In this document: piece after piece, positions 1 to 64,000 of the stretch
How positions within the stretch are numbered: the first letter of the stretch is position 1
How the letters are laid out: each line of letters opens with the position of its first letter
Source of the DNA: Mesodorylaimus sp. YZB2_4
Taxonomy: Eukaryota > Nematoda > Enoplea > Dorylaimida > Dorylaimidae
Direction: 5' to 3'
NCBI GenBank assembly: GCA_030248295.1
Contig: JASANH010000298.1
Location: 82,814-146,813 of the forward strand
Length of the DNA stretch: 64,000 nt
Made by a program: the position numbers and the translations under genes
The notes under the pieces: model-generated
Told to the model about the DNA's origin: nothing
What the model saw: the letters and a program-made list of their open reading frames with translations, nothing else
The model's database searches: none

Positions 1-1286
1 GTTCTATCCGAAGAGCGTTCGTTTGGGATCACTTTTTTCTGGATCGGGGCTCGCTGAATCTCGACTGGAACTGGGATTTTAAAGGCGAGGGTTTTTTCAG
101 TTTCAGATTTTAGTAGCTAGCAAATATGGAGCCGAAAAACTTCATGAATTTTTTAGTCCAGTATTGCATTGCATTGCATTCAAAATGAGGGCAGCAAAAG
201 GCGGAAAAACAGTTAAAAATTAGCAACAAACCCCTTCCCTCCTTTTCGTCAGTTCAATTGTCCAGCAAAGTTTCTCCAGCTATAGTAGTAAGCGACCGAG
301 CAGCTAACCGTTACTCACCCAGGTTACGTAGGGTGGGCGAGGCCAGGACAGGACAGTCCAACCTTAGCCACTGTTCATTACACGCTTACAGGTCATCACT
401 GACCCCACCAATAACCATTTCGTCTGCACTTTGACCAATGGAAGAGCTAATGAGTCAGTGACCCTTAGCCATAAGCTAAGATGATTGCCAAATGTCAAAT
501 TCAAGATCAAATCCAGTTTGAGTGACGCGGCGGAATTTTTGAATTTCCCGCCTTCATGTGTAGAGTGCATGACATGTCTGCCATGTAGCAGCAACGTTGA
601 ATTCATACAGTATGAACTGTATGAATTATGAGTATGAGTATGAGCGTGTATGAAATTAAGGAATCATTTTATGAACTGAAGAGTTGAATGTCATCGAGTG
701 CTGCAGTATTCAAATATCCCATTTTCTTTTCACGACTCTAACGGAAATATATATACCAAAGTCATTTTCCTCATTTCAGAACAGAATGGCCAGTCGTAAA
801 GCACATTCCTACACGAAATGACGGAAGTATTGACCAGAGTTCAAAGACCGAGGAGATTAAATTATTTCGATGCAGCAACATACCAAAATGGTCACTGCTG
901 ATAAGAAGAATGAAGTTGATGTGGCTGGTACAAAAATTTTTCTAGTGTCGCACATTGACAATGAAAATCAAATCAATCATGCATCCCCATTCCAACGTCC
1001 GCTGGATGAGGGTGTCAGCAACACGAGAGATGGTCCTGTGATGCAGGATAGTTGAGCGCGTAGAAATGCTATTCTTGCGAAGGCGTATGTAGACATGCTG
1101 TACACATATCTCTGCCTTTGCTCCTGCGGTAAGAGTGGGTGTGAAAGTTGTGCAAAAAATGTACTGGACTTTTTCGAAGTCTCAGTCACTTAACTGGGTC
1201 ATGAAAAGGATACAAACCGTGATAATATGGCGTTATATCTGCTTATGAATGTCTCATCGATCCCTGCATTTTAATTGGAGGATAAA
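1..1286. other. No supported gene
   Basis: Only short ORFs (up to about 80 codons) without recognisable motifs were seen. The stretch 600-660 has a TATGAGTATGAG-type simple repeat. The sequence at 780-1060 could be decayed coding DNA belonging to the integrase relic just downstream, but I could not support that. Confidence 0.4.
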
Positions 1287-1630
1287 GATTTGGAAGCTGC
1301 TTACAAAACGCTAAATTCGAAATGTGTCATTGGTGGTCGAGATCAACTAGCACGTGCTGTGCCTGGTTTGAGTCGTAAACGTACGCCTGATTTCCTCACG
1401 ACTCAAAAAAACTTATCAACTGACTAAACCGCTCAGTTTGGAATTTCCGGTTAATGACATTTATGTGCACAAAGTCAATGAAATTTATGAAGCTGTTTTA
1501 TCTGATTTGGCAGTTTACAAAGATGATGATAATATTAGATAGAAATTTTTACTTTTCATAATTGATCTATATCAAAAATTACTTACAGTAATTCCACTCG
1601 AAAATAAAAGTGAGGTTCAGACTTAAAATT
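1287..1630 (+). pseudogene. Polinton/adintovirus-type integrase remnant (N-terminus and start of core)
   Basis: Two reading frames joined at a run of A near 1408 give the typical start of the rve integrase of Polintons/adintoviruses: a helical N-terminal part with RDQLARAVPGLSRKRT, a TYQLTKPL-like linker after the frame change, and the start of the catalytic core (YEAVLSDLAVYKDDDN, then FLLFIIDLYQKLLTVIPLENK around 1550-1610). In the family the A-D-L/V-L/D context after YEA/WQA holds the first catalytic Asp. There is a frameshift, an in-frame TAG near 1540 and a TAA near 1624, and nothing of the second half remains, so this is a dead fragment. It is not the same copy as the integrase at 9.6-10.9 kb, since both retain overlapping N-terminal regions. 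Confidence 0.65.
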
Positions 1631-2786
1631 CGTGTATGGCCAATTCGAATTTTTATTATAGTTCAGCTAGGTTTTCATAGACTGTTCGAGACCGTTTGCT
1701 AAAGATTCTTCCATGAAATCAGATCTTAGTGCATGACATGCACTAGCACATTCTAGCACACGCCTCAGCCCTCAGGAAGTGAGAGCCAAGCCTCTAAGGG
1801 GGCCTTCGACTGGTAGGCTGGGCTTGCGGAGGCATTACCAGGTTGCTGTCAAATGTAGCGTTGATTTCTGCAGTAGATATAGTCGCGTTTTTGCAGGCGC
1901 CACAAGCTGCTGTTGCAACGGAAGAAGTAGCTGTGGACAGAAAACAAAAACGGCTAGCATCGCCAGATTGGACAAGGCCGCCTCTTTCGGGAAAAGTCGT
2001 GTCGAGTACGAAGTGTGGTGGCCCCTGGTGTATACCCAGCGTAAGCTAACCAATTTTAAAAAGCTGGTTTAGCAACCGAACAAAAAGCAGCGAAGGATTA
2101 CCGAGTTTTCCGTCAAATTTGCCATAGACCTGCGCGTGACCATCGCTGGGGGATTTTTATACCAGATTTTCTATTGTGTTTGAACTAATTGTGCGCGCAA
2201 TTTACAAATGCTTCGATCTTTTCCATGTAATTCGTAGCTCACACGTGTTTGTAAATAGTAGGCTGCTTGCGTATAAAGGAATAAAAGTTTCAGCCATTTG
2301 ATTTGCTTATGATTAGATGAAAGCTGCGACGAGTCGCCTATTGTACCCTGTATCAGCCAAACTAGTAACTGTGACTAGGAGCATGCTTCCTTCGATATCA
2401 ACTTCCAATTGTTTTTTTATAGTATAGTATAGTATAGATAATAGCGACTGAACAAAAATTTGGAGAAGTGAGTAATTTGCGCGTGCCGCCGCCGCTAGAA
2501 ATCGTGGAAGCGGTCGAAGAGGAGGAAAGTTATTTGCTGCTTCTCTTAACTGCTTTAGGGTTCAGGCGATTGTGCAAAATAAGAAATAGATGGGCAGCGC
2601 GAGATAGTGCGAAAAGCTGAACAAGGAGCTGTCAGGAAAGCCTGTATACCCCGTACTGCATTTTTGCTGCCTCATGTTCTGTAATGCCGATTTCAGAAGT
2701 TAATGGGTCCCACGAAAAAATCAAAGTTAAAACATTGTTTATTTGCTCTAACTCACCCACTTAAAGGCGCAGTACGAAAACGATTT
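1631..2786. other. No supported gene
   Basis: No ORF with recognisable motifs was seen. A short TATAG repeat lies near 2420-2437. ORFs at 1779-2072 overlap on both strands and look fortuitous. Confidence 0.4.
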
Positions 2787-3055
2787 TCCGGATGATGCCT
2801 TACCGATGGCGAACTATTTTGAAGACACGTCCATTGGTCGCGGACAACGTCGAGGCCGACAAAAGGCTCTCTCTCCGAGCAGTCTATGAAAGGTTTAAAA
2901 GCGTGCTCTGCACGATCAGCAGCGCACCAAGAACGATGTCGAAGGATGGCATCGTGCTTTCCAAGAAACTTGCGGCCAGTCTTTCCCTCACAGTTACCGT
3001 TTCATCGATTGTCTGAAGAAGCAACGAGGCGTTCACAGTTACGAATTGTCCAGCT
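2787..3055 (+). pseudogene. MULE-type transposase C-terminal fragment
   Basis: A frame read from about 2788 gives the motif string LPMANYFEDTSIGRGQRRGR. After a short broken stretch near 2885 comes R-T-K-N-D-V-E-GWHRAFQ-E-T, then RFIDCLKKQ. This is the conserved C-terminal signature of metazoan MULE (FLYWCH-associated) transposases, in which the Asn-Glu-Gly-Trp-His block follows the catalytic Glu. Here the block reads NDVEGWH. Stop codons at about 2887 and a frame change split it. The catalytic upstream half is absent. The short ORFs in the same interval on either strand are shadows. Confidence 0.7.
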
Positions 3056-3186
3056 GGTAGCCCGTAATCGTGGGAACCCAAGAAACAAGTTTTGACATAT
3101 TCTTCACGTGTACACATACATATCATGTTGTTTGCACTATTTAGAGAACACCTAAAATGTTTTCTCGAATAAAAGAAGAGGGAAAT

Positions 3187-3285
3187 AACTAGAGGCGAAA
3201 CAGGCGGGGGCGAAACGGGCAGGGGGCAAAACGACAAGGGGCGAAACAGCGGGGAGGCAAAACGGCGGGGGCGAATAACTGGTGA
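3187..3285. repeat. Minisatellite (GGCGAAAC-type)
   Basis: About seven degenerate units of roughly 12-15 bp built on GGCGAAAC/GGCAAAAC with G-runs between them. It abuts the palindromic element at 3301. Confidence 0.75.
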
Positions 3286-3300
3286 TGCACTGTCCATAAA

Positions 3301-3475
3301 CCGATTCTCGATCACTATGAGGCTATGGCCGACAGTCGGTGTCGTTGCCTTTCTATTATGTATATGCCTAGCAAAGTGGTTCACGGGTTGACAACGCAAC
3401 TTTGCTAGGCATATACATTATAAATAGGCAACGGCACCGACTGTCGACCATAGCCTCATAATGATCGAAAATCGG
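3301..3475. repeat. Palindromic MITE-like element
   Basis: Two inverted arms of about 80 bp (3301-3385 and 3396-3475) share CCGATT..TCGATCA..ATGAGGCTATGG..GACAGTCGGTG and AGCAAAGT at the inner ends, with a spacer of about 15 bp. There is no coding capacity. Arms differ by a few substitutions, so the copy is not brand new. Confidence 0.75.
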
Positions 3476-3493
3476 CCTGATGAGGAAAAGGTT

Positions 3494-3614
3494 TTAAAAA
3501 ACCTGGATTACTTAAGTGTGCTTTAGCGAGGAAAATAGGTTCATAGGCAAAAAATGCCGATCCTGATCATGAGAAAAGGTGATCCCGACCTACCCCAGGG
3601 AGTTGACCTACCCC
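3494..3614. repeat. Target-site duplication, left copy (121 bp)
   Basis: Nearly identical (one obvious mismatch) to 5846-5966 and of the same length. The two copies flank the truncated LINE and its A-rich tail, as expected for a long target-site duplication. The duplicated sequence belongs to a dispersed repeat also seen near 16.1, 43.7 and 56.7 kb. Confidence 0.85.
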
Positions 3615-5455
3615 TGACCCTACCTAAACTTGTACATCCTGACCAAACCTGCTCTGTGCCAGGAAGGGACATCCGGGATGGTGTAATAACGCTTTACAAC
3701 GCAGTTGAATATATAAACGAGAAGGAAATGGACGCCCTAATTTTGTCAGTTGACCACATGTCAGCCTTTGACATAATCGAATGGGAATATATGTTCCGTG
3801 TTTTGGATTTTTTTGAATTGGGTCCTTTGTTCAAGCAGTGGGTTCGCCTTATCTATAAAACTGGTTTAGTAACTTCATCAGTTCAGGTAAATGGTTATGT
3901 ATCAGCACCTTTCAAACCTAGCAGGGGCATTAGGCAGGGTTGCCCCCTGTCTGCACTGCTCTACGTGCTGGTGTCTGAAACGGTAACGAATTGCATAAGG
4001 AGGGACACGGCTGTGACTGGAATCGACTTGGTTGGGGAATATCTCAAATTGAGCAACTATGCGGATGACACAAATTTCCTTCTCTCTGATTCAGCATCTG
4101 TAAAACGGGTCTTTGAAGTCTATGATTTGTACAAACGAGCATCAGGGGCGACTCTGAAACATGCTAAAACCAGAATCCTCTTGCTGGGTAAGATGGGGAA
4201 GGATTCCTTAGAAGCCAGCTTCCAGGATTTTGTTGTCAGTCAGATTAAAGTGTACGGTTTTCTAATAGAAAGAGAAGGGATGGACATAGCTGTAAACTGG
4301 GATGGTGTCCGAAACCACGTAGGCACGCTGGGAAACAAGACGCCACACAATGACATGTCCTATTTCGGAAGGGTATACGTGGCTAGTACTTATTTCTTGT
4401 CCAAACTTTGGTATTTAGCATCAGTAATTGCACCAGAAGATGATCTGCAAAGGTTTGTTGAGACACAGATGGATGTATATCTTAGGCATTCAGCTAAGCA
4501 GAATGTGATAAATAAGCTCATATTGAAAAGGACCAAAGAGCGGGGAGGATTGGGGTACCCTGACATTGGCTTTAAAGTGCTCGCTTTTCGTTTGATTTTG
4601 CGCAGGCATTTGGCTCAGGAGAAGGCTGTATGGCACTCTTTCTTCGATTACTTCTATGGTAAAGTAGAGAAGGCAAGTTTATCGCAGCTTAGTTTCATAC
4701 GGGCGCCCCGTTTATACAAGGACATTCGGAAAGCCGTTTTGAGTGCTAAATTTAGTTATTTAAGTGACCATAGCGTAGGTCTGGATTCGAAGACTTATCC
4801 GATAAAGCATGTAAAAACCAAGCTTTTGTATAGAGACATGCTTGAGAAAAAGGTTGGTAAGGCCACGAGGGCAATGGAGGAATATTTGAGGAAGAAGCTT
4901 AAGAAAGAATCGATTGACTTTGGTGCATATTGGAGATTAAATACAACAAAGCACGTTGATGGTCTGACACGAAGCATACATTTCTTCCTTCTGTACAAAG
5001 GATTGTATACAAGGAACAGAGTGTCCAAGTTTACAGATGTTAGCTCAAATTGTAAGTACTGCACAGAGGTGACTGGCGAGGACAAATGCGAAGACGTATA
5101 TCATGTCTTTGTTGAGTGTGACAGAGTTCAGGTATTTTGGCACAGGGTGAGCGTACTTATCCAGGATATTGACCCGACTATTATTTTGAACGATGAGAAT
5201 AGGATTTTTGGAGTGACTGGCGGAAAATCCTCACATCTGAAGGTGATTGTAAACTTGATTCTACAATCAGCGCAGAGATGCATTTGGTTTGCTAGAATGG
5301 ATTATGAGGAAAAGAATTTAGACACTGACCTTTGGGTTTCACTCTTAAAGCGCCTTCGACTTTTGTTCAAAAGAGCTAGCTATGCCTTGACATCGCATCT
5401 TTTCAACGAGATCTTTGTAAAGTCTTCTTTATTATTAAAAATAACCAAGAAATAA
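3554..5455 (+). CDS. LINE reverse transcriptase (truncated ORF2, Tx1/L1-like)
   Basis: A 633-residue open frame encodes the palm of a non-LTR reverse transcriptase. Motif A is SVDHMSAFD (residues 65-73, catalytic Asp 67), then GIRQGCPLS (125-133), and the catalytic YADD at residues 169-172. The C-terminal half carries a Cys-rich zf-RVT-like patch around residue 498 (CKYC, then C, H and C). The style of the GIRQGCPLSALLYVLVSE block fits the Tx1/L1 group. The first 20 codons come from the flanking target duplication; authentic element sequence starts near residue 21. The endonuclease and the fingers of the RT are missing. The frame is intact, so the insertion is young, but the ATG is accidental and I infer no natural product of this exact form. 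Confidence 0.85.
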   Translation: MPILIMRKGDPDLPQGVDLPLTLPKLVHPDQTCSVPGRDIRDGVITLYNAVEYINEKEMDALILSVDHMSAFDIIEWEYMFRVLDFFELGPLFKQWVRLIYKTGLVTSSVQVNGYVSAPFKPSRGIRQGCPLSALLYVLVSETVTNCIRRDTAVTGIDLVGEYLKLSNYADDTNFLLSDSASVKRVFEVYDLYKRASGATLKHAKTRILLLGKMGKDSLEASFQDFVVSQIKVYGFLIEREGMDIAVNWDGVRNHVGTLGNKTPHNDMSYFGRVYVASTYFLSKLWYLASVIAPEDDLQRFVETQMDVYLRHSAKQNVINKLILKRTKERGGLGYPDIGFKVLAFRLILRRHLAQEKAVWHSFFDYFYGKVEKASLSQLSFIRAPRLYKDIRKAVLSAKFSYLSDHSVGLDSKTYPIKHVKTKLLYRDMLEKKVGKATRAMEEYLRKKLKKESIDFGAYWRLNTTKHVDGLTRSIHFFLLYKGLYTRNRVSKFTDVSSNCKYCTEVTGEDKCEDVYHVFVECDRVQVFWHRVSVLIQDIDPTIILNDENRIFGVTGGKSSHLKVIVNLILQSAQRCIWFARMDYEEKNLDTDLWVSLLKRLRLLFKRASYALTSHLFNEIFVKSSLLLKITKK

Positions 5456-5845
5456 ATACATAATAGAAAAATAAAAAAATAAAATATAAATAAAATAAAA
5501 TAAATAAAAAAAAATTAAAAAAAAAATTTAAAAAAAAACAAAAAAACCAGAAAAAACAAAACAAAAAAAGAATTTTCTTCAAGCCAGGAAAGGGGGGTAA
5601 TCAATTAATGAGGAAAAGGGAACATAGTATTGGAAAATTCATCGATAGGCACGCTTTTTCTTTTTTTTTCTTTCTTTCTCATGCGAGGTTGCTTTTGTCT
5701 CATAATATTTACGATTAGTGGTCCTTGCTCATCTCGGCGGAATCTACTGGTTTTGAAGATGGCAGTGATAATAGTGATACTAACATCTATCGACTTGACT
5801 CCTTGTTAGTAAACTGGCTTTGGCGTGTATGTAAAAAAAAAAAAA
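3615..5845 (+). mobile_element. 5'-truncated Tx1/L1-like LINE insertion
   Basis: The body starts abruptly inside the reverse transcriptase domain, runs through the ORF end at 5455, an A/T-rich 3' UTR with A-runs (5456-5560) and a T/C-rich stretch (5655-5680), and finishes with a poly-A tail at 5832-5845. The directly repeated 121-bp flanks begin right at the two ends. No endonuclease domain and no ORF1 are present, so the copy cannot move on its own. Confidence 0.85.
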
Positions 5846-5966
5846 TTAAAAAACCTGGATTACTAAAGTGTGCTTTAGCGAGGAAAATAGGTTCATAGGC
5901 AAAAAATGCCGATCCTGATCATGAGAAAAGGTGATCCCGACCTACCCCAGGGAGTTGACCTACCCC
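5846..5966. repeat. Target-site duplication, right copy (121 bp)
   Basis: Pair of 3494-3614. It follows directly after the poly-A tail of the LINE. Confidence 0.85.
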
Positions 5967-6571
5967 CGCGAAAAAATTTAAATTTTTCACACGTTCAAAA
6001 ATTATTGTATTATCAGTTGTATCGGCCGATAATTGCGTAATCGGTTATCGACCAATACCGATAATTGTCTTATCGGCCGGACCTGGCTTGTGGCTAGTCC
6101 CTTTCCTGGAAATCATAAGAAAATAACAGGATCCGCAAATGTTCAATTTTTACCTCTTGTTTCGCCGTTGCCGATGCTAGTTGCTGGCGCAGACGAACAC
6201 GCGCTTCTTCACTTGATGGTAAGAACACGCGCCTCTTTTTGAAAAAGTTGACCACCAACCTACCTTGACGACACTTTCCTGCGGTGTCTTGCGTTGATGA
6301 GTGCGTCAAACGAGGAGTCGAAAACGAGGGACTCGAGGCCTTTTGCTTGGTTCCAAACGACAAAAACTGAGATTGAATTTTTTGCCGGTACCTGCAAACG
6401 ACTTGTTCCAGGATGGACTCGAGAACACCCTGCAAGCAAGGGACTTACCACGACTGTCGCAGCGGGCGACGGTGCTCGCCTGCGTAATGGTGGTTTCGGT
6501 TTTTGCAAATCGGCCTTGTCTTCTGGAATGGTCAGGGTCACCACGGGACCAGCTTCTTTGTTTTTGTAACA
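5967..6571. other. No supported gene
   Basis: A short cluster of TATCGGCCGATAAT-like inverted words lies at 6018-6080. ORFs at 6094-6646 overlap in four frames on both strands and show no motif. Confidence 0.4.
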
Positions 6572-6814
6572 TGTGCCTGGAGCCGGCAGTGTGCCCATCG
6601 ATTGCAACGAGTGGAACGTAGTCAACCTCTCGGGTTGATGTTTCACCAGTCTTAGACTACTAGAGGTCGGAGACTGCTGCTCTGAGTTTTATGCGGAGTG
6701 CGTAAGCTCCCCGCGGCACCACCTACGCGCCCCAAGGATTCGTCCGACGGGAGTCAGGCGTCTAGACTCAGGAGGCGACACCAGGCAGGACGTAGGTGGT
6801 GGGCGCGTGTTACA
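6572..6814 (+). repeat. Divergent solo LTR-like, hairpin-rich repeat
   Basis: Starts TGTGCC and ends TTACA. It contains GTCAACCTC..GGGTTGATGTTTC, the hairpin word shared with the TRIM LTRs at 9.6 and 10.1 kb, and several further inverted words. No target-site duplication could be seen. It is probably a diverged relative of the TRIM LTR. Confidence 0.4.
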
Positions 6815-7944
6815 TGTTCTTGCACTTCTTCCGCCTCATTGTCTGCCACAGGCCTGAAGTAAACATCTGAAGAGCTAAATGCCTGAAATCTGGAATCCGC
6901 AATCTCACTTTTCATGCCTAGCTGGACTCAACATTGTGGTATTTTTATCGAGTCCATGGTTGTCTTCTTTCTTTTTAGGATTCGGTTGTTTCAAACTGTT
7001 GTTTGGGTTCACCTTTCTCGACGATACCCGCCAGAATTTGTTTCGTGACGGAACAGATTCTGGCGGGTATCGTTGTTGGCGGGTATCTTTGTATTTTCGA
7101 TGTTTTTCGATCCACCCGAGCTGCTTCATACGTGGCGCCAATGTCACCCGAATCGGGGCTAAAATCAGTTAGCAGGATCCTCAGTTGCAGTATCTGACCC
7201 GAAGCCATAAAGTTGGTCAATCGTTCCCAGAGTTTACTTGCGGCGATACCCCGCTCGGCCCCCAAGAAGATTCAGTGCGTGCATGGATCGTACGAGAATG
7301 CGCAACAACAACAACGGGTCAACACGCCCTCGTACGGTTTTCACGACGGCTAACAGTAAGTAGGAGGAGCTTCTGTGGCGAGGTATTCAAGACGGATAGG
7401 CAGTCATGGACGGTGGTTGGACGATTATTAGGGATGGACTTGACTTTATCATCAGCTACAATGACAAAGCGGAGGAATTGGTCAATGTGATGCAAATCGT
7501 GCTCAGCGGCAATCGATTGGTGACGGTCTATCCTAGGAAGTTCTCGAGATAAGCTGTATTGCTAATGCAATTGCTATTTTACTTCTTATCCAAACACATG
7601 ACTGTGCACTCAACGGTTAAGCGACATCACACTATAAAACAAAGCAGATAAAGTCAAGCAAAACTAATCTTTTCGATAGCGTCACGAAAACCACGTAGTA
7701 TGTTTTGTTGGTATGGTATAATATTTGGTGTTGGTTTTGTAAGAGCTGTAGTGTGTTTTGAATATTTTGAAGCACATCCAAGCAGCTGAGCGACTGCAAA
7801 AGCGAAGTCGCAGCACTTTATATCACTGCCAGCTTTGTTCTCCCTGGGAATGGCTGGTTCAGAGAAACGAGTCAAGTTGTCAGCAATTTAATTTTGTGGG
7901 GCATTGGTGACGCTGGCTCGCCACCTAATCAATAAGCTTTGGCC
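6815..7944. other. No supported gene; one strong short palindrome
   Basis: At 7022-7072 CGATACCCGCCAGAAT and its reverse complement flank a spacer of about 19 bp, and the half-site GGCGGGTATC repeats at 7076-7087. ORFs around it are mirror images of the palindrome. The rest, up to the Bcl-2-like ORF, shows no convincing coding region. Confidence 0.45.
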
Positions 7945-8313
7945 ATGCGTCGGGCAGTGAAAAATTTTTTCAAGAACAAACGATCCTTAACGATTGCTAA
8001 CGTGAAATCGATCGAAATAACCAGACTCAAACACGTCGCAGATGAAGTGTTCGCCAGTGGTTGCACGTGGCAGAAAATTGTGGCCTTATACGCCTTGGTT
8101 GCCCACTACGCCCGACACGCCCCAACAAGTGCCGAGTTTCTGATTCATCTATTGATCTCCTATTCAAATGCACAACTGCGGTCCTGGATCGATAATCGTA
8201 CTTGGGATGATTTCCTTAGGTTTCAGACTGATTCTAGACCAACAGTGAAAAGTGTACTTGACGTGACCATGCTGTGCACTGCCATACTTTTGCTTTTCGT
8301 GTTCGCCCAGTGA
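7945..8313 (+). CDS. Bcl-2-like protein in a Polinton/adintovirus-like relic
   Basis: A 122-residue open frame from ATG 7945. It contains a BH1-like block, FASGCTWQKIVALYALVAHY (compare the family pattern F-x-x-G-x-x-W-G-R-I-V-x-x-x), and about 25 residues on a BH2-like block, WIDNRTWDDFLRF (compare W-I-x-x-x-x-G-W-x-x-F). A hydrophobic C-terminal tail (MLCTAILLLFVFA) would anchor it in the mitochondrial or ER membrane. Family knowledge: Bcl-2 homologues block or promote apoptosis by groove binding of BH3 helices, and several animal DNA viruses carry them. The Gly of the classical NWGR motif is Gln here. The frame is uninterrupted. Its position beside an integrase and virion-type ORFs supports a viral origin; a captured host gene is the alternative. 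Confidence 0.65.
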   Translation: MRRAVKNFFKNKRSLTIANVKSIEITRLKHVADEVFASGCTWQKIVALYALVAHYARHAPTSAEFLIHLLISYSNAQLRSWIDNRTWDDFLRFQTDSRPTVKSVLDVTMLCTAILLLFVFAQ

Positions 8314-8383
8314 CATGACGTATCCGTTTACCTGAGTGCTCATCTCCACATGATGAATGGGCATATGTTTAGACCAGAATAAA

Positions 8384-8689
8384 ATGGATTCAGCTCAACG
8401 TGAGGTGGACGGAAGCTGCCACTTCCGCTCTAGGTAAGAGCATAAGAAAAAGATTATCGGCAGTATTATTTTTCTGGTGATTATGACCATTTTGGGTAGC
8501 ACCTTACCTTTCGTGCCATCACCCAGGGAAATTATCAAGGGACGATCAAATCGACTACAAAGTACCATCTTGCTCCCTGCTGGTGATGAAAAGATTTGTT
8601 TTACCAACGAAACGGGTGGTCTGTTTGCCACCTATCACAAATGCGTTCTGAAAATTTCCAATTGTTGCCAGCGACAAATGATTTTGTAA
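8384..8689 (+). pseudogene. Small single-pass membrane protein, interrupted
   Basis: Reading from ATG 8384 gives about 17 residues, then an in-frame TAA near 8435. The same frame then continues as a Lys-rich stretch, one transmembrane helix (IIGSIIFLVIMTILG), and about 60 residues of presumed external domain with several Cys (CFTNE, YHKC, NCC) ending at 8689. The geometry is a type II membrane protein. I do not recognise the family. It sits 70 bp after the Bcl-2-like ORF on the same strand, so it probably belongs to the same relic. Confidence 0.4.
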
Positions 8690-8731
8690 AGATATAAAAT
8701 TTACATCATGTTCTGTCGCATGCTTTCTGCG

Positions 8732-8941
8732 TTAGCCTCTGAACATATACACCACATCCATGCCTTGAGACAAATACATCTCCAAAGGGTCCATGTCACT
8801 AGCATAGGCTTTCCCCATGCTGGGTTGCCAAACTGACTTGACCAAAACCGGCCATTTTCCACCGTGTTGATTATTCATAATAGCATCCGGAGTTCCAGCC
8901 AACAGGCCGGTGATGTCGGGTAGTTTGAGCGGTTCTTTCAT
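8732..8941 (-). CDS. Unknown ORF, faintly YqaJ-exonuclease-like
   Basis: A 69-residue ORF on the minus strand. LLAGTPDAI followed by VLVKSVWQP recalls the G-x-x-P-D...E-x-K arrangement of YqaJ/lambda-type nucleases, but the Glu of ExK is Val here and the length is far too short. It may be a fragment of a replication-associated nuclease of the same relic or a chance resemblance. The ATG lies at 8939-8941. Confidence 0.25.
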   Translation of the reverse strand: MKEPLKLPDITGLLAGTPDAIMNNQHGGKWPVLVKSVWQPSMGKAYASDMDPLEMYLSQGMDVVYMFRG

Positions 8942-9232
8942 TTATAATGTCACATAGTGTTTTTCCTAGACCCAATGAACGTGGGCTTCCGAAACGTTTT
9001 GATTGAACTGAAGAAGGGTAGTTTTCGCGCAATTAATTTACAAAAAATGCGAAAAATTGGACCAATCTCCCAGTACCGAGGCAGAGGAAGACAATGATTT
9101 TTCTGGCTTAACGGCCGCATATATAGCTTTTAGATTCAGACAAGTCTGGACACGTTTATAAGACGTCATAGCTGGCCAAGAATTTCTATAAATACAGTAG
9201 ACGAGTGAAAGTGAGAAGTCGTCATTGTCAAA

Positions 9233-9535
9233 ATGTGCTCTGTTGGAATGAAGTACCCCTGTCCGCACTGCAAAAAGTGGCGTTCAACCCACAGCAGGAA
9301 GAGGCACGACTAGCAACATTTTGTCTGTCCGATTTGTGGAATTATGCGCCTGCCCCGACACAAGTGTGCTCTGAATCAACTGCAATGGATCGCCGTCGCG
9401 TCCAGCTCAGCGGTGACTCATATGCTTCTCGGTGTGGCATTTAAGAAGAACACAAAGACGGAAGCCGCTAAAACTGACCAGTCCACGAAGCCCACTTTGC
9501 TCAAAAGATATGATGGAGTTTTTTGTATGAATTAA
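9233..9535 (+). pseudogene. Two-finger Cys/His protein with a frameshift
   Basis: ATG 9233 opens a frame with CPHCKKWRSTHSRKRH, a C2H2 or C2HC-like finger, and stops at about 9316. A second frame continues with FVCPICGIMRLPRHKC, another CxxC...HxxxC finger, and a hydrophobic segment VASSSAVTHMLLGVAF, ending at 9535. Two fingers in different frames imply a one- or two-base shift around 9316. The function is unknown; small zinc-binding proteins are frequent in large eukaryotic DNA elements. Confidence 0.4.
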
Positions 9536-9567
9536 CTGGCGGGTGGTAGTTTGACATGCTGTCTGTC

Positions 9568-10865
9568 ATGATAAAAAATCAATTGCTAATGTGACCAGCA
9601 CGCCTGGCGGTCGGGAGTAATCGATACGCTCCCCTGGCTGGGACGTCAACCTCTTCGGTTGATGTTTCTAGAGCAGGTATAGTCGCGAGACTTGCGGAGT
9701 CGGACTCCAGTCGGAGTTTTTTGCTTAGAGACTTCAGTCTCGACTATCTCCCGCCGCCTGGGTGCGCTGGTTACACTGGCGTCACGAACCGATGGGCCTT
9801 CTTCGGATGTAAGCCCCTTATGGACTAGTGTGCTAGCCCAGGTGGTTGTGGTGAATGCCGGACTGGCGCGCCTGCGCTTGCTGTGGCCCGTGGGTTCCCT
9901 GCAGGTGTACTCCTTACCAGACTTCGGTCTGGGTTGCCTCCACGTAGGCCGCAGGGGCCAGCGGGCAAAACCTACTCTGCTATTACCTACGCGGGAGGAG
10001 AAGGTTCGGCGAGCGTTTGGTGCGCCTTAGCGCGACGGTGGGTGGAAGACCTAGCGCTGATAAGGCACCACCACTGGGGTGTTGGTTCTTCCAGTTGGAG
10101 AATGGCGGGGACGCCATTTTTCCAACGATGGGAGGAATGTGACCAGCACGCCTGGCGGTCGGGGGTAATCGATACGCTCCCCTGGCTGGGACGTCAACCT
10201 CTTCGGTTGATGTTTCTAGAGCAGGTATAGTCGCGAGACTTGCCTACCTCCAGTCGGAGTTTTTTGCTTAGAGACTTGGGTGTCGACTATCTCCCGCCGC
10301 CTGGGTGCGCTGGTTACACTAAAGCTGTATACTGACGCCAGTAGTCCGGCAGGCTTTGCTAGTGTGGAAAAGTTGTACAAAACTGCTAACGTTAGCCGTA
10401 TCATCATAATGGCGCCAAATAATGTCACGCCTGGAAACAGTGATTTGGTTTTCGAGAACTTGTATCCTGATGATTGGGAAGTGTATCCTGAGCATCAACG
10501 CAAAAAAACCCGTGTTCGCTGCTGGTGACTCTGTTCGGATCGCAAAAGAGAGGCATCCCTTTCATGAAACTTATTTAGTCACTTGGTCTGAGGAGATTTT
10601 CACGATTCGAGCCATAGTGCGTCGAAAGCCTATCGTGTGCAAGTTGACTTCCGAGACTGGTCTTATCGGGGGTATATTTTGCGCTCAAGAATCACAAAAA
10701 GTAACTCCTACTGGCGTTTATCGCATCGGAAAAATTTTACGTCAAAGAACCAACAGAGCTGGTGAACGTGAGCTGCTGATCAAGCGGCAAGGGTGAAAGG
10801 GGAATGGCTGTATTAAAGAAGCCGATATTGTCACTGGAGATTTGGACGAGGAAGAAGAATTATGA
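9568..10865 (+). pseudogene. Polinton/adintovirus-type integrase, internally deleted and split by a TRIM
   Basis: The N-terminal frame begins near ATG 9568, is cut by the TRIM, and resumes after 10322 with DASSPAGFASVEKLYK, the typical N-terminal helix of rve integrases of Polintons/adintoviruses. It then jumps directly to the end of the core (MAPNNVTPGNSDLVFENLY), so the catalytic DDE region is lost. After a frameshift in the A-run near 10502 comes the SH3-like/chromo-type C-terminus (AAGDSVRIAKE, WSEEIFTI, VYRIGKIL). In intact relatives this integrase joins element ends to chromosomal DNA. The gene is dead, but its domain order is clear. It anchors the identification of the 7.9-11.9 kb block. 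Confidence 0.75.
9590..10318 (+). mobile_element. TRIM: miniature LTR retrotransposon, 729 bp
   Basis: Two direct LTRs (9590-9775 and 10138-10318) both start TGTGACCAGC and end GGTTACA. The 4-bp CTAA is duplicated outside (9586-9589 and 10319-10322). One base after the 5' LTR is a primer-binding-site candidate, TGGCGTCACGAACC (9777). Just before the 3' LTR is a polypurine tract, GATGGGAGGAA. The 360-bp interior has no ORF but holds several strong hairpins, for example CCAGACTTCGGTCTGG (UUCG loop) near 9918-9933. The LTRs too are made of hairpins (AGTCGCGAGACT with a GNRA loop, ACTCCAGTCGGAGT). It depends on an unknown autonomous partner. It is inserted into the integrase relic. Confidence 0.85.
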
Positions 10866-10879
10866 AAAGATTTACAGTG

Positions 10880-11241
10880 TGCATGACTAGTTCGGGCAGC
10901 AGGCATGCTTTTCCGCAAAAATGGTTACACTTTATTTAGCGATGTCTTGATTGGACCATTAACCGATATGCTCGAGTATGAAGTGACTTTAGCCGCCTGT
11001 TATATACAAACCTCTCTCCCTGTCGCCTTAGTGTGTTCTGATATTGTGGTGCCCAGTCTGTATGATGACAGGACGATGCCTATAGTGGGCGCGAACTCCA
11101 GTGTCCCAAGTGATGTCCAGCCGATTACGTTCGTCCATTAACAACAACATTTTTCCAATTACTTGTCATGTTACTGATATCCATGGAAAAGACTTGTCTT
11201 TAGATGCCGTTCCTTTGGTTGTTTTGCACTTGGTTGAATGA
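10880..11241 (+). pseudogene. Virion-type ORF of the Polinton/adintovirus-like relic
   Basis: An ORF at 10905-11141 (78 residues) continues in another frame to about 11241. The combined pattern, with PLTDMLEYEV, then CSDIVVPSLYDD, an ITFVH-x-N-N block and a terminal VPLVVLHL after a frame change, matches the C-terminal part of a conserved protein of animal Polintons/adintoviruses thought to be a minor virion component. That assignment is from memory of the pattern and is moderate. There is at least one frameshift near 11140. Confidence 0.45.
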
Positions 11242-11321
11242 TACTCCTATTCTCACTTCATTGGAGCACAAAAAGTGCCGTGTAGATATAAAAATCCGTA
11301 GTATTTTCATGTTTCATAGGC

Positions 11322-11534
11322 ATGACGGAGCAGCCTCGTGCTCGTACCAACCAGCCAGTTGATCGTTTGCAGTTGTTTTCCTTGTTTTGTAAAACCAATT
11401 CTTCCGAAATGGACAAAAAGAAAAAGATTCGTAAGCCTAAAATTCAAAGGTCCTCCAAGTCGGTGAATCGAAAGCGTTCATGTAATCGCAAACGAGTTAG
11501 CAAGAAGAGTAAGAAGGTCCAGAAGAAGAAATGA
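11322..11534 (+). CDS. Very basic core-like protein
   Basis: 70 residues. The last 40 are dominated by Lys and Arg with Ser (blocks MDKKKKIRKPK and KKSKKVQKKK). Such peptides condense DNA in virions or bind nucleic acid in the nucleus, and adenovirus-like viruses have comparable core peptides. The stop codon overlaps the start of the next ORF by ATGA, a compact arrangement uncommon for host animal genes and consistent with the viral-type relic. Low-complexity composition precludes a firm family call. Confidence 0.5.
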   Translation: MTEQPRARTNQPVDRLQLFSLFCKTNSSEMDKKKKIRKPKIQRSSKSVNRKRSCNRKRVSKKSKKVQKKK

Positions 11535-11854
11535 ATCGTCTAGATACTACTGTGGACTTAGACGTGTTCTCTGATCCGCCAGAAGAAAGAAGTGTAGCCG
11601 AGAGTCGTAAAGATATTATACCTGTCAATGTGTCTCCGCCTGATGATGATGTAAATTTTGCTGGGCCATTGGGATCTAGGTCATTGTTCGCCTACACTTG
11701 TTCGCGAGCAATTGTTCGCGGACAATTGTTCGCCCGCAATTATTCGCCTAAACAGTTGTTCGCCTATGCAGTTGTTCGCCAGCAGTTATTCGCCTATAAA
11801 TTCTTCGCCATAGCAAATGTTCGACATGCAATTATTCGCCATGTTGAATACTAA
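11531..11854 (+). CDS. Acidic ORF running into a minisatellite
   Basis: Residues 1-50 are acidic and Pro/Ser-containing (TTVDLDVFSDPPEERS, then SPPDDDV). From about codon 53 on, the frame runs into the GTTCGCC minisatellite, so the original C-terminus is lost. It starts in the ATGA overlap with the basic ORF. Role unknown; together they mark the right-hand end of the relic. Confidence 0.4.
   Translation: MNRLDTTVDLDVFSDPPEERSVAESRKDIIPVNVSPPDDDVNFAGPLGSRSLFAYTCSRAIVRGQLFARNYSPKQLFAYAVVRQQLFAYKFFAIANVRHAIIRHVEY
11690..11845 (+). repeat. Minisatellite of CAATTGTTCGCC-type units
   Basis: About nine degenerate units of 15-20 bp containing TTCGCC(T/A) and CAATTGTTCGC. The reverse-complement counterpart is at 12430-12570. 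Confidence 0.75.
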
Positions 11855-12429
11855 CTACATATGAGTTACTATCAAAATTTTTTATCAGAGCATACATTTG
11901 ATTACATACATTTTGGGTGCGGGGGGGGCGATGACAGCATTTTCATTTGTGCAGTGTTTTCATCATGCGACACCCAGTTTTATCAGGGACATGTATAGCA
12001 TTGTAACTACTGTATCCGAGAAGAAATTATTTTCTCTCCATAAAGAACTGCACGAATACTGAAATAGTTACGCGTTACTTGGGGCAGCAGGGTTCCACAG
12101 GGGGTCCGGCCTGGTAGATATACATACTGTACTGTAAGTGAGAGGAGGTTATCCTTAGTAAAGAATTGCGAGCGTCGCAAATACAGCAGGCAAGACAAGC
12201 CACTCTCTTTTTTGACAAGCCACTAAAAAATGCTCTTAATTACAGCAGAAAATGTAACCTTGGGGTGGCTACAATTGGTAAGCAAGTGGTCTTAATGCTC
12301 TTGATTGCAGCAAATGTGCGGCAAGTTTAACATTGAGCGATATTTGCCTAGTCAAAGCTTACGATTAGTGCCGCATGTTGTCGAAATGACCCTGGCTGAC
12401 CTAGGGTGGCTTCAGTAGGTAAGCAAGTG
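11855..12429. other. No supported gene between the two minisatellites
   Basis: A run of eight G lies near 11921-11929, and the word GTAAGCAAGTGGT occurs twice (12280 and 12418). No coding signal was seen. Confidence 0.4.
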
Positions 12430-12570
12430 GTGACGATCAATTGGCGAGCAATAGTCCTAGCGAACAATTGATTACCTACAATTGACCTAGGCGAACAATT
12501 GCTCACGAAGAAATGACCTAGCGAATAATTGTTATTGGCGAACAATTGCTGGCGAACAACTGCCAACAAT
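12430..12570 (-). repeat. Minisatellite of GGCGAACAATTG-type units
   Basis: About eight degenerate units with GGCGAACAATTG / AGCGAACAATTG, the reverse complement of the array at 11690-11845. The two arrays form an inverted pair about 600 bp apart. Confidence 0.75.
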
Positions 12571-15254
12571 CCGTTCATGTTCCAGGCACACAGTATGGAA
12601 AACGTCACCATGTTGCAATTTGCTGGTGTACAATTTGCTTTAATCGTCATGTTCTGCCAGTTGCTGTAAAATGGCTGATATTTTGAAAAAAACTAGAAAA
12701 TATTTTGTGTCTCCTTAAAGGACATAAGTCGAGCCGTTTGAACAAGTTGTGGCCGCCAAGGTTGATAAGTTAGTAAACCTTCACATTGTTTTCACGGCTA
12801 AACCCTTTTGTTCTCTGCCTCTGCGTGTTAATAATCAATAAGGCGCAGCGGGAGTGATTTGATGCCTGCCTTTTGAATGCCTGCCCGAATCTTGTACTTC
12901 GTCTAACATATAGCTGTAGGCCAACAGTTCAAGCTACATGCTGAAGAGAACGTTGAGCTTGCAGCAGGCATGCAATTGTAAAGTTCTAAAATACAGTACG
13001 GTACAGTATGAATACTTTACGGTTGGCTCAAAAAAAGTCCAAAAAAATTGCTCGAGAAGAGAGTCGAACGCGAAAGTTGTATGATACATTTGTTTCTGAA
13101 CCCACCGCGGTTATCACCTGCAAAACAGCCGCTATTCTTCTCATTATTAAAGCTGTTATTCCCGCATGCAGAAGCAAGGGGCTCTCTCAGAGACAATGGT
13201 GATCATCGTGGCACTTTCCATCGTGAATAATCGATTGACGTTCAGCCCTTGCAGTGAGAATATGACACTTCTGTAAGGCTACTGAAGCTTGACCTGTCTC
13301 TTTTACCAGCATTTATTATTATCTGGCCCACCCCTGCTTCTAATAACATAATGGATGAACCGTGATCGAGGTGCTCTAAAACGAATGCAAAAAAAGCAGT
13401 GAAATGTGAAGTCTGTTACACTCTCGCATGTTATCTGGGGGTTTTTTCATTACGGAATCGGCGTTCGCACATCGCAGTCAAGTCAAGTGTATAGGGGCTG
13501 ATTCCCGTTTTTTGGTCCAAGTAAGATTTAATTTATCTGTGCATCTACGCCAAGCAGCCCGCGTCAGATTTAGGCAAGTACCCAGTTTGGAAAAGAAAAG
13601 ACAGTTCAGAGAGTTTTCAAAGCCAAAAATTCCAGCCATTGGTGGACTCGAACCTTCGGTGGCCGCATTGATGAAATGTTGCACCAAACGGCGCTGCACT
13701 CACTGCATCACGAAGACCCTGGCAATAGCTGAAAGAATAGTGGTTTCACAATCACATCTTGTACCTTCTATTCTCGGCACAGTAGTTGCACACGATCTGC
13801 TCCACGCTGGGAACACTATGTAAATCTTGACCGCGCTGCTCGGGCCTTCCTTAAACCCAAGTCAGCGCTCGCCCTCCGCGAAGAAAGAACAAATATAAAT
13901 TCCAGAGCAAAGAGCGCAGAAACTGAAACTGATGAGAGTAAATGGCTTGATGGAACGAAACGCACGCCAATTATGTTATGAGAAAACCCCCGCAAGAATT
14001 CTCATTCGTAGAGGCAAGCATGCATCGAGGTTTTGGGAAGAGGCGTGAAACTTGCTAAGAATAGTTCGGTAAAGAACTGGAAACCTGTCTGAGGCAACAA
14101 AAGTTTACACTGACCATTGTTCACTCGGACTTGGGATATGGTCTCTTTGTCACTCTCTGCCCATCTACACTGTTTAGCGCAAGATGGTCCATCGCGTGCA
14201 AACTACATATAGCGCAGATAAGGCTGGAAAATTCGAGTCAATTCGTGCTTGCTGTCTCTAAAAGAAAGATTGCATTCCAGATATATTTACCGTTTCCGCT
14301 CTGAGAAAGTCCGATTAGACAGGGAAGGCCTGAAAGGGGTCAAAAACCGCTTGTCTACCGACTTCTGCTAGGAATTTGAGAACTCCTGTGGCGCAGAGAG
14401 GACTTTTGACGCACAGATTCTGCAATCGGGCCGCTGAGCACGTGGGTACAGTACACTCTCTGTCCTCAAACACATATACACCAGGCTTCATTCCGTAGCG
14501 TGCAAAAATTTCAAAACTTCACAGCTTTTTTGCTACATTATGTCAGCAGCTATTTTCAAATCATGATGTCGGAAGTGAAAAAAATTAACAGGATATAAAA
14601 GATTGTACAGCTAGTGTTGCAATTGAGGTCAATGTCAAAGTCAAAATCCTGTCAAAATAGCATGTTTCCAAAATTCCGTCGAAGTCGAGGTCAAAGTCAA
14701 AAATATTGCAAGAAGTCAAAAAATCTTGACATTTCGCGAATGCATTATTCAAATCCATGAGCCAAGACCAAGAGTTTACGAGTGAGGTTTTCCGTACCAA
14801 TCTCTGTATACCGTTTCGAATCGCTCGTTCTGATGTCGTTTCAAAACATGCTGAGACACTCCCTAACAGTTCTGTAAAAGATTACTCACAGTTTGTGGTA
14901 ACTGTATGTTAGAGTAAGGCGGGTTTTGTTTCAGTTTCACAGAATCTTTTAGAGAAGATAGAGTTTTACTTTTTCCTGTGCCAGTAAAAGCTATCAGATA
15001 AGCACCAAAACCGCGTGACAAAACGAGCCGGACACAACTTACGTTTTATTGAATATTGGGCAAGAGGAAATAATTCGTCAATATTGAACAAATTTTGTTC
15101 AGACTTTCAGTCATGTCATGTCATAAGGGAAAGGGTCAGCTGGATAAGTTAAGCAGGATGCCCCACCCTGTGTTATAGTGATATGAAAAAGAGTTACCAT
15201 GTAGACAGTGCTAGACTCATAGCTTCACGTTTTGAACAAAAAAACCTCCTACTC
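12571..15254. other. Intergenic; no supported gene
   Basis: An ORF of 131 codons at 13428-13823 has no motif. A box-B-like GGTTCGAGTCC on the minus strand near 13650 suggests an old tRNA-derived repeat. 14620-14720 has repeated GGTCAAAGTC words, a degenerate pattern seen again near 18.1 and 27.5 kb. Confidence 0.4.
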
Positions 15255-15682
15255 AAGCTTTCTCGCAAATCAAAACGAAACTTTGCGTGAAAATAGTACA
15301 CAGATTCGTATTAATTTTGTTGCTGATCATTTTTCCCAGTGGCCCCTGGTTGACCAGAAATGACCACATGTTCGAGCACTCACTTCGACTACCCAAGTTT
15401 ACAGCGCGCGTGATCGCGCAGGGTTGTCGAGAGCTGGTAGGGCATGCGCCCATGCCCGATTCATAGGCGCATCGTAGACGCATAGGCCTGATTCATTATG
15501 ATCGAGTTCAACTCTCACTCAGGGCGTAATCATTCTACTTTTTTTCCTCCTACCGTGCTCGAACATGTGGTCATTTTCTGGTCAACCAAGGGCCACTGGG
15601 AAAAATTAGCAGCATCAGAATTCATCCCATCCTGTGTATTACTTTCACGCAAAGTTTCGTTTTGATTTGCGAGAGACAGTCG
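15255..15682. repeat. Inverted repeat, fold-back element
   Basis: Arms of about 125 bp (15255-15386 and 15558-15682) match as reverse complements with small indels. Shared words include TCGCAAATCAAAACGAAACT, CAGTGGCCC, GACCACATG and TTCGAGCA. The loop is 170 bp with no ORF. Confidence 0.8.
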
Positions 15683-16035
15683 GGAATGTTCCCTCGTTAG
15701 CTTATTAGTTCGAAAGTTTATGAAGCAATCCATGCAGTTATCTGACCCAATCAAGGGCAGGCAGTAGCAAGCTCAGGGAAAATTCAAGAGTTTCCAGGAA
15801 AGGAGACGCTCTTTCTTTTCGCTGAGACCCACGCCCGGGCTAACGTCAGAAATAAGATTGTGCATACTGTATCATGATGAAGATGCCAACATGCCAGCTC
15901 ATTCGACTGTTTGTATGTCGATACTTATCCGATGCATCTGCAGGTCGGACTGATTCAGGTAAGCCTCACAGCGCTGCATTCCCACAATATTTCGTTTGTG
16001 CGATTGCTTTCATGATCTGCACAGTGGAATGTCGT

Positions 16036-16185
16036 CAATAGGGATAGATCGGGATCAGGGTAATTCCGATCGGGATCGGGACTAGGATCAGGATATTTGC
16101 ATTTATCTGTTTTTTTGCCTACAGTATGAACCTACATTTCGCATTAAAGCACACTTTTTAGGCTTTCAGATTTTTTAAGTATTTC
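16036..16185 (-). repeat. Dispersed GATCCCGATC repeat (family R1)
   Basis: On the minus strand it reads A-rich start, GTGTGCTTTA, TAGGTTCATA, GGCAAAAA, then GATCC/GATCCCGATCGG words. This is the sequence in which the LINE at 3.6 kb landed. Other copies are at 43610-43715 (-) and 56661-56830 (+). Confidence 0.6.
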
Positions 16186-19100
16186 CTTACGGTCACGCCG
16201 ATTTTGAATCATTATATACGTATAAGGTGAAATCGATGAGTACATTCGCAGTTTCGATACAACCTTGCTGCTGCCTCTCCATCGCTAATGCTGCCAGCCT
16301 CTGAACTGTCGTCTCCTCGAACGATGACTGGGACAATATCATCTGCTTTCTCTGGCAAGATATGATGCGATGAGGATCAGTGTGTACCTAGCGTGCTTGC
16401 GCCCACATACGCATAATCGCAATGCCTCAATGCTGGTATCCCGACCTGTCCCTTGTCGCCATCCGAAAAACATTTTATCCGCAAACTTGCTAAAATTAGT
16501 CAAGTCAGTCAACTATCAAATTTTTGACCAACGAAAAAGCACCCCGCAGCATGGCACAAAACAGAGATAATAATTGCTCCTGCTACATACAGTTCATCTT
16601 TGGACACGTAGTTATGCTCACTGCATACCTACCTGGCAAAAATTTACAGCAGTAGCCACGATGATTGTGTCTAGCTATCTACCGGTCTAGGTATCTACCG
16701 CTACAGTATCCACGGCTAATCAAAATAGTGCGACCGCGCACAAGGCCGGTCGGGAGCGATGCTTTGTACGTTTTAGAAGCAGAACTAATGTTCTAATCGC
16801 TAATCTAGATTCACGACAGGTAAACCTCGCTGAAACGAAGACAGCTGGCTAACATGATTCCTTTTCATGAAAGAGTCTGACACATGAGCTAGGGAGTGTG
16901 ATTGCAAATTTCAAGTTGAGCTAAAAATTCAATACAGAAACAACAAGTACTCATACCTACAAACGATAAGATTGATCTGTGTTCTTAAAGGCTTCCAAAC
17001 AAGTACGCACAACAAACTGTTTCGAATTTATCAAATTTTCAGAAATTTGGCCTTTTTGAGCTCGATAAATCTTCTCTTGGAGGCTCCTTGCCTGATCGAC
17101 TGAGATGATTTGGATTCTCCATGAGTAATTGGGATCGAACGATAATGGTTGCCCTTATCGAACAGCTGTAAAAAGATTTCCAAAAATTAAAGCAGTCCTT
17201 TCTGTCCACCAAATCGCATTCTTTTTATAAAATTTAGGTTTGACCCGTACATAGTTTGCCCCACTTCGTACAGCAACTAACAAATTGAAATGTGATATGA
17301 CGCCTCAACAAATGTCCCTATTGTATTCGTATTCTAGTCATACCTCCGTCGAATAGTGGGTCCACCTGAATCTCACGTAATTCTCAATTCTTCCATCGGT
17401 CCTTCTCAATTGAAACCCCACATTTTTCAGAATTTGATATTTCCCGACAGTAATCCCCCAATCGTGCATTTCATCAAGGCCCTTTGATCGCGAGTGGGAT
17501 AATGTATGAGCCCGAGCCCTTGTTTAGCAATTACCTAAAACTGTCATCACTTGTTCTCTAGAAGGAGTACGCGCAGTATGGGGCGATTGAGATTAAAACA
17601 TTGCCGAAATTTCTTCTTCCTTTTGCAACCCATGTACAGTACGACAAAAAGGCCAAGAAACAATAAACCACCGAGGGGAAAAAAAATCTCTAAAAAAAAA
17701 ACAAACCACACAACCCCCCCTTTTTTATCCCCCTAATAAGCAAAACACATAGAAAGAAAAAAACAAACAAACCTAACTCCCCAGCTCACCCCCCCCCCCC
17801 TCTTTTCCCTCCCCACGAAACAAACGAGACAAACAACCCACACACCCCCCCACACACCACACACACCCATAAACCATTAACAGGATTTTCTTACGCCTGT
17901 TACAGTTTCAGTGTTTAAAAATAGATACAGTTTATTTCAGGACGTCAGCCCAATGTTAGTCCGAGAGAAAGACTGAACAAGAGTCGTCCAGTCCACCCAG
18001 ACGGGCTCGGCCGTAGCCAGCCTCCGCCACAGACTTGGGCGATGGCTGTGGAAAGGAGGAGCGGCATGCGAGCTACCTGGTGGGACAAGGGGCTTCTTGA
18101 AATTTTTGCGAAAGGTCAAATTGGAGTCAAAGTCAAAGTCTGAGTCGAAAAAATTTTTTAACCCCCTGTCTAAGTCAAGGTCAAAGTCATATTGAAAAAC
18201 CGACGTCATTTGCAGCACTAGTACAAAAAAATCCACAACATACCGCCAAAAATTAAAAAATTTTTCCGAATGCAATTTAAAAAAATCGAAAAAGAAAACT
18301 AGAATGCCCACAAGATAGTACAGCCACGCACAACAAAATGTAACGAAGAAATAGAATATATCAAAACTCAGCTCGTCAGTCCTTCAACCATATTATAGTT
18401 TATCAGAAAAAAACAAAACATGAAAAGTTCCTTCGACAAAACAAAAAAACCAAAAATAATTTTTCAAATTTTGTTAGTCTCATCATTGGTTTGTAAAAAA
18501 ATAAACTCGTCAGTCCTTCGCCGAACAAAAAATAATTAAATTTAAAAACGATTTCTCTGTCCTCTGACGATTTTAGGATTACTGTACTTGCTCCAGTATT
18601 ACTGTTGGTGGTTTGAACATGACAGCAAGGCCCTCTGATCATTGTGCCACAAAAGTGACTTGGTCTGTACCCCCTCTTTTACTACTTTGAAAAAGGCTGA
18701 CGGTTCATCCTCGATAGGCGTGATGCGCTTGAGAGCATATTGGCATGCGAAATTTGTCATGGTTGAACCAGATCTTTTCCTAGGGCTCTAAGGCTAGCCT
18801 CACAGGACACATCGTGAGCCAGGTGGAAGGCGGCTGGAAAGGTAGCAGGTTCCGAAACTACAATGATGATTTATTTATGATGAAATTTGGGACCGCTTTT
18901 TTCTTGCGATATAGTCGAGGTCGAGGAAAGCGGGTCCACCCAGGGTGCACACGAGCGGCAAAGGAGAAGGAGATGGTCACGCCGGGGTGCCTGCTTGACG
19001 TTGTTCAATTCGAGGCTGGCGCATTAGTCTGCATTTGTTAGCGGAGGCCTGGGCGAAGTGTCCAGCGGAGTGTCGCGTATGTCAAGGACCCGCTCGCAGA

Positions 19101-20057
19101 TAATGATCGCTCCTGCTGTATACCTCTTTGGACGCGCGGTTATGCTCACTGCTTACGAGCCTGGCAAAAATTTGTAGCAGTACCCATGTGATGTATGATT
19201 CAGAACACTCTACTAAACAGGCATAACCCAATGAACTATGTGAACAGGATCTTCTTTGCCCAGTTAAAGTTTCAGTGTTTCAAAAAAATACATTTTACTC
19301 CAGCGCGTCAGCCCAAATGTGACATACATAGTCCGAAAGGAAAACTGAACAAGATTGGGAAGTCGCCCTGGCCACCCAGACAAGCTTGGTCGCCCCAGAC
19401 TTGAGCAAAGGCTGTGGAAAGGAGGGCCGGCATGCGAGCCAGCTGGCCGGACAAGAAGCTGTCCACAAGGGGCCAAGACATGACCAAGACATGAGGTATG
19501 CAGTAGTCACACATCAAGTGATTGCGAGGCCACTGCTGCCTGGGCGCGAACACACATCTGCTAAGCTTGTCTCGTTTAGCCTCGTCTTAGGTCCAAGCAG
19601 GTTACTGAGAAGTGAGCGCTTTATTAGAGTTTCATCCATCGACGGGCTGCCTGTTTCACAAGAGGAGCAGTGCTCTCCGGCGGCAGTCGTTGCTCTTAAT
19701 ATATTCTCGGCCGCCACCATATTTATTTTACTCAGGCTTAGAGTGCGCGTGCACTCTGCGCCCAAGTTCATCTGCACTCTTAGCCCGGGGCTACATAGGG
19801 ACTACTATAGGGACTACCATAGGGACTATCAGCCTAGGCACATGGCTAAACAATGGCAGGGGTGGGCGTACTGCTAGAAGGGAAAAGCTGTACAGTAGGT
19901 ACCCAGGGAGGGGCGGGGAACTGGTGGGAGGCTTTTTGAAGTGACTGATGGATTGACGTACGTTACGAGGAACAATTGATTTTGTATTTCATACATATCG
20001 ATTTTCGCTCCGAAATTTTCTTCCAAGTTCTTGAAATACTATTGACGCTTTAAAAAA
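16186..20057. other. Intergenic with a two-copy dispersed repeat and C-rich tract
   Basis: The pair 16575-16665 / 19105-19190 (GCTCCTGCT..TTATGCTCACTGC..CCTGGCAAAAATTT) is followed by the pair 17885-18092 / 19245-19470 (CAGCGCGTCAGCCCAA-like, GGCTGTGGAAAGGAGG, GGCATGCGAGC). The order is the same in both, so this is one repeat whose first copy carries extra DNA of about 1.2 kb. 17690-17875 is A/C-rich with long C runs. ORFs here are small and without motifs. Confidence 0.5.
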
Positions 20058-20551
20058 ATGGAGGTCGATGCGAACGAAAATTTCGGAAGGGATCAAGATA
20101 GCGAACGGCAATCATCTTTCGCTGAAGAAGCTTATCAGTTCGAGCCTTCAAATGAAAAGAAACGCTTACGGCAACTGTTGGATAAGAGGAAAAGACAGTT
20201 GGCTGCGAAGCACAGGTGAATGACTAAGTCTGCTTCTTTGTTTCCTTCGCCAGCTTCCTCGATTATACACAAAGTTAGTTTTCCTATCATACTGTAGGAC
20301 AAACAATGTACTCCGTGCAAGAATCGATGACGATCGTCTCGCAAATCTATCCTGGTGCTCATGCAAGCCCGACGAAACAGGCGATCATGGTTGCACAACA
20401 GAGCATAGATTTCCAAAATCTTGTTTTTGTTGCAAGGAGGCAGCCGCTTCTGGTACTAAGTACCTACGGAATGGCATACCATGCTCGAATGGGTCAAAGC
20501 AACTGCATCGTCAATGCGGATGGGTTTTACGAACGCGGCTAAGCACCGCTG
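20058..20551 (+). CDS. P2X7 C-terminal (ballast) domain gene, first two exons
   Basis: Exon 1 is 20058-20215 (ATG; acidic start, then a Lys/Arg-rich helix KKRLRQLLDKRKRQLAAKHR). The donor is CACAG|GTGAAT, the intron is 82 bp, and the acceptor is CTGTAG|G. Exon 2 is 20298-20551, with donor CTG|GTAAGA. Exon 2 carries a Trp-Cys-x-Cys motif (SWCSCKP) followed by CT, SCFCCKEA and later Cys (GIPCSN, HRQC). This matches the zinc-coordinating cysteine domain of the P2X7 cytosolic C-terminus and of many stand-alone metazoan relatives. Downstream exons with the family's AYRQF-W and IPSC blocks could not be found before 21.2 kb. The gene is therefore truncated or continues in a diverged form. No transposon ends were recognised around it. 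Confidence 0.6.
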
Positions 20552-21210
20552 GTAAGAGGCCTCGAAGCTTTTACTTATTTTTTTATCATCTGACCTTCTA
20601 CATTCCCACCTCGCTCATGTCTTGATAAAATGGCGAACTTCGTTATTTCAGAAAATTCAATGGTGGGCCGAAGCACTTGATATTGGTTTTTCTGAAAGCT
20701 TCAAATCTGAAATCTTCCTGAAATCTTCAGAATCTGCCTTTTGGCATTCGTTTTTTAAAAGCTTCAGTTTCTGAAAAGTTATTTCGGATCCATGATGCAG
20801 CTGGGCTGGTAGGTTACTGGACGAGTAAGAAAACTGCAATAGCACAAGACTAACAATCAGCAAGGGCCAGTTTCACAGTGCGATTCTAATTTTTCAAGTT
20901 ACGAATTGAGGGCACTATTATACAGCAACTTGGGCCAACGCTGAGACACCAATGCAGGACGTGTCACAATATCTGTTCCAGATGTGCCTCATCCGTAGAT
21001 TTAGGCACGTCCTATGACAGGTCTCATCTTGTTTCATAATTAAAAAAAGGATGACTTAAGACATTTTAGCAGAGCACGGAATTTTAAGTTAGAAATACAT
21101 ACAGTACTGTACGCGTAAGCTGAACACCCATTACTGGTCGGAGTTTTTTGTGTGATTGTATCTGAATAATTTTACTATATCACGATGACGTTTGGCTTAG
21201 ACGGGCTGGT
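20552..21210. other. No supported gene
   Basis: An acceptor-like TTATTTCAG at about 20650 is followed by a frame that stops after about 9 codons. A fold-back AGCTTCA..TGAAGCTT-like word pair lies near 20695-20770. Nothing else was seen. Confidence 0.35.
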
Positions 21211-21484
21211 CTGAGCGGCGGGCATTCCGCCACACCCCGCCAAAAGTTCAAATTCGCCTAGTTCGCCTGCGCGTGAACTTTTGGCGGTAGATGGCGGAAT
21301 GACCGCACCTTTGTGGTCATGTCTGCAATTAGCGCGAATTAGGAGTAATATGCTTTTTATGAGGATCATGGCTAGAGGACAACGAGGATTGAGTTGCATA
21401 TAGAAATTTTAAAAAAGCGAGATTTTTACGTGTAACAGCATAATTTTTGTCACTGAAGCAAATTTTTTCAGTCATACAGCGGAG

Positions 21485-21632
21485 CATTAACAACACACTC
21501 AAGAGCTGAGGGACATAAGTATCTATTGACAATCACTTTTAACCCTGGCGGGAGTCGAACATATCTTCTAACAATAAGTGAGCGGCTAGCGTGAGAGGGG
21601 GACACCTAAACTCGCCAGGCTGCGACCCAGCT
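21485..21632 (-). repeat. tRNA-derived SINE, subfamily B (left arm)
   Basis: The minus strand shows a tRNA-like head with box A (CGCAGCCTGGCGAGTTTAGG), CCTCTCACGCTAG, and box B (TGTTCGACTCC) closing CCGCCAGGG, then a body with ATTGTCAATAGATACTTATG. The counterpart in the right arm (26343-26480, +) is the palindrome partner; 43860-43995 is an independent relative. Confidence 0.6.
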
Positions 21633-21635
21633 TGT

Positions 21636-21815
21636 GCATTCATGTTCATGTTCATTTTCATGTTTTACCACATCACCAAACGCTTATGCGCACTCGGGGG
21701 TGAAGGGACACATTTTACACAATATGATTTACCGGCCCGCGAGTCGAACACTCGCCCGTAACTGCGCACCTGGCGTGAGAGGCAGACGCCTAACCCACCA
21801 GGCCACGAGGCCGGT
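21636..21815 (-). repeat. tRNA-derived SINE, subfamily A, with CATGAA tail
   Basis: On the minus strand ACCGGCC at 21815 and GGCCGGT about 85 nt later would pair like an acceptor stem. Box A is GTGGCCTGGTGGGTTAGGCG and box B TGTTCGACTCG. The body TGTGTCCCTTCACCC..GCGCATAAGCGTTTGGTGATG follows, ending in a (CATGAA)n tail. The equivalent site of the right palindrome arm (26325-26345) is empty. Confidence 0.75.
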
Positions 21816-22239
21816 TCACTTTGCTGAAAACCTAGAACAGCTGCTGATGCATTTGCTGCTTCTTGTTTCATGTGCGTCGACAAGGCATGTATTTCGAGCT
21901 CTTTCTTTCTCAACTGCTGTGTATTGTTAGATATTTCGACTGCGTTACTTAATTTGGTGTGTGTAAGTGGGGGGACTGGGTGGGGTTTTTATTTATACTG
22001 CATATGCTGAAACATACTGTATACAGTGACGTGCACACCAACCTTATCCAATAAAATGGCGGCTTCCACAGGGGTAGTGCTATAATCCTACAGTGGCTTT
22101 GCCCCTGTGCAAAAAGTTGCTTGTTGGGCGAAACGCACTAAATGCACATTTTGAGGTAAAACCATGTCTATTACTGGATCCTGAGCTTTTGAAATGCCGC
22201 ATTTCACAAGCCGTTATTAGTAAAGTTTCCTCCTAAGTT

Positions 22240-23006
22240 CTCATTAAAAGATACTGATTGCTTTCTGAGTATTTGCTGGTCTATCAAGACGGATTGATTT
22301 CATCGAGGTAAATTTCGGTACGACCTTGGATATGCGTATAGAACGACCAGACACGCCCTCTCCCAAGGCCAAGGCCGGCGCATGGCCTTGTGGCCAGATG
22401 TAACTAAGCCTGGCAGAGAAAAAATGTCAGCTAGACAAAAACTTCACTGAAGCAAGGCAAGTCTTGCGACTATACATGCGACTGAAACATCGACCCATGG
22501 TGCTGACGATCCCAGCCTAGGGACGGTCGATAACTATTGCAACCCTAGTCCTGTGATGGGGGTTTCCTTCCCCGTTCGGTGCAGACCGCCCGGCTGCACG
22601 TGCACTTGCACAGGTGCTCTTCCATAGGCCTGACTGAGCAAAGAGAGTCCAGATCAAACCAGATCTAACTGGTTATGTTCCTCGCCAGGATCGGTCCTTC
22701 TGACCGGCCCGCCTAGACTGCCCGTCAGTCATCATCTACTCGTCGATCCGTGCGGTTGGGTCTATTCCCCCAGCTGCCCTTCCCTCGTAAGTGCATTTCA
22801 CTTGGTTGGTTGTACCAGCGTAGAGGTGTCCGCATGTCGGCCTGATAAAGGTACGTCTATATTAGCGTCAGTTTCAGTAGGGACCGCGCAGGGTAGATTC
22901 GAACCTTAGTACGCGTGTAGGTGGCCCGATCCACGTACGGGGAGGGTACCACACTATCTCCTACTCGCCAAGGCATGCCTGGCACGAGGGTTATACAAAG
23001 GTAAGT
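22240..23006. mobile_element. 767-bp insertion in the left palindrome arm
   Basis: Absent from the right arm, where AAGTTGCTCTCC is continuous near 25907. TAAGT-like words flank it (22233 and 22999), suggesting a 5-bp duplication. Part of it (22400-22560) resembles the TRIM LTR in reverse: TGTAACTAAG, GGCAAGTCTTGCGACTATAC, GAAACATCGACC and GATCCCAGCC. There is no ORF. It is probably a diverged TRIM-type element, possibly with nested material. Confidence 0.55.
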
Positions 23007-24447
23007 ATGCTCTCCAATGCCCATATAAGGCACGCAGTTACATACTATCCGCTGTGTCATTGGCTGTCGAGGGCCTGTGACCAGTCGCAGGCAAGGGGAC
23101 CAGCCAGGACACTGAACCCTTCTTCTCAAAGACCTTCCCCCCACCTCAGGCCCAGCAGGAGGAAAGAAAAGCATAGCTTCCATAACAGTAAAATGCGTAA
23201 AATGCGCATTATAAAGCAGTAATTTCGAAGTTTCGCCTACGCCCCGTCAAAGGCGAAACTGCCCAATCCCCTGCGCTTCGCGCCAGCGTTCATCTTAGCC
23301 ATCTCCCCTACCTCCCAGCCCCCCTCGCCCAAGCCAGCCGACCTTGCCCATACTTGGCCAGTCGTACGCCCCGATAAATGCAGCATGTGTACTGACTGTC
23401 GAGCCAAGAACATATATAAGCAACCCATAAGCTAAATCCACTTTTCCATCAATCGATATGCCAAGCGACTGACATGTTATCACTGAATAATATCATATCA
23501 GGAAGGACGATATCATGACCACATTCGAGCCCGTAAGGTTAATTGAATTCTTTAATCTTCGAATAAGGCAAGTCCACCCCCCCCCCCCCATCCAGAGCCG
23601 CAGGTTTGATATGGTCGAGATCATTAGGATTTGACTTCAATAGATCGGATTCGAAATTCGATCGTGCCCCCACGCCATGTGCATTGAAGACAACGAGCCG
23701 CACGCATCGTACTGTTCATCTGAAACGGATCAGGAGATCAGTTTGGACTGTGCTGTTTATCTGCAATTAACACCTTACGAGCCTAGCTGCCAGCCCTTCT
23801 GAGAAAAACAGGGACCTAATTCTGAATTACTGGTTCAGTAGATAAACTTTGCAAGGACAAGAATATGACAGGGGGTTCAAAGTTGGGATCAAAATCTGGC
23901 ACAACAATTTCAAAAACTCGAAGTGGCCAATGACTAACCAGCCCAAATCAGCCGATTAGATACCTCTTGTCCCACAGACTCAGTTATTCATACCTAACCC
24001 AATTGTTCACTTCAAGCTTTTTGATGCAGTCCATCAACGTTTTGTGTCAATAGCCAATAAAATCGATTTTCCTGTTCCCAATCCTACAATAGACGATGAC
24101 TCAAATTCGGTCCGAAACGAGTGAATGGAGAGAAAATGAATCTAGCAGCTGTTAATTTATACTCCCAAGCTATTGTTAGATAAGCTATTTAAAAGAGTGA
24201 CCAAAATTTCAATCATTTGCTCGCAGAGCATCGTGTCTCATAATCCGAATGCTAGTAGGCTGACTTTGGGGCTGTGATCCTCAGTTTAATCTCCCTTAAC
24301 TGCCCAGTTAGTGAACTGCCCGCTTAAGGCACTTGACTGCGCAGTTAAAGTTAATCGCGATTGAGGAACAGGGCCCAGAAGACCAGTCTTCTGATGCTGG
24401 ATATAGCCGCCACGGCTAAATCTAGTTACTGGAACATATAGTGCCGC

Positions 24448-24580
24448 TAATTGCAGACATGCCCACAAAGGTGCGGTCATTCCGCCATCTACCGCCAAAA
24501 GTTCAAATTCGCCTATTTCGCATGCGCGTGAACTTTTGGCGGTAGATGGCGGAATAAGCGCACCTTTGTGGGCATGTCTG
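24448..24580. repeat. Palindromic MITE-like unit at the palindrome centre
   Basis: GCAGACATGCCCACAAAGG, ATTCCGCCATCTACCGCC and AAAAGTTCA appear on both sides of a short spacer (AATTCGCCTATTTCGCATGC). The same unit lies at both outer ends of the giant palindrome (21211-21337 and 26650-26766). Confidence 0.75.
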
Positions 24581-26342
24581 CAATTATCGGCACTATATGT
24601 TCCGGCTACTAGATATAGCCGTGGCGAGGCATATTTTGTCTTGCTGGAGTGGCGATCGGAAATTAAGTTCCCGACTATTGATCATAAAAAGTGGGTCGAG
24701 TTGCGCAAAGTACAATTCGTCCTGTACAATATCATGGAATTGTCAAATCGCCAGCCGTGCGACGGAGATACGGACGAAGAAATTATGTAGTATATCCAAC
24801 ATTTACTCGTTTCGGACCGAATTTGAGTCATCGTCTATTGTAGGATTGAACGGGAAAATCGATTTTATTGGCTAGTGACACAAAATGTTGAGGGACTGCA
24901 TCAAAATTCTTGAAGTGAACGGGTGAGGTAAGAATAACTAAGTCTGTGGGACAAGAGGTATCTAATCGGCTGATTTGGGCTGGTTAGTCATTAGCTACTT
25001 CGAGTTTTTGAAATTGTTGTGCCAGAGTTTGATCCCAACTTTCAACTCCCTGTCATATTCCTTGTCCTTGCAAGGTTTATCTACTGAACCAGTAATTCAG
25101 AATTAGGTCCCTGTTTTTCTCAGAAGGGCTGGCAGCTTGGCTCGTAAGGTGTTCAATGCAGATAAACAGCACAGTCCAAACTGATCTTCTGATCCGTTTC
25201 AGATGAACAGTTCGATGCGTGCGGCTCGTTGTCTTCAATGCACTTGGCGTGGGGCACGATCGAATTTCCAATCCGATTTTTTTCAGTCAAATCCTAATTA
25301 TCTCGACCGTATCAAACCAACGGCTTTGGATGGGGAGTGGATTTGCCGTATTCAAAGATCAAAGAATTCAATTAATCTTCCGGGCTTAAATGTGGTCATG
25401 ATATCGTCCTTCCTGATATGATATTCTTCAGTGATAACATGCCAGTCGCTTGGCATATCGATTGATGGAAAAGTGGATTTAACTTATGGGTTGCTTATAT
25501 ATGTTCTTGGCTCGAAAGTCAGTACACATGCTGCATTTATCGGGGCGTACGACTGGCCAAGTATGGGCAAGGTCGGCTGGCTTGGGGAGGGGGGTTGGGA
25601 GGTAGGGGAGATGGTCAAGATGAACGCTGGCGCGAAGCGCAGGGGATTGGGCAGTTTCGCCTTTGACGGGGCGGAGGCGAAACTTCGAAATTACTGCTTT
25701 ATAATGCGCATTTTACGCATTTTCCTGTTATGGGAGCTATGCTTTTCTTTCCTCCTGCTGGACCTGAGGTGGGGGAGGGTGTTTAAGAGGAAGGGTTCAC
25801 TGTCCTGGCCGGTCCCCTTGCCCACAACTGCGACTGGTCACAGGTTCTCGACAGCCAATGACACAGCGCATAATATGTAACTGCGTGTCTTATATGGGCA
25901 TTGGAGAGCAACTTGAGAGGAAACTTCATCAAAAACGGCTTGTGAAATGCGGCATTTGAAAAGCTCAGGATTCAGTAATAGACATGGTTTTACCTCACAA
26001 TGTGCATTTAGTGCGTTTCGCCCAACAAGCAACTTTTTGCACAGGGGCAAAGCCACTGTAGGATTATTGCACTACCCCTGTGGAAGCCGCCATTTCATTG
26101 GATAAGTTTGGTGTGCACGTCACCGTATACAGTGTATTTCATCATATGCAGTACATAAAAACCCCACCCGATCCCCGCCCACTCACACACACCAAATTAA
26201 GTAGCGCAATCGAAATATCTGGCAATACAATACACGGCAGTTGAGAAAGAAAGAGCTCGAAATACATGCCTCGTCGACGCACATGAAACAAGAAGCAGCA
26301 AATGCATCAGCAGCTGTTCTAGGTTTTAAGCAGAGAGAATGC

Positions 26343-26480
26343 ACAAGCTGGGTCGCAGCCTGGCGAGTTTAGTTGTCCCCCTCTCACGCTAGCCGCTCAC
26401 TTATTGTTAGAAGATATGTTCGACTCCCGCCAGGGTTACAAATGATTGTCAATAGATACTTATGTCCCTCAGCTCTTGAG
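26343..26480 (+). repeat. tRNA-derived SINE, subfamily B (right arm)
   Basis: Palindrome partner of 21485-21632. It reads forward: GGGTCGCAGCCTGGCGAG (box A region), CCTCTCACGCTAG, TGTTCGACTCCCGCC (box B). Confidence 0.6.
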
Positions 26481-26766
26481 TGTGTTGTTAATGCTCCGCT
26501 GCATGACTGAAAAAATTTGCTTCAGTGACAAAAATTATGCTGTTACACGTAAAAATCTCGCTTTTTTAAAATTTCTATATGCAACTTAATCCTCGTTGTC
26601 CTCTAGCCATGATCCTCATAAAAGCGTTTTACTCCTAATTCGCGCTAATTGCAGACATGCCCACAAAGGTGCGGTCATTCCGCCATCTACCGCCAAAAGT
26701 TCACGCGCAGGCGAACTAGGCGAATTTGAACTTTTGGCGGAAAGTGGCGGAATGCCCGCCGCTCAG

Positions 26767-28168
26767 GAATCCTCGTTTTATGCACAAAATCTAACCGTCA
26801 TGTCAGCAGACTTCGTGAACCGCATCATTTGTATTTTCCAAGTCATAATTTTGAGTCCTCAGAGTTTTGTGTTTTCTGCGACTGTTTCACGTTATTCTCT
26901 CCCATAGGATCATGCTTGCTAGTGACTCTATCACGCGTACAAGTTTTAATTAATACTGTTCCCCCCTCTTCTGTCAAGTGCATATATTTGCTTAGGTAAA
27001 GTAGGAGTAAAATGATGGTAATGGGATTCTGTCATCTCTTCTCGGCCTCAATACTTAAAAAGAAACGACAGAATTTCAGTTCAGCTGAAAAAGAACTATT
27101 TTTACGGCTAAAGAGAGCAACGGCAAAATGCCACAATCTCAAGACGCCCAAAAAGTTGCTCCAAAAAGATCAGCTCAAAATCGCCATAGATCAAGGGAAA
27201 TCGCCCTGCGCCTGAGCAGGCTGCTGGGAAATAGGGACGCCAGGGAGTGTCTTAAGACATGGTCGAGGTCGCCCTAGACTTACTGTATGACGGCCTGGTG
27301 TCCTTGGGTGGGATACCAAGCTGATGGTAAAATGAGCTGGGACTGTCCTAGAATTTAGGACATGCCTTGGGATTTACACTGTATAAGTGCCCCCCCCTCC
27401 ACCCCCTACTCAGGACAGCAGGAGCTTAAAACTTCTCCACCAACATTTCCTTGAATTTACTTTCTTGCGCTGTCAAAAAACTCTGACCGAGTGCAAGAAA
27501 TTCGGACCTGACCCTGACTTGACCAGACCTCAAAAAATTTTCTGACCTCGACCCTGACTTCGACCAAGGGTCGGTCAATCGGGGTTTTGACAGAATTCTG
27601 ACCTTGACCTTGAGGTCATTTCTAACACTAATGTAATGATCTTGATTGCTCGATGAACAAAGCCAATAAGCCAGAGGGCCAGAGCGAGACAGGGCCACTC
27701 ACTTCAATGCCTAACACGCAGAAGCACTCTGCATTTTATAAAGAGCCTAATACACAGGCCTATCCATGATTTTATAAAAGCAAATCCGAAAGTTCTGGTA
27801 AGATGTGAAGTCGGTGCAAAGACACAATGAACATGTATACCCATGTTTGGTCAGGCGATACAGAGTCCGGAAATCATAGAAGCGCTCCACCATCAGCCTG
27901 CCCGATAGCAAGCATGCTACTGTGCGAAATAGTCAAACAGCCTCGCTGTGAATATCCCGTTCGTGAAAATGCTTTCGCGCTCAATTTTACTAGTCAAGTC
28001 TAATGAGTCGACTGATAAACACGAGCTTCGCTCATTTTCAATAGAACCCTAGCGGCAGTGCGGCAATTCAGGAGTTTTCTTTGTGTTTTTCGCGAAGATG
28101 ACATAAGAATCATTTCTACCAGAAATGCACCTGCTCACATAAGCTTACTCTATATATAGATTTCCGCA
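26767..28168. other. Intergenic; no supported gene
   Basis: 27470-27630 is a degenerate run of TGACC(C/T)TGAC words on the minus strand, related to 14620-14720 and 18110-18200. There are short ORFs only. Confidence 0.4.
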
Positions 28169-28438
28169 ATGGCGGTTTCTATATTGGTTCACGAGACAGC
28201 TGCCGCTTTATGTACTCCTGAGGAAACAAAAGTACAAGCACTCACGAGTTCGGGTAGCTTGGGTATGACGGCAAGGTTATACAACAACACGAACCGTGCG
28301 ACGATGCCAGCTGCTCACGTCGTCGAACTTTCTCACAAAGTTGTTGTTTCAAGGAGACCACAACTTCATGCAAGCAATAAAACTGTGCTTTCAGCTTCCT
28401 TCGTCATCAGTAGTAGTTTTTGCATGATGCGCTCATAA
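28169..28438 (+). CDS. Possible small gene with a TATA box, unknown
   Basis: 89 residues from ATG 28169. A TATA-box-like CTATATATAG lies at 28150-28159, too close to the ATG (about 10-20 bp) for a normal promoter with a leader. Composition is Ser/Thr/Ala/Val-rich without motifs. It could be chance. Confidence 0.2.
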   Translation: MAVSILVHETAAALCTPEETKVQALTSSGSLGMTARLYNNTNRATMPAAHVVELSHKVVVSRRPQLHASNKTVLSASFVISSSFCMMRS

Positions 28439-30150
28439 ACTAGCAATAATTTTTCTTTTCCGTCTTTTTTTAAAAAGTTTTTCGCGTTTCCACCTCGTTT
28501 TATCGAGATTTTTTTCATGTCCGATTATATTACGGCTGAAACAAACCACAGAGCAATCTTGAAATCTGTTTAACACCATTTTTTAGTGCCTTTGGAACGG
28601 CCAGTATGGCCTCTTCTAATGTAAAAATCGCGCTTTTCTGCTGTCAACAGTGTGCGGTTTTTTTCGACCTAGGATTAATTTTAGCCTGTCTCATCGACTC
28701 ATGTACCCGTACTGTACATTATTGCATAGCAACAAAGGGTTCACAAGACATTTACAATAAAGTATAACTGAAAGCATATTCACCTCGCAGCTATCTTTTA
28801 CTTTTTCGCGGCGGACGTCGTTAGTACGACGAAACAAAACACAAACGACACCCAACAAACCCCCCCCCCCCAACACCCCACATAGCGAGATGGAAAATGC
28901 AAGGGTTCGAAGGATCAAGGATCAAGTTTTGAGTGTTTAAAGTGACAATCACAGTAGGTACAATGCCATTTCTACTGTAGTCTTACAGTCATGTCGGCCA
29001 CTATCTGCGCTAATTGTTTTGGAAACTGCGGTGAATTTTTTCTGACGAGCTCTTTGAAGCTTTTCGTCGACGCGTTTCATTTCCCCTCCCAGCATGCAAT
29101 CGAAACTTTATCCCAGAGGATACCTCTGTGACGAGGCATCTCAAGAGACAAGGCAACCACATCTTTTACTTCCTCCACGCCCTAATGAATACGATTATGC
29201 GTATTAACCCCTAGTTGGTCTCACTGTTTGCAGCATCAAGTAGCAACTGTACGATGCCTGTGCTAGAAGATGGTTCTTCCTTTCGTACGATTCATGTTTC
29301 AATTGAAGTTATTATTGTTTTCGGGCACTTTTTTGGGGTTTGGGGTTTTCGGGCCGCCGTTTGAGAACCGCTTGATCGATTTCGATAATTTCTGAGACTA
29401 GCATGTCCTACCTATCAACCTATGATACTACCAACCCGGTTTTGCAAAATAATGGCTGGTTGTCGAGATATGCAGATAAAACCGTTTCGCCCTGTGTTAT
29501 AACATGCGTTGGGTCTGTGGACCCAAGAGTTCGACCACCTACGGGTTAAGTGGTTTATGGCTATGTGACGCCGATGTCGACTTGAGGACATCACACTCGG
29601 GCGTTCCATTCATCACAGAGCGAAACAAAGCTGAAAGTTTTATAAGTAATCAAGGACTTTTTGATGGGTCATATGTATGACAGGTCTATTCTTTCATTTA
29701 CGCAATCCAACCCCATGAGCATGTGAGTCTGAGCGCATCCCTCCGTATCTCCGCCCATTGTCTAGGCGACTAGGTATCCTCGAGGTCGCGGAAGACCTTG
29801 TTAGGCTTTTTACGAATATGCACCAGTATTTGCTAGGCTGGTCGTAGGAAATTAGCTGTATCACACCAACGCATGTGTACATAATTGAGTTTGACGTAAA
29901 AAAATGTCCAGTGGATTTCCAGAGCAGTCGTGTCACGTCTCGCCTAGTGTAGATCCGACATGCTCCGTGAAGCTTTTTAAAAATTTTATTGTCTGCAATT
30001 AATTTCCATATTTTATAATGTGAACTTCTTTTTTAGGAAAATTCTGACAGAGAAGTATCAAAATTTTTCCGCTGAATCGATCGGCTAGGAACGCTTTTTA
30101 AGTGGAAGAATTCGGCGCATTGCGAAAGGAAGCTCGTCATGTATTGCGAC
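28439..30150. other. Intergenic; no supported gene
   Basis: A run of C lies at 28860-28871. No ORF above 80 codons with motifs was seen. Confidence 0.4.
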
Positions 30151-30159
30151 GTCGGATGT

Positions 30160-31431
30160 GAATTCCAAGAAGCGTATGAGAGGAATTTTACCAATTTTAC
30201 ATGTGAACAATGGATCGATTATTGCAAAGCGTAGCAGAAATGGATCAAGACTGGAAACAACATTGGCAAAACGATCAATGTTGGTCTGCTGCGTGTTGGA
30301 GTTTTTGGATTAGTGAGCTACGTGCTCATGATTGTCGTGTTTCGTTTGCCCGACTTTAAAGGAGCGAGTTACATTTATCATAATCGATTGTCTACATGGA
30401 ATTACGCACATGTTTGTGATGGCGCAGGTAGGTGACATATGTTCATTGTACAATGATCGCAACAGGTTTGACTGATCAGGAGGGATCCTACCTGTGCTGA
30501 ACAGCCACCCAGACCTGTTCGACAAAAATCCATGAAAGTTCAATGATCCAAAAATTAGTCGCCTAACGGGAAACAGTTCGGAGCTGACCACCCCTGTTTT
30601 TCTTTACAGGCGGGTTTTGAAAGATTCTTGCCAACTGACAAAACGTGCTATTCCTTTTTTTTCTACATCAAAGTGATCCGAGAGCTGTGGCTACTTGGCG
30701 ATGCTATGAAACTGAGCACCAGCATGGTCACTACATTTTTGTCATTGGAGCGTTTCCACAAAAATTCACTAAATTCAATCAACCAAAAGTTGCTTGGACA
30801 TTTGTAGCCATTTTATTTTTATTTGGTTTGCTCAGCTTCAGCCCAGCATTTACAGAATCGGTAGAGCAACGAATCGTCAACAATGTGTCTGTGTGTGTAA
30901 GTGTGGTAAAAAATGGCAAAGGTTCGATTGTTGGAGGCGATCGAATTGTTACATTAATCATTTACGCTGTCAAAGGTGTGACCAGCGTCCTGATGGTCGT
31001 GTGCTGCATCGGAGAAGCGCTCGGACCAGTCATAAAGTCTAGAAAAATCACATCCATGTCCTCGGCAGCTCATTCAAAATGGAAGGAGAATCGGCGTCCA
31101 TCTTGCTTACAAATTGCAATAGCCATATTGCAAATTATCGATCACGCTATGTGTGTGATCACGTGGACAGGTGGACGTGGACTTTTTCTCGCAAGTTTTC
31201 AAAGTTGATCTCAGCCGTCAGATCATGGGTTATCTTGAAGCCTTTGACCTTCATACAGATCTTTTTTTGTCGTCCCTACGCACTCCATACCTTGAATGCA
31301 TAATGTTTTGGTCCGCCGCCAACAAATTCAGTAATAAAGCTGCCACTCCCGAAATCTTTCTGCAATTCGTCAGTCATTTCACCTATACGAGTAAAACACA
31401 AGATCATTTAGCGAGGAATAAATTAGGCTAG
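30160..31431 (+). pseudogene. Seven-transmembrane receptor (GPCR) copy 1, decayed
   Basis: An extracellular start with CEQWIDYCKA is followed by an in-frame TAG (about 30234). TM1 is VGVFGLVSYVLMIVVF, with a basic/Phe-rich first loop (PDFKGASYIY). Then, after a frame change or a short intron, comes CYSFFFYIKVIRELWLLGD with TM3 LSTSMVTTFLSLERF in place of E/DRY. TM4 and TM5 follow (WTFVAILFLFGLLSFSPAF; VTSVLMVVCCIGEALG), then an acidic/basic loop and a TM6-like ALLQIIDHAM block. The ORF 30645-31208 covers TM4 onward in one frame, and the last part shifts frame near 31208. A GT-AG interval (30428-30609) may be an intron, but the phases do not fit cleanly. It is strongly similar to the copy at 52.1-53.2 kb (opposite strand) and more distantly to 56.85-57.5 kb. 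Ligand unknown. Confidence 0.6.
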
Positions 31432-31899
31432 TTGCTTATATGGCTAAAACAGCTTACAAAAAAAATTTTGAATTTCAGGCTGATAGTTGTCTCCCGACCT
31501 TTTGACGTAGATGATGGAATAGGTATCAAAATAGAGAACGCGATCGTCAAGTTTCTCCAAGTAGCTGTGGAGCTTGAGTCGAGCTTGTGCAGTCGTATAT
31601 GCGGCGATGACAGCGTTGGTGTTTGCCATTACCTCCACGAAGGTCGCGAGACAATGCGGGCCCTCGCAGTAACAATTATTTCGAAACGCATTTTAGGGCT
31701 CGAAATTTTGAATTTCGCGCTAAGAAGGTGTACATAGTTGCTGAGTGTGCGTATGTGTGCGTCAGTAATCCAATTTAAATTGAAAAAAGTAGCGTCATGT
31801 CTGGACTTTAAGAGCAAAAGAAAGCCGGAATCGGTGGGTCGGAAACTTTAAAGACTTTTTTGTACGTTGTTTCCAGTGAAGTCGGTGCGAAATATTGTG
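31432..31899. other. No supported gene
   Basis: Lies between the receptor relic and the Helitron relic. Overlapping small ORFs on both strands show no motif. Confidence 0.35.
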
Positions 31900-34800
31900 G
31901 CGTGGGACTTTAAAGCAAAAGGTAAGAAATTTCATTATGCTAGAACGGCATCGAAGAAAACGGGGAGGCAAGAAAATTGCTTGCCAGAAATTGCGTATGA
32001 GGCATCCTGACGTGGCCACTGCTAGTCTGGAAAAATATAGGAGGCCGATGCTAGCAAGTTGCAACAGTCCCGTGAAAAGTATAAGGAGGCTGATGCGGCG
32101 AGCGTAAAGAACTCCATGAAAGCATGGGAACAAAAATATCCCAAGATGGCCAAATTAAGGAAAAAGCTATGGCAGCTAAGCAATGCCGACAAAAAAGCTT
32201 TGGCTCAAAGGCGATGAAAGTTGAAAAACGAAGTCAAAGTAGCTGCTGGGAAAAATGCTTTTCGCAAAAAGTGGACGTACGAAATCGACTTAAAATACCA
32301 CTTTTAGTACAAAGGATATTATTAAAAAGAGAGCTTATCGGCTACGTAGATACAAAGAAAACCTCGAAAGCGAACTCAGGCTACAACAGCAACGAGATCG
32401 TATCGATTTGCTTATCGTTAAAAGGTACCTACGAAATCCAAGTATTGCAATGGTCAGGGCTAGAGTCGGTTCTGTTGAGGGTATGTTTGCAAGAACGCTC
32501 GCAAAAAATCTACGCAAGAAAGACAGAAAAGCTGTGGCCCAGTGCCTTTATGATGCCAAATTGCTGGTTGCCTCAGGCGTTCATGCTCGAAATAAATGCG
32601 CCATGCGTTTTAAAAAAGGCACTCTAGCGTTGCAAAAAGTATCTGAAAAATATTTGAAAAAGGCCAAAACGGCAGGCAACGAGGCAACGCTTGAAGATGT
32701 GTGCGGAAATGCATCCCACTGCAAAGCTCGAGAGCCTTATTTTTACGATGCTGCATACAAAGTTTGTGATAATGTGACGACATATTGCAAGGGACTTAAT
32801 GAAAAATACGATAATGCATCATGGCCATGCAATCGTTTGGGTACTTGCATTCTGCCGAATAATGCATTGATTCGTTTGCTACAAATATGCAAACGCATTG
32901 TCGAAGAGGAAAATTTCAGGAGCTACTTGGCCACAGGAATTGATAAATGCAAACTTGTGGGGCATCCTAATATCGCGAATACGATCAGACCTGAAGATAT
33001 CATGACAGAGAGCACAGTGCCTAGCATGGGCAAACTTGGCCATTCGATAGCATGCTTGCCCGATAACTGCGATAGCGATGTGCTGTTCTTGCGTCAAATG
33101 TCAGTGCATTATGCGTTCATACGTGCGTTGCTGAACGCTGTTTATGAAGTCCAAAAACTGGACAGGGCATTGCACGAAATCGATACTGCACTGGCAAAAA
33201 GGGATGTTAAAAACTTGGAAAAAATTACGTTGCTCTGGTCTGGCTCAGGAGCCGACGTTTCACCCAAGGCAGTGACGGTAGATGAAACGGAGGAAAGCAC
33301 AGAAATAAAACTGAAGTCGCTTCGTTATGCTATCGAATTTTTAAAAGATATTCACCGAAAGCCAATCCGTGTTTGTGCCTCGTGTCGAATCATGCATTAT
33401 AAGACCCAAGTGCGGAATGTAAGCTTCGTTTCAGACGAGAAAACGGGTACTGTGAAAGTGTACACTGGCACTAGCCAAAAGAGGGAAGGTTCAGAAAAAC
33501 AGTGCAATGATCTGTGGCTGCAATTGTATGGAATTCTAAAAGCGGAGAACAAAGACACTGACAAGACCTGCGTGCCATCGTTGTTTCTCTGGCTTGACTG
33601 GAGGGAGGAAACATTCACCAGTGTCGGTATTTAACAAGCTTGAAGTAGCAGAGACGCCTGCCGAGCTTGCAGACCTGAACGATTTCGAAAAGCACTTCAT
33701 ACGAAAGGCAAAATGCGTTCAGGTCATTTATCGTCTAGGCACTGTTTAGTCCAAGTTACCAGCGTGGTGCGGAGTGAAAGGACGCAAAGGCCAGGTTGTG
33801 CACTATCCGCTTCCCATCGAAGAGACTCTCCGCACATTGCCTGATCCAAAAAGCATGCCTGATCCCAATTTATTAATCGTGGTCTATGGTGTGCCTACAA
33901 AAAATAAAATGGTGTGGAAAGCATTGGTTGATGTCGCGAAAATCAAAAAGGCCATCGAAAAGTTAAAGCAGATTAATCCAGAGTATACAAACCTGGATGG
34001 CGGATGGGAACCACTCAGTGGTCTGGAAATGACGGATGGCGAGCGCGACGAGGAGGTGATTCAAGAATGCGAGGGCTTTGCCAGGCAGCCCATGGTACGA
34101 AAGATTGAAAAGGAAGAGGAAACCAGAATCATGGAGTCGTATACTGTGCACCCACTGTACAAAAAGCGTCAAGACGGTACGAGTTTGGAGCTGTAACAGA
34201 TCAGGTGGAGTCCGAGCGAATTGACCCTAGGGGAGAAAAGCTTGACTTAATGTGCTTCCCTCACCTGTTCCCGAATGGCAGGAATGGCGAAGGGGAAAAG
34301 CGAGACTCAAAACTGTCGAATACAGACTTTGTTAAAAGTCTGAAGTACAACGAGAATCCAAAGTTTAGGCATGACCAACAGTACCTCTTCTACTCGTTGC
34401 ACAAGTACCAACTTCGTGCCATTGCAAACTCGATAAGCGAGACCCTCCGCAATACGTACGCATACACTGATGTTACCGTGGGCGAGTTTGTAAGGCGAGT
34501 GGCCGCTGGGGAGCAAGAGTTGGAAGCCAACTTGTCCTCCGCCTTTCGAAAAATCCGAGGCACCGCCGAATACTTGGAGCAGCAGCGCATGGATTTGAGG
34601 ACCATGGTTCGTGAACTGGGTCCCCCATGCTGGTTCCTCACTTTTAGTGCAGCGGAGTACTCGGATGATTGGCAAGATATGCGCGATGTACTGATCGAAG
34701 CAAACAAATGCGTGCAGGGCATAAACGAGATAACTAATGGCAAGCGATGCGCCATGGATTCGGTCTTCGCATCAAAGCACTTTCACCACAGATTTCTTCA

Positions 34801-35294
34801 CCACTTGGTGAAGTGACTGATTTCTTTTGGCGAGTGGAGTACCAGGCTAGGGGTGCGCCTCACTACTGTAACTAGCGCACCCAGGCGGCGGGAGATAGTC
34901 GAGAACTAAGTCTCTAAGCAAGAAACTCCGACTGGAGGTAGGCAAGTCTCGCGACTATACCTGCTCTGAAAACATCAACCGAAGAGGTTGACGTCCCAGC
35001 CAGGGGAGCGTATCGATTACTCCCGACCGCCAGGCGTGCTGGTCACACTACTACATGGTAGTCTGGGTCAAGGATGCCCCTAGGATTGGAATCGACCCAC
35101 CAGAAAAGGTGCTCGAGTTTATTCAAAAGTATGCCAAATGTCGCTTGCCTGACAAAGTCAAGGAACCTCTATTGCATAAGATGGTCACTACCTACCAGTT
35201 GCTACGAGGAAAGGACAAGTCTCGTTTGTACTATCTACCACACACTACCGCAGAGAGAACACCCACCCCCAGTACTCTTCTGGGGACACCTTGA
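31900..35294 (+). pseudogene. Helitron Rep gene (DUF6570 + Helitron-like N domain), broken
   Basis: Reading order: a Lys-rich helical N-terminus in changing frames (31900-32400); a 408-residue ORF (32408-33634) ending with a CASC..H Cys/His patch; a DUF6570-like part (33640-34190) with FEKHFIRKAKCVQVIYRLG and YPLPIEETLRTLP; then the Helitron replicator domain from 34205 with FPHLFPNG, FLTFSAAEYSDDW, FFWRVEYQARGAPHY and, beyond an inserted solo LTR, MVVWVKDAPRIG. The intact protein would nick and strand-transfer DNA by a HUH tyrosine mechanism. Defects are frame changes near 32400, 33630 and 34190, a TAG at 33750, the solo LTR at 34867-35047, and loss of everything after 35294 (including the helicase). 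At the HUH site the residues read H-Y-Y, so the second His is also lost. Confidence 0.8.
34867..35047 (-). mobile_element. Solo LTR of the TRIM family
   Basis: On the minus strand it starts TGTGACCAGCACGCC and ends GTTACA, matching the LTRs at 9590 and 10138 over its whole 181 bp. A 4-bp CTAC duplication flanks it (34863-34866 and 35048-35051). Removing it and one CTAC restores the Rep frame across RGAPHY and MVVWVKD. The shape is that of a solo LTR left by recombination between the two LTRs of a full TRIM. Confidence 0.85.
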
Positions 35295-35309
35295 ACACGG
35301 TACAAAAAA

Positions 35310-35748
35310 AAAAAAACACACAAACCTTCCCCCCCTCTCCCCCCCTCCCCCCCCCCCCTCGCTCCACTTTCCTCCTCTCCCCCCTACCACCCCCCCCCCC
35401 CCCCCCGCCCCTCCCCCCACCCACACCCCCTACCCCCCCCCCCTCCAAAAACACCCCCCCCTCCCTCTCCCTCCCCCCCCCCCCAAAAGAAAGACACTCC
35501 CCCCCCCCCCCCGCCCCCCCCCCCCCCAAAGACCCCCAACCCCCCCGCGGGGGGGGAGGGGGGGGGGGGAAGAGAACACAACACCGCGAAAAAAAAAAAA
35601 CGGGCGCGCAGGAGAGAGCACACCCCCCACCCGCCACCGACCACGAAGAAACGGGCGCGGGCGCCCGCCCCGCCCGCCACACCACCCAGGAGCCAACAGC
35701 CACACACCACCAAACCACACCCCACCCCCCCCCCCACCCCCCCCCCCA
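35310..35748. other. C-rich low-complexity tract
   Basis: A-run then about 430 bp of mostly C with short G-rich and A-rich interruptions, immediately before the left TIR. Long ORFs across it are Pro-rich or Gly-rich artefacts of composition on both strands. A milder C/A-rich tract is at 17690-17875. Confidence 0.7.
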
Positions 35749-35972
35749 TTTAAAGGGCCACTGAAGTCAAATTTTTTATGCTTCAAGGGCTAACCATACC
35801 CCCTGACAAATCATTTAGCCGCCCTAACTCTTGCACCCGGTCCCTCCCTCGCGCTCTGGAACATGAAAATGCTGTGAAATTCGAATTCGCGCCAAATGGC
35901 CTCTCCACCCTCAGGTTCGTGTTGGAATGGACATGTGTGCGCGTAAGTGCCACCATGGCTGCTCGGAAAACA
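35749..35972 (+). repeat. Left terminal inverted repeat
   Basis: Partner of 40345-40556. The matched region runs from TTTAAAGGGCC to GCTGCTCGGAAA, about 224 bp with few mismatches. Confidence 0.85.
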
Positions 35973-36054
35973 TGGAAGGAAATCCACGTTTTTGATGAAC
36001 GGAAAGCATTTATTTTGAGTCGCATGTAAGAAAAAGTGGCGAAGAAGAATAAAC

Positions 36055-36915
36055 ATGGAATCTGATGATGACCTGATTTCTGTGAGCTCAGAATATCCAA
36101 CTGACGAACCCTTGCAAGAAATGGTTCTCCGAGTTTTGAATAGCGTTGGAAGAATTTTACCAACTGGAGAAGATATCGGCGATAGCTGGTAGGTACAGTA
36201 CATAACGCAATGTGAAAATTAGTTGCAGTGCTTTCTTTTGACTTCAGTTTTAACAAGACTCTTGGTCTGAGGATGGACCCAATTCGCAACAAGGCCGAAA
36301 GTGTTGTCGATGGGGTTCCGTCCTGGTGCAAGTGCAGTGGTCGTTGTCAGCTTCAGAAAACCGTGGGGGAATGCTATTGCTGTCTCGAGTCTGCAGACTA
36401 CCAAACTGAAAACGCATGGAAGTTGCTTGAGCACGTCGAAAGCGGCTGCGTAACCGAGGCTAGAGCTTTCAAGCTGTTGTGCTTGGAGCACGAGGTAAGT
36501 AGGTGTCAATGTTACACGGCTGTCTCATTTTTCCTGAATTTATTTTGAATCCACCCACTCGTAGCATTTTTTACAGGTTGTCCGAGTGGAAGCACTACAA
36601 ATCGCCCTTTATCATGGACAAGAAATTGATCAACGCTCTAATCGCTTGCTGCGTCACGCTGCCTATCGCCAATTTATCTTTTGGTGTTTTGGTCGAATCG
36701 GATTTAAGAATCGACTGCAAATTCCATCGTGCGCAGTTTCAAAGATAAGGCAGGCGAGGAAGTTTGGTTGGAAAAGAAATATGTTGCTTCGGTGTCACAT
36801 ACCTACTATATAACGTAGCTTATCTAACTTTTAGGCGTTTCCCGATCCTGACGAAACTTACGTTGGATTCCACGACGCCACAGATACTGGAAATTGGTTT
36901 GAACTTCTTCCATAG
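36055..36915 (+). CDS. P2X7 ballast-domain protein carried by the transposon (4 exons, 212 aa)
   Basis: Exons 36055-36188, 36248-36494, 36577-36753 and 36835-36915 give one uninterrupted frame. The junctions are CTG|GTAGGT..CAG|T, GAG|GTAAGT..CAG|G and CAG|GCGAGG..TAG|G (a GC-AG intron). Residues 1-45 are acidic. A zinc-type cluster follows: WCKC (71-74), Cys78, Cys87, CC at 89-90, Cys112 and Cys123. The second half has the family's LLRHAAYRQFIFWCFGRIG (151-169), NRLQIPSCAV (172-181), an IRQAFPDPDETYVGF block (184-198), and a short tail. This is the complete arrangement of the cytosolic C-terminal domain of vertebrate P2X7, without any ion-channel part. In P2X7 the domain binds zinc and guanine nucleotide. 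What it does for a transposon is unknown; DNA or nucleotide binding is only a guess. It ends 250 bp before the end of the convergent transposase gene. Confidence 0.85.
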
Positions 36916-37162
36916 TTTTTCCGCTGTCAAATGCTGTTATTTGTGTCTTAGAGGATTTTAGGTAATGGACCTAATATGACGCAAGAACGATTGAATCCTC
37001 GCTAGTCCGTCTCTAAAGCATGTTTTCTCTTACAGCAAGCAAAAATAAACACTTTTTCACTTAGATGCGTATGCATGCAGATAAAGGGCATGAAAATTTC
37101 ACGTACTAATAACCACCTCTTCCTGGATCTATCCCCCGAAAATAAATGAAGTAAAGCAAATC

Positions 37163-39556
37163 CTAGTCAACAGGTTTAGGAGGCCTTTCTAAAGCTCTCG
37201 CCATCACACCTCTGATAACATCATCTGATTCGAACACAGCACGACCCTTTCCAGGCAAGTCCAACGCATAATCCACGCATGATGCAACGACGTCTTTTCG
37301 CCACGAATCGTACTTCTTCTCCCGGATAAACTTCTTTCGCCAGCCTTTCGACACTCGTGACCACTTCCAACGCCACATCGGCTGGTTATTCTTGTCCAGT
37401 ATTAGTGGCCGTCCGCAACTCGCATTGTGATCGATCACAGCCAAGGCAGAACGAGCATTGTAAGCTGGTCGCTTGTAAAAAAATCGTTTTGGCGCATATT
37501 TCAGTCTGACATTATGATAACTTTCTAGTTCACTGGTGAATAGTCCCATCGTGCACTGATCTAACAATGGTAACAGCTGATCGTGAACCAAAGCAGCCAA
37601 CTTCTGATGAGCCACAGACCTTTCTCGGATCCAGCCCGTCTGCGCCTCTTTTTCAGGCGTTATTTCGGCGTGGTGGCAGCTACGAACATACTGGAAAGAT
37701 TCGTCGGCCTCCCACTCGTGAATATTGATCATATGGTACAGGATAGATCGGACTAATTCTTGCAAAACCCGTTCATAATCTGCAGACCCCATCGAGCTGG
37801 CAATATTGCGGCAATTTTTGGTTGCCCAGATAAAATGATTTCGGATCTGCTTGGCCCACAGTCCGAGTTCTTTACATTCCCTTGATTCGCTGGCTTTGGA
37901 TATTTTGTTTCTAAAATTCTTGGAGAGGTGCCATACATCTAACTCATGGGCAATCGCTGAATAGCTTTTTCTCATCATCGAAATCACCTGAGAGTTCTGA
38001 TCAGTACAAAGAACTTCGACCCGAATTTCATCCTCATCCAAAAATTCGTTCAAAATCTGACTCAACCCGATTTTTTCCATAGCTGAGCTGCTACTGACCC
38101 CTGGATCAGTCACTTCGACAGGATTGAAGGACAGTATCTTTTTGTTGTCCAAGTTCATAGCTGAGACGGTACAGTAGTGGGCGGTGAAACCTGGCGAATC
38201 AAATTGGCCATCAGCACCAAGAATCAATGCTGCGGACTGGTCGTTGGCTTGTGTCTGTCTGATTTCTTGAATGAGCTGATCTCGCTGCATCGCATAGTGA
38301 TTCATTATAACTGGGCAAAGCACGTTTTCTTGATATGCAAAGTGTGAACGCTCGCTGTACAGTCCCAAATCGATGACATCGGCCACGGCACGGAAAGCAT
38401 TGAAATTTGATCCAGCACAAACGATAGCACCGGCCAGCTCGACGTTCAGGAGACCTGTTCGATTTTCGACCTGACAGGAGTCCCAAGTCTGCGAATGTCC
38501 ACCCGCGCAAGTCCATTGAACGTGCAATCGGCACCCATGTTTTGTTGATAGCACTTGGTCTCTATCAATAGGTTTTCCGCAACCATGCTGCTGGCAAATT
38601 TTGAATAATTCAGCCAGCTTTGCGCATTTGATGATGAAACAACCATTACGGTCTCCCAGCGGGCAAGTGCTTGAAACTTCGTCATCAACGACGATGGAGA
38701 CGCTATCTGAACTTGATTCATTTTTGGCACTACATGGAGGAGTATAGGTGGGTTCTCCAATCGGACTTCCGCCGTCGAAGGCAGCACCATACGAGTCGGT
38801 GGACATGTGGTCAGACAAAACTTCCTCAAGTTGCTTCGGTTCAAGAGTTCGATTTAGATCTTCCACCACTGACGATCTTTCTTGATCTATGACTATCGTT
38901 GAAGATTCGAGACATTCACTGACCGATAAGTCCAACTGACCATGTTCAGCTGATGACGAGCCAGGCGATGAGCACACATCGAAAGCAGAAGGGCCTGGCG
39001 TTCCAGGCGCCGCCAATGCCACTCCTTTTCCAGAATACTGATGCTCGTAATGTGGGGCTGGTATCGAAGTTTCTGGTTGACTCCTCCCTTGTTTCTCCTC
39101 AGATGTTTTTGGCTTCGACGCAATCTTTTCTTTCCAATCTGATGGATTCTCGAACTGAAAAACAAAATTTTAGAGCGCAGAGCCATATATGGTCTTGCAC
39201 ACTTTACGCATTATGCCCTCATGTATCAGCCCCACTAATACATCAGTTTTAGGCCTGGGTTGCCCACTTAAAATCGGATTGGCCCTGTGTCTATAAGTGC
39301 ATGCATTCACATCAGGTAATCAAAACGAGATTGTGCTATCAGACCTACAGTACTCGAAATAAAATTCAATTTTTTGCTCACCATAAAGTTCCAGTCACAT
39401 CGCTCGAATAGACAAGGACTAGCTTCTTCTTTCAACGTGAATAGTTTGACATCACCAAAAGATTCGATTCGATTAAACATCGACGGCAAAAAATGCCGGC
39501 CACAGACGAGAAATGATGGTGATAGCACCTCATTCACGGAAAGGTCTAAAGCTGTA
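37163..39556 (-). CDS. DDE transposase of the two-gene transposon
   Basis: The main exon 39154-37163 gives about 660 residues without a stop. An upstream exon of roughly 39556-39382 joins in phase (ATG|GTGAGC donor, TTTTTCAG acceptor) and contributes VCGRHFLPSMF, a THAP-like piece with Cys and His. The start codon was not fixed. The main exon has a Pro/Ser/acidic stretch, a Cys/His zinc patch (CQQHGCGKP.. CRLHVQWTCAGGH..WDSC), then the catalytic fold: LGADGQFDSPGF (first Asp), VLCTDQNSQV (second Asp), ELDVWHLSKNFR, and FTSELESYHN (Glu). This pattern is shared by a large group of invertebrate and fish proteins of MULE/KDZ-like DDE type; I do not know an agreed superfamily name. The acidic residues and the D-WH motif are intact, so it may be active. 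Confidence 0.8.
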
Positions 39557-39816
39557 AGCCAACAAGTGCGTTTGGACCAATCCGATCAAAAATGGGACAA
39601 AAAACGAAGACTAGAATGAATTGCCTTCTTGATATGCCGCAAATACTGCGAGAATTTTTGCTGAGAGCCAAGTTAAACATCCTAAAAATTCGCCAAGCTT
39701 TTTCAACAATATTTGAATAAAATTTCAATTAATTTTTCTTTTACATAACACATACAATCGTGAGAAGAAGCGCATCAGTTTTCACTCCATTTTTCTTTCC
39801 GAGCAGCCCTGTGGCA

Positions 39817-40350
39817 CTATAGCCATGGTGGCACTCATGGCTATACTATATGTGATAAATCACTGGCTCGCACCGAAGCGGGCGCCCCCTAACGGTATGA
39901 ATCAGTCAGCGTTGCCGGCATTCTCCATGAAAGCCCGGAAAGGAATGATATCAGATGAACAGTGCCAAGAGGCATGAAATCAGTCAGATGTGGACAATTT
40001 GAACTGTCATCACGTTTGGGCGAAAACATGGTTATTTTGAATTTGCCGCCAATCAGGCTCGAAGGCATACTGTGCACAGCTGCGCAACATAGTCAGCTTG
40101 CCGCATCCTAGCAGACGAGATCGATAAGAACCTGATTGGCGGCAAATTCAAAATAACGATGTTTTCGCTCAAACGTGATGACAGTTCAAATTGTCCACAT
40201 TTGACTGATTTCATGCCTCTTGGCACTGTTCATTTGATATCATTCCTTTCCGGGCTTTCACGGAGAATGCCGGCAACGGTGACTGATTCATACCGTTAGG
40301 GGGCGCCCGCTTCGGTGCGAGCCAGTGATTTATCACATATAGTATAGCCA
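39817..40350. repeat. Palindromic MITE nested in the right TIR
   Basis: Two arms of about 250 bp (39830-40065, 40125-40350) are near-perfect reverse complements: CTATACTATATGTGATAAATCACTGG, GCGCCCCCTAACGGTATGAATCAGTC, AATTTGCCGCCAATCAGG and others, around a spacer of about 60 bp. It separates the inner end of the right TIR (39803-39815) from the rest (40345-40556). A copy of the TIR word ATAGCCATGGTGGCACT lies on each side. Confidence 0.8.
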
Positions 40351-40556
40351 TGGTGGCACTTACGCGCACACATGTCCATTCCAACACGAACCTGAGGGTG
40401 GAGAGGCCATTTGGCGCGAATTCGAATTTCACAGCATTTTCATGTTCCAGAGCGCGAGGGAGGGACCGGGTGCAAGAGTTAGGGCGGCTAAATGATTTGT
40501 CAGGGGGTATGGTTAGCCCTTCAAGCATAAAAATTTGACTCCAGTGGCCCTTTAAA
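40345..40556 (-). repeat. Right terminal inverted repeat
   Basis: Reverse complement of 35749-35955 with a few differences; the outermost bases are TTTAAA. Confidence 0.85.
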
Positions 40557-40561
40557 GTACT

Positions 40562-41429
40562 CCTGGCCTGTGCAATCCTGGTGGCGTGGTTTGCTATTCC
40601 AATGTAGCTATGCACGCTCTCATGTCGTTGCATAGCTTTCCCAAAGTGTGCAATAACTTGCAAGCCATGCAAGGGAAACCGTTCCAAGAGGAGTTGGTTA
40701 TATTTTGGAGACAATACGATGCTCAGGAAATGCAAAAGCGGCCAGCTGTGATGTCGACCAAAAACATACGCACTTCGCTTTCTGCCAAGGGCAGGCTTGC
40801 ATTCAATGACGGAGATGGCCAGCAATGTGCCCGGGAATTTATGCAGGCAGTGATCCAAAAAGCGAAAGTGCTGGACTTGTTCAAAGTGCACTGGCTAGGA
40901 AAGTTTATGTGCCAGCATAACACGTGCGGTAAACAATAGACGAGCACAGACTTTAATATCACGCCATACTTGTCTGTGCTGCCATGGGGAGATCATAGTA
41001 TCGAGGAGATGATGGGATTCAGACCCGAAAAAGAGAAGGTATGCCCGAATTGCTCACGCAAAGGAATGGTGAAAGAGGCAATCGGAATAGTGTCGATTCC
41101 TGGCCAATTCTTACTGTGTATATTTCGATACGAAAGCGTGACAGCCAACTTGGCTCCAGTGAAGGAGTTCGATCCAGACCTGATAACGATATTTGGGAAA
41201 ACGTATCCAGTAGTTGCCGCAATTGAGCACATCGGCTTCGACCCGACGTCTGGTCACTATATTGTTTATGCAAGACGTGGAAACTTATGCTGGCTGTGCA
41301 ATGACAGCCGAGTCAGTGAAGACACAATACCAGAAGATCTAAAACGATAAGTTTTTTGATGTTGGAAAGGATAAAAACGCCACGCCCTGCTGTGTGTATC
41401 AGCATCTTGTAATGAAGGCCATGTCGTAG
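40562..41429 (+). pseudogene. Ubiquitin-specific protease (C19) domain, one nonsense codon and a late frameshift
   Basis: The frame from 40562 opens with GLCNPGGVVCYSNVAMHALM, the Cys box of USP peptidases (catalytic Cys at 40592). It continues through KVHWLGKFMCQHNTCGKQ, an in-frame TAG at 40937-40939, then FNITPYLSVLP..., a CPNC zinc pair, and the His box with IEHIGFDPTSGHYIVYARRG and LCWLCNDSRVSE (His and Asp of the triad). After 41350 a frame change adds FFDVGKDKNATPCCVYQHL, similar to USP ends. At about 280 residues it is a compact USP core. It would cleave ubiquitin isopeptide bonds. It begins right at the transposon edge. Whether it was part of the Helitron or a host-derived gene cannot be told, because the left side is the C-rich tract. 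Confidence 0.75.
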
Positions 41430-42555
41430 GGTACTGTATGTGCGAAAGTAAGAATTCACAAAGTGTGAAGGAGGCTCGAAATATGCCAGCTTAGTCTGCA
41501 AAAAACTGAAAAGCAAAAAAAGAGCTTGTGACACAGACTCGCTGTAAATATGTGACTGTTCTTGCTGTGCAAAAGTGCAAGTGCCAGTAACATACTGTAC
41601 ACATATGTTCTATGCTGTATGGAATACAAAAAAAGACTAAGAAATCTGCGTTCCGCACACTGCAAACAAATGCTAATCAGCAAACATCAAAACCTGTGGG
41701 GCCGGTTTTACAATCTCCTAGCATGCCCTGAATATTAGGACACACTAACTTCTACCCTACACTATTTTGATTTGATCCTCCTAACTGTAGGACATGTCCT
41801 TGGTGATCGTCAAACTGGTCAGCACAGTAAGATATCTTCTGTACCTCCCCGTCCTGTTTGCATTAATTTCCTTGAGTGGAAAGGCGGGTGCTCAGCCATG
41901 ACTACCACCTCCGCGTAGTGCTGAGCGGGCAACAGATGTCAATGACTCCTGGCTGAGAGTAGTCACTCTAGATCAAGGGATCGTCGTCCTTGCACACAAA
42001 GGTAAGTTCGATTTGAGTCTTTGGAGTCCCGTTTGTGCAAAGCCTCCATTTCAGCTCAAGGTGTTCGCTCGTGGTCAAGTCAAATCACTGGCCGAGATAC
42101 GAATGCAATGATGGCACAAAAAAAAATTTCTCATTAAATTTGCTGCTGGCGCGACGATCGCGAGACACAACACTGCTCACTATGATTCACATCGCCTTTC
42201 TCTGAACCCCCTTCCCTTTACTTCTCGCGTGTACTTGTAATACTCGTATCGTTAGTGCCAAGTAAAACTGTAAGATCGAGCGGTTGCGCCTAACATCCAC
42301 TGCGCTCCACACACATCGGAAATGGGCACTCTTTCCGACAGCTGCCAAATTTTTGAAGGACTTCAGCTTTGTGTTGCAAAAGCGAATAGCTTTTTCGGTT
42401 TAGAACTTCTGTTGGGAAAAAAACTGCTGCTGAAACAGTATTCTGTATGCTCATAATACTGTGAGTGAATAAGTGTGCCGCAACTGTAGACGTGCAAATA
42501 AACTTCTCTCCGTACAATAGATTTTAGCAAAGATGTAGTTGAAAAGGCGAAAAAC
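41430..42555. other. Intergenic; no supported gene
   Basis: Short ORFs only. No repeat beyond TACTGTA-type words was noticed. Confidence 0.35.
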
Positions 42556-43609
42556 GGTATATATCATATTCAAAAAAGTCCGCTTATCGCAGACTACAAA
42601 AACTTTTCGACCAGCCACCGCATTCCAATACCTGATAGCTTGGGGTGGCTGGTCTAACTCGGCGACTGGTGCATGATATCTTTAACAAATTAAAATCTTC
42701 AAGGAGCATAATCCTTACTGAAGATGGAGATACTGGTGCAGTGCTCGCAGCATTTCCCACCTTACAATCCTGTTTGAATTAACTGGTACTAGCATGATTT
42801 GTAATATTCATAAACTGACATCCACATACTTTGAACCCAAATCAAATAAACAGCACACCAGAAATCACCTTATTGTATCATTATTGTTGATTAATTGCTG
42901 GGTTCTCTTTATAAGTGATGGCTGGCTGCTGCTCTTGTTGAGTAATCAATCGGCTGCTGTTCGTCGACAGTTGGCTGTTCCTGCTGACGGTCGCCACGGC
43001 CTCCACCACTATCGACGTTTCCGTGATCGCATCCATCAAAAAACCTACGACAACGCCCTCGGCCGCCACGATTTCTTCGACGAACGCGGCCACGTCCGCG
43101 ACCACCAGAACCATGGCCAGCACCGAAACCACGGCCGCCACTGGAGCCACGACCAGCACTGAATCCAGGGACGCCACCAGAGCGTCGACCAGCACCGAAC
43201 CCACGACTTCCACCGAATTCACGACCAGCACCAACTCCACGACCAGCACTGAATCCACGGCCGCCACCAAATTCACGAACACCACCAGAACCGCGTCCAT
43301 GTCCCCAGCATCGACCGATCCACCGATCCGGCCGAACCGATCCGCCGATCCAGGGGGTGGATTGGATCCCGATCCGATCCGACCGCTGGATAGGCCGGAT
43401 CGGCATTTCAAATTTGCCGCGCATTACCTGCTTGAAAAACACGCGTATGACTTGTTTAACGATACTCCTCTGACATTTGAGTTCTCTCCCATACTCATTG
43501 TCTCTGTGACATCGTGTACGTGAAGTTTTTTAATGGGTTCCAGAGGTCAGAGAGAAATCAGATGCGATGGCGAATAGAAGAAGTGAATAAGGAGCTTAAC
43601 GATAGCTTA

Positions 43610-43715
43610 ACGGAGCTGGATCAGGATCAGGGCGATCCCGATTGGGATAGGATTTTTCTGTGTTTTGCGTATGAGCCTTTATACCTCACTGAAGCACTTT
43701 TCAGTCATACAGCTT
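43610..43715 (-). repeat. Dispersed GATCCCGATC repeat (R1)
   Basis: The minus strand reads GCTGTATGACT, GTGCTTCAGTGAGGTATAAAGGCTCATA, then CCCAATCGGGATCG and GATCCTGATCC, which aligns with the copies at 3.5, 16.1 and 56.7 kb. Confidence 0.5.
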
Positions 43716-43859
43716 TTTTGAAACTTCTCCAATTAATTATTATTATAGATAATTTGAAAATTGATTTGAAAAATAGGGAGTTCTGATACAGGCCATGTAT
43801 AGATAAGCCATGCCAGCTCACGTCATGTCATGCTTTATTCCTGACCAAGCACCATGCAG

Positions 43860-43995
43860 CACTATCGGGGGTTAGGAAACATATGTCATGTATTGACAAT
43901 TAATTTTACCCAGGCGAGAGTCGAACTCTCCCCTCTAATCGTAAGTGCGCACCTAGCGTGACAGGCAAACGACTACCGCAGGCTACGCCCCAGTT
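43860..43995 (-). repeat. tRNA-derived SINE, subfamily B copy
   Basis: On the minus strand: GGGGCGTAGCCTGCGGTAGTCG (box A region), GCCTGTCACGCTAGGTGCGC, GAGTTCGACTCTCGCC (box B), then a body starting AAAATTAATTGTCAATACATGACATATGT as in the copies at 21.5 and 26.4 kb. Confidence 0.6.
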
Positions 43996-45062
43996 TTGCT
44001 TCCACCCCCAGAGCTGCTACAGACTACGATAAACAGACTAGCCTAGCTAGCGTGCTTTTTTCTTTATTTATGCAGAATCCCCACGCCTAATCGTCGGGAT
44101 CCTGGCCTGTCGTTGTGATCACGCGAAGAAACGAGCTTGTTTGGAGTCCCGCTTATTGGGCCTGAAGGCCCAATTAAGATATGTAAAACGATTTGAAATC
44201 AGAGTTTTTTAAATCAGTGAATGAAGAACAAAGATTGCGCAGAATTTTGGACACAGTTTTTGGCTTGGGATCGGTTAGGATCGGATCGGCTGGATCGGAT
44301 CGGATCGGATCGGGATCGGATCGGGCCGATCCAGAGCATGGATCGGATCGGGATCGGGATCCGGGCTGAGGGTCGGATCGGTCGATGCTGGCCATGTCCT
44401 CGTAAGCCCTGACCTTGAAAACCCACAGTATCGACGAAGACTATCAGGGGCTGCGATGGCTGATGCTGCTGTTTTACTGGCCTTGAAATAGGCTGCAACG
44501 GAGTGGGGGCGTACACGTTTTGACCAATTGAAATAGCGTAAGTGAAGGCCATTTTGAAATTTTTATAAAACCGATTTGTCCGAAAGAGCGACCAGGACAA
44601 TGACGGTTCAATCTGCGTGCTTCCTGGCTTTTTATACTCACGATTGTGCAATTCTGATGCAACGAAAATGTCCGTATCGCGACCGCAAAGTAATTGATGC
44701 CACGCCTCCTGGCCTCCTGGTTTATTGCCAAGGTTTATCATCCATTTACGATAGCACAGCATGACCTGAGGAAACTGCTTGGGTAGCGCGAGTCCGCATA
44801 ACAGCTTTTAGCTCACGTAAAAAACATTTTGCTTCTTGATTTGACTACATTAGAAAATTGCATGGGATCAATGTTAGACAGTTTGCAGTTGCTAGTGTGC
44901 ATTGAAACCTTTTATTTTTATAAGAGTTTACGAACGCTAATCAAGAAATTGTCGCCGAGTTAGACCAGCCACCCTAAGCTATCAGGTATTGGAATGCGGT
45001 GGCTGGCCAAAAAGTTTTTGTAGTCTGCGATAAGCAGACTTTTTTGGATATGATATATGCAT

Positions 45063-45567
45063 ATATGAGCTGAATGGCACGCGTGTTCAGTCACTTTCAA
45101 TTAAATTGGGACCGCAGATCGCCGTAAAGTGAACAGACTAAAATGTAAGGGCTGTTAATGACTGATCTGCTTGACATTAGGCGTGACCTAATGACAGCCC
45201 GAGCACGAGGTCGAAATGAATGCACAATGAAGTAATTGATTCTTGTCCAGCTCCAAGCCTGAATGATAGGTCAGTGAAATATCCAGCATTACATCTTGTA
45301 TCTGTATCTGAGGTAGCAGGTGGTTAGCCAGAATTGGACCATCAGTCATTCCTCTACAAAATGGATCGCTGTAAAACGGGAGATGAATATGGTGTAATGA
45401 GGTCAGGAATAAGAGAGAAAGAAAGGAGCCATTTATTCTTTGAATTACGAGGCACTGTCTGACAAAAGTGAAATCGTCGTTTTGAAGTGATTCAATGGTG
45501 ATATGAGGATACGAGAAGCTCACTTAAAACGAGAAGGAAAAGGGTAGCTTTGCGACGTTTTGATTCA
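45063..45567. other. No supported gene
   Basis: One 111-codon minus ORF (45188-45523) shows no motif. Confidence 0.35.
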
Positions 45568-45740
45568 TGTTCATGTTCATGTTCATGTTTTACCACATCA
45601 CCAAACGCTTATGCGCACTCGAGGGTGAAGGGACACATTTTACACGGAATGATTTACCGGCCCGCGAGTCGAACATTCGCCCGTAACTGCGCACCTGGCG
45701 TGAGAGGCAGACGCCTAACCACCAGGCCACGAGGCCGGTA
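45568..45740 (-). repeat. tRNA-derived SINE, subfamily A copy
   Basis: Nearly identical to 21636-21815: (CATGAA)n tail at 45568-45590, body with GCGCATAAGCGTTTGGTGATG, head with ACCGGCC..GGCCGGT pairing, box B TGTTCGACTCG. Confidence 0.75.
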
Positions 45741-46534
45741 ACCTGATTACCTCCCAAACATTCGCAATTGGTAGACTGAGATTGCTATTCTCTAATGAAA
45801 GTGATATAACATCATTAGTTTTGTGTACACATCGGGTACAAGTGTGCGCTCTAACGAAATGGTTACCAATATTGAATGTTCGGTGTTCGTCCATCTGTGA
45901 GTAGAATGACGCAAGCGGTCTGTTTGTGCTCTGTAGGAGTGCAAAGAGAGAAAATTCCATAAAGCACGTCCACCCGCTCTGGAGAATGTTTGTTTTTCAT
46001 TCAACAGGGTTCAAAGAGGACAGCATTTCTGCAGTACAGTATGTACACCAGCGTATTATTTACGAGTGGGCTACTAGCCCGAGGGTATATTTTTATAGCG
46101 ATTAGTTGGTTTGCTTTTTAATGTTTTGATTTTTTGAGCTAAAAATTTTTAAAAAATCCACCTGCGATCTTTTGTACATTCTCTGTAGCAAAGAATATTT
46201 GTTGCGGAAATTGAACCCGTCTGCCACCATAAAATATTATTGCCAGTAATATTTTCTGGTGGTAATATTAATTCGTGACAGTAATACTAATTACGGAACC
46301 GCCACAACCTTCAGTAGAGTGCTTTAAGAGTGTGAAAACCCCCTGCCTATCAACAGCCACATTAGTTGCCTGTTTAGACCAGCTATTCTGGAACTTATGC
46401 GCAGTAGGCCACAGTGACAGAGCATAACGTGGGAACCTTCTTTGTACGAAATTTTCGTCAGCTCAGGAGGACTAGACGACAAATTTCTTCTATCTATTCT
46501 GAATTCCTAGCCAAAATCTAGGTGCGAAAAAGTA

Positions 46535-47425
46535 CTGTTATTTCTAAAAAAGTCCGTTATCAGACAACGAAAAGGTTAGCTCAGTCACCCTACTCTAACC
46601 AAATGCGAGGCGAGAAAAGGTTGGCTGGGCTCCCTCGGCGGCGTTTGTAGAAAAATTGTGATTAAACAGAATTGCTGCACTGTCAGTAATAGAAAGTGTA
46701 ACAGGGCGTCCCCCACATCAGCTACTTCATTCAGGGAATAAAGAGATGGAAACACAAGGGCCGATGGTCGTTCTAGTGCTGAAGGTTGTATGCCCAAAGC
46801 TATTAGCATGCTGGCTCCACAGAAGCTGAACTTTCTGTTCTAGTGTCACTGAGTAGATGCTACACATACAGTCCTCGTGCTGTCACGGCAGATGCATGTT
46901 CATGTTCATGTTTTACCACATCACCGAATGCTTATGCGCATTCGAGGGTGAAGGGGCACATTTTACACGAAATGATTTGCCGGCTTCGTGCAACCTTACT
47001 GCAGCAAGTCCTCACTAATCCCAAGTGAGTTCGATGTAACAGAAAAAAATCGTATTCCAAAACTAAAAACTTCCGTACTTACTCCAAAGTACGAATAAGT
47101 GTATTCATGTGGGTACTAGCCTTTGGTGAGAAAGAGAAAGAATAAAACCCCACTTGGATTCGACCCCATGACTCCACGATGCACCGGGTACATCACAGAG
47201 GCATGCATTGTGGGTGAGTGCGGGAATAACGTTACGATTGTGAGCCTCGCCCTGAACGGAAGATAAACAGAGATACACATTATCTACTGTAGATAAGTAT
47301 AACACACTCAAGCATGTGCCGCCGAGGGAGCACAGCCCAGCTGTTTGCCTCGCATTTGGTAAGAGTAGGGTGGCTGGGCTACATTTTTTCTTGTTTGATA
47401 ACAGATTTTTTTAGAAATATATATC
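46535..47425. repeat. Second inverted-repeat element (0.9 kb)
   Basis: The arms 46535-46625 and 47317-47425 pair through TTTCTAAAAAAGTC/CTG..TTATCA.AC, AGTAGGGTG-GCTGGGCT, AAATGCGAGGC and CTCCCTCGGCGGC. The words CTAAAAAAGTC, TTATC and GGGTGGCTGG are shared with the arms of 42556-45062. It contains a partial SINE-A (46893-46985, -) and a tRNA-like word GGTCGAATCC near 47155 (-). No gene was seen. Confidence 0.6.
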
Positions 47426-49449
47426 AGCATGTAGGCGTGTTGTGTTGGCGCATTGGTCTTTTTAGACGTGTTTACCTGGTCACCAGTTATGAAGAAGCGT
47501 CGACGGCAACCAGGCGATATCGATGGGGTCGCATTCCATCAAACATTCTAAAAAAAGCATTGTCAGGAGAAGCGAAAAAACCAAAGACGACTGATGATAC
47601 TCGTATTTCTATGATGTAAATCCATCAAGATGGGGTGGTATGTACTGCACAATGTACGGTTGGTTGCGTGCAAAATACGCATGCACAAAGCTTATTATGA
47701 AATTAAATCGTGTAAGCCTTACCTAGTGTGCGTATATGCATAACGCATTACGCAAACTTGCAGCCTTTTCTCTGTCCGCGTCTCAACTTTTTCGTTCTTG
47801 CCACGGCTCGCACCAGGGTCGCACGGAAATTTTATGCAACGGGGAATATGCAGGCCTATTCACCAGTTGCTCATTGCAGGCTTTTCGAATCGTCTTACCT
47901 GTTGCCTTTCCGTCTAATCGTAAGCCGCCCGCAGTGACTTTCAAATCCTCTTTCTGGTATCGCAAACTGATCTTGGACGAGAGCATCGCTCACGATACCA
48001 GCGTTGCAACGACAATTCAAGTGCGACAATGATGGTCCAGCTAACATTGCTGTCTTAAGACAGCGCGCCAAAGACTATTCAACTTGATTGGCACTGACAT
48101 CTGCACGCGCAACCGCTTAATAAAGCGCCGAGAATGTTCTGAATTAGAGTATCTGGATCCACAGTTCCCGAAATTCTGGGAGGTGCATTGGATGGCGCCA
48201 CAGTTTCTGATGAGGCAAGGGATTTTTTTGGAACTTGCTTACTTTCGGGTCCCCTGCCGCTCGCACCCTACAGGATGCTTCCGGGTTGCCTTAAGAGAGA
48301 CTTCGTAAATTAGAGCCACTCGTACTTGGTGTGGGTGGCTTGTTCCTTAGAAGAGGGTCTGCATTGGGACAGGTTCGAATTCTTATGTTTGCGTTTCTTA
48401 ACTTTCCAGGGTCTAGAACGGCCAATGGCGATCCCCCGTCTGGTCAAGCAGAGTATTCGCCGCTTGGAGTTCGGATCTTTCGGGTTGGTATCCGTACTTA
48501 TCAACTCCTGGCGCCAAATGAAGTCCCTCTAAATGCTCCTTACCGTCTTCATCCACGTTGCTATCTGACCGTCATCTACCAGTTATCAGGGTCACAGGGA
48601 CCAGAATATGTAAGCCCAGGAACCGTCACCGTTCATACAGCAGTCGTCGTCGTCTCACTCAATAACCTTTTTGCCTGCTACGGTTTTTGGTTTTTTTTAT
48701 TTTTTCTGTGGGATGTTTTGGTGCTTGTTGGTGCGCAGCGGGGTGCGCGCATTCAGGAGGGGGCATCTTAGCGATAATAGGATTCATGACCCAATCGTTC
48801 GATCATTACTCACAGCCGGATCGGATTGGATCGGACCGGATCAGAAAATTTGGGAACGGATATGATTATGTGCAATAGGTACGTGGAATTTTTGCAACAA
48901 TGTATAACGCATCAACTTTTTTCGAAAGGTTGCCTCCCATTATAAATATAGAGTATTTCGTTATTTATTAGTATGAATTATACGTATCATGATGCCACGA
49001 CAGAAGCAGCGCACCTCTCAAGTCTTTTCCACACTGCTCATCATGTATACGCCAGGTGACTGCTAGGACATAGTTTCACAACTTTTCCATATTTGCTAAT
49101 TCATCAACTTTTTGTTTATTTTAGAATCATTCATTGATCATGGGCTGCCCGTTGGCCATAGTAATCAGAACACATCTGATGGTAATTTGGCAGGGTACTC
49201 GCATTATATCAACGTTGATCCGCAGTCTTGCATGCACTACTTGCATGCTTGACGCGTTGAAGAAACTGTGCCTCTCGTCGCCAAATACAACTCCAAATAA
49301 TGCGGTGTTTCACTGTCCAATTTGGGCGCATTCGATACGCTTATTTTTTCATAAGGTGCTGAAGAATCTAAACAGAAATGCAACTTTGGGGTAAAATAAA
49401 TAAGTATATCTCAATATTCCGAACGTATCACAATGTACAGTATACCCAC
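47426..49449. other. No supported gene
   Basis: ORFs of 98 to 146 codons at 47736-48032 and 48331-48771 show no motifs, and adjacent frames overlap. 48820-48865 has GGATCGGATT-type words. Confidence 0.35.
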
Positions 49450-49928
49450 CTCTCATGTACTGATGACCTATAGGCCTTTGCTCGGTTTTTTGCTGCAGTG
49501 TCTCGCATGTCGACATAGCCCGAGTGGTCAACTTGTGGAGCAGATTTGGTTGGTGTAGTGACATTTTCGTAATTCGGTCGTTTTGTCGGCGTTGAAACGT
49601 TATCACGACCGCCGACTAATCTGGACTTCACGGATTCTTTTGCGCTTTTCTTGAATGTTTGTCTTTTGTTCGGCCTAGCCGCGTTTTTCCGGATAATTGA
49701 ACCTGAGACTGAATAAGATGGTGGAAATGATTTTGGTTTGTCCAAGATCCCCTCCGCTTCGCCAGTCGATCGCGACACTTTGTACGACGGTTGCGTCACA
49801 GCTGTTGATTTCGACGAGATATTGAAACTGGACGCTTTCGCGAGCCCAACCGCCGATTTCGGATTGTTTTCTCTCTGTTGCGCATGAGATCGCACTGAAT
49901 TTTTGGGTTGATCGACGCATTCCTAATG
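49450..49928 (-). CDS. Possible exon of a Ser/Lys-rich protein, unknown
   Basis: A 155-codon open stretch on the minus strand, disordered in composition (STPTKRPNYENVTTPTKS), ends at a good donor (GAGAG|GTGGGTA, 49450). An acceptor-like TTTTTTCAG at 49929 lies upstream, but the chosen frame has a TAG just after it and no ATG, so a start is not defined. It may be a host exon or chance. Confidence 0.25.
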
Positions 49929-52124
49929 CTGAAAAATCGCGTCGTATTACCTGGGAAAATGAAGGAATGCGGGTTTGAAGTCAACCCGAAGAACGGCGAG
50001 CGCGTGGGAGGAGGAGGAAGTACGGGGGGAAAAAAAACTTTTTGAACAAGGCTGTGCGAATTGTGTGAGGAAGCAACTGTACAGTACACTGCCAGCAGCG
50101 GGGGGGGGGGGGGGTCTCTGAAAAACCTAGCTGCTGGCGAAAAGGTTGATTCGCTGTTTTTAATTTCGAAATTTGAGAGCATAAGCCAAGTGGCAGCCTT
50201 GACACGAATATAATTGCTTCCAGTATGTGAGCTGCCCCCGCCCAGAGAGTATTCCGTATCCAGAATGTGAAAAAATTACTGTATAGTATAGTGCAGTATT
50301 CGTTTTGAAAATCGCCGTTTTTCTAATCGAGCGCCAGATGCAGTCCAAATAAAAAGATGCGAGCTTGAAAAAAAATGAAGTCCGTAAAGTCGTCTCTCCT
50401 GACCCTTTCTCAAGACAACAAAAACAGCGGGCCATTTAAAATCTGATAAATCACAAAAACATGGGTGGCTAAACTCCAGCGCGCTCATCCAAGCTTTCAC
50501 GCCGAAGCATTCGAAAAAGAATCAAATCAAATCTACTCAAGGCGGTCTGATTTTGAAGGTGAGAAAATCGCATAAGTGCGGCACAATAGAATCTGCTGAA
50601 TTGGAACACATACAGTACACTGCAATAATAGAATTGGGGGAGGGAAATTTTTATGCTGCGTGTCCAGGACGTGCAGGTTAGATCTCTAAACGGCCCTGGC
50701 CTTAGTCTGGCTAATTTGAGCGCATGATTTTGTGTTACCTCGGCTTGAATATTTTTCTTGCCGTCAGACACCGGATCAGGTTAGGTTCAACCCGATCCGG
50801 AAGTCCCTGCCCAAAAATTTCGTGTCGGGTTGACCAAAATTGGTGTTAAGCAGCTAAAGTTAATCTGCAAGGTTTAACCAATCAGAATAATTGGCGTGAA
50901 TAATATACAGTAGACTACTTGCATAAGTTTCGAACAAATAAATATGCTGATTAAACAAACAAAAAAAGTTAGCATTTTCAAACCCCCGCTAGAGTATGCA
51001 TATAGCCGTTACAAAATATACTGCTCACAAAGTCATATTGCGGTGGAAGCTCTGTTGCTTCTGTCAGAACCTTTGCTACCGATGGAGAAATGTGAGGACA
51101 CTTCTGAATTTTGAACACAGTGAACTGTTCCGCATTGTAACCTGCATGGTGGTCAAGGAAGTCATTCTTGGTGCGCAGAATAAATGCCAAGCTTTACTAG
51201 CCAGGCACACGCAAGAACTTAGTTCCTCATTTTCAGGAATCGTATGTGACTATCCTAATAAGAGCTGTTAGAAATCATCACGTCCTGTTTGGACTATGGC
51301 TAGTCTAACATAGTCATCACAGTTGAGAAGAGCTGTTAATGGCCCCTTACACAGATATCGACCCTTACGCGGAAATTATATACTCATAAAAGTTAGTCAT
51401 ACTCACATATTACCTGCGCTGCATTCTGCCAATTAAGCAAGATTGCAAGCGGCGAAAAAAGGCCTTATGCTTGCGTGCATGAAAAGTGAAAAATGCAAAT
51501 CCCGCTGGACATGAAAATGTTTCTGTAACTGCTAAATAGTAACAAAATGCAAAACTGCAATAGTTTTTACCCGTTTGACCCAGAATTACCTGACCCGATC
51601 CGAGGTCTACTTGCCATATCATTGGATGCTTGCTTCCTCAAAGATGTTAAAGCGGGGGCCAACATGATTGTTTGAGCTTACTAATATGTATGTTTTCGCG
51701 TGACCTTATCTTATCATCGACATATGAACATTCTGCATTTTTCGCGGACCATACACTGGCTTATGTTGAGGTTCAAAACTACGTAATTTTCTAGATTAGG
51801 ATTTACTATTTTTCAACGTTGACCTCCTGGTGTGATATTGCTGATCATCCCACATCACAAATTCTACAAGTTCACCACAAAAACATTGCGCTAGAATATT
51901 TACCCTACAAATCCCTGTGGGAGAATGCAAGTGTCACAAGGCGCTATTATCCCGTTGCTCTAACAGTTCATGACGCCACACCGATATCATGATTCAATCA
52001 GCAGGAGCTACAGTGTTGTGACAGCAACAGCATAGGTGACCAAATATGCCAAAAAAACCTTCTCGAAACTTTTTCATGCCGATCAGATATACTGGCAATG
52101 TCGCGGCATGATCCAAAATGCCAG
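49929..52124. other. Intergenic; no supported gene
   Basis: A G-run lies at 50100-50114. Small ORFs have no motifs. 50765-50800 has a short inverted GGATCAGGTTAGG-type word. Confidence 0.35.
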
Positions 52125-53230
52125 TCACTTCATGACTGTCCATCGCCAGAAATGCTTGTAGCGGACTACATCCATGGCTTCGTCGGAGCTGAGCCCAGTG
52201 ATCGCATCTAATCCCAAGCTTAGGACTGGTGGCGGCCGGTCAGTAAATTCGCCACTGATCACCCACATAGCGTGATCGATAATATGCAATATGGCTATTG
52301 CACTTTGTAAGCAAGATAGACGCCGATTCTCCTTCCATTTTGAATGAGCTGCCGAGGACATGGATGTGATTTTTCCAGACTTTATGACTAGTCCGACCGC
52401 TACCCCGATGAAGCACACGACCATCAGGACGCTGGTCACACCTTTGGCAGCGCAAATCATGAATGTAACAATTTGATCGCCTCCAACAATCGAACCTTTG
52501 CCATTTTTCACCACAAGTACCCACACAGACACATTGTTCACGATTCGTTGCTCCACCGATTCTGTAAATGCTGGGCTAAAGCTGAGCAGACCAAATAAAA
52601 ATGAAATGGCTACAAATGTCCAAGCAACTTTCGGTTGATTAAATTTAGTGAATTTCTGTGGAAACCAAAGTGCCACAAAACGCTCCAATGACAAAAATGT
52701 AGTGACCATGCTGGTGCTTAGTTTCATATCATCGCCAAGTAGCCACAGCTATCTGATCACTTTGATGTAGGAAATATAGAAATAGCACGTTTTGTCAGTT
52801 GGCAAGAATCTTTCGAAACCCCCCTGTAAAGAAAAACAAGGGTGGTCAGCTTTTAACTGTTTTCCCTCAAGCGACTAATTTTTAGATCGTTAAACCTTCA
52901 TGGATTTTTGTCAAAAAGGTCTGGGTGGCTGTTTAGCACAGATAGGATCCCTCCTGATAAGTCAAACCTGTTGCGATCATTGTGCAATGAACATATGTCA
53001 CCTACATGCGCCATCACAAACATGTGCGTAATTCCATGTAGGCGATCGATTATGATAAATGTAACTCGCTCCTTTAGAGTCGGACAAACGAAACACGACA
53101 ATCATGAGCACTTAGCTCACTAATCCAAAAACTCCACCAAGCAGCAGACCAACATTGATCGTTTTGCTAATGTTGTGTTCAGTGTTTATCCATTTCTGAT
53201 TCGCTTTGCAATAATCGACTAATTGTTCAC
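52125..53230 (-). pseudogene. Seven-transmembrane receptor (GPCR) copy 2, decayed
   Basis: Minus strand. An N-terminal NLTCEQLVDYCKANQ with a glycosylation site precedes TM1 (LLLGGVFGLVS), where a TAA replaces a Tyr codon present in copy 1. The ORF 52727-52125 covers TM3 (LSTSMVTTFLSLERFVALWF) through TM7-side residues AMDVVRYKHFWRW. It has TM4 and TM5 (WTFVAISFLFGLLSFSPAF; VTSVLMVVCFIGVAVGLV), a basic third loop, and a LHIIDHAM TM6 block. The first third is in another frame, separated near 52800 as in copy 1. The two copies are inverted, about 22 kb apart, and very similar, so they arose by duplication after or during decay. Confidence 0.65.
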
Positions 53231-53559
53231 ATGTTAAATTGGTTAATAATGGTGCAGGTACGTGTTTTCTCGCTTTTTATAATTTCGCAACTTTGTCGCT
53301 TTCCACGCGACTGTGATTATAAGCGGACTCAGCCATATATAATTCTGTCAATGCACAGATGCAAAATAGGTAGGGTTGGTTGCATACAAAATACGCATAC
53401 TGTGCGCAAAGTTTGTGCATTGCATTATGATTTGGAACAAGTTTTACCACAACCTATCAGAAAAAACGCAAAAAGTCACGTTAGGCCCTTCTGTCTCATT
53501 TCTTATTGTCATTGTCCACACTATTGGAAACTTGAAAAAATCCGGACTAAAAACCTGTA

Positions 53560-53800
53560 GATCCTGATTTTGGTATAGTAAACCTGGCCCCATCGGAATT
53601 TATGACCAAATGCAAAATGGAGAGTACAGCCATGGAGAGTTGGATACTTGCTGCGACAGAATCCTCAAATGAGTGAATCCGTCAATTTTCAACAAGTACT
53701 ATGCCCACGGTCTCCCAATATTTTTGATCCATAATGGTCAAAAACTAACAAAAGACTTACACGTGGTAAGATTACCCACGAAGCTTTAGGGATCGCTTTG
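53560..53800 (-). repeat. Dispersed repeat, copy 1
   Basis: About 220 bp reverse-complementary to 55377-55595: AAGCTTCGTG, AAGTCTTTTGTTA, TTTTTGACCATT, AAAATTGACGGATTCACT, TTTGAGGATTCT, GCATTTGGTCATAAATTC and CCAAAATCAGGAT are shared. Confidence 0.75.
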
Positions 53801-53867
53801 AGGCTGGAACCCTAAACCAGCCACCCCGGAGGGCTCAGCTTTAGTGACGCTGCTCAGTGCAAATGTA

Positions 53868-53945
53868 CCACGCCCACCAGGATTCGATCCCGCAAACTTC
53901 CGCTTGCGATCCTGATGTCGTACCACTGAGCTATCAGGGCCACGA
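53868..53945 (-). repeat. tRNA-like sequence (SINE head or decayed tRNA)
   Basis: The minus strand reads GATAGCTCAGTGGTAC (near-perfect box A) and GGGATCGAATCC (box B) 40 nt later. The acceptor and anticodon stems pair poorly, so a working tRNA is unlikely. Confidence 0.55.
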
Positions 53946-55376
53946 GAAGAGAAAAACTAGCAGCTCACTCAAACTTGGTCGAGTGTAAAGTGCAGCCCCT
54001 CCTTGCCTGAAGGAAGATCATCCCCCTCGCTCTCACTGCACACTGCTTCACACGCTGACCAAGGCTGCGTGTTATCGCACGTGTGGCCTGACTAACCGAA
54101 ATAACCAACTAGGCTGGAACTTGGATTTCTAGTGTTAAAAGAGTATTGGCGGAGGAACGCTGGATTGCTGTCACGAGCTTCACGGATTTTATTTGACCAA
54201 TCGGTATTGTAAATTAAGTCAAGACCCGCTTACTATTGTCTGACCCTAATCTCCAGTTACCTGCTATGAGTTTTGAAAACGAGTCTATTACGCTGATATT
54301 TCAAGGAAATCAGCCGAGTTGTGTTTTACCAATAGCTAGAATCGCAAAGTTCTTCATGGATGCTGAGATCAGCTAGTATGCTATGCACTATGCACGACTA
54401 GTCGTTCGTTGCGAATTTCGTTTTCTTATTGTAAGTTTTTCAGGTTGATTTTACTTGGCGAGGTGTCTTGATGCGAAACACGATTTTGGTCGACATGGAA
54501 ATTCACGATCCAAGGCCAGCAATATTTTCAGTCCAGGACTGTCTTTCGTGCTGTTCGGAACGGTTATCTGTATTTGCAGACAAGGTCACGTAATTATTAC
54601 ATATGGGACTGGATATTTTAGATGCACTGACAACAGGAAAAATACGCTATACGCAAACTTTCACGAAAACTTTTTGGAGTATGGAATTCGTTTATGACGC
54701 AATACGCATGCGCATTCGAGAGACTTTGCGTGTGCGCATTCAAATCAAGTAATTTCACTAACCGTAGTGCAAAGTAGCTTCGATATATGGACCCTTTTTA
54801 AGGCCGTGGTCAACACAAAATTCAGACACACAAACGGGTCAAAAGTACTGTAGTTTTGCAGGTTCCCACTACTAGAATTTCAGAAACTTTTTCACACCCG
54901 TTCGACTCTAGGATTTTCCGAATCTGCTTCATGCATGCAAAAAGACCTGCTTTCCCACGTGAACATTCCGGAGTAATATCTGCGTAAGGGTCCAAATCTA
55001 AGTTCTTGGCAACTCTGCTTAATAGGTGGGGCTTGCCATAGTCTGACCGTGGCTTATGATCTGACCAATGATCTGACCCTGGGCCAGGGACAGGGTCACA
55101 TCAGTGGATGCTAGCATTAGACAACAGGTTTCAACTGTTTAAAAAGTCATAACCCTTACGTTACTCCATCCGTAGTGAAGGATCTGACAGAAGCTGGCTT
55201 CCAGCACTACACAGTATGACTTTGTAGCGGTATCATGTGAGGACTGATGATATTTGAAACGAAATTGAAGTCCGCACAGAACTGCTCACAGAAATTTAAG
55301 CAGGCCACTCACACATTTTTACGTCTTTTACGAGGAAATAAAAAAACCAATTTAAATTTTAGCATTTATAAATTTT
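53946..55376. other. Intergenic; no supported gene
   Basis: Repeated CTGACC words at 55050-55100. One 80-codon ORF at 54455-54697 has no motif. Confidence 0.35.
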
Positions 55377-55595
55377 TACCTGTAAAGCTTCGTGAGTTAT
55401 CTTGCGACGGGTAAGTCTTTTGTTAATTTTTGACCATTCAATATTGGGAAACCTCAGGCATAAGTGGAAAATTGACGGATTCACTTATTTGAGGATTCTA
55501 TCGCAGAAAATATCCAACTCCCGAGGGCGGTACTCTCACTTTGCATTTGGTCATAAATTCTGATGGCGCCACGTTTACTTTACCAAAATCAGGAT
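55377..55595 (+). repeat. Dispersed repeat, copy 2
   Basis: Inverted partner of 53560-53800; it runs into the LINE fragment. Confidence 0.75.
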
Positions 55596-56503
55596 ACGTA
55601 CAAAGTTTTTAAAAATTGTGTGAAGATTTTTAATAGGAACGAGAAGTCGACAATCATCCGCGAAAGCATCCAAGAAAAAGTCAGGATATCGATATTCGAG
55701 CTCCACAAGCAGAGAATCCATACGTGCGATAACTAATACAGGCCCAAGCACGCTGCCTTGAGGGACGCCACCAACCACTGGCAAGTCAGCCGAGGCGCAG
55801 TCACGAATTGTGACATGCTGGGTTCGACTCGATAAATAGGACTTGATCAACGCAAGCAACTTGACTGGAACACGATGATGATTTTGGAGTGTCGACAATA
55901 AAGAGAAAGGGGGAATCTTGTCGAAGGCTTTTGCCAAATCGAAATAAACCGCAAGGACGGACTTATAATTAGGACTATCCGACCAATCATAGATCTGTTG
56001 CGCAGTAGAAATGAGCGCAGTGTTGGTTCCTCGACGCTCCAGAACCCATGCTGGTCAGGCGAAATCTGAATGAATTTGTGCAGCAATCTGTCTTCTATAT
56101 GTTTTTCTAATAATTTTGATAAAATCGACAAAAGCAATATCGGCCTATGATTACTGATTAACGACTTGTCCCCTGGCTTTGGTATTGGCACAACTTTTGC
56201 TGATTCCCGCATCGATGGAAGAATGCCCGATTTAATCGATCTATTGAACAAAGCCGCGAGAGCAGGGCAATGTAATGGTGCGATGTTCTTCAAGCTCGAC
56301 ACAGTGAGACCGTCTTCACCAGGTTCGCTACGTGACTTCAGTGAGCGTATACAGTTCAAAAAGAATTTGCTAGACGAATTTTCTAGATACTGAATAGTTG
56401 GAGTCATCAATAGTGACCAACGGGAGTGGCTCAAATATACCATAGTGACACTGAAGACAGCAACATGGATTTCACTTAGCCTAGGCTGAACTTGCTGGAC
56501 CAA
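55575..56503 (-). pseudogene. Non-LTR reverse transcriptase fragment (Jockey/CR1-like)
   Basis: Minus strand. The first frame has EPGEDGLTVSSLKNIAP, VVPIPKPGDKSLISNHRPI, LLSILSKLLEKHIEDRL and SPDQHGF, the fingers of a Jockey/CR1-type RT. After a frame change near 55940 comes MAKAFDKI (the AFD of motif A, first Asp), GGVPQGSVLGP and LDAFADDCRLL (catalytic FADD). It is truncated at both ends, with no endonuclease and no tail. It is unrelated to the Tx1-like copy at 3.6 kb. Confidence 0.8.
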
Positions 56504-56660
56504 TATCGAAACTGCGAATGTACCGTATTTCCTTGAAATCCTTTCTCCTCTGTTATTCTTCCCGGTCTGGGACCCATTTGAAAAAATTTCTCCCGCAGGG
56601 AGAATTTCGAGGAAATACGGTACCTATCAATTTCAGCTTATTTATGATGACTGAAACTCG

Positions 56661-56830
56661 ACCTGATAAAAAACCTGGATGACTAAAGTGAGCTTGTCTG
56701 GAAAACAAACTCATCTTTTTCGTGCGTGCAAACTGTTCGACCTCAAACAAAAAATCCCGATCCCGATTGGGCTTGCCCTGATCTCAATCCTGGAAAAAGG
56801 TGATACCGACCTATCCCTAGAGGTGACCAG
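56661..56830 (+). repeat. Dispersed GATCCCGATC repeat (R1)
   Basis: Reads AAAAAACCTGGATGACTAAAGTG, AAACAAACTCATCTTT, CAAAAAATCCCGATCCCGAT, GGTGATACCGACCTATCCCTAGAGG. It is a diverged version of the LINE target at 3494-3614. Confidence 0.65.
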
Positions 56831-56852
56831 CTCTCATGGCAGGCTCTTACGT

Positions 56853-57545
56853 GTTCTACATAAAAATCGTTAGAAAGTTGTGGTTGTTAGGGGATGCCAT
56901 GAAGCTTAGCACAAGTCTGGTCACTACGTTCCTCTCAATGAAGCGTTTCGTCGCCATCTGGCTGCCCAACCTGTTCACTCATTTCAATTAATTAAAGGTA
57001 GCTTGGTCATTTGATGTCATCTCGACAATGATCGGTTTACTCGGCTTAAGTCCAGCTTTTACTGCAAAGATGGTATTGAAGGAGAGAAAAAATAACAGAG
57101 CCGAATGGGTGGCTGTACCAATCTCAGCTGGCCAACTCTCTATAGTTGGCGGTGATCAAAACATTAGCGATTTCATTTACGGGGCAAAAATATTGACCAG
57201 TATTCTTATTATAATTTGCTGCGTCAGAGTAGCGGCAGGACTGTACCAACAGTCAAAGAAAGTAGACACGATTACTTCGACAGCTCGACGTAGGTGGAGT
57301 GAAAATCGTTGGTTATCAATTCTGCATATCATCATCGCCCTCTCGCAATTAATCGATCACCTGTTTTGTGTCATGAACGGTATTGTGGCCGATGGAGAAC
57401 CTAAACCGTTTCTGACGGGTATCGATGCGGTTACATTCCCACGGTACACTTTTCAATTGGCCATGAAAGCGATCAGATATAAACGCTTCGCCAGATGGAT
57501 ATTTGCTTGTCAGGAGTGTTATGTTCCCCGCTTTAATTATGGCTA
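56853..57545 (+). pseudogene. Seven-transmembrane receptor (GPCR) copy 3, diverged, tail cut by an LTR element
   Basis: YVFYIKIVRKLWLLGDAMKL leads into TM3 LSTSLVTTFLSMKRFVAIW, then two in-frame stops (about 56990). From 57028 one frame runs through TM4 (IGLLGLSPAF), a QNISDFIYGAKILTSILIIICC TM5, a third loop with RRRWSENRWL, LSQLIDHLFCV (TM6), and AMKAIRYKRFARWIFACQ (end of TM7, helix 8). The sequence then enters the LTR at 57517. After the element, at 60017, the frame would continue for some 25 codons. The N-terminal exon(s) are missing. It is clearly homologous to copies 1 and 2 but much more diverged. Confidence 0.65.
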
Positions 57546-57673
57546 CTAGATTGCGCAAGACTCCAACCCCGTTTCAAGTGCAAATTATTATTCCAGATTA
57601 AATGCAACGTAGTAGGAAAACCCAGATCCCCTGAAAGTACAAAACAGGATTATGCATAGCACCCTAATTTCCA
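57517..57673 (-). repeat. 3' LTR (element on minus strand)
   Basis: Matches 59863-60016 with a few small differences, including an AG inserted in ATTATTCCAGATTAAATG. Confidence 0.85.
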
Positions 57674-57688
57674 CCCTAACATAAAACG

Positions 57689-59819
57689 TCAATAACCAAA
57701 TTCTTGGGCAAAAGTAATTGGTGGTTTCGAGACGCGGGTAGACATACGACGATCAGAGTCATGCGGTCTCACTAAGGCAGTTGATTCAGAAGACGGAGTC
57801 ATTTCCAATGCTGGCGCAGTTACAGGTACGGCCAAAATGGGGTCGGGACGATTAGCCATGGGCTCCGCCGGTTGGTCGCGTAATGAAGGTAAGCGACGAA
57901 GTGGAAGTTGATCAAGTAGATCAAACTACCACACCTTCCAAACCTTGTAGCAGCATATCCATAACCCGCTGAAAAATAGACGGCGCAGAATTAATTCTAA
58001 AGGGGAGTCGAGCGAATCGATACAGTCCTTTGTGTGTGTTAATTACCAAAAGATCGCGAGACTTCTCATCCATTTCGACCTGATAGTATGCCTCCGCAAG
58101 ATCTAGTTTGGTAAACTTCTGTCCACCTTCCAATCTGGCGAACAGATCTTCCATTAGTGGTAATGGATACTGGTCCACTTCCAAATATGGATTTACCGGT
58201 ACCTTAAAATCGCCACATAGACGAACGGCTCATGTCGGTTTGATAATAGACACGATGGGCGAGGCAAACTCGGAAAAATCTCGGGGCATTTTCTCAATTA
58301 CCCCTCGTGCCTCCAATCGCATCAATTCTTCTTCGATTTTCTTCTTCAGGCCATAGGGCACTGACCTTGCTTTCCAAAACTTTCTAAAAATTCTTTTTCG
58401 ACCTCTTTTCTTCCGATTTCCTGTCACCTTGACAAGAGTAGGTTCGGGCGAAAGGTGCAAGGTCGCTTTAAGGCCCCTAATTTTGCCCAATTTTTCTTCA
58501 AAAAGCTCGCTGAAATTTCGAAGCAAACTCTTCACTCCAGCTGGCGGCTGGACCTCGTCTTTCGTCCGCACTGAAGCAACTTCTCCACGGAGCCTTCTTC
58601 CAAGTTCATTCCAATTCAATCGAATTTCTTTCAACCAGTTTTGGCCCAAAAGTACTGGTTGCGTTCCTGCTATGACGATTACAGGCAAGGTCTTAGTTTG
58701 ACCATATGCTTGAACCGTTACGGGCGCCTGTCCCAAGACTTCCAATTTGGTGCCACTGTACGCTCGCAATGTCAATTTTGCTGGCAATAAAACTGGTTTT
58801 CCAATCTCTTTCCATGCTTCTTGCGAAATTATGCTTACTGCCGCTCCTGTATCAATCTCCATCTGCACAGGGCGGTCATTCAATTGCACATTTGCAGTCA
58901 ACTTTGGAGTGGACTTCGAACTGAGTGCGTCGATGCCACTTACGTAAGCAACTTCTTCCTCTTCATCAGATGACTCTTCACTGGCGGCGGATTCGCATTC
59001 AACAGCTTTGGCACCTGATTTCTTGTCAGTTGCTTTCGAACGAAATTTCGTATTCATCGATTGGAACTTGCTCTTGTCGCCTTCCCGACAAATGGTCGCA
59101 ATATGCTCTTGTTTCTGACATTTATAACAAGTAGCATGATTGAAACCGCATTCCGACGACTTGTGGTTTTGTCTCCCACAGTGCTGACATGGACTAAATT
59201 TCTGGGTTTTCAATTCCGGATTTAGGATTTTCTTGTCACCAAACTGCATTCGCTTGATCTGATTAACATTTTCTGGCGCTGCGGACGATGCTTGCAACAA
59301 TTTTGATGTTGTCTCTGCAGCTTCAAAAGCGGCCGTAATTTCTTGAGCACGATCCAGTGTCAAGGCTGGTTCTTGCAAAAGCCTTTTCTGAAGGTCAGAA
59401 TTGTAGGTACCTTGAACATACTGATCGAGCAGCCGTGCACTCAATGGGTTCGCAGCATCAGCATCAAAATTACAATGACGTGACAACTTCTTGAGGTCCG
59501 CCATAAATTCAGATCCTTTTTCTGTAGCAGCCTGTTTCCTCTGCCCAAACTTGGAACGTTCCGCAACAACTAACGGAGCGGGTTCAAAATGTTGAGTCAT
59601 CCTATCCGCAATCTGCTGAAATGAAAAATCGCTCGGAGTATGACCAGGAATTAAATTCAGGAAAAGATTCAAATTATCGATTCCCATTGCGGTCAATAAC
59701 ATAGCTCTCCTTTTCGGCTCACTAGCCGCAGCTACCGTAACTCCAGTCGCGTCAAAATAAATTCTAACTCGCTCAATAAAGCGACTCCAAGTCTCCTTGC
59801 TCGGATCGAATTCCTTCAA
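57689..59819 (-). CDS. Gag-pol of the deleted LTR element
   Basis: The minus ORF 59819-58230 encodes 529 residues. Gag-like capsid helices (about residues 1-170) are followed by two CCHC zinc knuckles, CQHCGRQNHKSSEC (211-224) and CYKCQKQEHIATIC (231-244), an acidic linker, the aspartic protease with EIDTGAAVSII (Asp323) and LLGQNWL, and the first RT block (GVIEKMPRDFSEFASPIVS). A TGA at 58230 interrupts the frame. RT then continues (DQYPLPLMEDLFARL, FTKLDLAEAYYQ with the first catalytic Asp, FGFxxAP-type end) to 57921. There it joins the pol C-terminal tail (RVSKPPITFAQ). YxDD, RNase H and integrase are absent. It could still supply Gag and protease if read through. Confidence 0.85.
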
Positions 59820-59862
59820 TTTTGTAGCTATGAGAAATTAGTAGTTCGAGACGTCGCCAATT

Positions 59863-60016
59863 TGTTATGTTTCCCGCTCTAATTATGGCTACTAGATTGC
59901 GCAAGACTCCAACCCCGTTTCAAGTGCAAATTATTATTCCATTAAATGCAACGTAGTAGGAAAACCCAGATCCCCTGAAAGTACAAAACAGGATTATGCA
60001 TAGCACCCTAATTTCA
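59863..60016 (-). repeat. 5' LTR (element on minus strand)
   Basis: Partner of 57517-57673. Near identity indicates a recent insertion. Confidence 0.85.
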
Positions 60017-61412
60017 GGAAACACTGGATAGGTATCAATTACTAGCTATATTATTTCATCACATAAGTCAATGTCCAATGAAGGAATGTATGGCGGAATA
60101 AGGCTTCACTTTTGGTGCCAGACAGTCGAGGAATGTAAGCGTTGCTAAGGCCAACTGAGTGCAATAGGCGTGCTAACCATGTAAGCTAACTGTGCGCGCC
60201 AAGTCAAAAGTGCTCATTCAAGTGCTAACATTCACATCAAGGAGGTAACATGCGGATTAGATCACTCGACACGATTACCCTTGTATTTTATTGGAATGCA
60301 AAAGTTCCGCATTGCTTTCATCGCTTTCTTGAAACGCGGAAGCATCAAGGGTGCCACAATGGAGATGAAAAAGCTGCCAACGAGCGTGATGGCAGCCTTC
60401 ACGGGAATGACTGGCAATGAGAAACCAGCGCGACACAAAGAGAACCCATGTTGAGCTGGCAGATTCGATAGCTTTGTGCGAGACTCGATGAGTGCAAGCA
60501 AGTTGTAAGCTCCTCAGTTCCGGCGTTCTAGCAGACATGTAATGCAGTGTTTCGAATAATATTCTATTTTCTTGTAGTGAAATAAATTCGCTCTTTCGAG
60601 CACAGTATTTTTGCAAACAAAATTTGGCTGGAAGGCTTTGAAATCATAATCGAAAACTAGAAATTTGTATCAGTTAAGCAATGGCAAACGCAAGAACGAA
60701 CAGCGCCAGCATTGTGCCAGCGCCAGTGAAAACTACAGCCGCGATGTATAAACCCGAGTTGAATTGTCGAGACAGATGGCGTGAAAGTGACGATCACGCG
60801 GAAGCAGGGACAGTTGGAAATGGATGTCAATGAGTGCGGAACCAAGGGGAAGGAAACTGTAGCCGCCCAAATAAAAGACCCGGGCCAAATTAGCTTCGCC
60901 ATTTCTACATCGGTATCAGAACACCACATTCCGAGGAGTTTGTAGACTGATTGCTTCATTGTCCAGCGACTCCTCGCACAGCACAAGTGCTCGTGCTTCG
61001 TGTCGATAATGTTGCTCTGCTACTTTAGTTGTCCCATAAAGTAAAATCAATCTTCTCTGCCCTAATCTGCAAATACAGCCGTTCAGGCACCAGGTCTTTT
61101 TGTTGCTGCTGCGCTCGCTGGTAGCCCGCTGCCTATCCAGCCTATCTCCCCTCTGCTAGACTGGTGACTAATGCCACCTGTAGACTTGAAGGCGTGGCGG
61201 ACACTATTACTCGAGTTATGTACAAGAAACTGTCCTTATGACCTTCAAGTTGATTTGGAGTTGCACTGCACAGTGTATAATCACTCGCAAATAGATGCTT
61301 GCCGATGTCCGAATCAAATCTAACATGCTCCTCTTCTGTGTACTGCTGCTGTTCAGACAAGCTTCTTAAAGGCAGCTGTGCTGTTCCACAAGAGCAACCT
61401 GCACACTGTATG
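60017..61412. other. Possible membrane-protein fragments on the minus strand, otherwise empty
   Basis: The minus ORF at 60501-60262 ends with a hydrophobic helix (ITLVGSFFISIVAPLML) and a basic tail (PRFKKAMKAMRNF), like the last helix of a multi-pass protein. A second hydrophobic minus ORF lies at 60986-60657. No family could be assigned. The other ORFs are shadows. Confidence 0.3.
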
Positions 61413-61439
61413 CTAAAACTGTAGCACTTCGAGGGAATT

Positions 61440-62400
61440 GATTCGGCTTATTGTGATCATACATAAGTGATTATAAGTGATTATACAATAATAACAACAG
61501 GTTTCACTGATCAGGAGGGATCCTACTGTCGAGACTGGCTCAGCCATTTCGATTTGATTCTCGGCTCGGCCGAAAATGATCCACCCAAAGATAGAGTTGC
61601 GGAGATAAAGGCTTGGTCCAATTTCTTTGCTCTCAGCTACCATGATGCGCTCATGTTCATTAATGCCAGTGAGTACATCGATCTTAAGCGTTTCTGATTC
61701 GTTCAGGATTGGATCGGCTAGATAATAAGTATCGAGGGTATCTTTCAGATCTGCGAGCATCGCGGCGCTCCGCCATAGTGATTGAGCGATCTGCGAGACG
61801 ACTTTTGCTGTGATTTTGATTCGTTTTTCACGTTTGCCATTCAATTAGAGCTCAACGATTGCAGATTTGATTCGCTTAGGTTCTTTGGCTCCGAATGTGT
61901 ACAGCATGATTTCTTCTTACGATGTTGGTTTGATAACGAGTCGTTTGACGATTTCTTCAGTCACGTAGGTTCGTTGACTACCGCTATCGAGAAGAATCCT
62001 TCCCTTGACTGATCGGGGAGTTTGACCCGACGCTTGGATATCGCCCACAGCTGTCTGTAAAAGGACTGCTTGATTCAATGTGAACAGACTTGTGCTTACG
62101 TCAGAAGCGAGAGTCGTTGTGGTTGCCCCAGTGTCCATATGCGGTGCCTTCGATCGCTTGTTGCAGATGCTTGAATGATGGCTGGTGTCTCGACAATGAT
62201 AGCACCTTGATTTCGCCCAGCATTGGTCAGTTCGATGGCCCGGTTTGAGACATTGGGTTCGTAGCCTGAGCACCTCCCGCATGAGCTGCAGCAGTGGAAT
62301 TTGGACTTTACAATGCCACACATCTCATTAAAATCCCTACAAAAAATCACGCTGATCCATTCATGTATTTTTGAGATCTGGTCATCCATTTGGAAGTGGG
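61440..62400 (-). pseudogene. BEL/Pao retrotransposon Gag-Pol fragment
   Basis: Minus strand. Zinc knuckles CLKPGHRTDQC and CYHCRDTSHHSSIC are followed by the Pao-type protease block RILLDSGSQRTYVTEEIVKR. After a TAA in the same frame come the DUF1758-type blocks with IDVLTGINEHERIM, SLYLRNSIFGWIIFG, ending near 61440. Two in-frame stops and loss of RT, RNase H and integrase make it a dead fragment. The upstream part is cut near 62400, where a mariner on the plus strand begins. Confidence 0.75.
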
Positions 62401-62410
62401 TCAGAGAAAT

Positions 62411-63490
62411 TACAAATTTGACAAATTTTGCGCGTCAGTCTGTTATCAAGTTTTTAACAAGAGAAGGCTTGATGCCCCCAGAAATTAGCGATCGGATTGT
62501 CTTAGTGTCTGGCAATGATGCACCTAAATTGCCGTCAGTGAAAAAGTTGTCAGCTTTGCTCAAACATGGGGGGAGAATCGATTGAAGATGACCCAAGATC
62601 TGGACGACCAACCGAGGCGACACCAGCCAACAAATGCGATGTTTTGGCAAAGATTGGGAAAGAAGACCTTCGAACAGACGTTGTCTAGATAGCGAAGAAA
62701 ATGGGCATTTCAGTGGGTAGCGTCGAAACAATTTCACAAGAGAGATTGAATTTATACAAGGTCTGCGCGAGATGTGTGCCAAAATACCTGGCAAACGCGC
62801 TAAGAACTGTCAGAGTTCAAACGTCAATGGAGCTTTTTGGCAAGGATCGTAGGGGATCCAGATAATTTTTATGAAAGAACGGTTGCCACTTCGAAGCCTC
62901 GATTCACCACTCTGATCTGAGTCAAAACACGAATCGATGCAGTGGCTGCCGAAGGGTGCACATCCGCCAAAAAATTTTGCGTTTAGCAGTCATCAGGCGA
63001 GGTCATGACAACAATTTTTCCTATTTGTAATGGAATGTTAGTGATTGATAATATGCCAGCCAAGACCACAATCACTGGGCAATATTTTTCTGATGTTATC
63101 CGCTGATTGCATGAAGCGGTCAAATCGAAACGGCGTTGGATGATGAAAGAGAAGGTGCTGCTGCTGATTGACGACATGCCAGTTCACAACGCACGCGTTA
63201 CTCATGCTACCATCGATGAACGGGGATTCAAACAAATCCACCATCCACCATACAGTCCAGACCTGGCACCCAGCGATTATTACCTATTCGGAAAATCCAA
63301 AAAAAGTTTGAGGGGACAGATTTTCGAGTGATGAGGAGGTGGGACCAGCGACTGAAGCGTTTTTTGGAGGGTGGGAGTAAAGTTCCTTTTTACGGGTATG
63401 CAAGCGGTGCCCCAAAGTTTGAACAAGCGCATTGGTCTCAGGGGATGTTATGTCGAAAATGAATAAGCATGGAATTGTACAGTTTTAATA
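62411..63490 (+). pseudogene. Mariner transposase, decayed
   Basis: Helix-turn-helix start SVIKFLTREGLMPPEISDRI and KKLSALLKHGGRI, then DDPRSGRPTEATPANK (frame change after 62585) and GISVGSVETISQERLN with VPKYL. A central part has many stops. The C-terminal catalytic region at 63130-63330 has LLIDDMPVHNARV (Asp) and HPPYSPDLAPSDYYLFGK (third Asp of DD34D). The tail to 63490 matches the end of mariner transposases. The first catalytic Asp (TxDE/TGDE block) was not found. GAACTCTTTGAACTCCCCTCGTA at about 63510-63532 may be the right TIR; no left TIR was recognised. Confidence 0.8.
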
Positions 63491-63660
63491 AAAATGTGGT
63501 TAGGCTACGAACTCTTTGAACTCCCCTCGTAGTATGGAGTCATAGCCGACAATCCCGTCTGACCGAGAAGGGACTAGTTCTTGGACTTGTACTCCACTCA
63601 TCTCACGATTAGTGAAGTTGGTATTGTAGGGTGTTAAATAAAATAAAAATGTCACGGTGA
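63491..63660. other. Spacer between mariner and BEL gag
   Basis: Contains the presumed mariner right end, then no features. Confidence 0.35.
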
Positions 63661-64000
63661 GACGGTAATTTGAAACTTCCGAAGCTAAGCTTAGCGGAAT
63701 TCAGTGGCGAGCTCATGCAATGGAAACCGTTTTGGGACTCCTTCGAGGCCACTATCGACCGTAACAAGAGCTGCGATGACCGCACCATGTTAGACTACCT
63801 CATGAAGTCGCTCAAAGGGGAAGCACTTGAAATGGTAAAAGGCTATGCAATCATCAACGAGAACTACGCTATCGTCGTTCGTCGTCTGAAACAACGCTAT
63901 GATCAGCCAGATCTTATCATTCGAGAACACACCATCGCTATTAGTGAACTCCCTATTACTATATATATATTATCACTATTAGGGAACCGCCCTGGACGGC
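63661..64000 (+). CDS. BEL/Pao gag N-terminal region (runs off the window)
   Basis: An open plus-strand frame from 63661 to the window end: LPKLSLAEFSGELMQWKPFW, DSFEATIDRN, DRTMLDYLMKSLKGEALEMV and YAIVVRRLKQRYDQPDLIIR. This is the standard N-terminal capsid-like region (DUF1759) of BEL/Pao Gag. No ATG was found upstream; a TGA lies at 63658. A (TA)n microsatellite near 63958-63970 sits inside the coding sequence and may disrupt it. It is on the opposite strand to the BEL fragment at 61.4-62.4 kb, so these are two different insertions. Confidence 0.8.

What the first reader, a model, noticed from the sequence alone, without database searches (positions are those of the whole stretch)
35749..40556. 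Transposon that carries an intact P2X7-ballast-domain gene beside its transposase
Seen directly: long TIRs enclose a spliced 212-residue P2X7 C-terminal-type gene with all Cys blocks and the AYRQF-W, IPSC and YVGF blocks, and a convergent spliced DDE transposase with DSPG, TDxN, DVWH and SE motifs. Known: in vertebrates this domain is the cytosolic tail of the P2X7 receptor, and stand-alone relatives exist in invertebrates. Inference: the domain may be a working accessory gene of a DNA transposon superfamily, which would suggest that the P2X7 tail itself derives from mobile DNA.
Basis: partly seen in the sequence, partly recalled or inferred. Interest (0 to 1): 0.9.

Follow-up and report, generated by a model that had tools for sequence, protein, structure and literature searches.

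The report
Kolobok transposon carrying a P2X7-tail gene
A jumping gene of the known Kolobok group carries, beside its transposase, a small gene related to the tail of the vertebrate P2X7 receptor; that pairing is already published, but distant cousins in the same genome seem to carry a virus-like cell-fusion gene as well, which looks new.

Summary
A 4.8-kb TIR element (35754-40551, TTAA both sides) carries an open four-exon, 212-aa ballast (KolX) gene convergent with a DDE transposase whose 668-aa catalytic frame is open. Four of six copies that keep a TIR arm have all four ballast exons; 15 of 20 ballast loci scanned have a related transposase in the same stretch of at most 10 kb. The window element is a new member of a known kind.

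New lead: seven ballast loci of a second lineage also hold a gene like class III viral fusion glycoproteins; the five with all three genes share the order transposase-ballast-glycoprotein. On C392 all three lie in one 12.1-kb insertion with 21-bp TIRs, absent from eight sibling repeats. Against it: such genes are common here (at least 68 matches), TTAA was not confirmed there, and no tree was possible.

The parts
35750..35753 (.). left TTAA target-site copy
   Evidence: TTAA also at both ends of copies C322 and C209
35754..35960 (+). left terminal inverted repeat, 5'-AGGGCCACTGAAGTC
   Evidence: I2, I3
36055..36188 (+). KolX/ballast exon 1
36248..36494 (+). KolX/ballast exon 2, first Cys clusters (WCKC..C, CYCC)
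   Evidence: no Pfam match by itself
36577..36753 (+). KolX/ballast exon 3 (RHAAYRQF, IPSC)
   Evidence: PF20478, 38.8 bits; intron-3 donor is GC here, GT in six other copies
36835..36915 (+). KolX/ballast exon 4 to stop (FPDPDETYVGF)
37163..39154 (-). transposase catalytic exon, open, DDE with DSPG/TDQN/DVWH/SELES; 5' splice border inferred
39382..39680 (-). transposase N-terminal THAP exon, disrupted in this copy; borders inferred
39836..40352 (.). nested palindromic non-autonomous insertion with 8-bp GTGGCACT repeats; not part of the Kolobok element
   Evidence: absent from copy C271
40346..40551 (-). right terminal inverted repeat
40552..40555 (.). right TTAA target-site copy

Best explanation
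A Kolobok DNA transposon of the Kol0 type. The THAP/DDE transposase (motifs shown, activity inferred) binds the ~200-bp TIRs and cuts and pastes the element into TTAA. The second gene, KolX, makes a 212-aa zinc-type ballast protein that has been kept together with the transposase. Most likely (inferred, about 60%) it works in trans in the transposition complex or its control, as a Cys/Zn-stabilised, possibly guanine-nucleotide-binding module. This copy has an open KolX gene and an open catalytic exon but a broken THAP exon, so it probably makes no fully working transposase by itself.
For: TIRs and 668-aa frame. TTAA at both ends with 5'-AG and CT-3' termini; TTAA with 16-of-16 matching ends also in C322, C209, C595 and C222 elements. 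PF20700 and PF20478; P2X7 chains by sequence, E 5e-8. Same-family copies C271, C322 and C384 with all four exons, C243 with a decayed part. Transposase in the same stretch of at most 10 kb in 15 of 20 ballast loci scanned. Between-family protein identity: KolX pieces 36-68%, transposase 32-49%; NG86 dS was 3.1 and 26 in two comparisons and not computable in the other seven. Published definition.
Against: THAP exon broken here, and none of the six copies seen has both genes fully open. Between recent copies KolX differences look near neutral (window vs C271: 3 synonymous, 8 non-synonymous). Seven of 11 PF20700 places lie on contigs without a ballast match, so the gene is not universal among related transposases. 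The left flank is low-complexity sequence that does not match the right flank's repeat, so no empty site was shown for this copy. No Kol0 reference transposase could be compared. One search scored only 40 of 201 candidates, so copies may be missed.
Confidence: 0.93

Rival explanations
1. The ballast gene is a host gene captured once by this transposon family as passenger cargo.
For: Stand-alone ballast genes are reported across animals (PMC7016195); fragments without transposase or TIR exist at C1042 and C877.
Against: It accompanies transposases in several families whose DNA no longer aligns except in short stretches; C1042/C877 are 97-98% copies of the window's own exons 3-4; host P2X matches lie on C4, C6, C14 and C90, none of them a contig with a PF20478 match.
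Confidence: 0.04
2. KolX has no role in transposition and persists as a selfish or host-modulating cargo gene.
For: No function has been tested; the solved ballast fold is known as a receptor tail (PMC7016195 abstract and sections 9, 11).
Against: Long co-conservation with the transposase fits either reading but favours a role in the element's life cycle.
Confidence: 0.3
3. The glycoprotein-like genes beside the second-lineage ballast loci come from unrelated LTR-retroelement envelope genes that happen to lie nearby or were nested in.
For: At least 68 PF24664 matches in this genome (68 of 145 candidates scored), eight of them in frames of about 1,700-2,500 aa that suggest retroelement polyproteins; ballast contigs C322 and C567 also have such matches more than 10 kb from the ballast gene. 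Chuvirus-type glycoproteins in BEL-Pao elements are known in mosquitoes (PMC7642597, passages).
Against: About 0.1 such neighbours expected in 20 loci of 10 kb from 68 matches (my arithmetic), 3 seen in that list (C392, C450, C768) and 7 by profile; same order in the 5 loci that show all three genes; all inside one bounded insertion on C392; transposase fragments beside glycoprotein-region fragments at C274, C354, C683 and C320.
Confidence: 0.25

Closest known systems
Kolobok, Kol0 lineage with KolX (Kolobok-1_XT type; Kojima & Bao 2022, PMC9587614)
   Same: DDE transposase with DxxH signature, TTAA target, 5'-RR..YY-3' ends, second gene with P2X7 ballast similarity
   Different: Long ~200-bp TIRs and a THAP exon (the word THAP does not occur in that paper's text); unplaced on the published tree; host not identified
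P2X7 C-terminal ballast / Zn-coordinating cysteine domain and Nanor-like proteins (Rump 2020, PMC7016195)
   Same: PxWCxC, CC..C and (I/L)PSCxxxxIRxxFPx5YxG blocks; the RH pair and the Arg equivalent to R578; the paper reports H547 as not found in invertebrates, here the H is present
   Different: Stand-alone, spliced, transposon-borne; C-x3-C spacing in the first block; positions of R574 and K583 not conserved
Other Kolobok lineages with accessory nucleases or helicase (KolobokP, D, E, H; PMC9587614)
   Same: Same superfamily, each with its own accessory protein
   Different: Accessory here is the ballast protein; no nuclease match in the frames scanned
Teratorn (piggyBac-herpesvirus fusion; PMC10175614, passages) and Anakin (BEL-Pao with chuvirus glycoprotein; PMC7642597, passages)
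   Same: Mobile elements that gained a viral glycoprotein gene, as the second-lineage elements seem to have
   Different: Teratorn is a 180-kb whole herpesvirus, Anakin a retroelement; the loci here pair a glycoprotein with a Kolobok-like transposase and KolX

Membership tests
Kolobok superfamily | TTAA target-site duplication | tested here: met
   window 35750-35753/40552-40555; C322, C209, C595, C222 elements both sides
Kolobok superfamily | termini 5'-RR and YY-3' | tested here: met
   5'-AGGGCC...GGCCCT-3'
Kolobok superfamily | DDD/E transposase with C/DxxH between second D and E | tested here: met
   ADGQFDSPG, CTDQN, DVWH, SELES in the 668-aa frame; PF20700 63 bits
Kol0 lineage | second gene KolX with ballast similarity | tested here: met
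Kol0 lineage | transposase groups with Kol0 on a tree | not testable with these tools
   no reference transposases held; protein database switched off
KolobokP/D/E | CCHC zinc finger after the first D; nuclease gene | tested here: not met
   only two Cys between the first and second D in the frame; no nuclease match in the four frames scanned
P2X7 ballast domain (PF20478) | profile match over cut-off and conserved Cys blocks | tested here: met
   38.8 bits over 23.5; blocks against the consensus
P2X7 ballast domain (PF20478) | solved-type fold with two zinc ions | not tested
   spliced and the fetch from genomes proteins are outside what structure prediction accepts by its stated rule; not tried
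three-gene second lineage as Kolobok | TTAA target-site duplication | tested here: inconclusive
   C392: TTAA on the left, on the right only an A before the host sequence; a partial copy on C222 has no TTAA at its left end
three-gene second lineage as Kolobok | DDE transposase with DSPG and DxWH motifs | tested here: met
   by a simple motif scan both seen in C392, C768, C420 (with glycoprotein) and C337, C803 (without; C337 reads DSPV); only the first seen in C450 and C854:13416
class III viral fusion glycoprotein (PF24664) | profile match over cut-off | tested here: met
   C450 52.0, C392 45.6, C768 40.5 bits over 27; C567 24.3 bits, below it; frames tested from C443, C420 and C854 gave no PF24664 match

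The most novel reading that the evidence does not exclude
In this genome a second lineage of Kolobok-type DNA transposons carries three linked genes, transposase, KolX ballast and a class III viral-type fusion glycoprotein (in two loci also a Pro-Thr-rich mucin-like frame), i.e. a cut-and-paste transposon with its own potential envelope fusogen, which would give it a route between cells or species. On C392 the three genes lie in one 12.1-kb insertion with 21-bp TIRs; on C768 they lie between inverted repeats of at least 518 bp.
Probability: 0.65. Interest if true: 0.8.

Novelty: new member of a known kind. Interest (0 to 1): 0.5.

Why it matters
The window element adds independent whole-genome support that the P2X7 tail belongs to a family of transposon proteins, kept in several transposon families of one host. 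If the second-lineage reading holds, a DNA transposon superfamily has acquired a fusion glycoprotein, as retroelements and herpesvirus-piggyBac fusions have done; that would offer a mechanism for patchy spread of Kolobok and a new example of the transposon-to-virus step.

Tried and rejected
A search for short TTAA-flanked TIRs at C392, C450, C768, C437, C337, C420, C854 and C803 gave no convincing pair; a random control was obtained only for the first four, because the script stopped, and one search had none. The apparent right end of the C392 element at L037:6226 (10 of 16 matches) was rejected once the flanking repeat placed the right junction at C392:47934/47935. The empty-site test for the window copy failed: the right flank is a multicopy UCH-like repeat, the left flank is low-complexity sequence that does not match it. 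The viral-contig scans found no relative of KolX or of the C450 glycoprotein by the patterns used. The host was not identified: rRNA and COI searches did not complete. dN/dS between young copies was uninformative (wrongly included 58 nt of 3'UTR, corrected). Structure prediction was not tried.
Full report
WHAT IS THERE. The element is real. Inverted repeats of 28 nt (96%) and 191 nt (99%) bound 35749-40556. The outer bases read TTTAAAGGGCC...GGCCCTTTAAA, so TTAA lies at 35750-35753 and 40552-40555 and the element proper is 35754-40551 with 5'-AG and CT-3' ends. On the plus strand four exons (36055-36188, 36248-36494, 36577-36753, 36835-36915) give a 212-aa protein. It matches P2X7 receptor chains in the PDB by sequence alone over residues 67-199, E 5e-8; the exon-3 frame scores 38.8 bits against PF20478, cut-off 23.5, while the exon-2 frame alone matches no Pfam family. 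The blocks PSWCKC..C, CYCC and IPSCxxxxIRxxFPx5YVG follow the published consensus of the Zn-coordinating domain, with one residue more between the Cys of the first block. On the minus strand a 668-aa open frame matches PF20700 at 63 bits and carries ADGQFDSPG, CTDQN, DVWH and SELES.

The transposase has an upstream THAP exon (about 39680-39382; PF05485 20.3 bits, below cut-off 23.9). In copies C271 and C322 its start reads through CNIC..VPSDW (VCGRHF follows in C271; C322 is deleted there); in the window the first Cys is replaced, one base is missing and a stop falls in the frame. So this copy is not intact as a whole. 39836-40352 is a 517-bp near-palindrome with GTGGCACT on both sides; many of the 95 matches are separate copies of it elsewhere, mostly 90-98% identical, and copy C271 lacks it. 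The 8-bp repeats and CATG ends recall hAT/P-type elements (recalled, not tested). KolX intron 3 begins GC here and GT in the six other aligned copies; GC-AG introns are usable in animals (recalled).

OTHER COPIES OF THE FAMILY. One search (40 of 201 candidates scored) found C271, C322, C243, C384 and C209 besides the window, and two fragments (C1042, C877: 469 bp of exons 3-4, 97-98%). All six copies keep at least one TIR arm; both arms were seen in the window, C322, C384 and C209, one in C271 and C243. Four have all four ballast exons (window, C271, C322, C384), C243 has a decayed part and C209, a 1.07-kb derivative with TTAA at both ends, keeps exon 1 and the start of exon 2. Open state: KolX is open in the window and C384, has a 1-nt gap in C271 and a stop in C322; the C271 catalytic frame has three gaps; C384 has no transposase and C322 an internal deletion. 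No copy seen has both genes fully open.

GENOME-WIDE TEST. PF20478 has 21 matches in the 145-Mb genome. The window and 19 of the other 20 places were scanned for transposase frames with a profile iterated on this same set (the 2.3-kb contig C1057 was not): 15 of 20 have one within the stretch fetched (up to 10 kb; in C437 a single 75-aa frame). The five without are C384 (deleted, but between the family's TIRs), C1042 and C877 (fragments), C443 and C567. Families with both TTAA ends and convergent genes are the window's, C595's (with a 99% copy at C854) and C222's; C437 is convergent too, without ends. By the same profile the 64-kb window holds no second transposase match. In the other direction, PF20700 has 12 matches at 11 places, 4 of them ballast elements and 7 on contigs without a ballast match, so related transposases without ballast exist. 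Between families KolX pieces are 36-68% and the transposase 32-49% identical in protein, with synonymous changes saturated or not computable, which fits long-kept genes. Host P2X matches lie on C4, C6, C14 and C90 (31 exon matches), none of which bears a PF20478 match.

WHAT IS KNOWN. PMC9587614 (abstract, sections 3, 10 and 12 read; passages of 9, 15, 16 and 17) says that Kol0 Kolobok elements encode a transposase and KolX, that KolX is similar to human P2X7 476-595, that its presence in transposons had not been pointed out before, and that P2X7 arose by fusion of a P2X4-like gene with KolX; Nanor is named as a likely domesticated KolX. PMC7016195 (abstract, sections 9 and 11 read) describes the domain across animals. 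Searches for 'KolX' and for 'Kolobok' with 'ballast' in the held library each returned only PMC9587614. The host could not be named; P2X and GPCR-type genes suggest an animal.

HOW IT LIKELY WORKS. Shown: gene content, TIRs, TTAA, conservation. Inferred: THAP binding to the long TIRs, cut-and-paste at TTAA by the DDE core, KolX acting in trans in that complex or its control. The RH pair and the Arg matching R578 of the GDP site are present, the positions of R574 and K583 are not conserved (alignment, residues), so nucleotide binding is possible but open.

A SECOND LINEAGE WITH A FUSION GLYCOPROTEIN. Ballast loci C392, C450 and C768 (L037-L039) have frames of 662, 558 and 542 aa that match PF24664 (Monjiviricetes fusion glycoprotein) at 45.6, 52.0 and 40.5 bits, cut-off 27; the C450 frame also finds herpesvirus gB chains in the PDB weakly (best E 0.0023). 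They are 43-47% identical to each other over 400-505 aligned residues, and third codon positions differ most. C567, C443, C420 and C854 hold frames related to one another and only distantly to these; of them C567 reaches 24.3 bits, below cut-off, and the frames tested from the other three match no PF24664. Thus 7 of 20 scanned loci have it, none of them of the window's type. In the five loci that have all three genes (C392, C450, C768, C420, C854) the order is transposase, ballast, glycoprotein; strands vary. On C392 the left junction is at TTAA 35787-35790 and AGGCAC, the flanking repeat resumes at 47935, and both ends carry the 21-nt AGGCACACCCTCTCAATCGAA: an insertion of about 12.1 kb holding all three genes, with eight sibling copies of the repeat running through the site uninterrupted. 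On C768, L039:1-448 recurs inverted at 11388-11835 (100%) and the repeat runs at least to 430/11905 (80 of 81), enclosing all three genes; similarity to C247 starts at L039:13, so the true end is uncertain. C320 repeats the C450 unit at 95-99% with internal deletions. Transposase fragments lie beside glycoprotein fragments at C354 and C683, and at C274 beside a stretch that covers only the end of the glycoprotein frame and what follows. Glycoprotein-like DNA without a transposase fragment was seen at C525, C163 and C416, so 4 of 7 such places in these capped lists are linked. Pro-Thr repeat frames follow the glycoprotein on C768 (with a signal-peptide-like start) and C392.

AGAINST THAT READING. 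PF24664 matches at least 68 places in this genome (68 of 145 candidates scored), eight of them in frames of about 1,700-2,500 aa that look like retroelement polyproteins, and two ballast contigs (C322, C567) have such matches far from the ballast gene. So such genes are common; by that density about 0.1 neighbours were expected in 20 loci of 10 kb (my arithmetic) against 3 in the same list and 7 by profile. The C392 right junction keeps only an A of TTAA, and a partial copy on C222 has no TTAA at its left end. About 2 kb of the insertion were not read. No glycoprotein tree could be made. Paper searches for Kolobok with fusogen (one paper, PMC9004415, not opened), for transposon/fusogen terms, for chuvirus glycoproteins with DNA transposons and for class III fusion glycoprotein terms listed nothing that by title or abstract start describes this, in that library only; of those I opened passages of two.

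VERDICT. Observation confirmed; interpretation right and already published; the bolder lead is the fusogen-bearing relatives.

Noticed in passing
L037, L038, L039, L042, L045, L046, L047 (C392, C450, C768, C420, C443, C854, C567): Class III viral-type fusion glycoprotein frames beside ballast genes; in the five loci with all three genes the order is transposase-ballast-glycoprotein.
   Followed up: partly
window 20058-20555: Likely remnant of a second KolX-like gene (first exon MEVDANENF..., then WCSC..CFCCKE), weak profile match E 3e-4, no Pfam match, no transposase match near it.
   Followed up: partly
window 39836-40352: 517-bp near-palindrome (225-nt arms, 97%) with 8-bp direct repeats, many copies in the genome.
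   Followed up: partly
window 40556-42146 and 34109-35294: Right flank is a multicopy repeat with UCH/USP-like frames (below cut-off); left side has a Helitron-like N domain (PF14214). Whether they belong together is open.
   Followed up: no
window 35300-35748: About 450 bp of C-rich low-complexity sequence directly left of the element; may be an assembly or read-quality artefact.
   Followed up: no
L039:9022-9645 (-) and L063 (C392:44880-45780): Frames with long Pro-Thr repeats (mucin-like), on C768 behind a signal-peptide-like start, next to the glycoprotein genes.
   Followed up: no
L037:4660-5046, L039:5063-5752: Cys-rich CXC-like stretch upstream of the ballast part in the second lineage (weak CXC/TCR matches below cut-off).
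   Followed up: no
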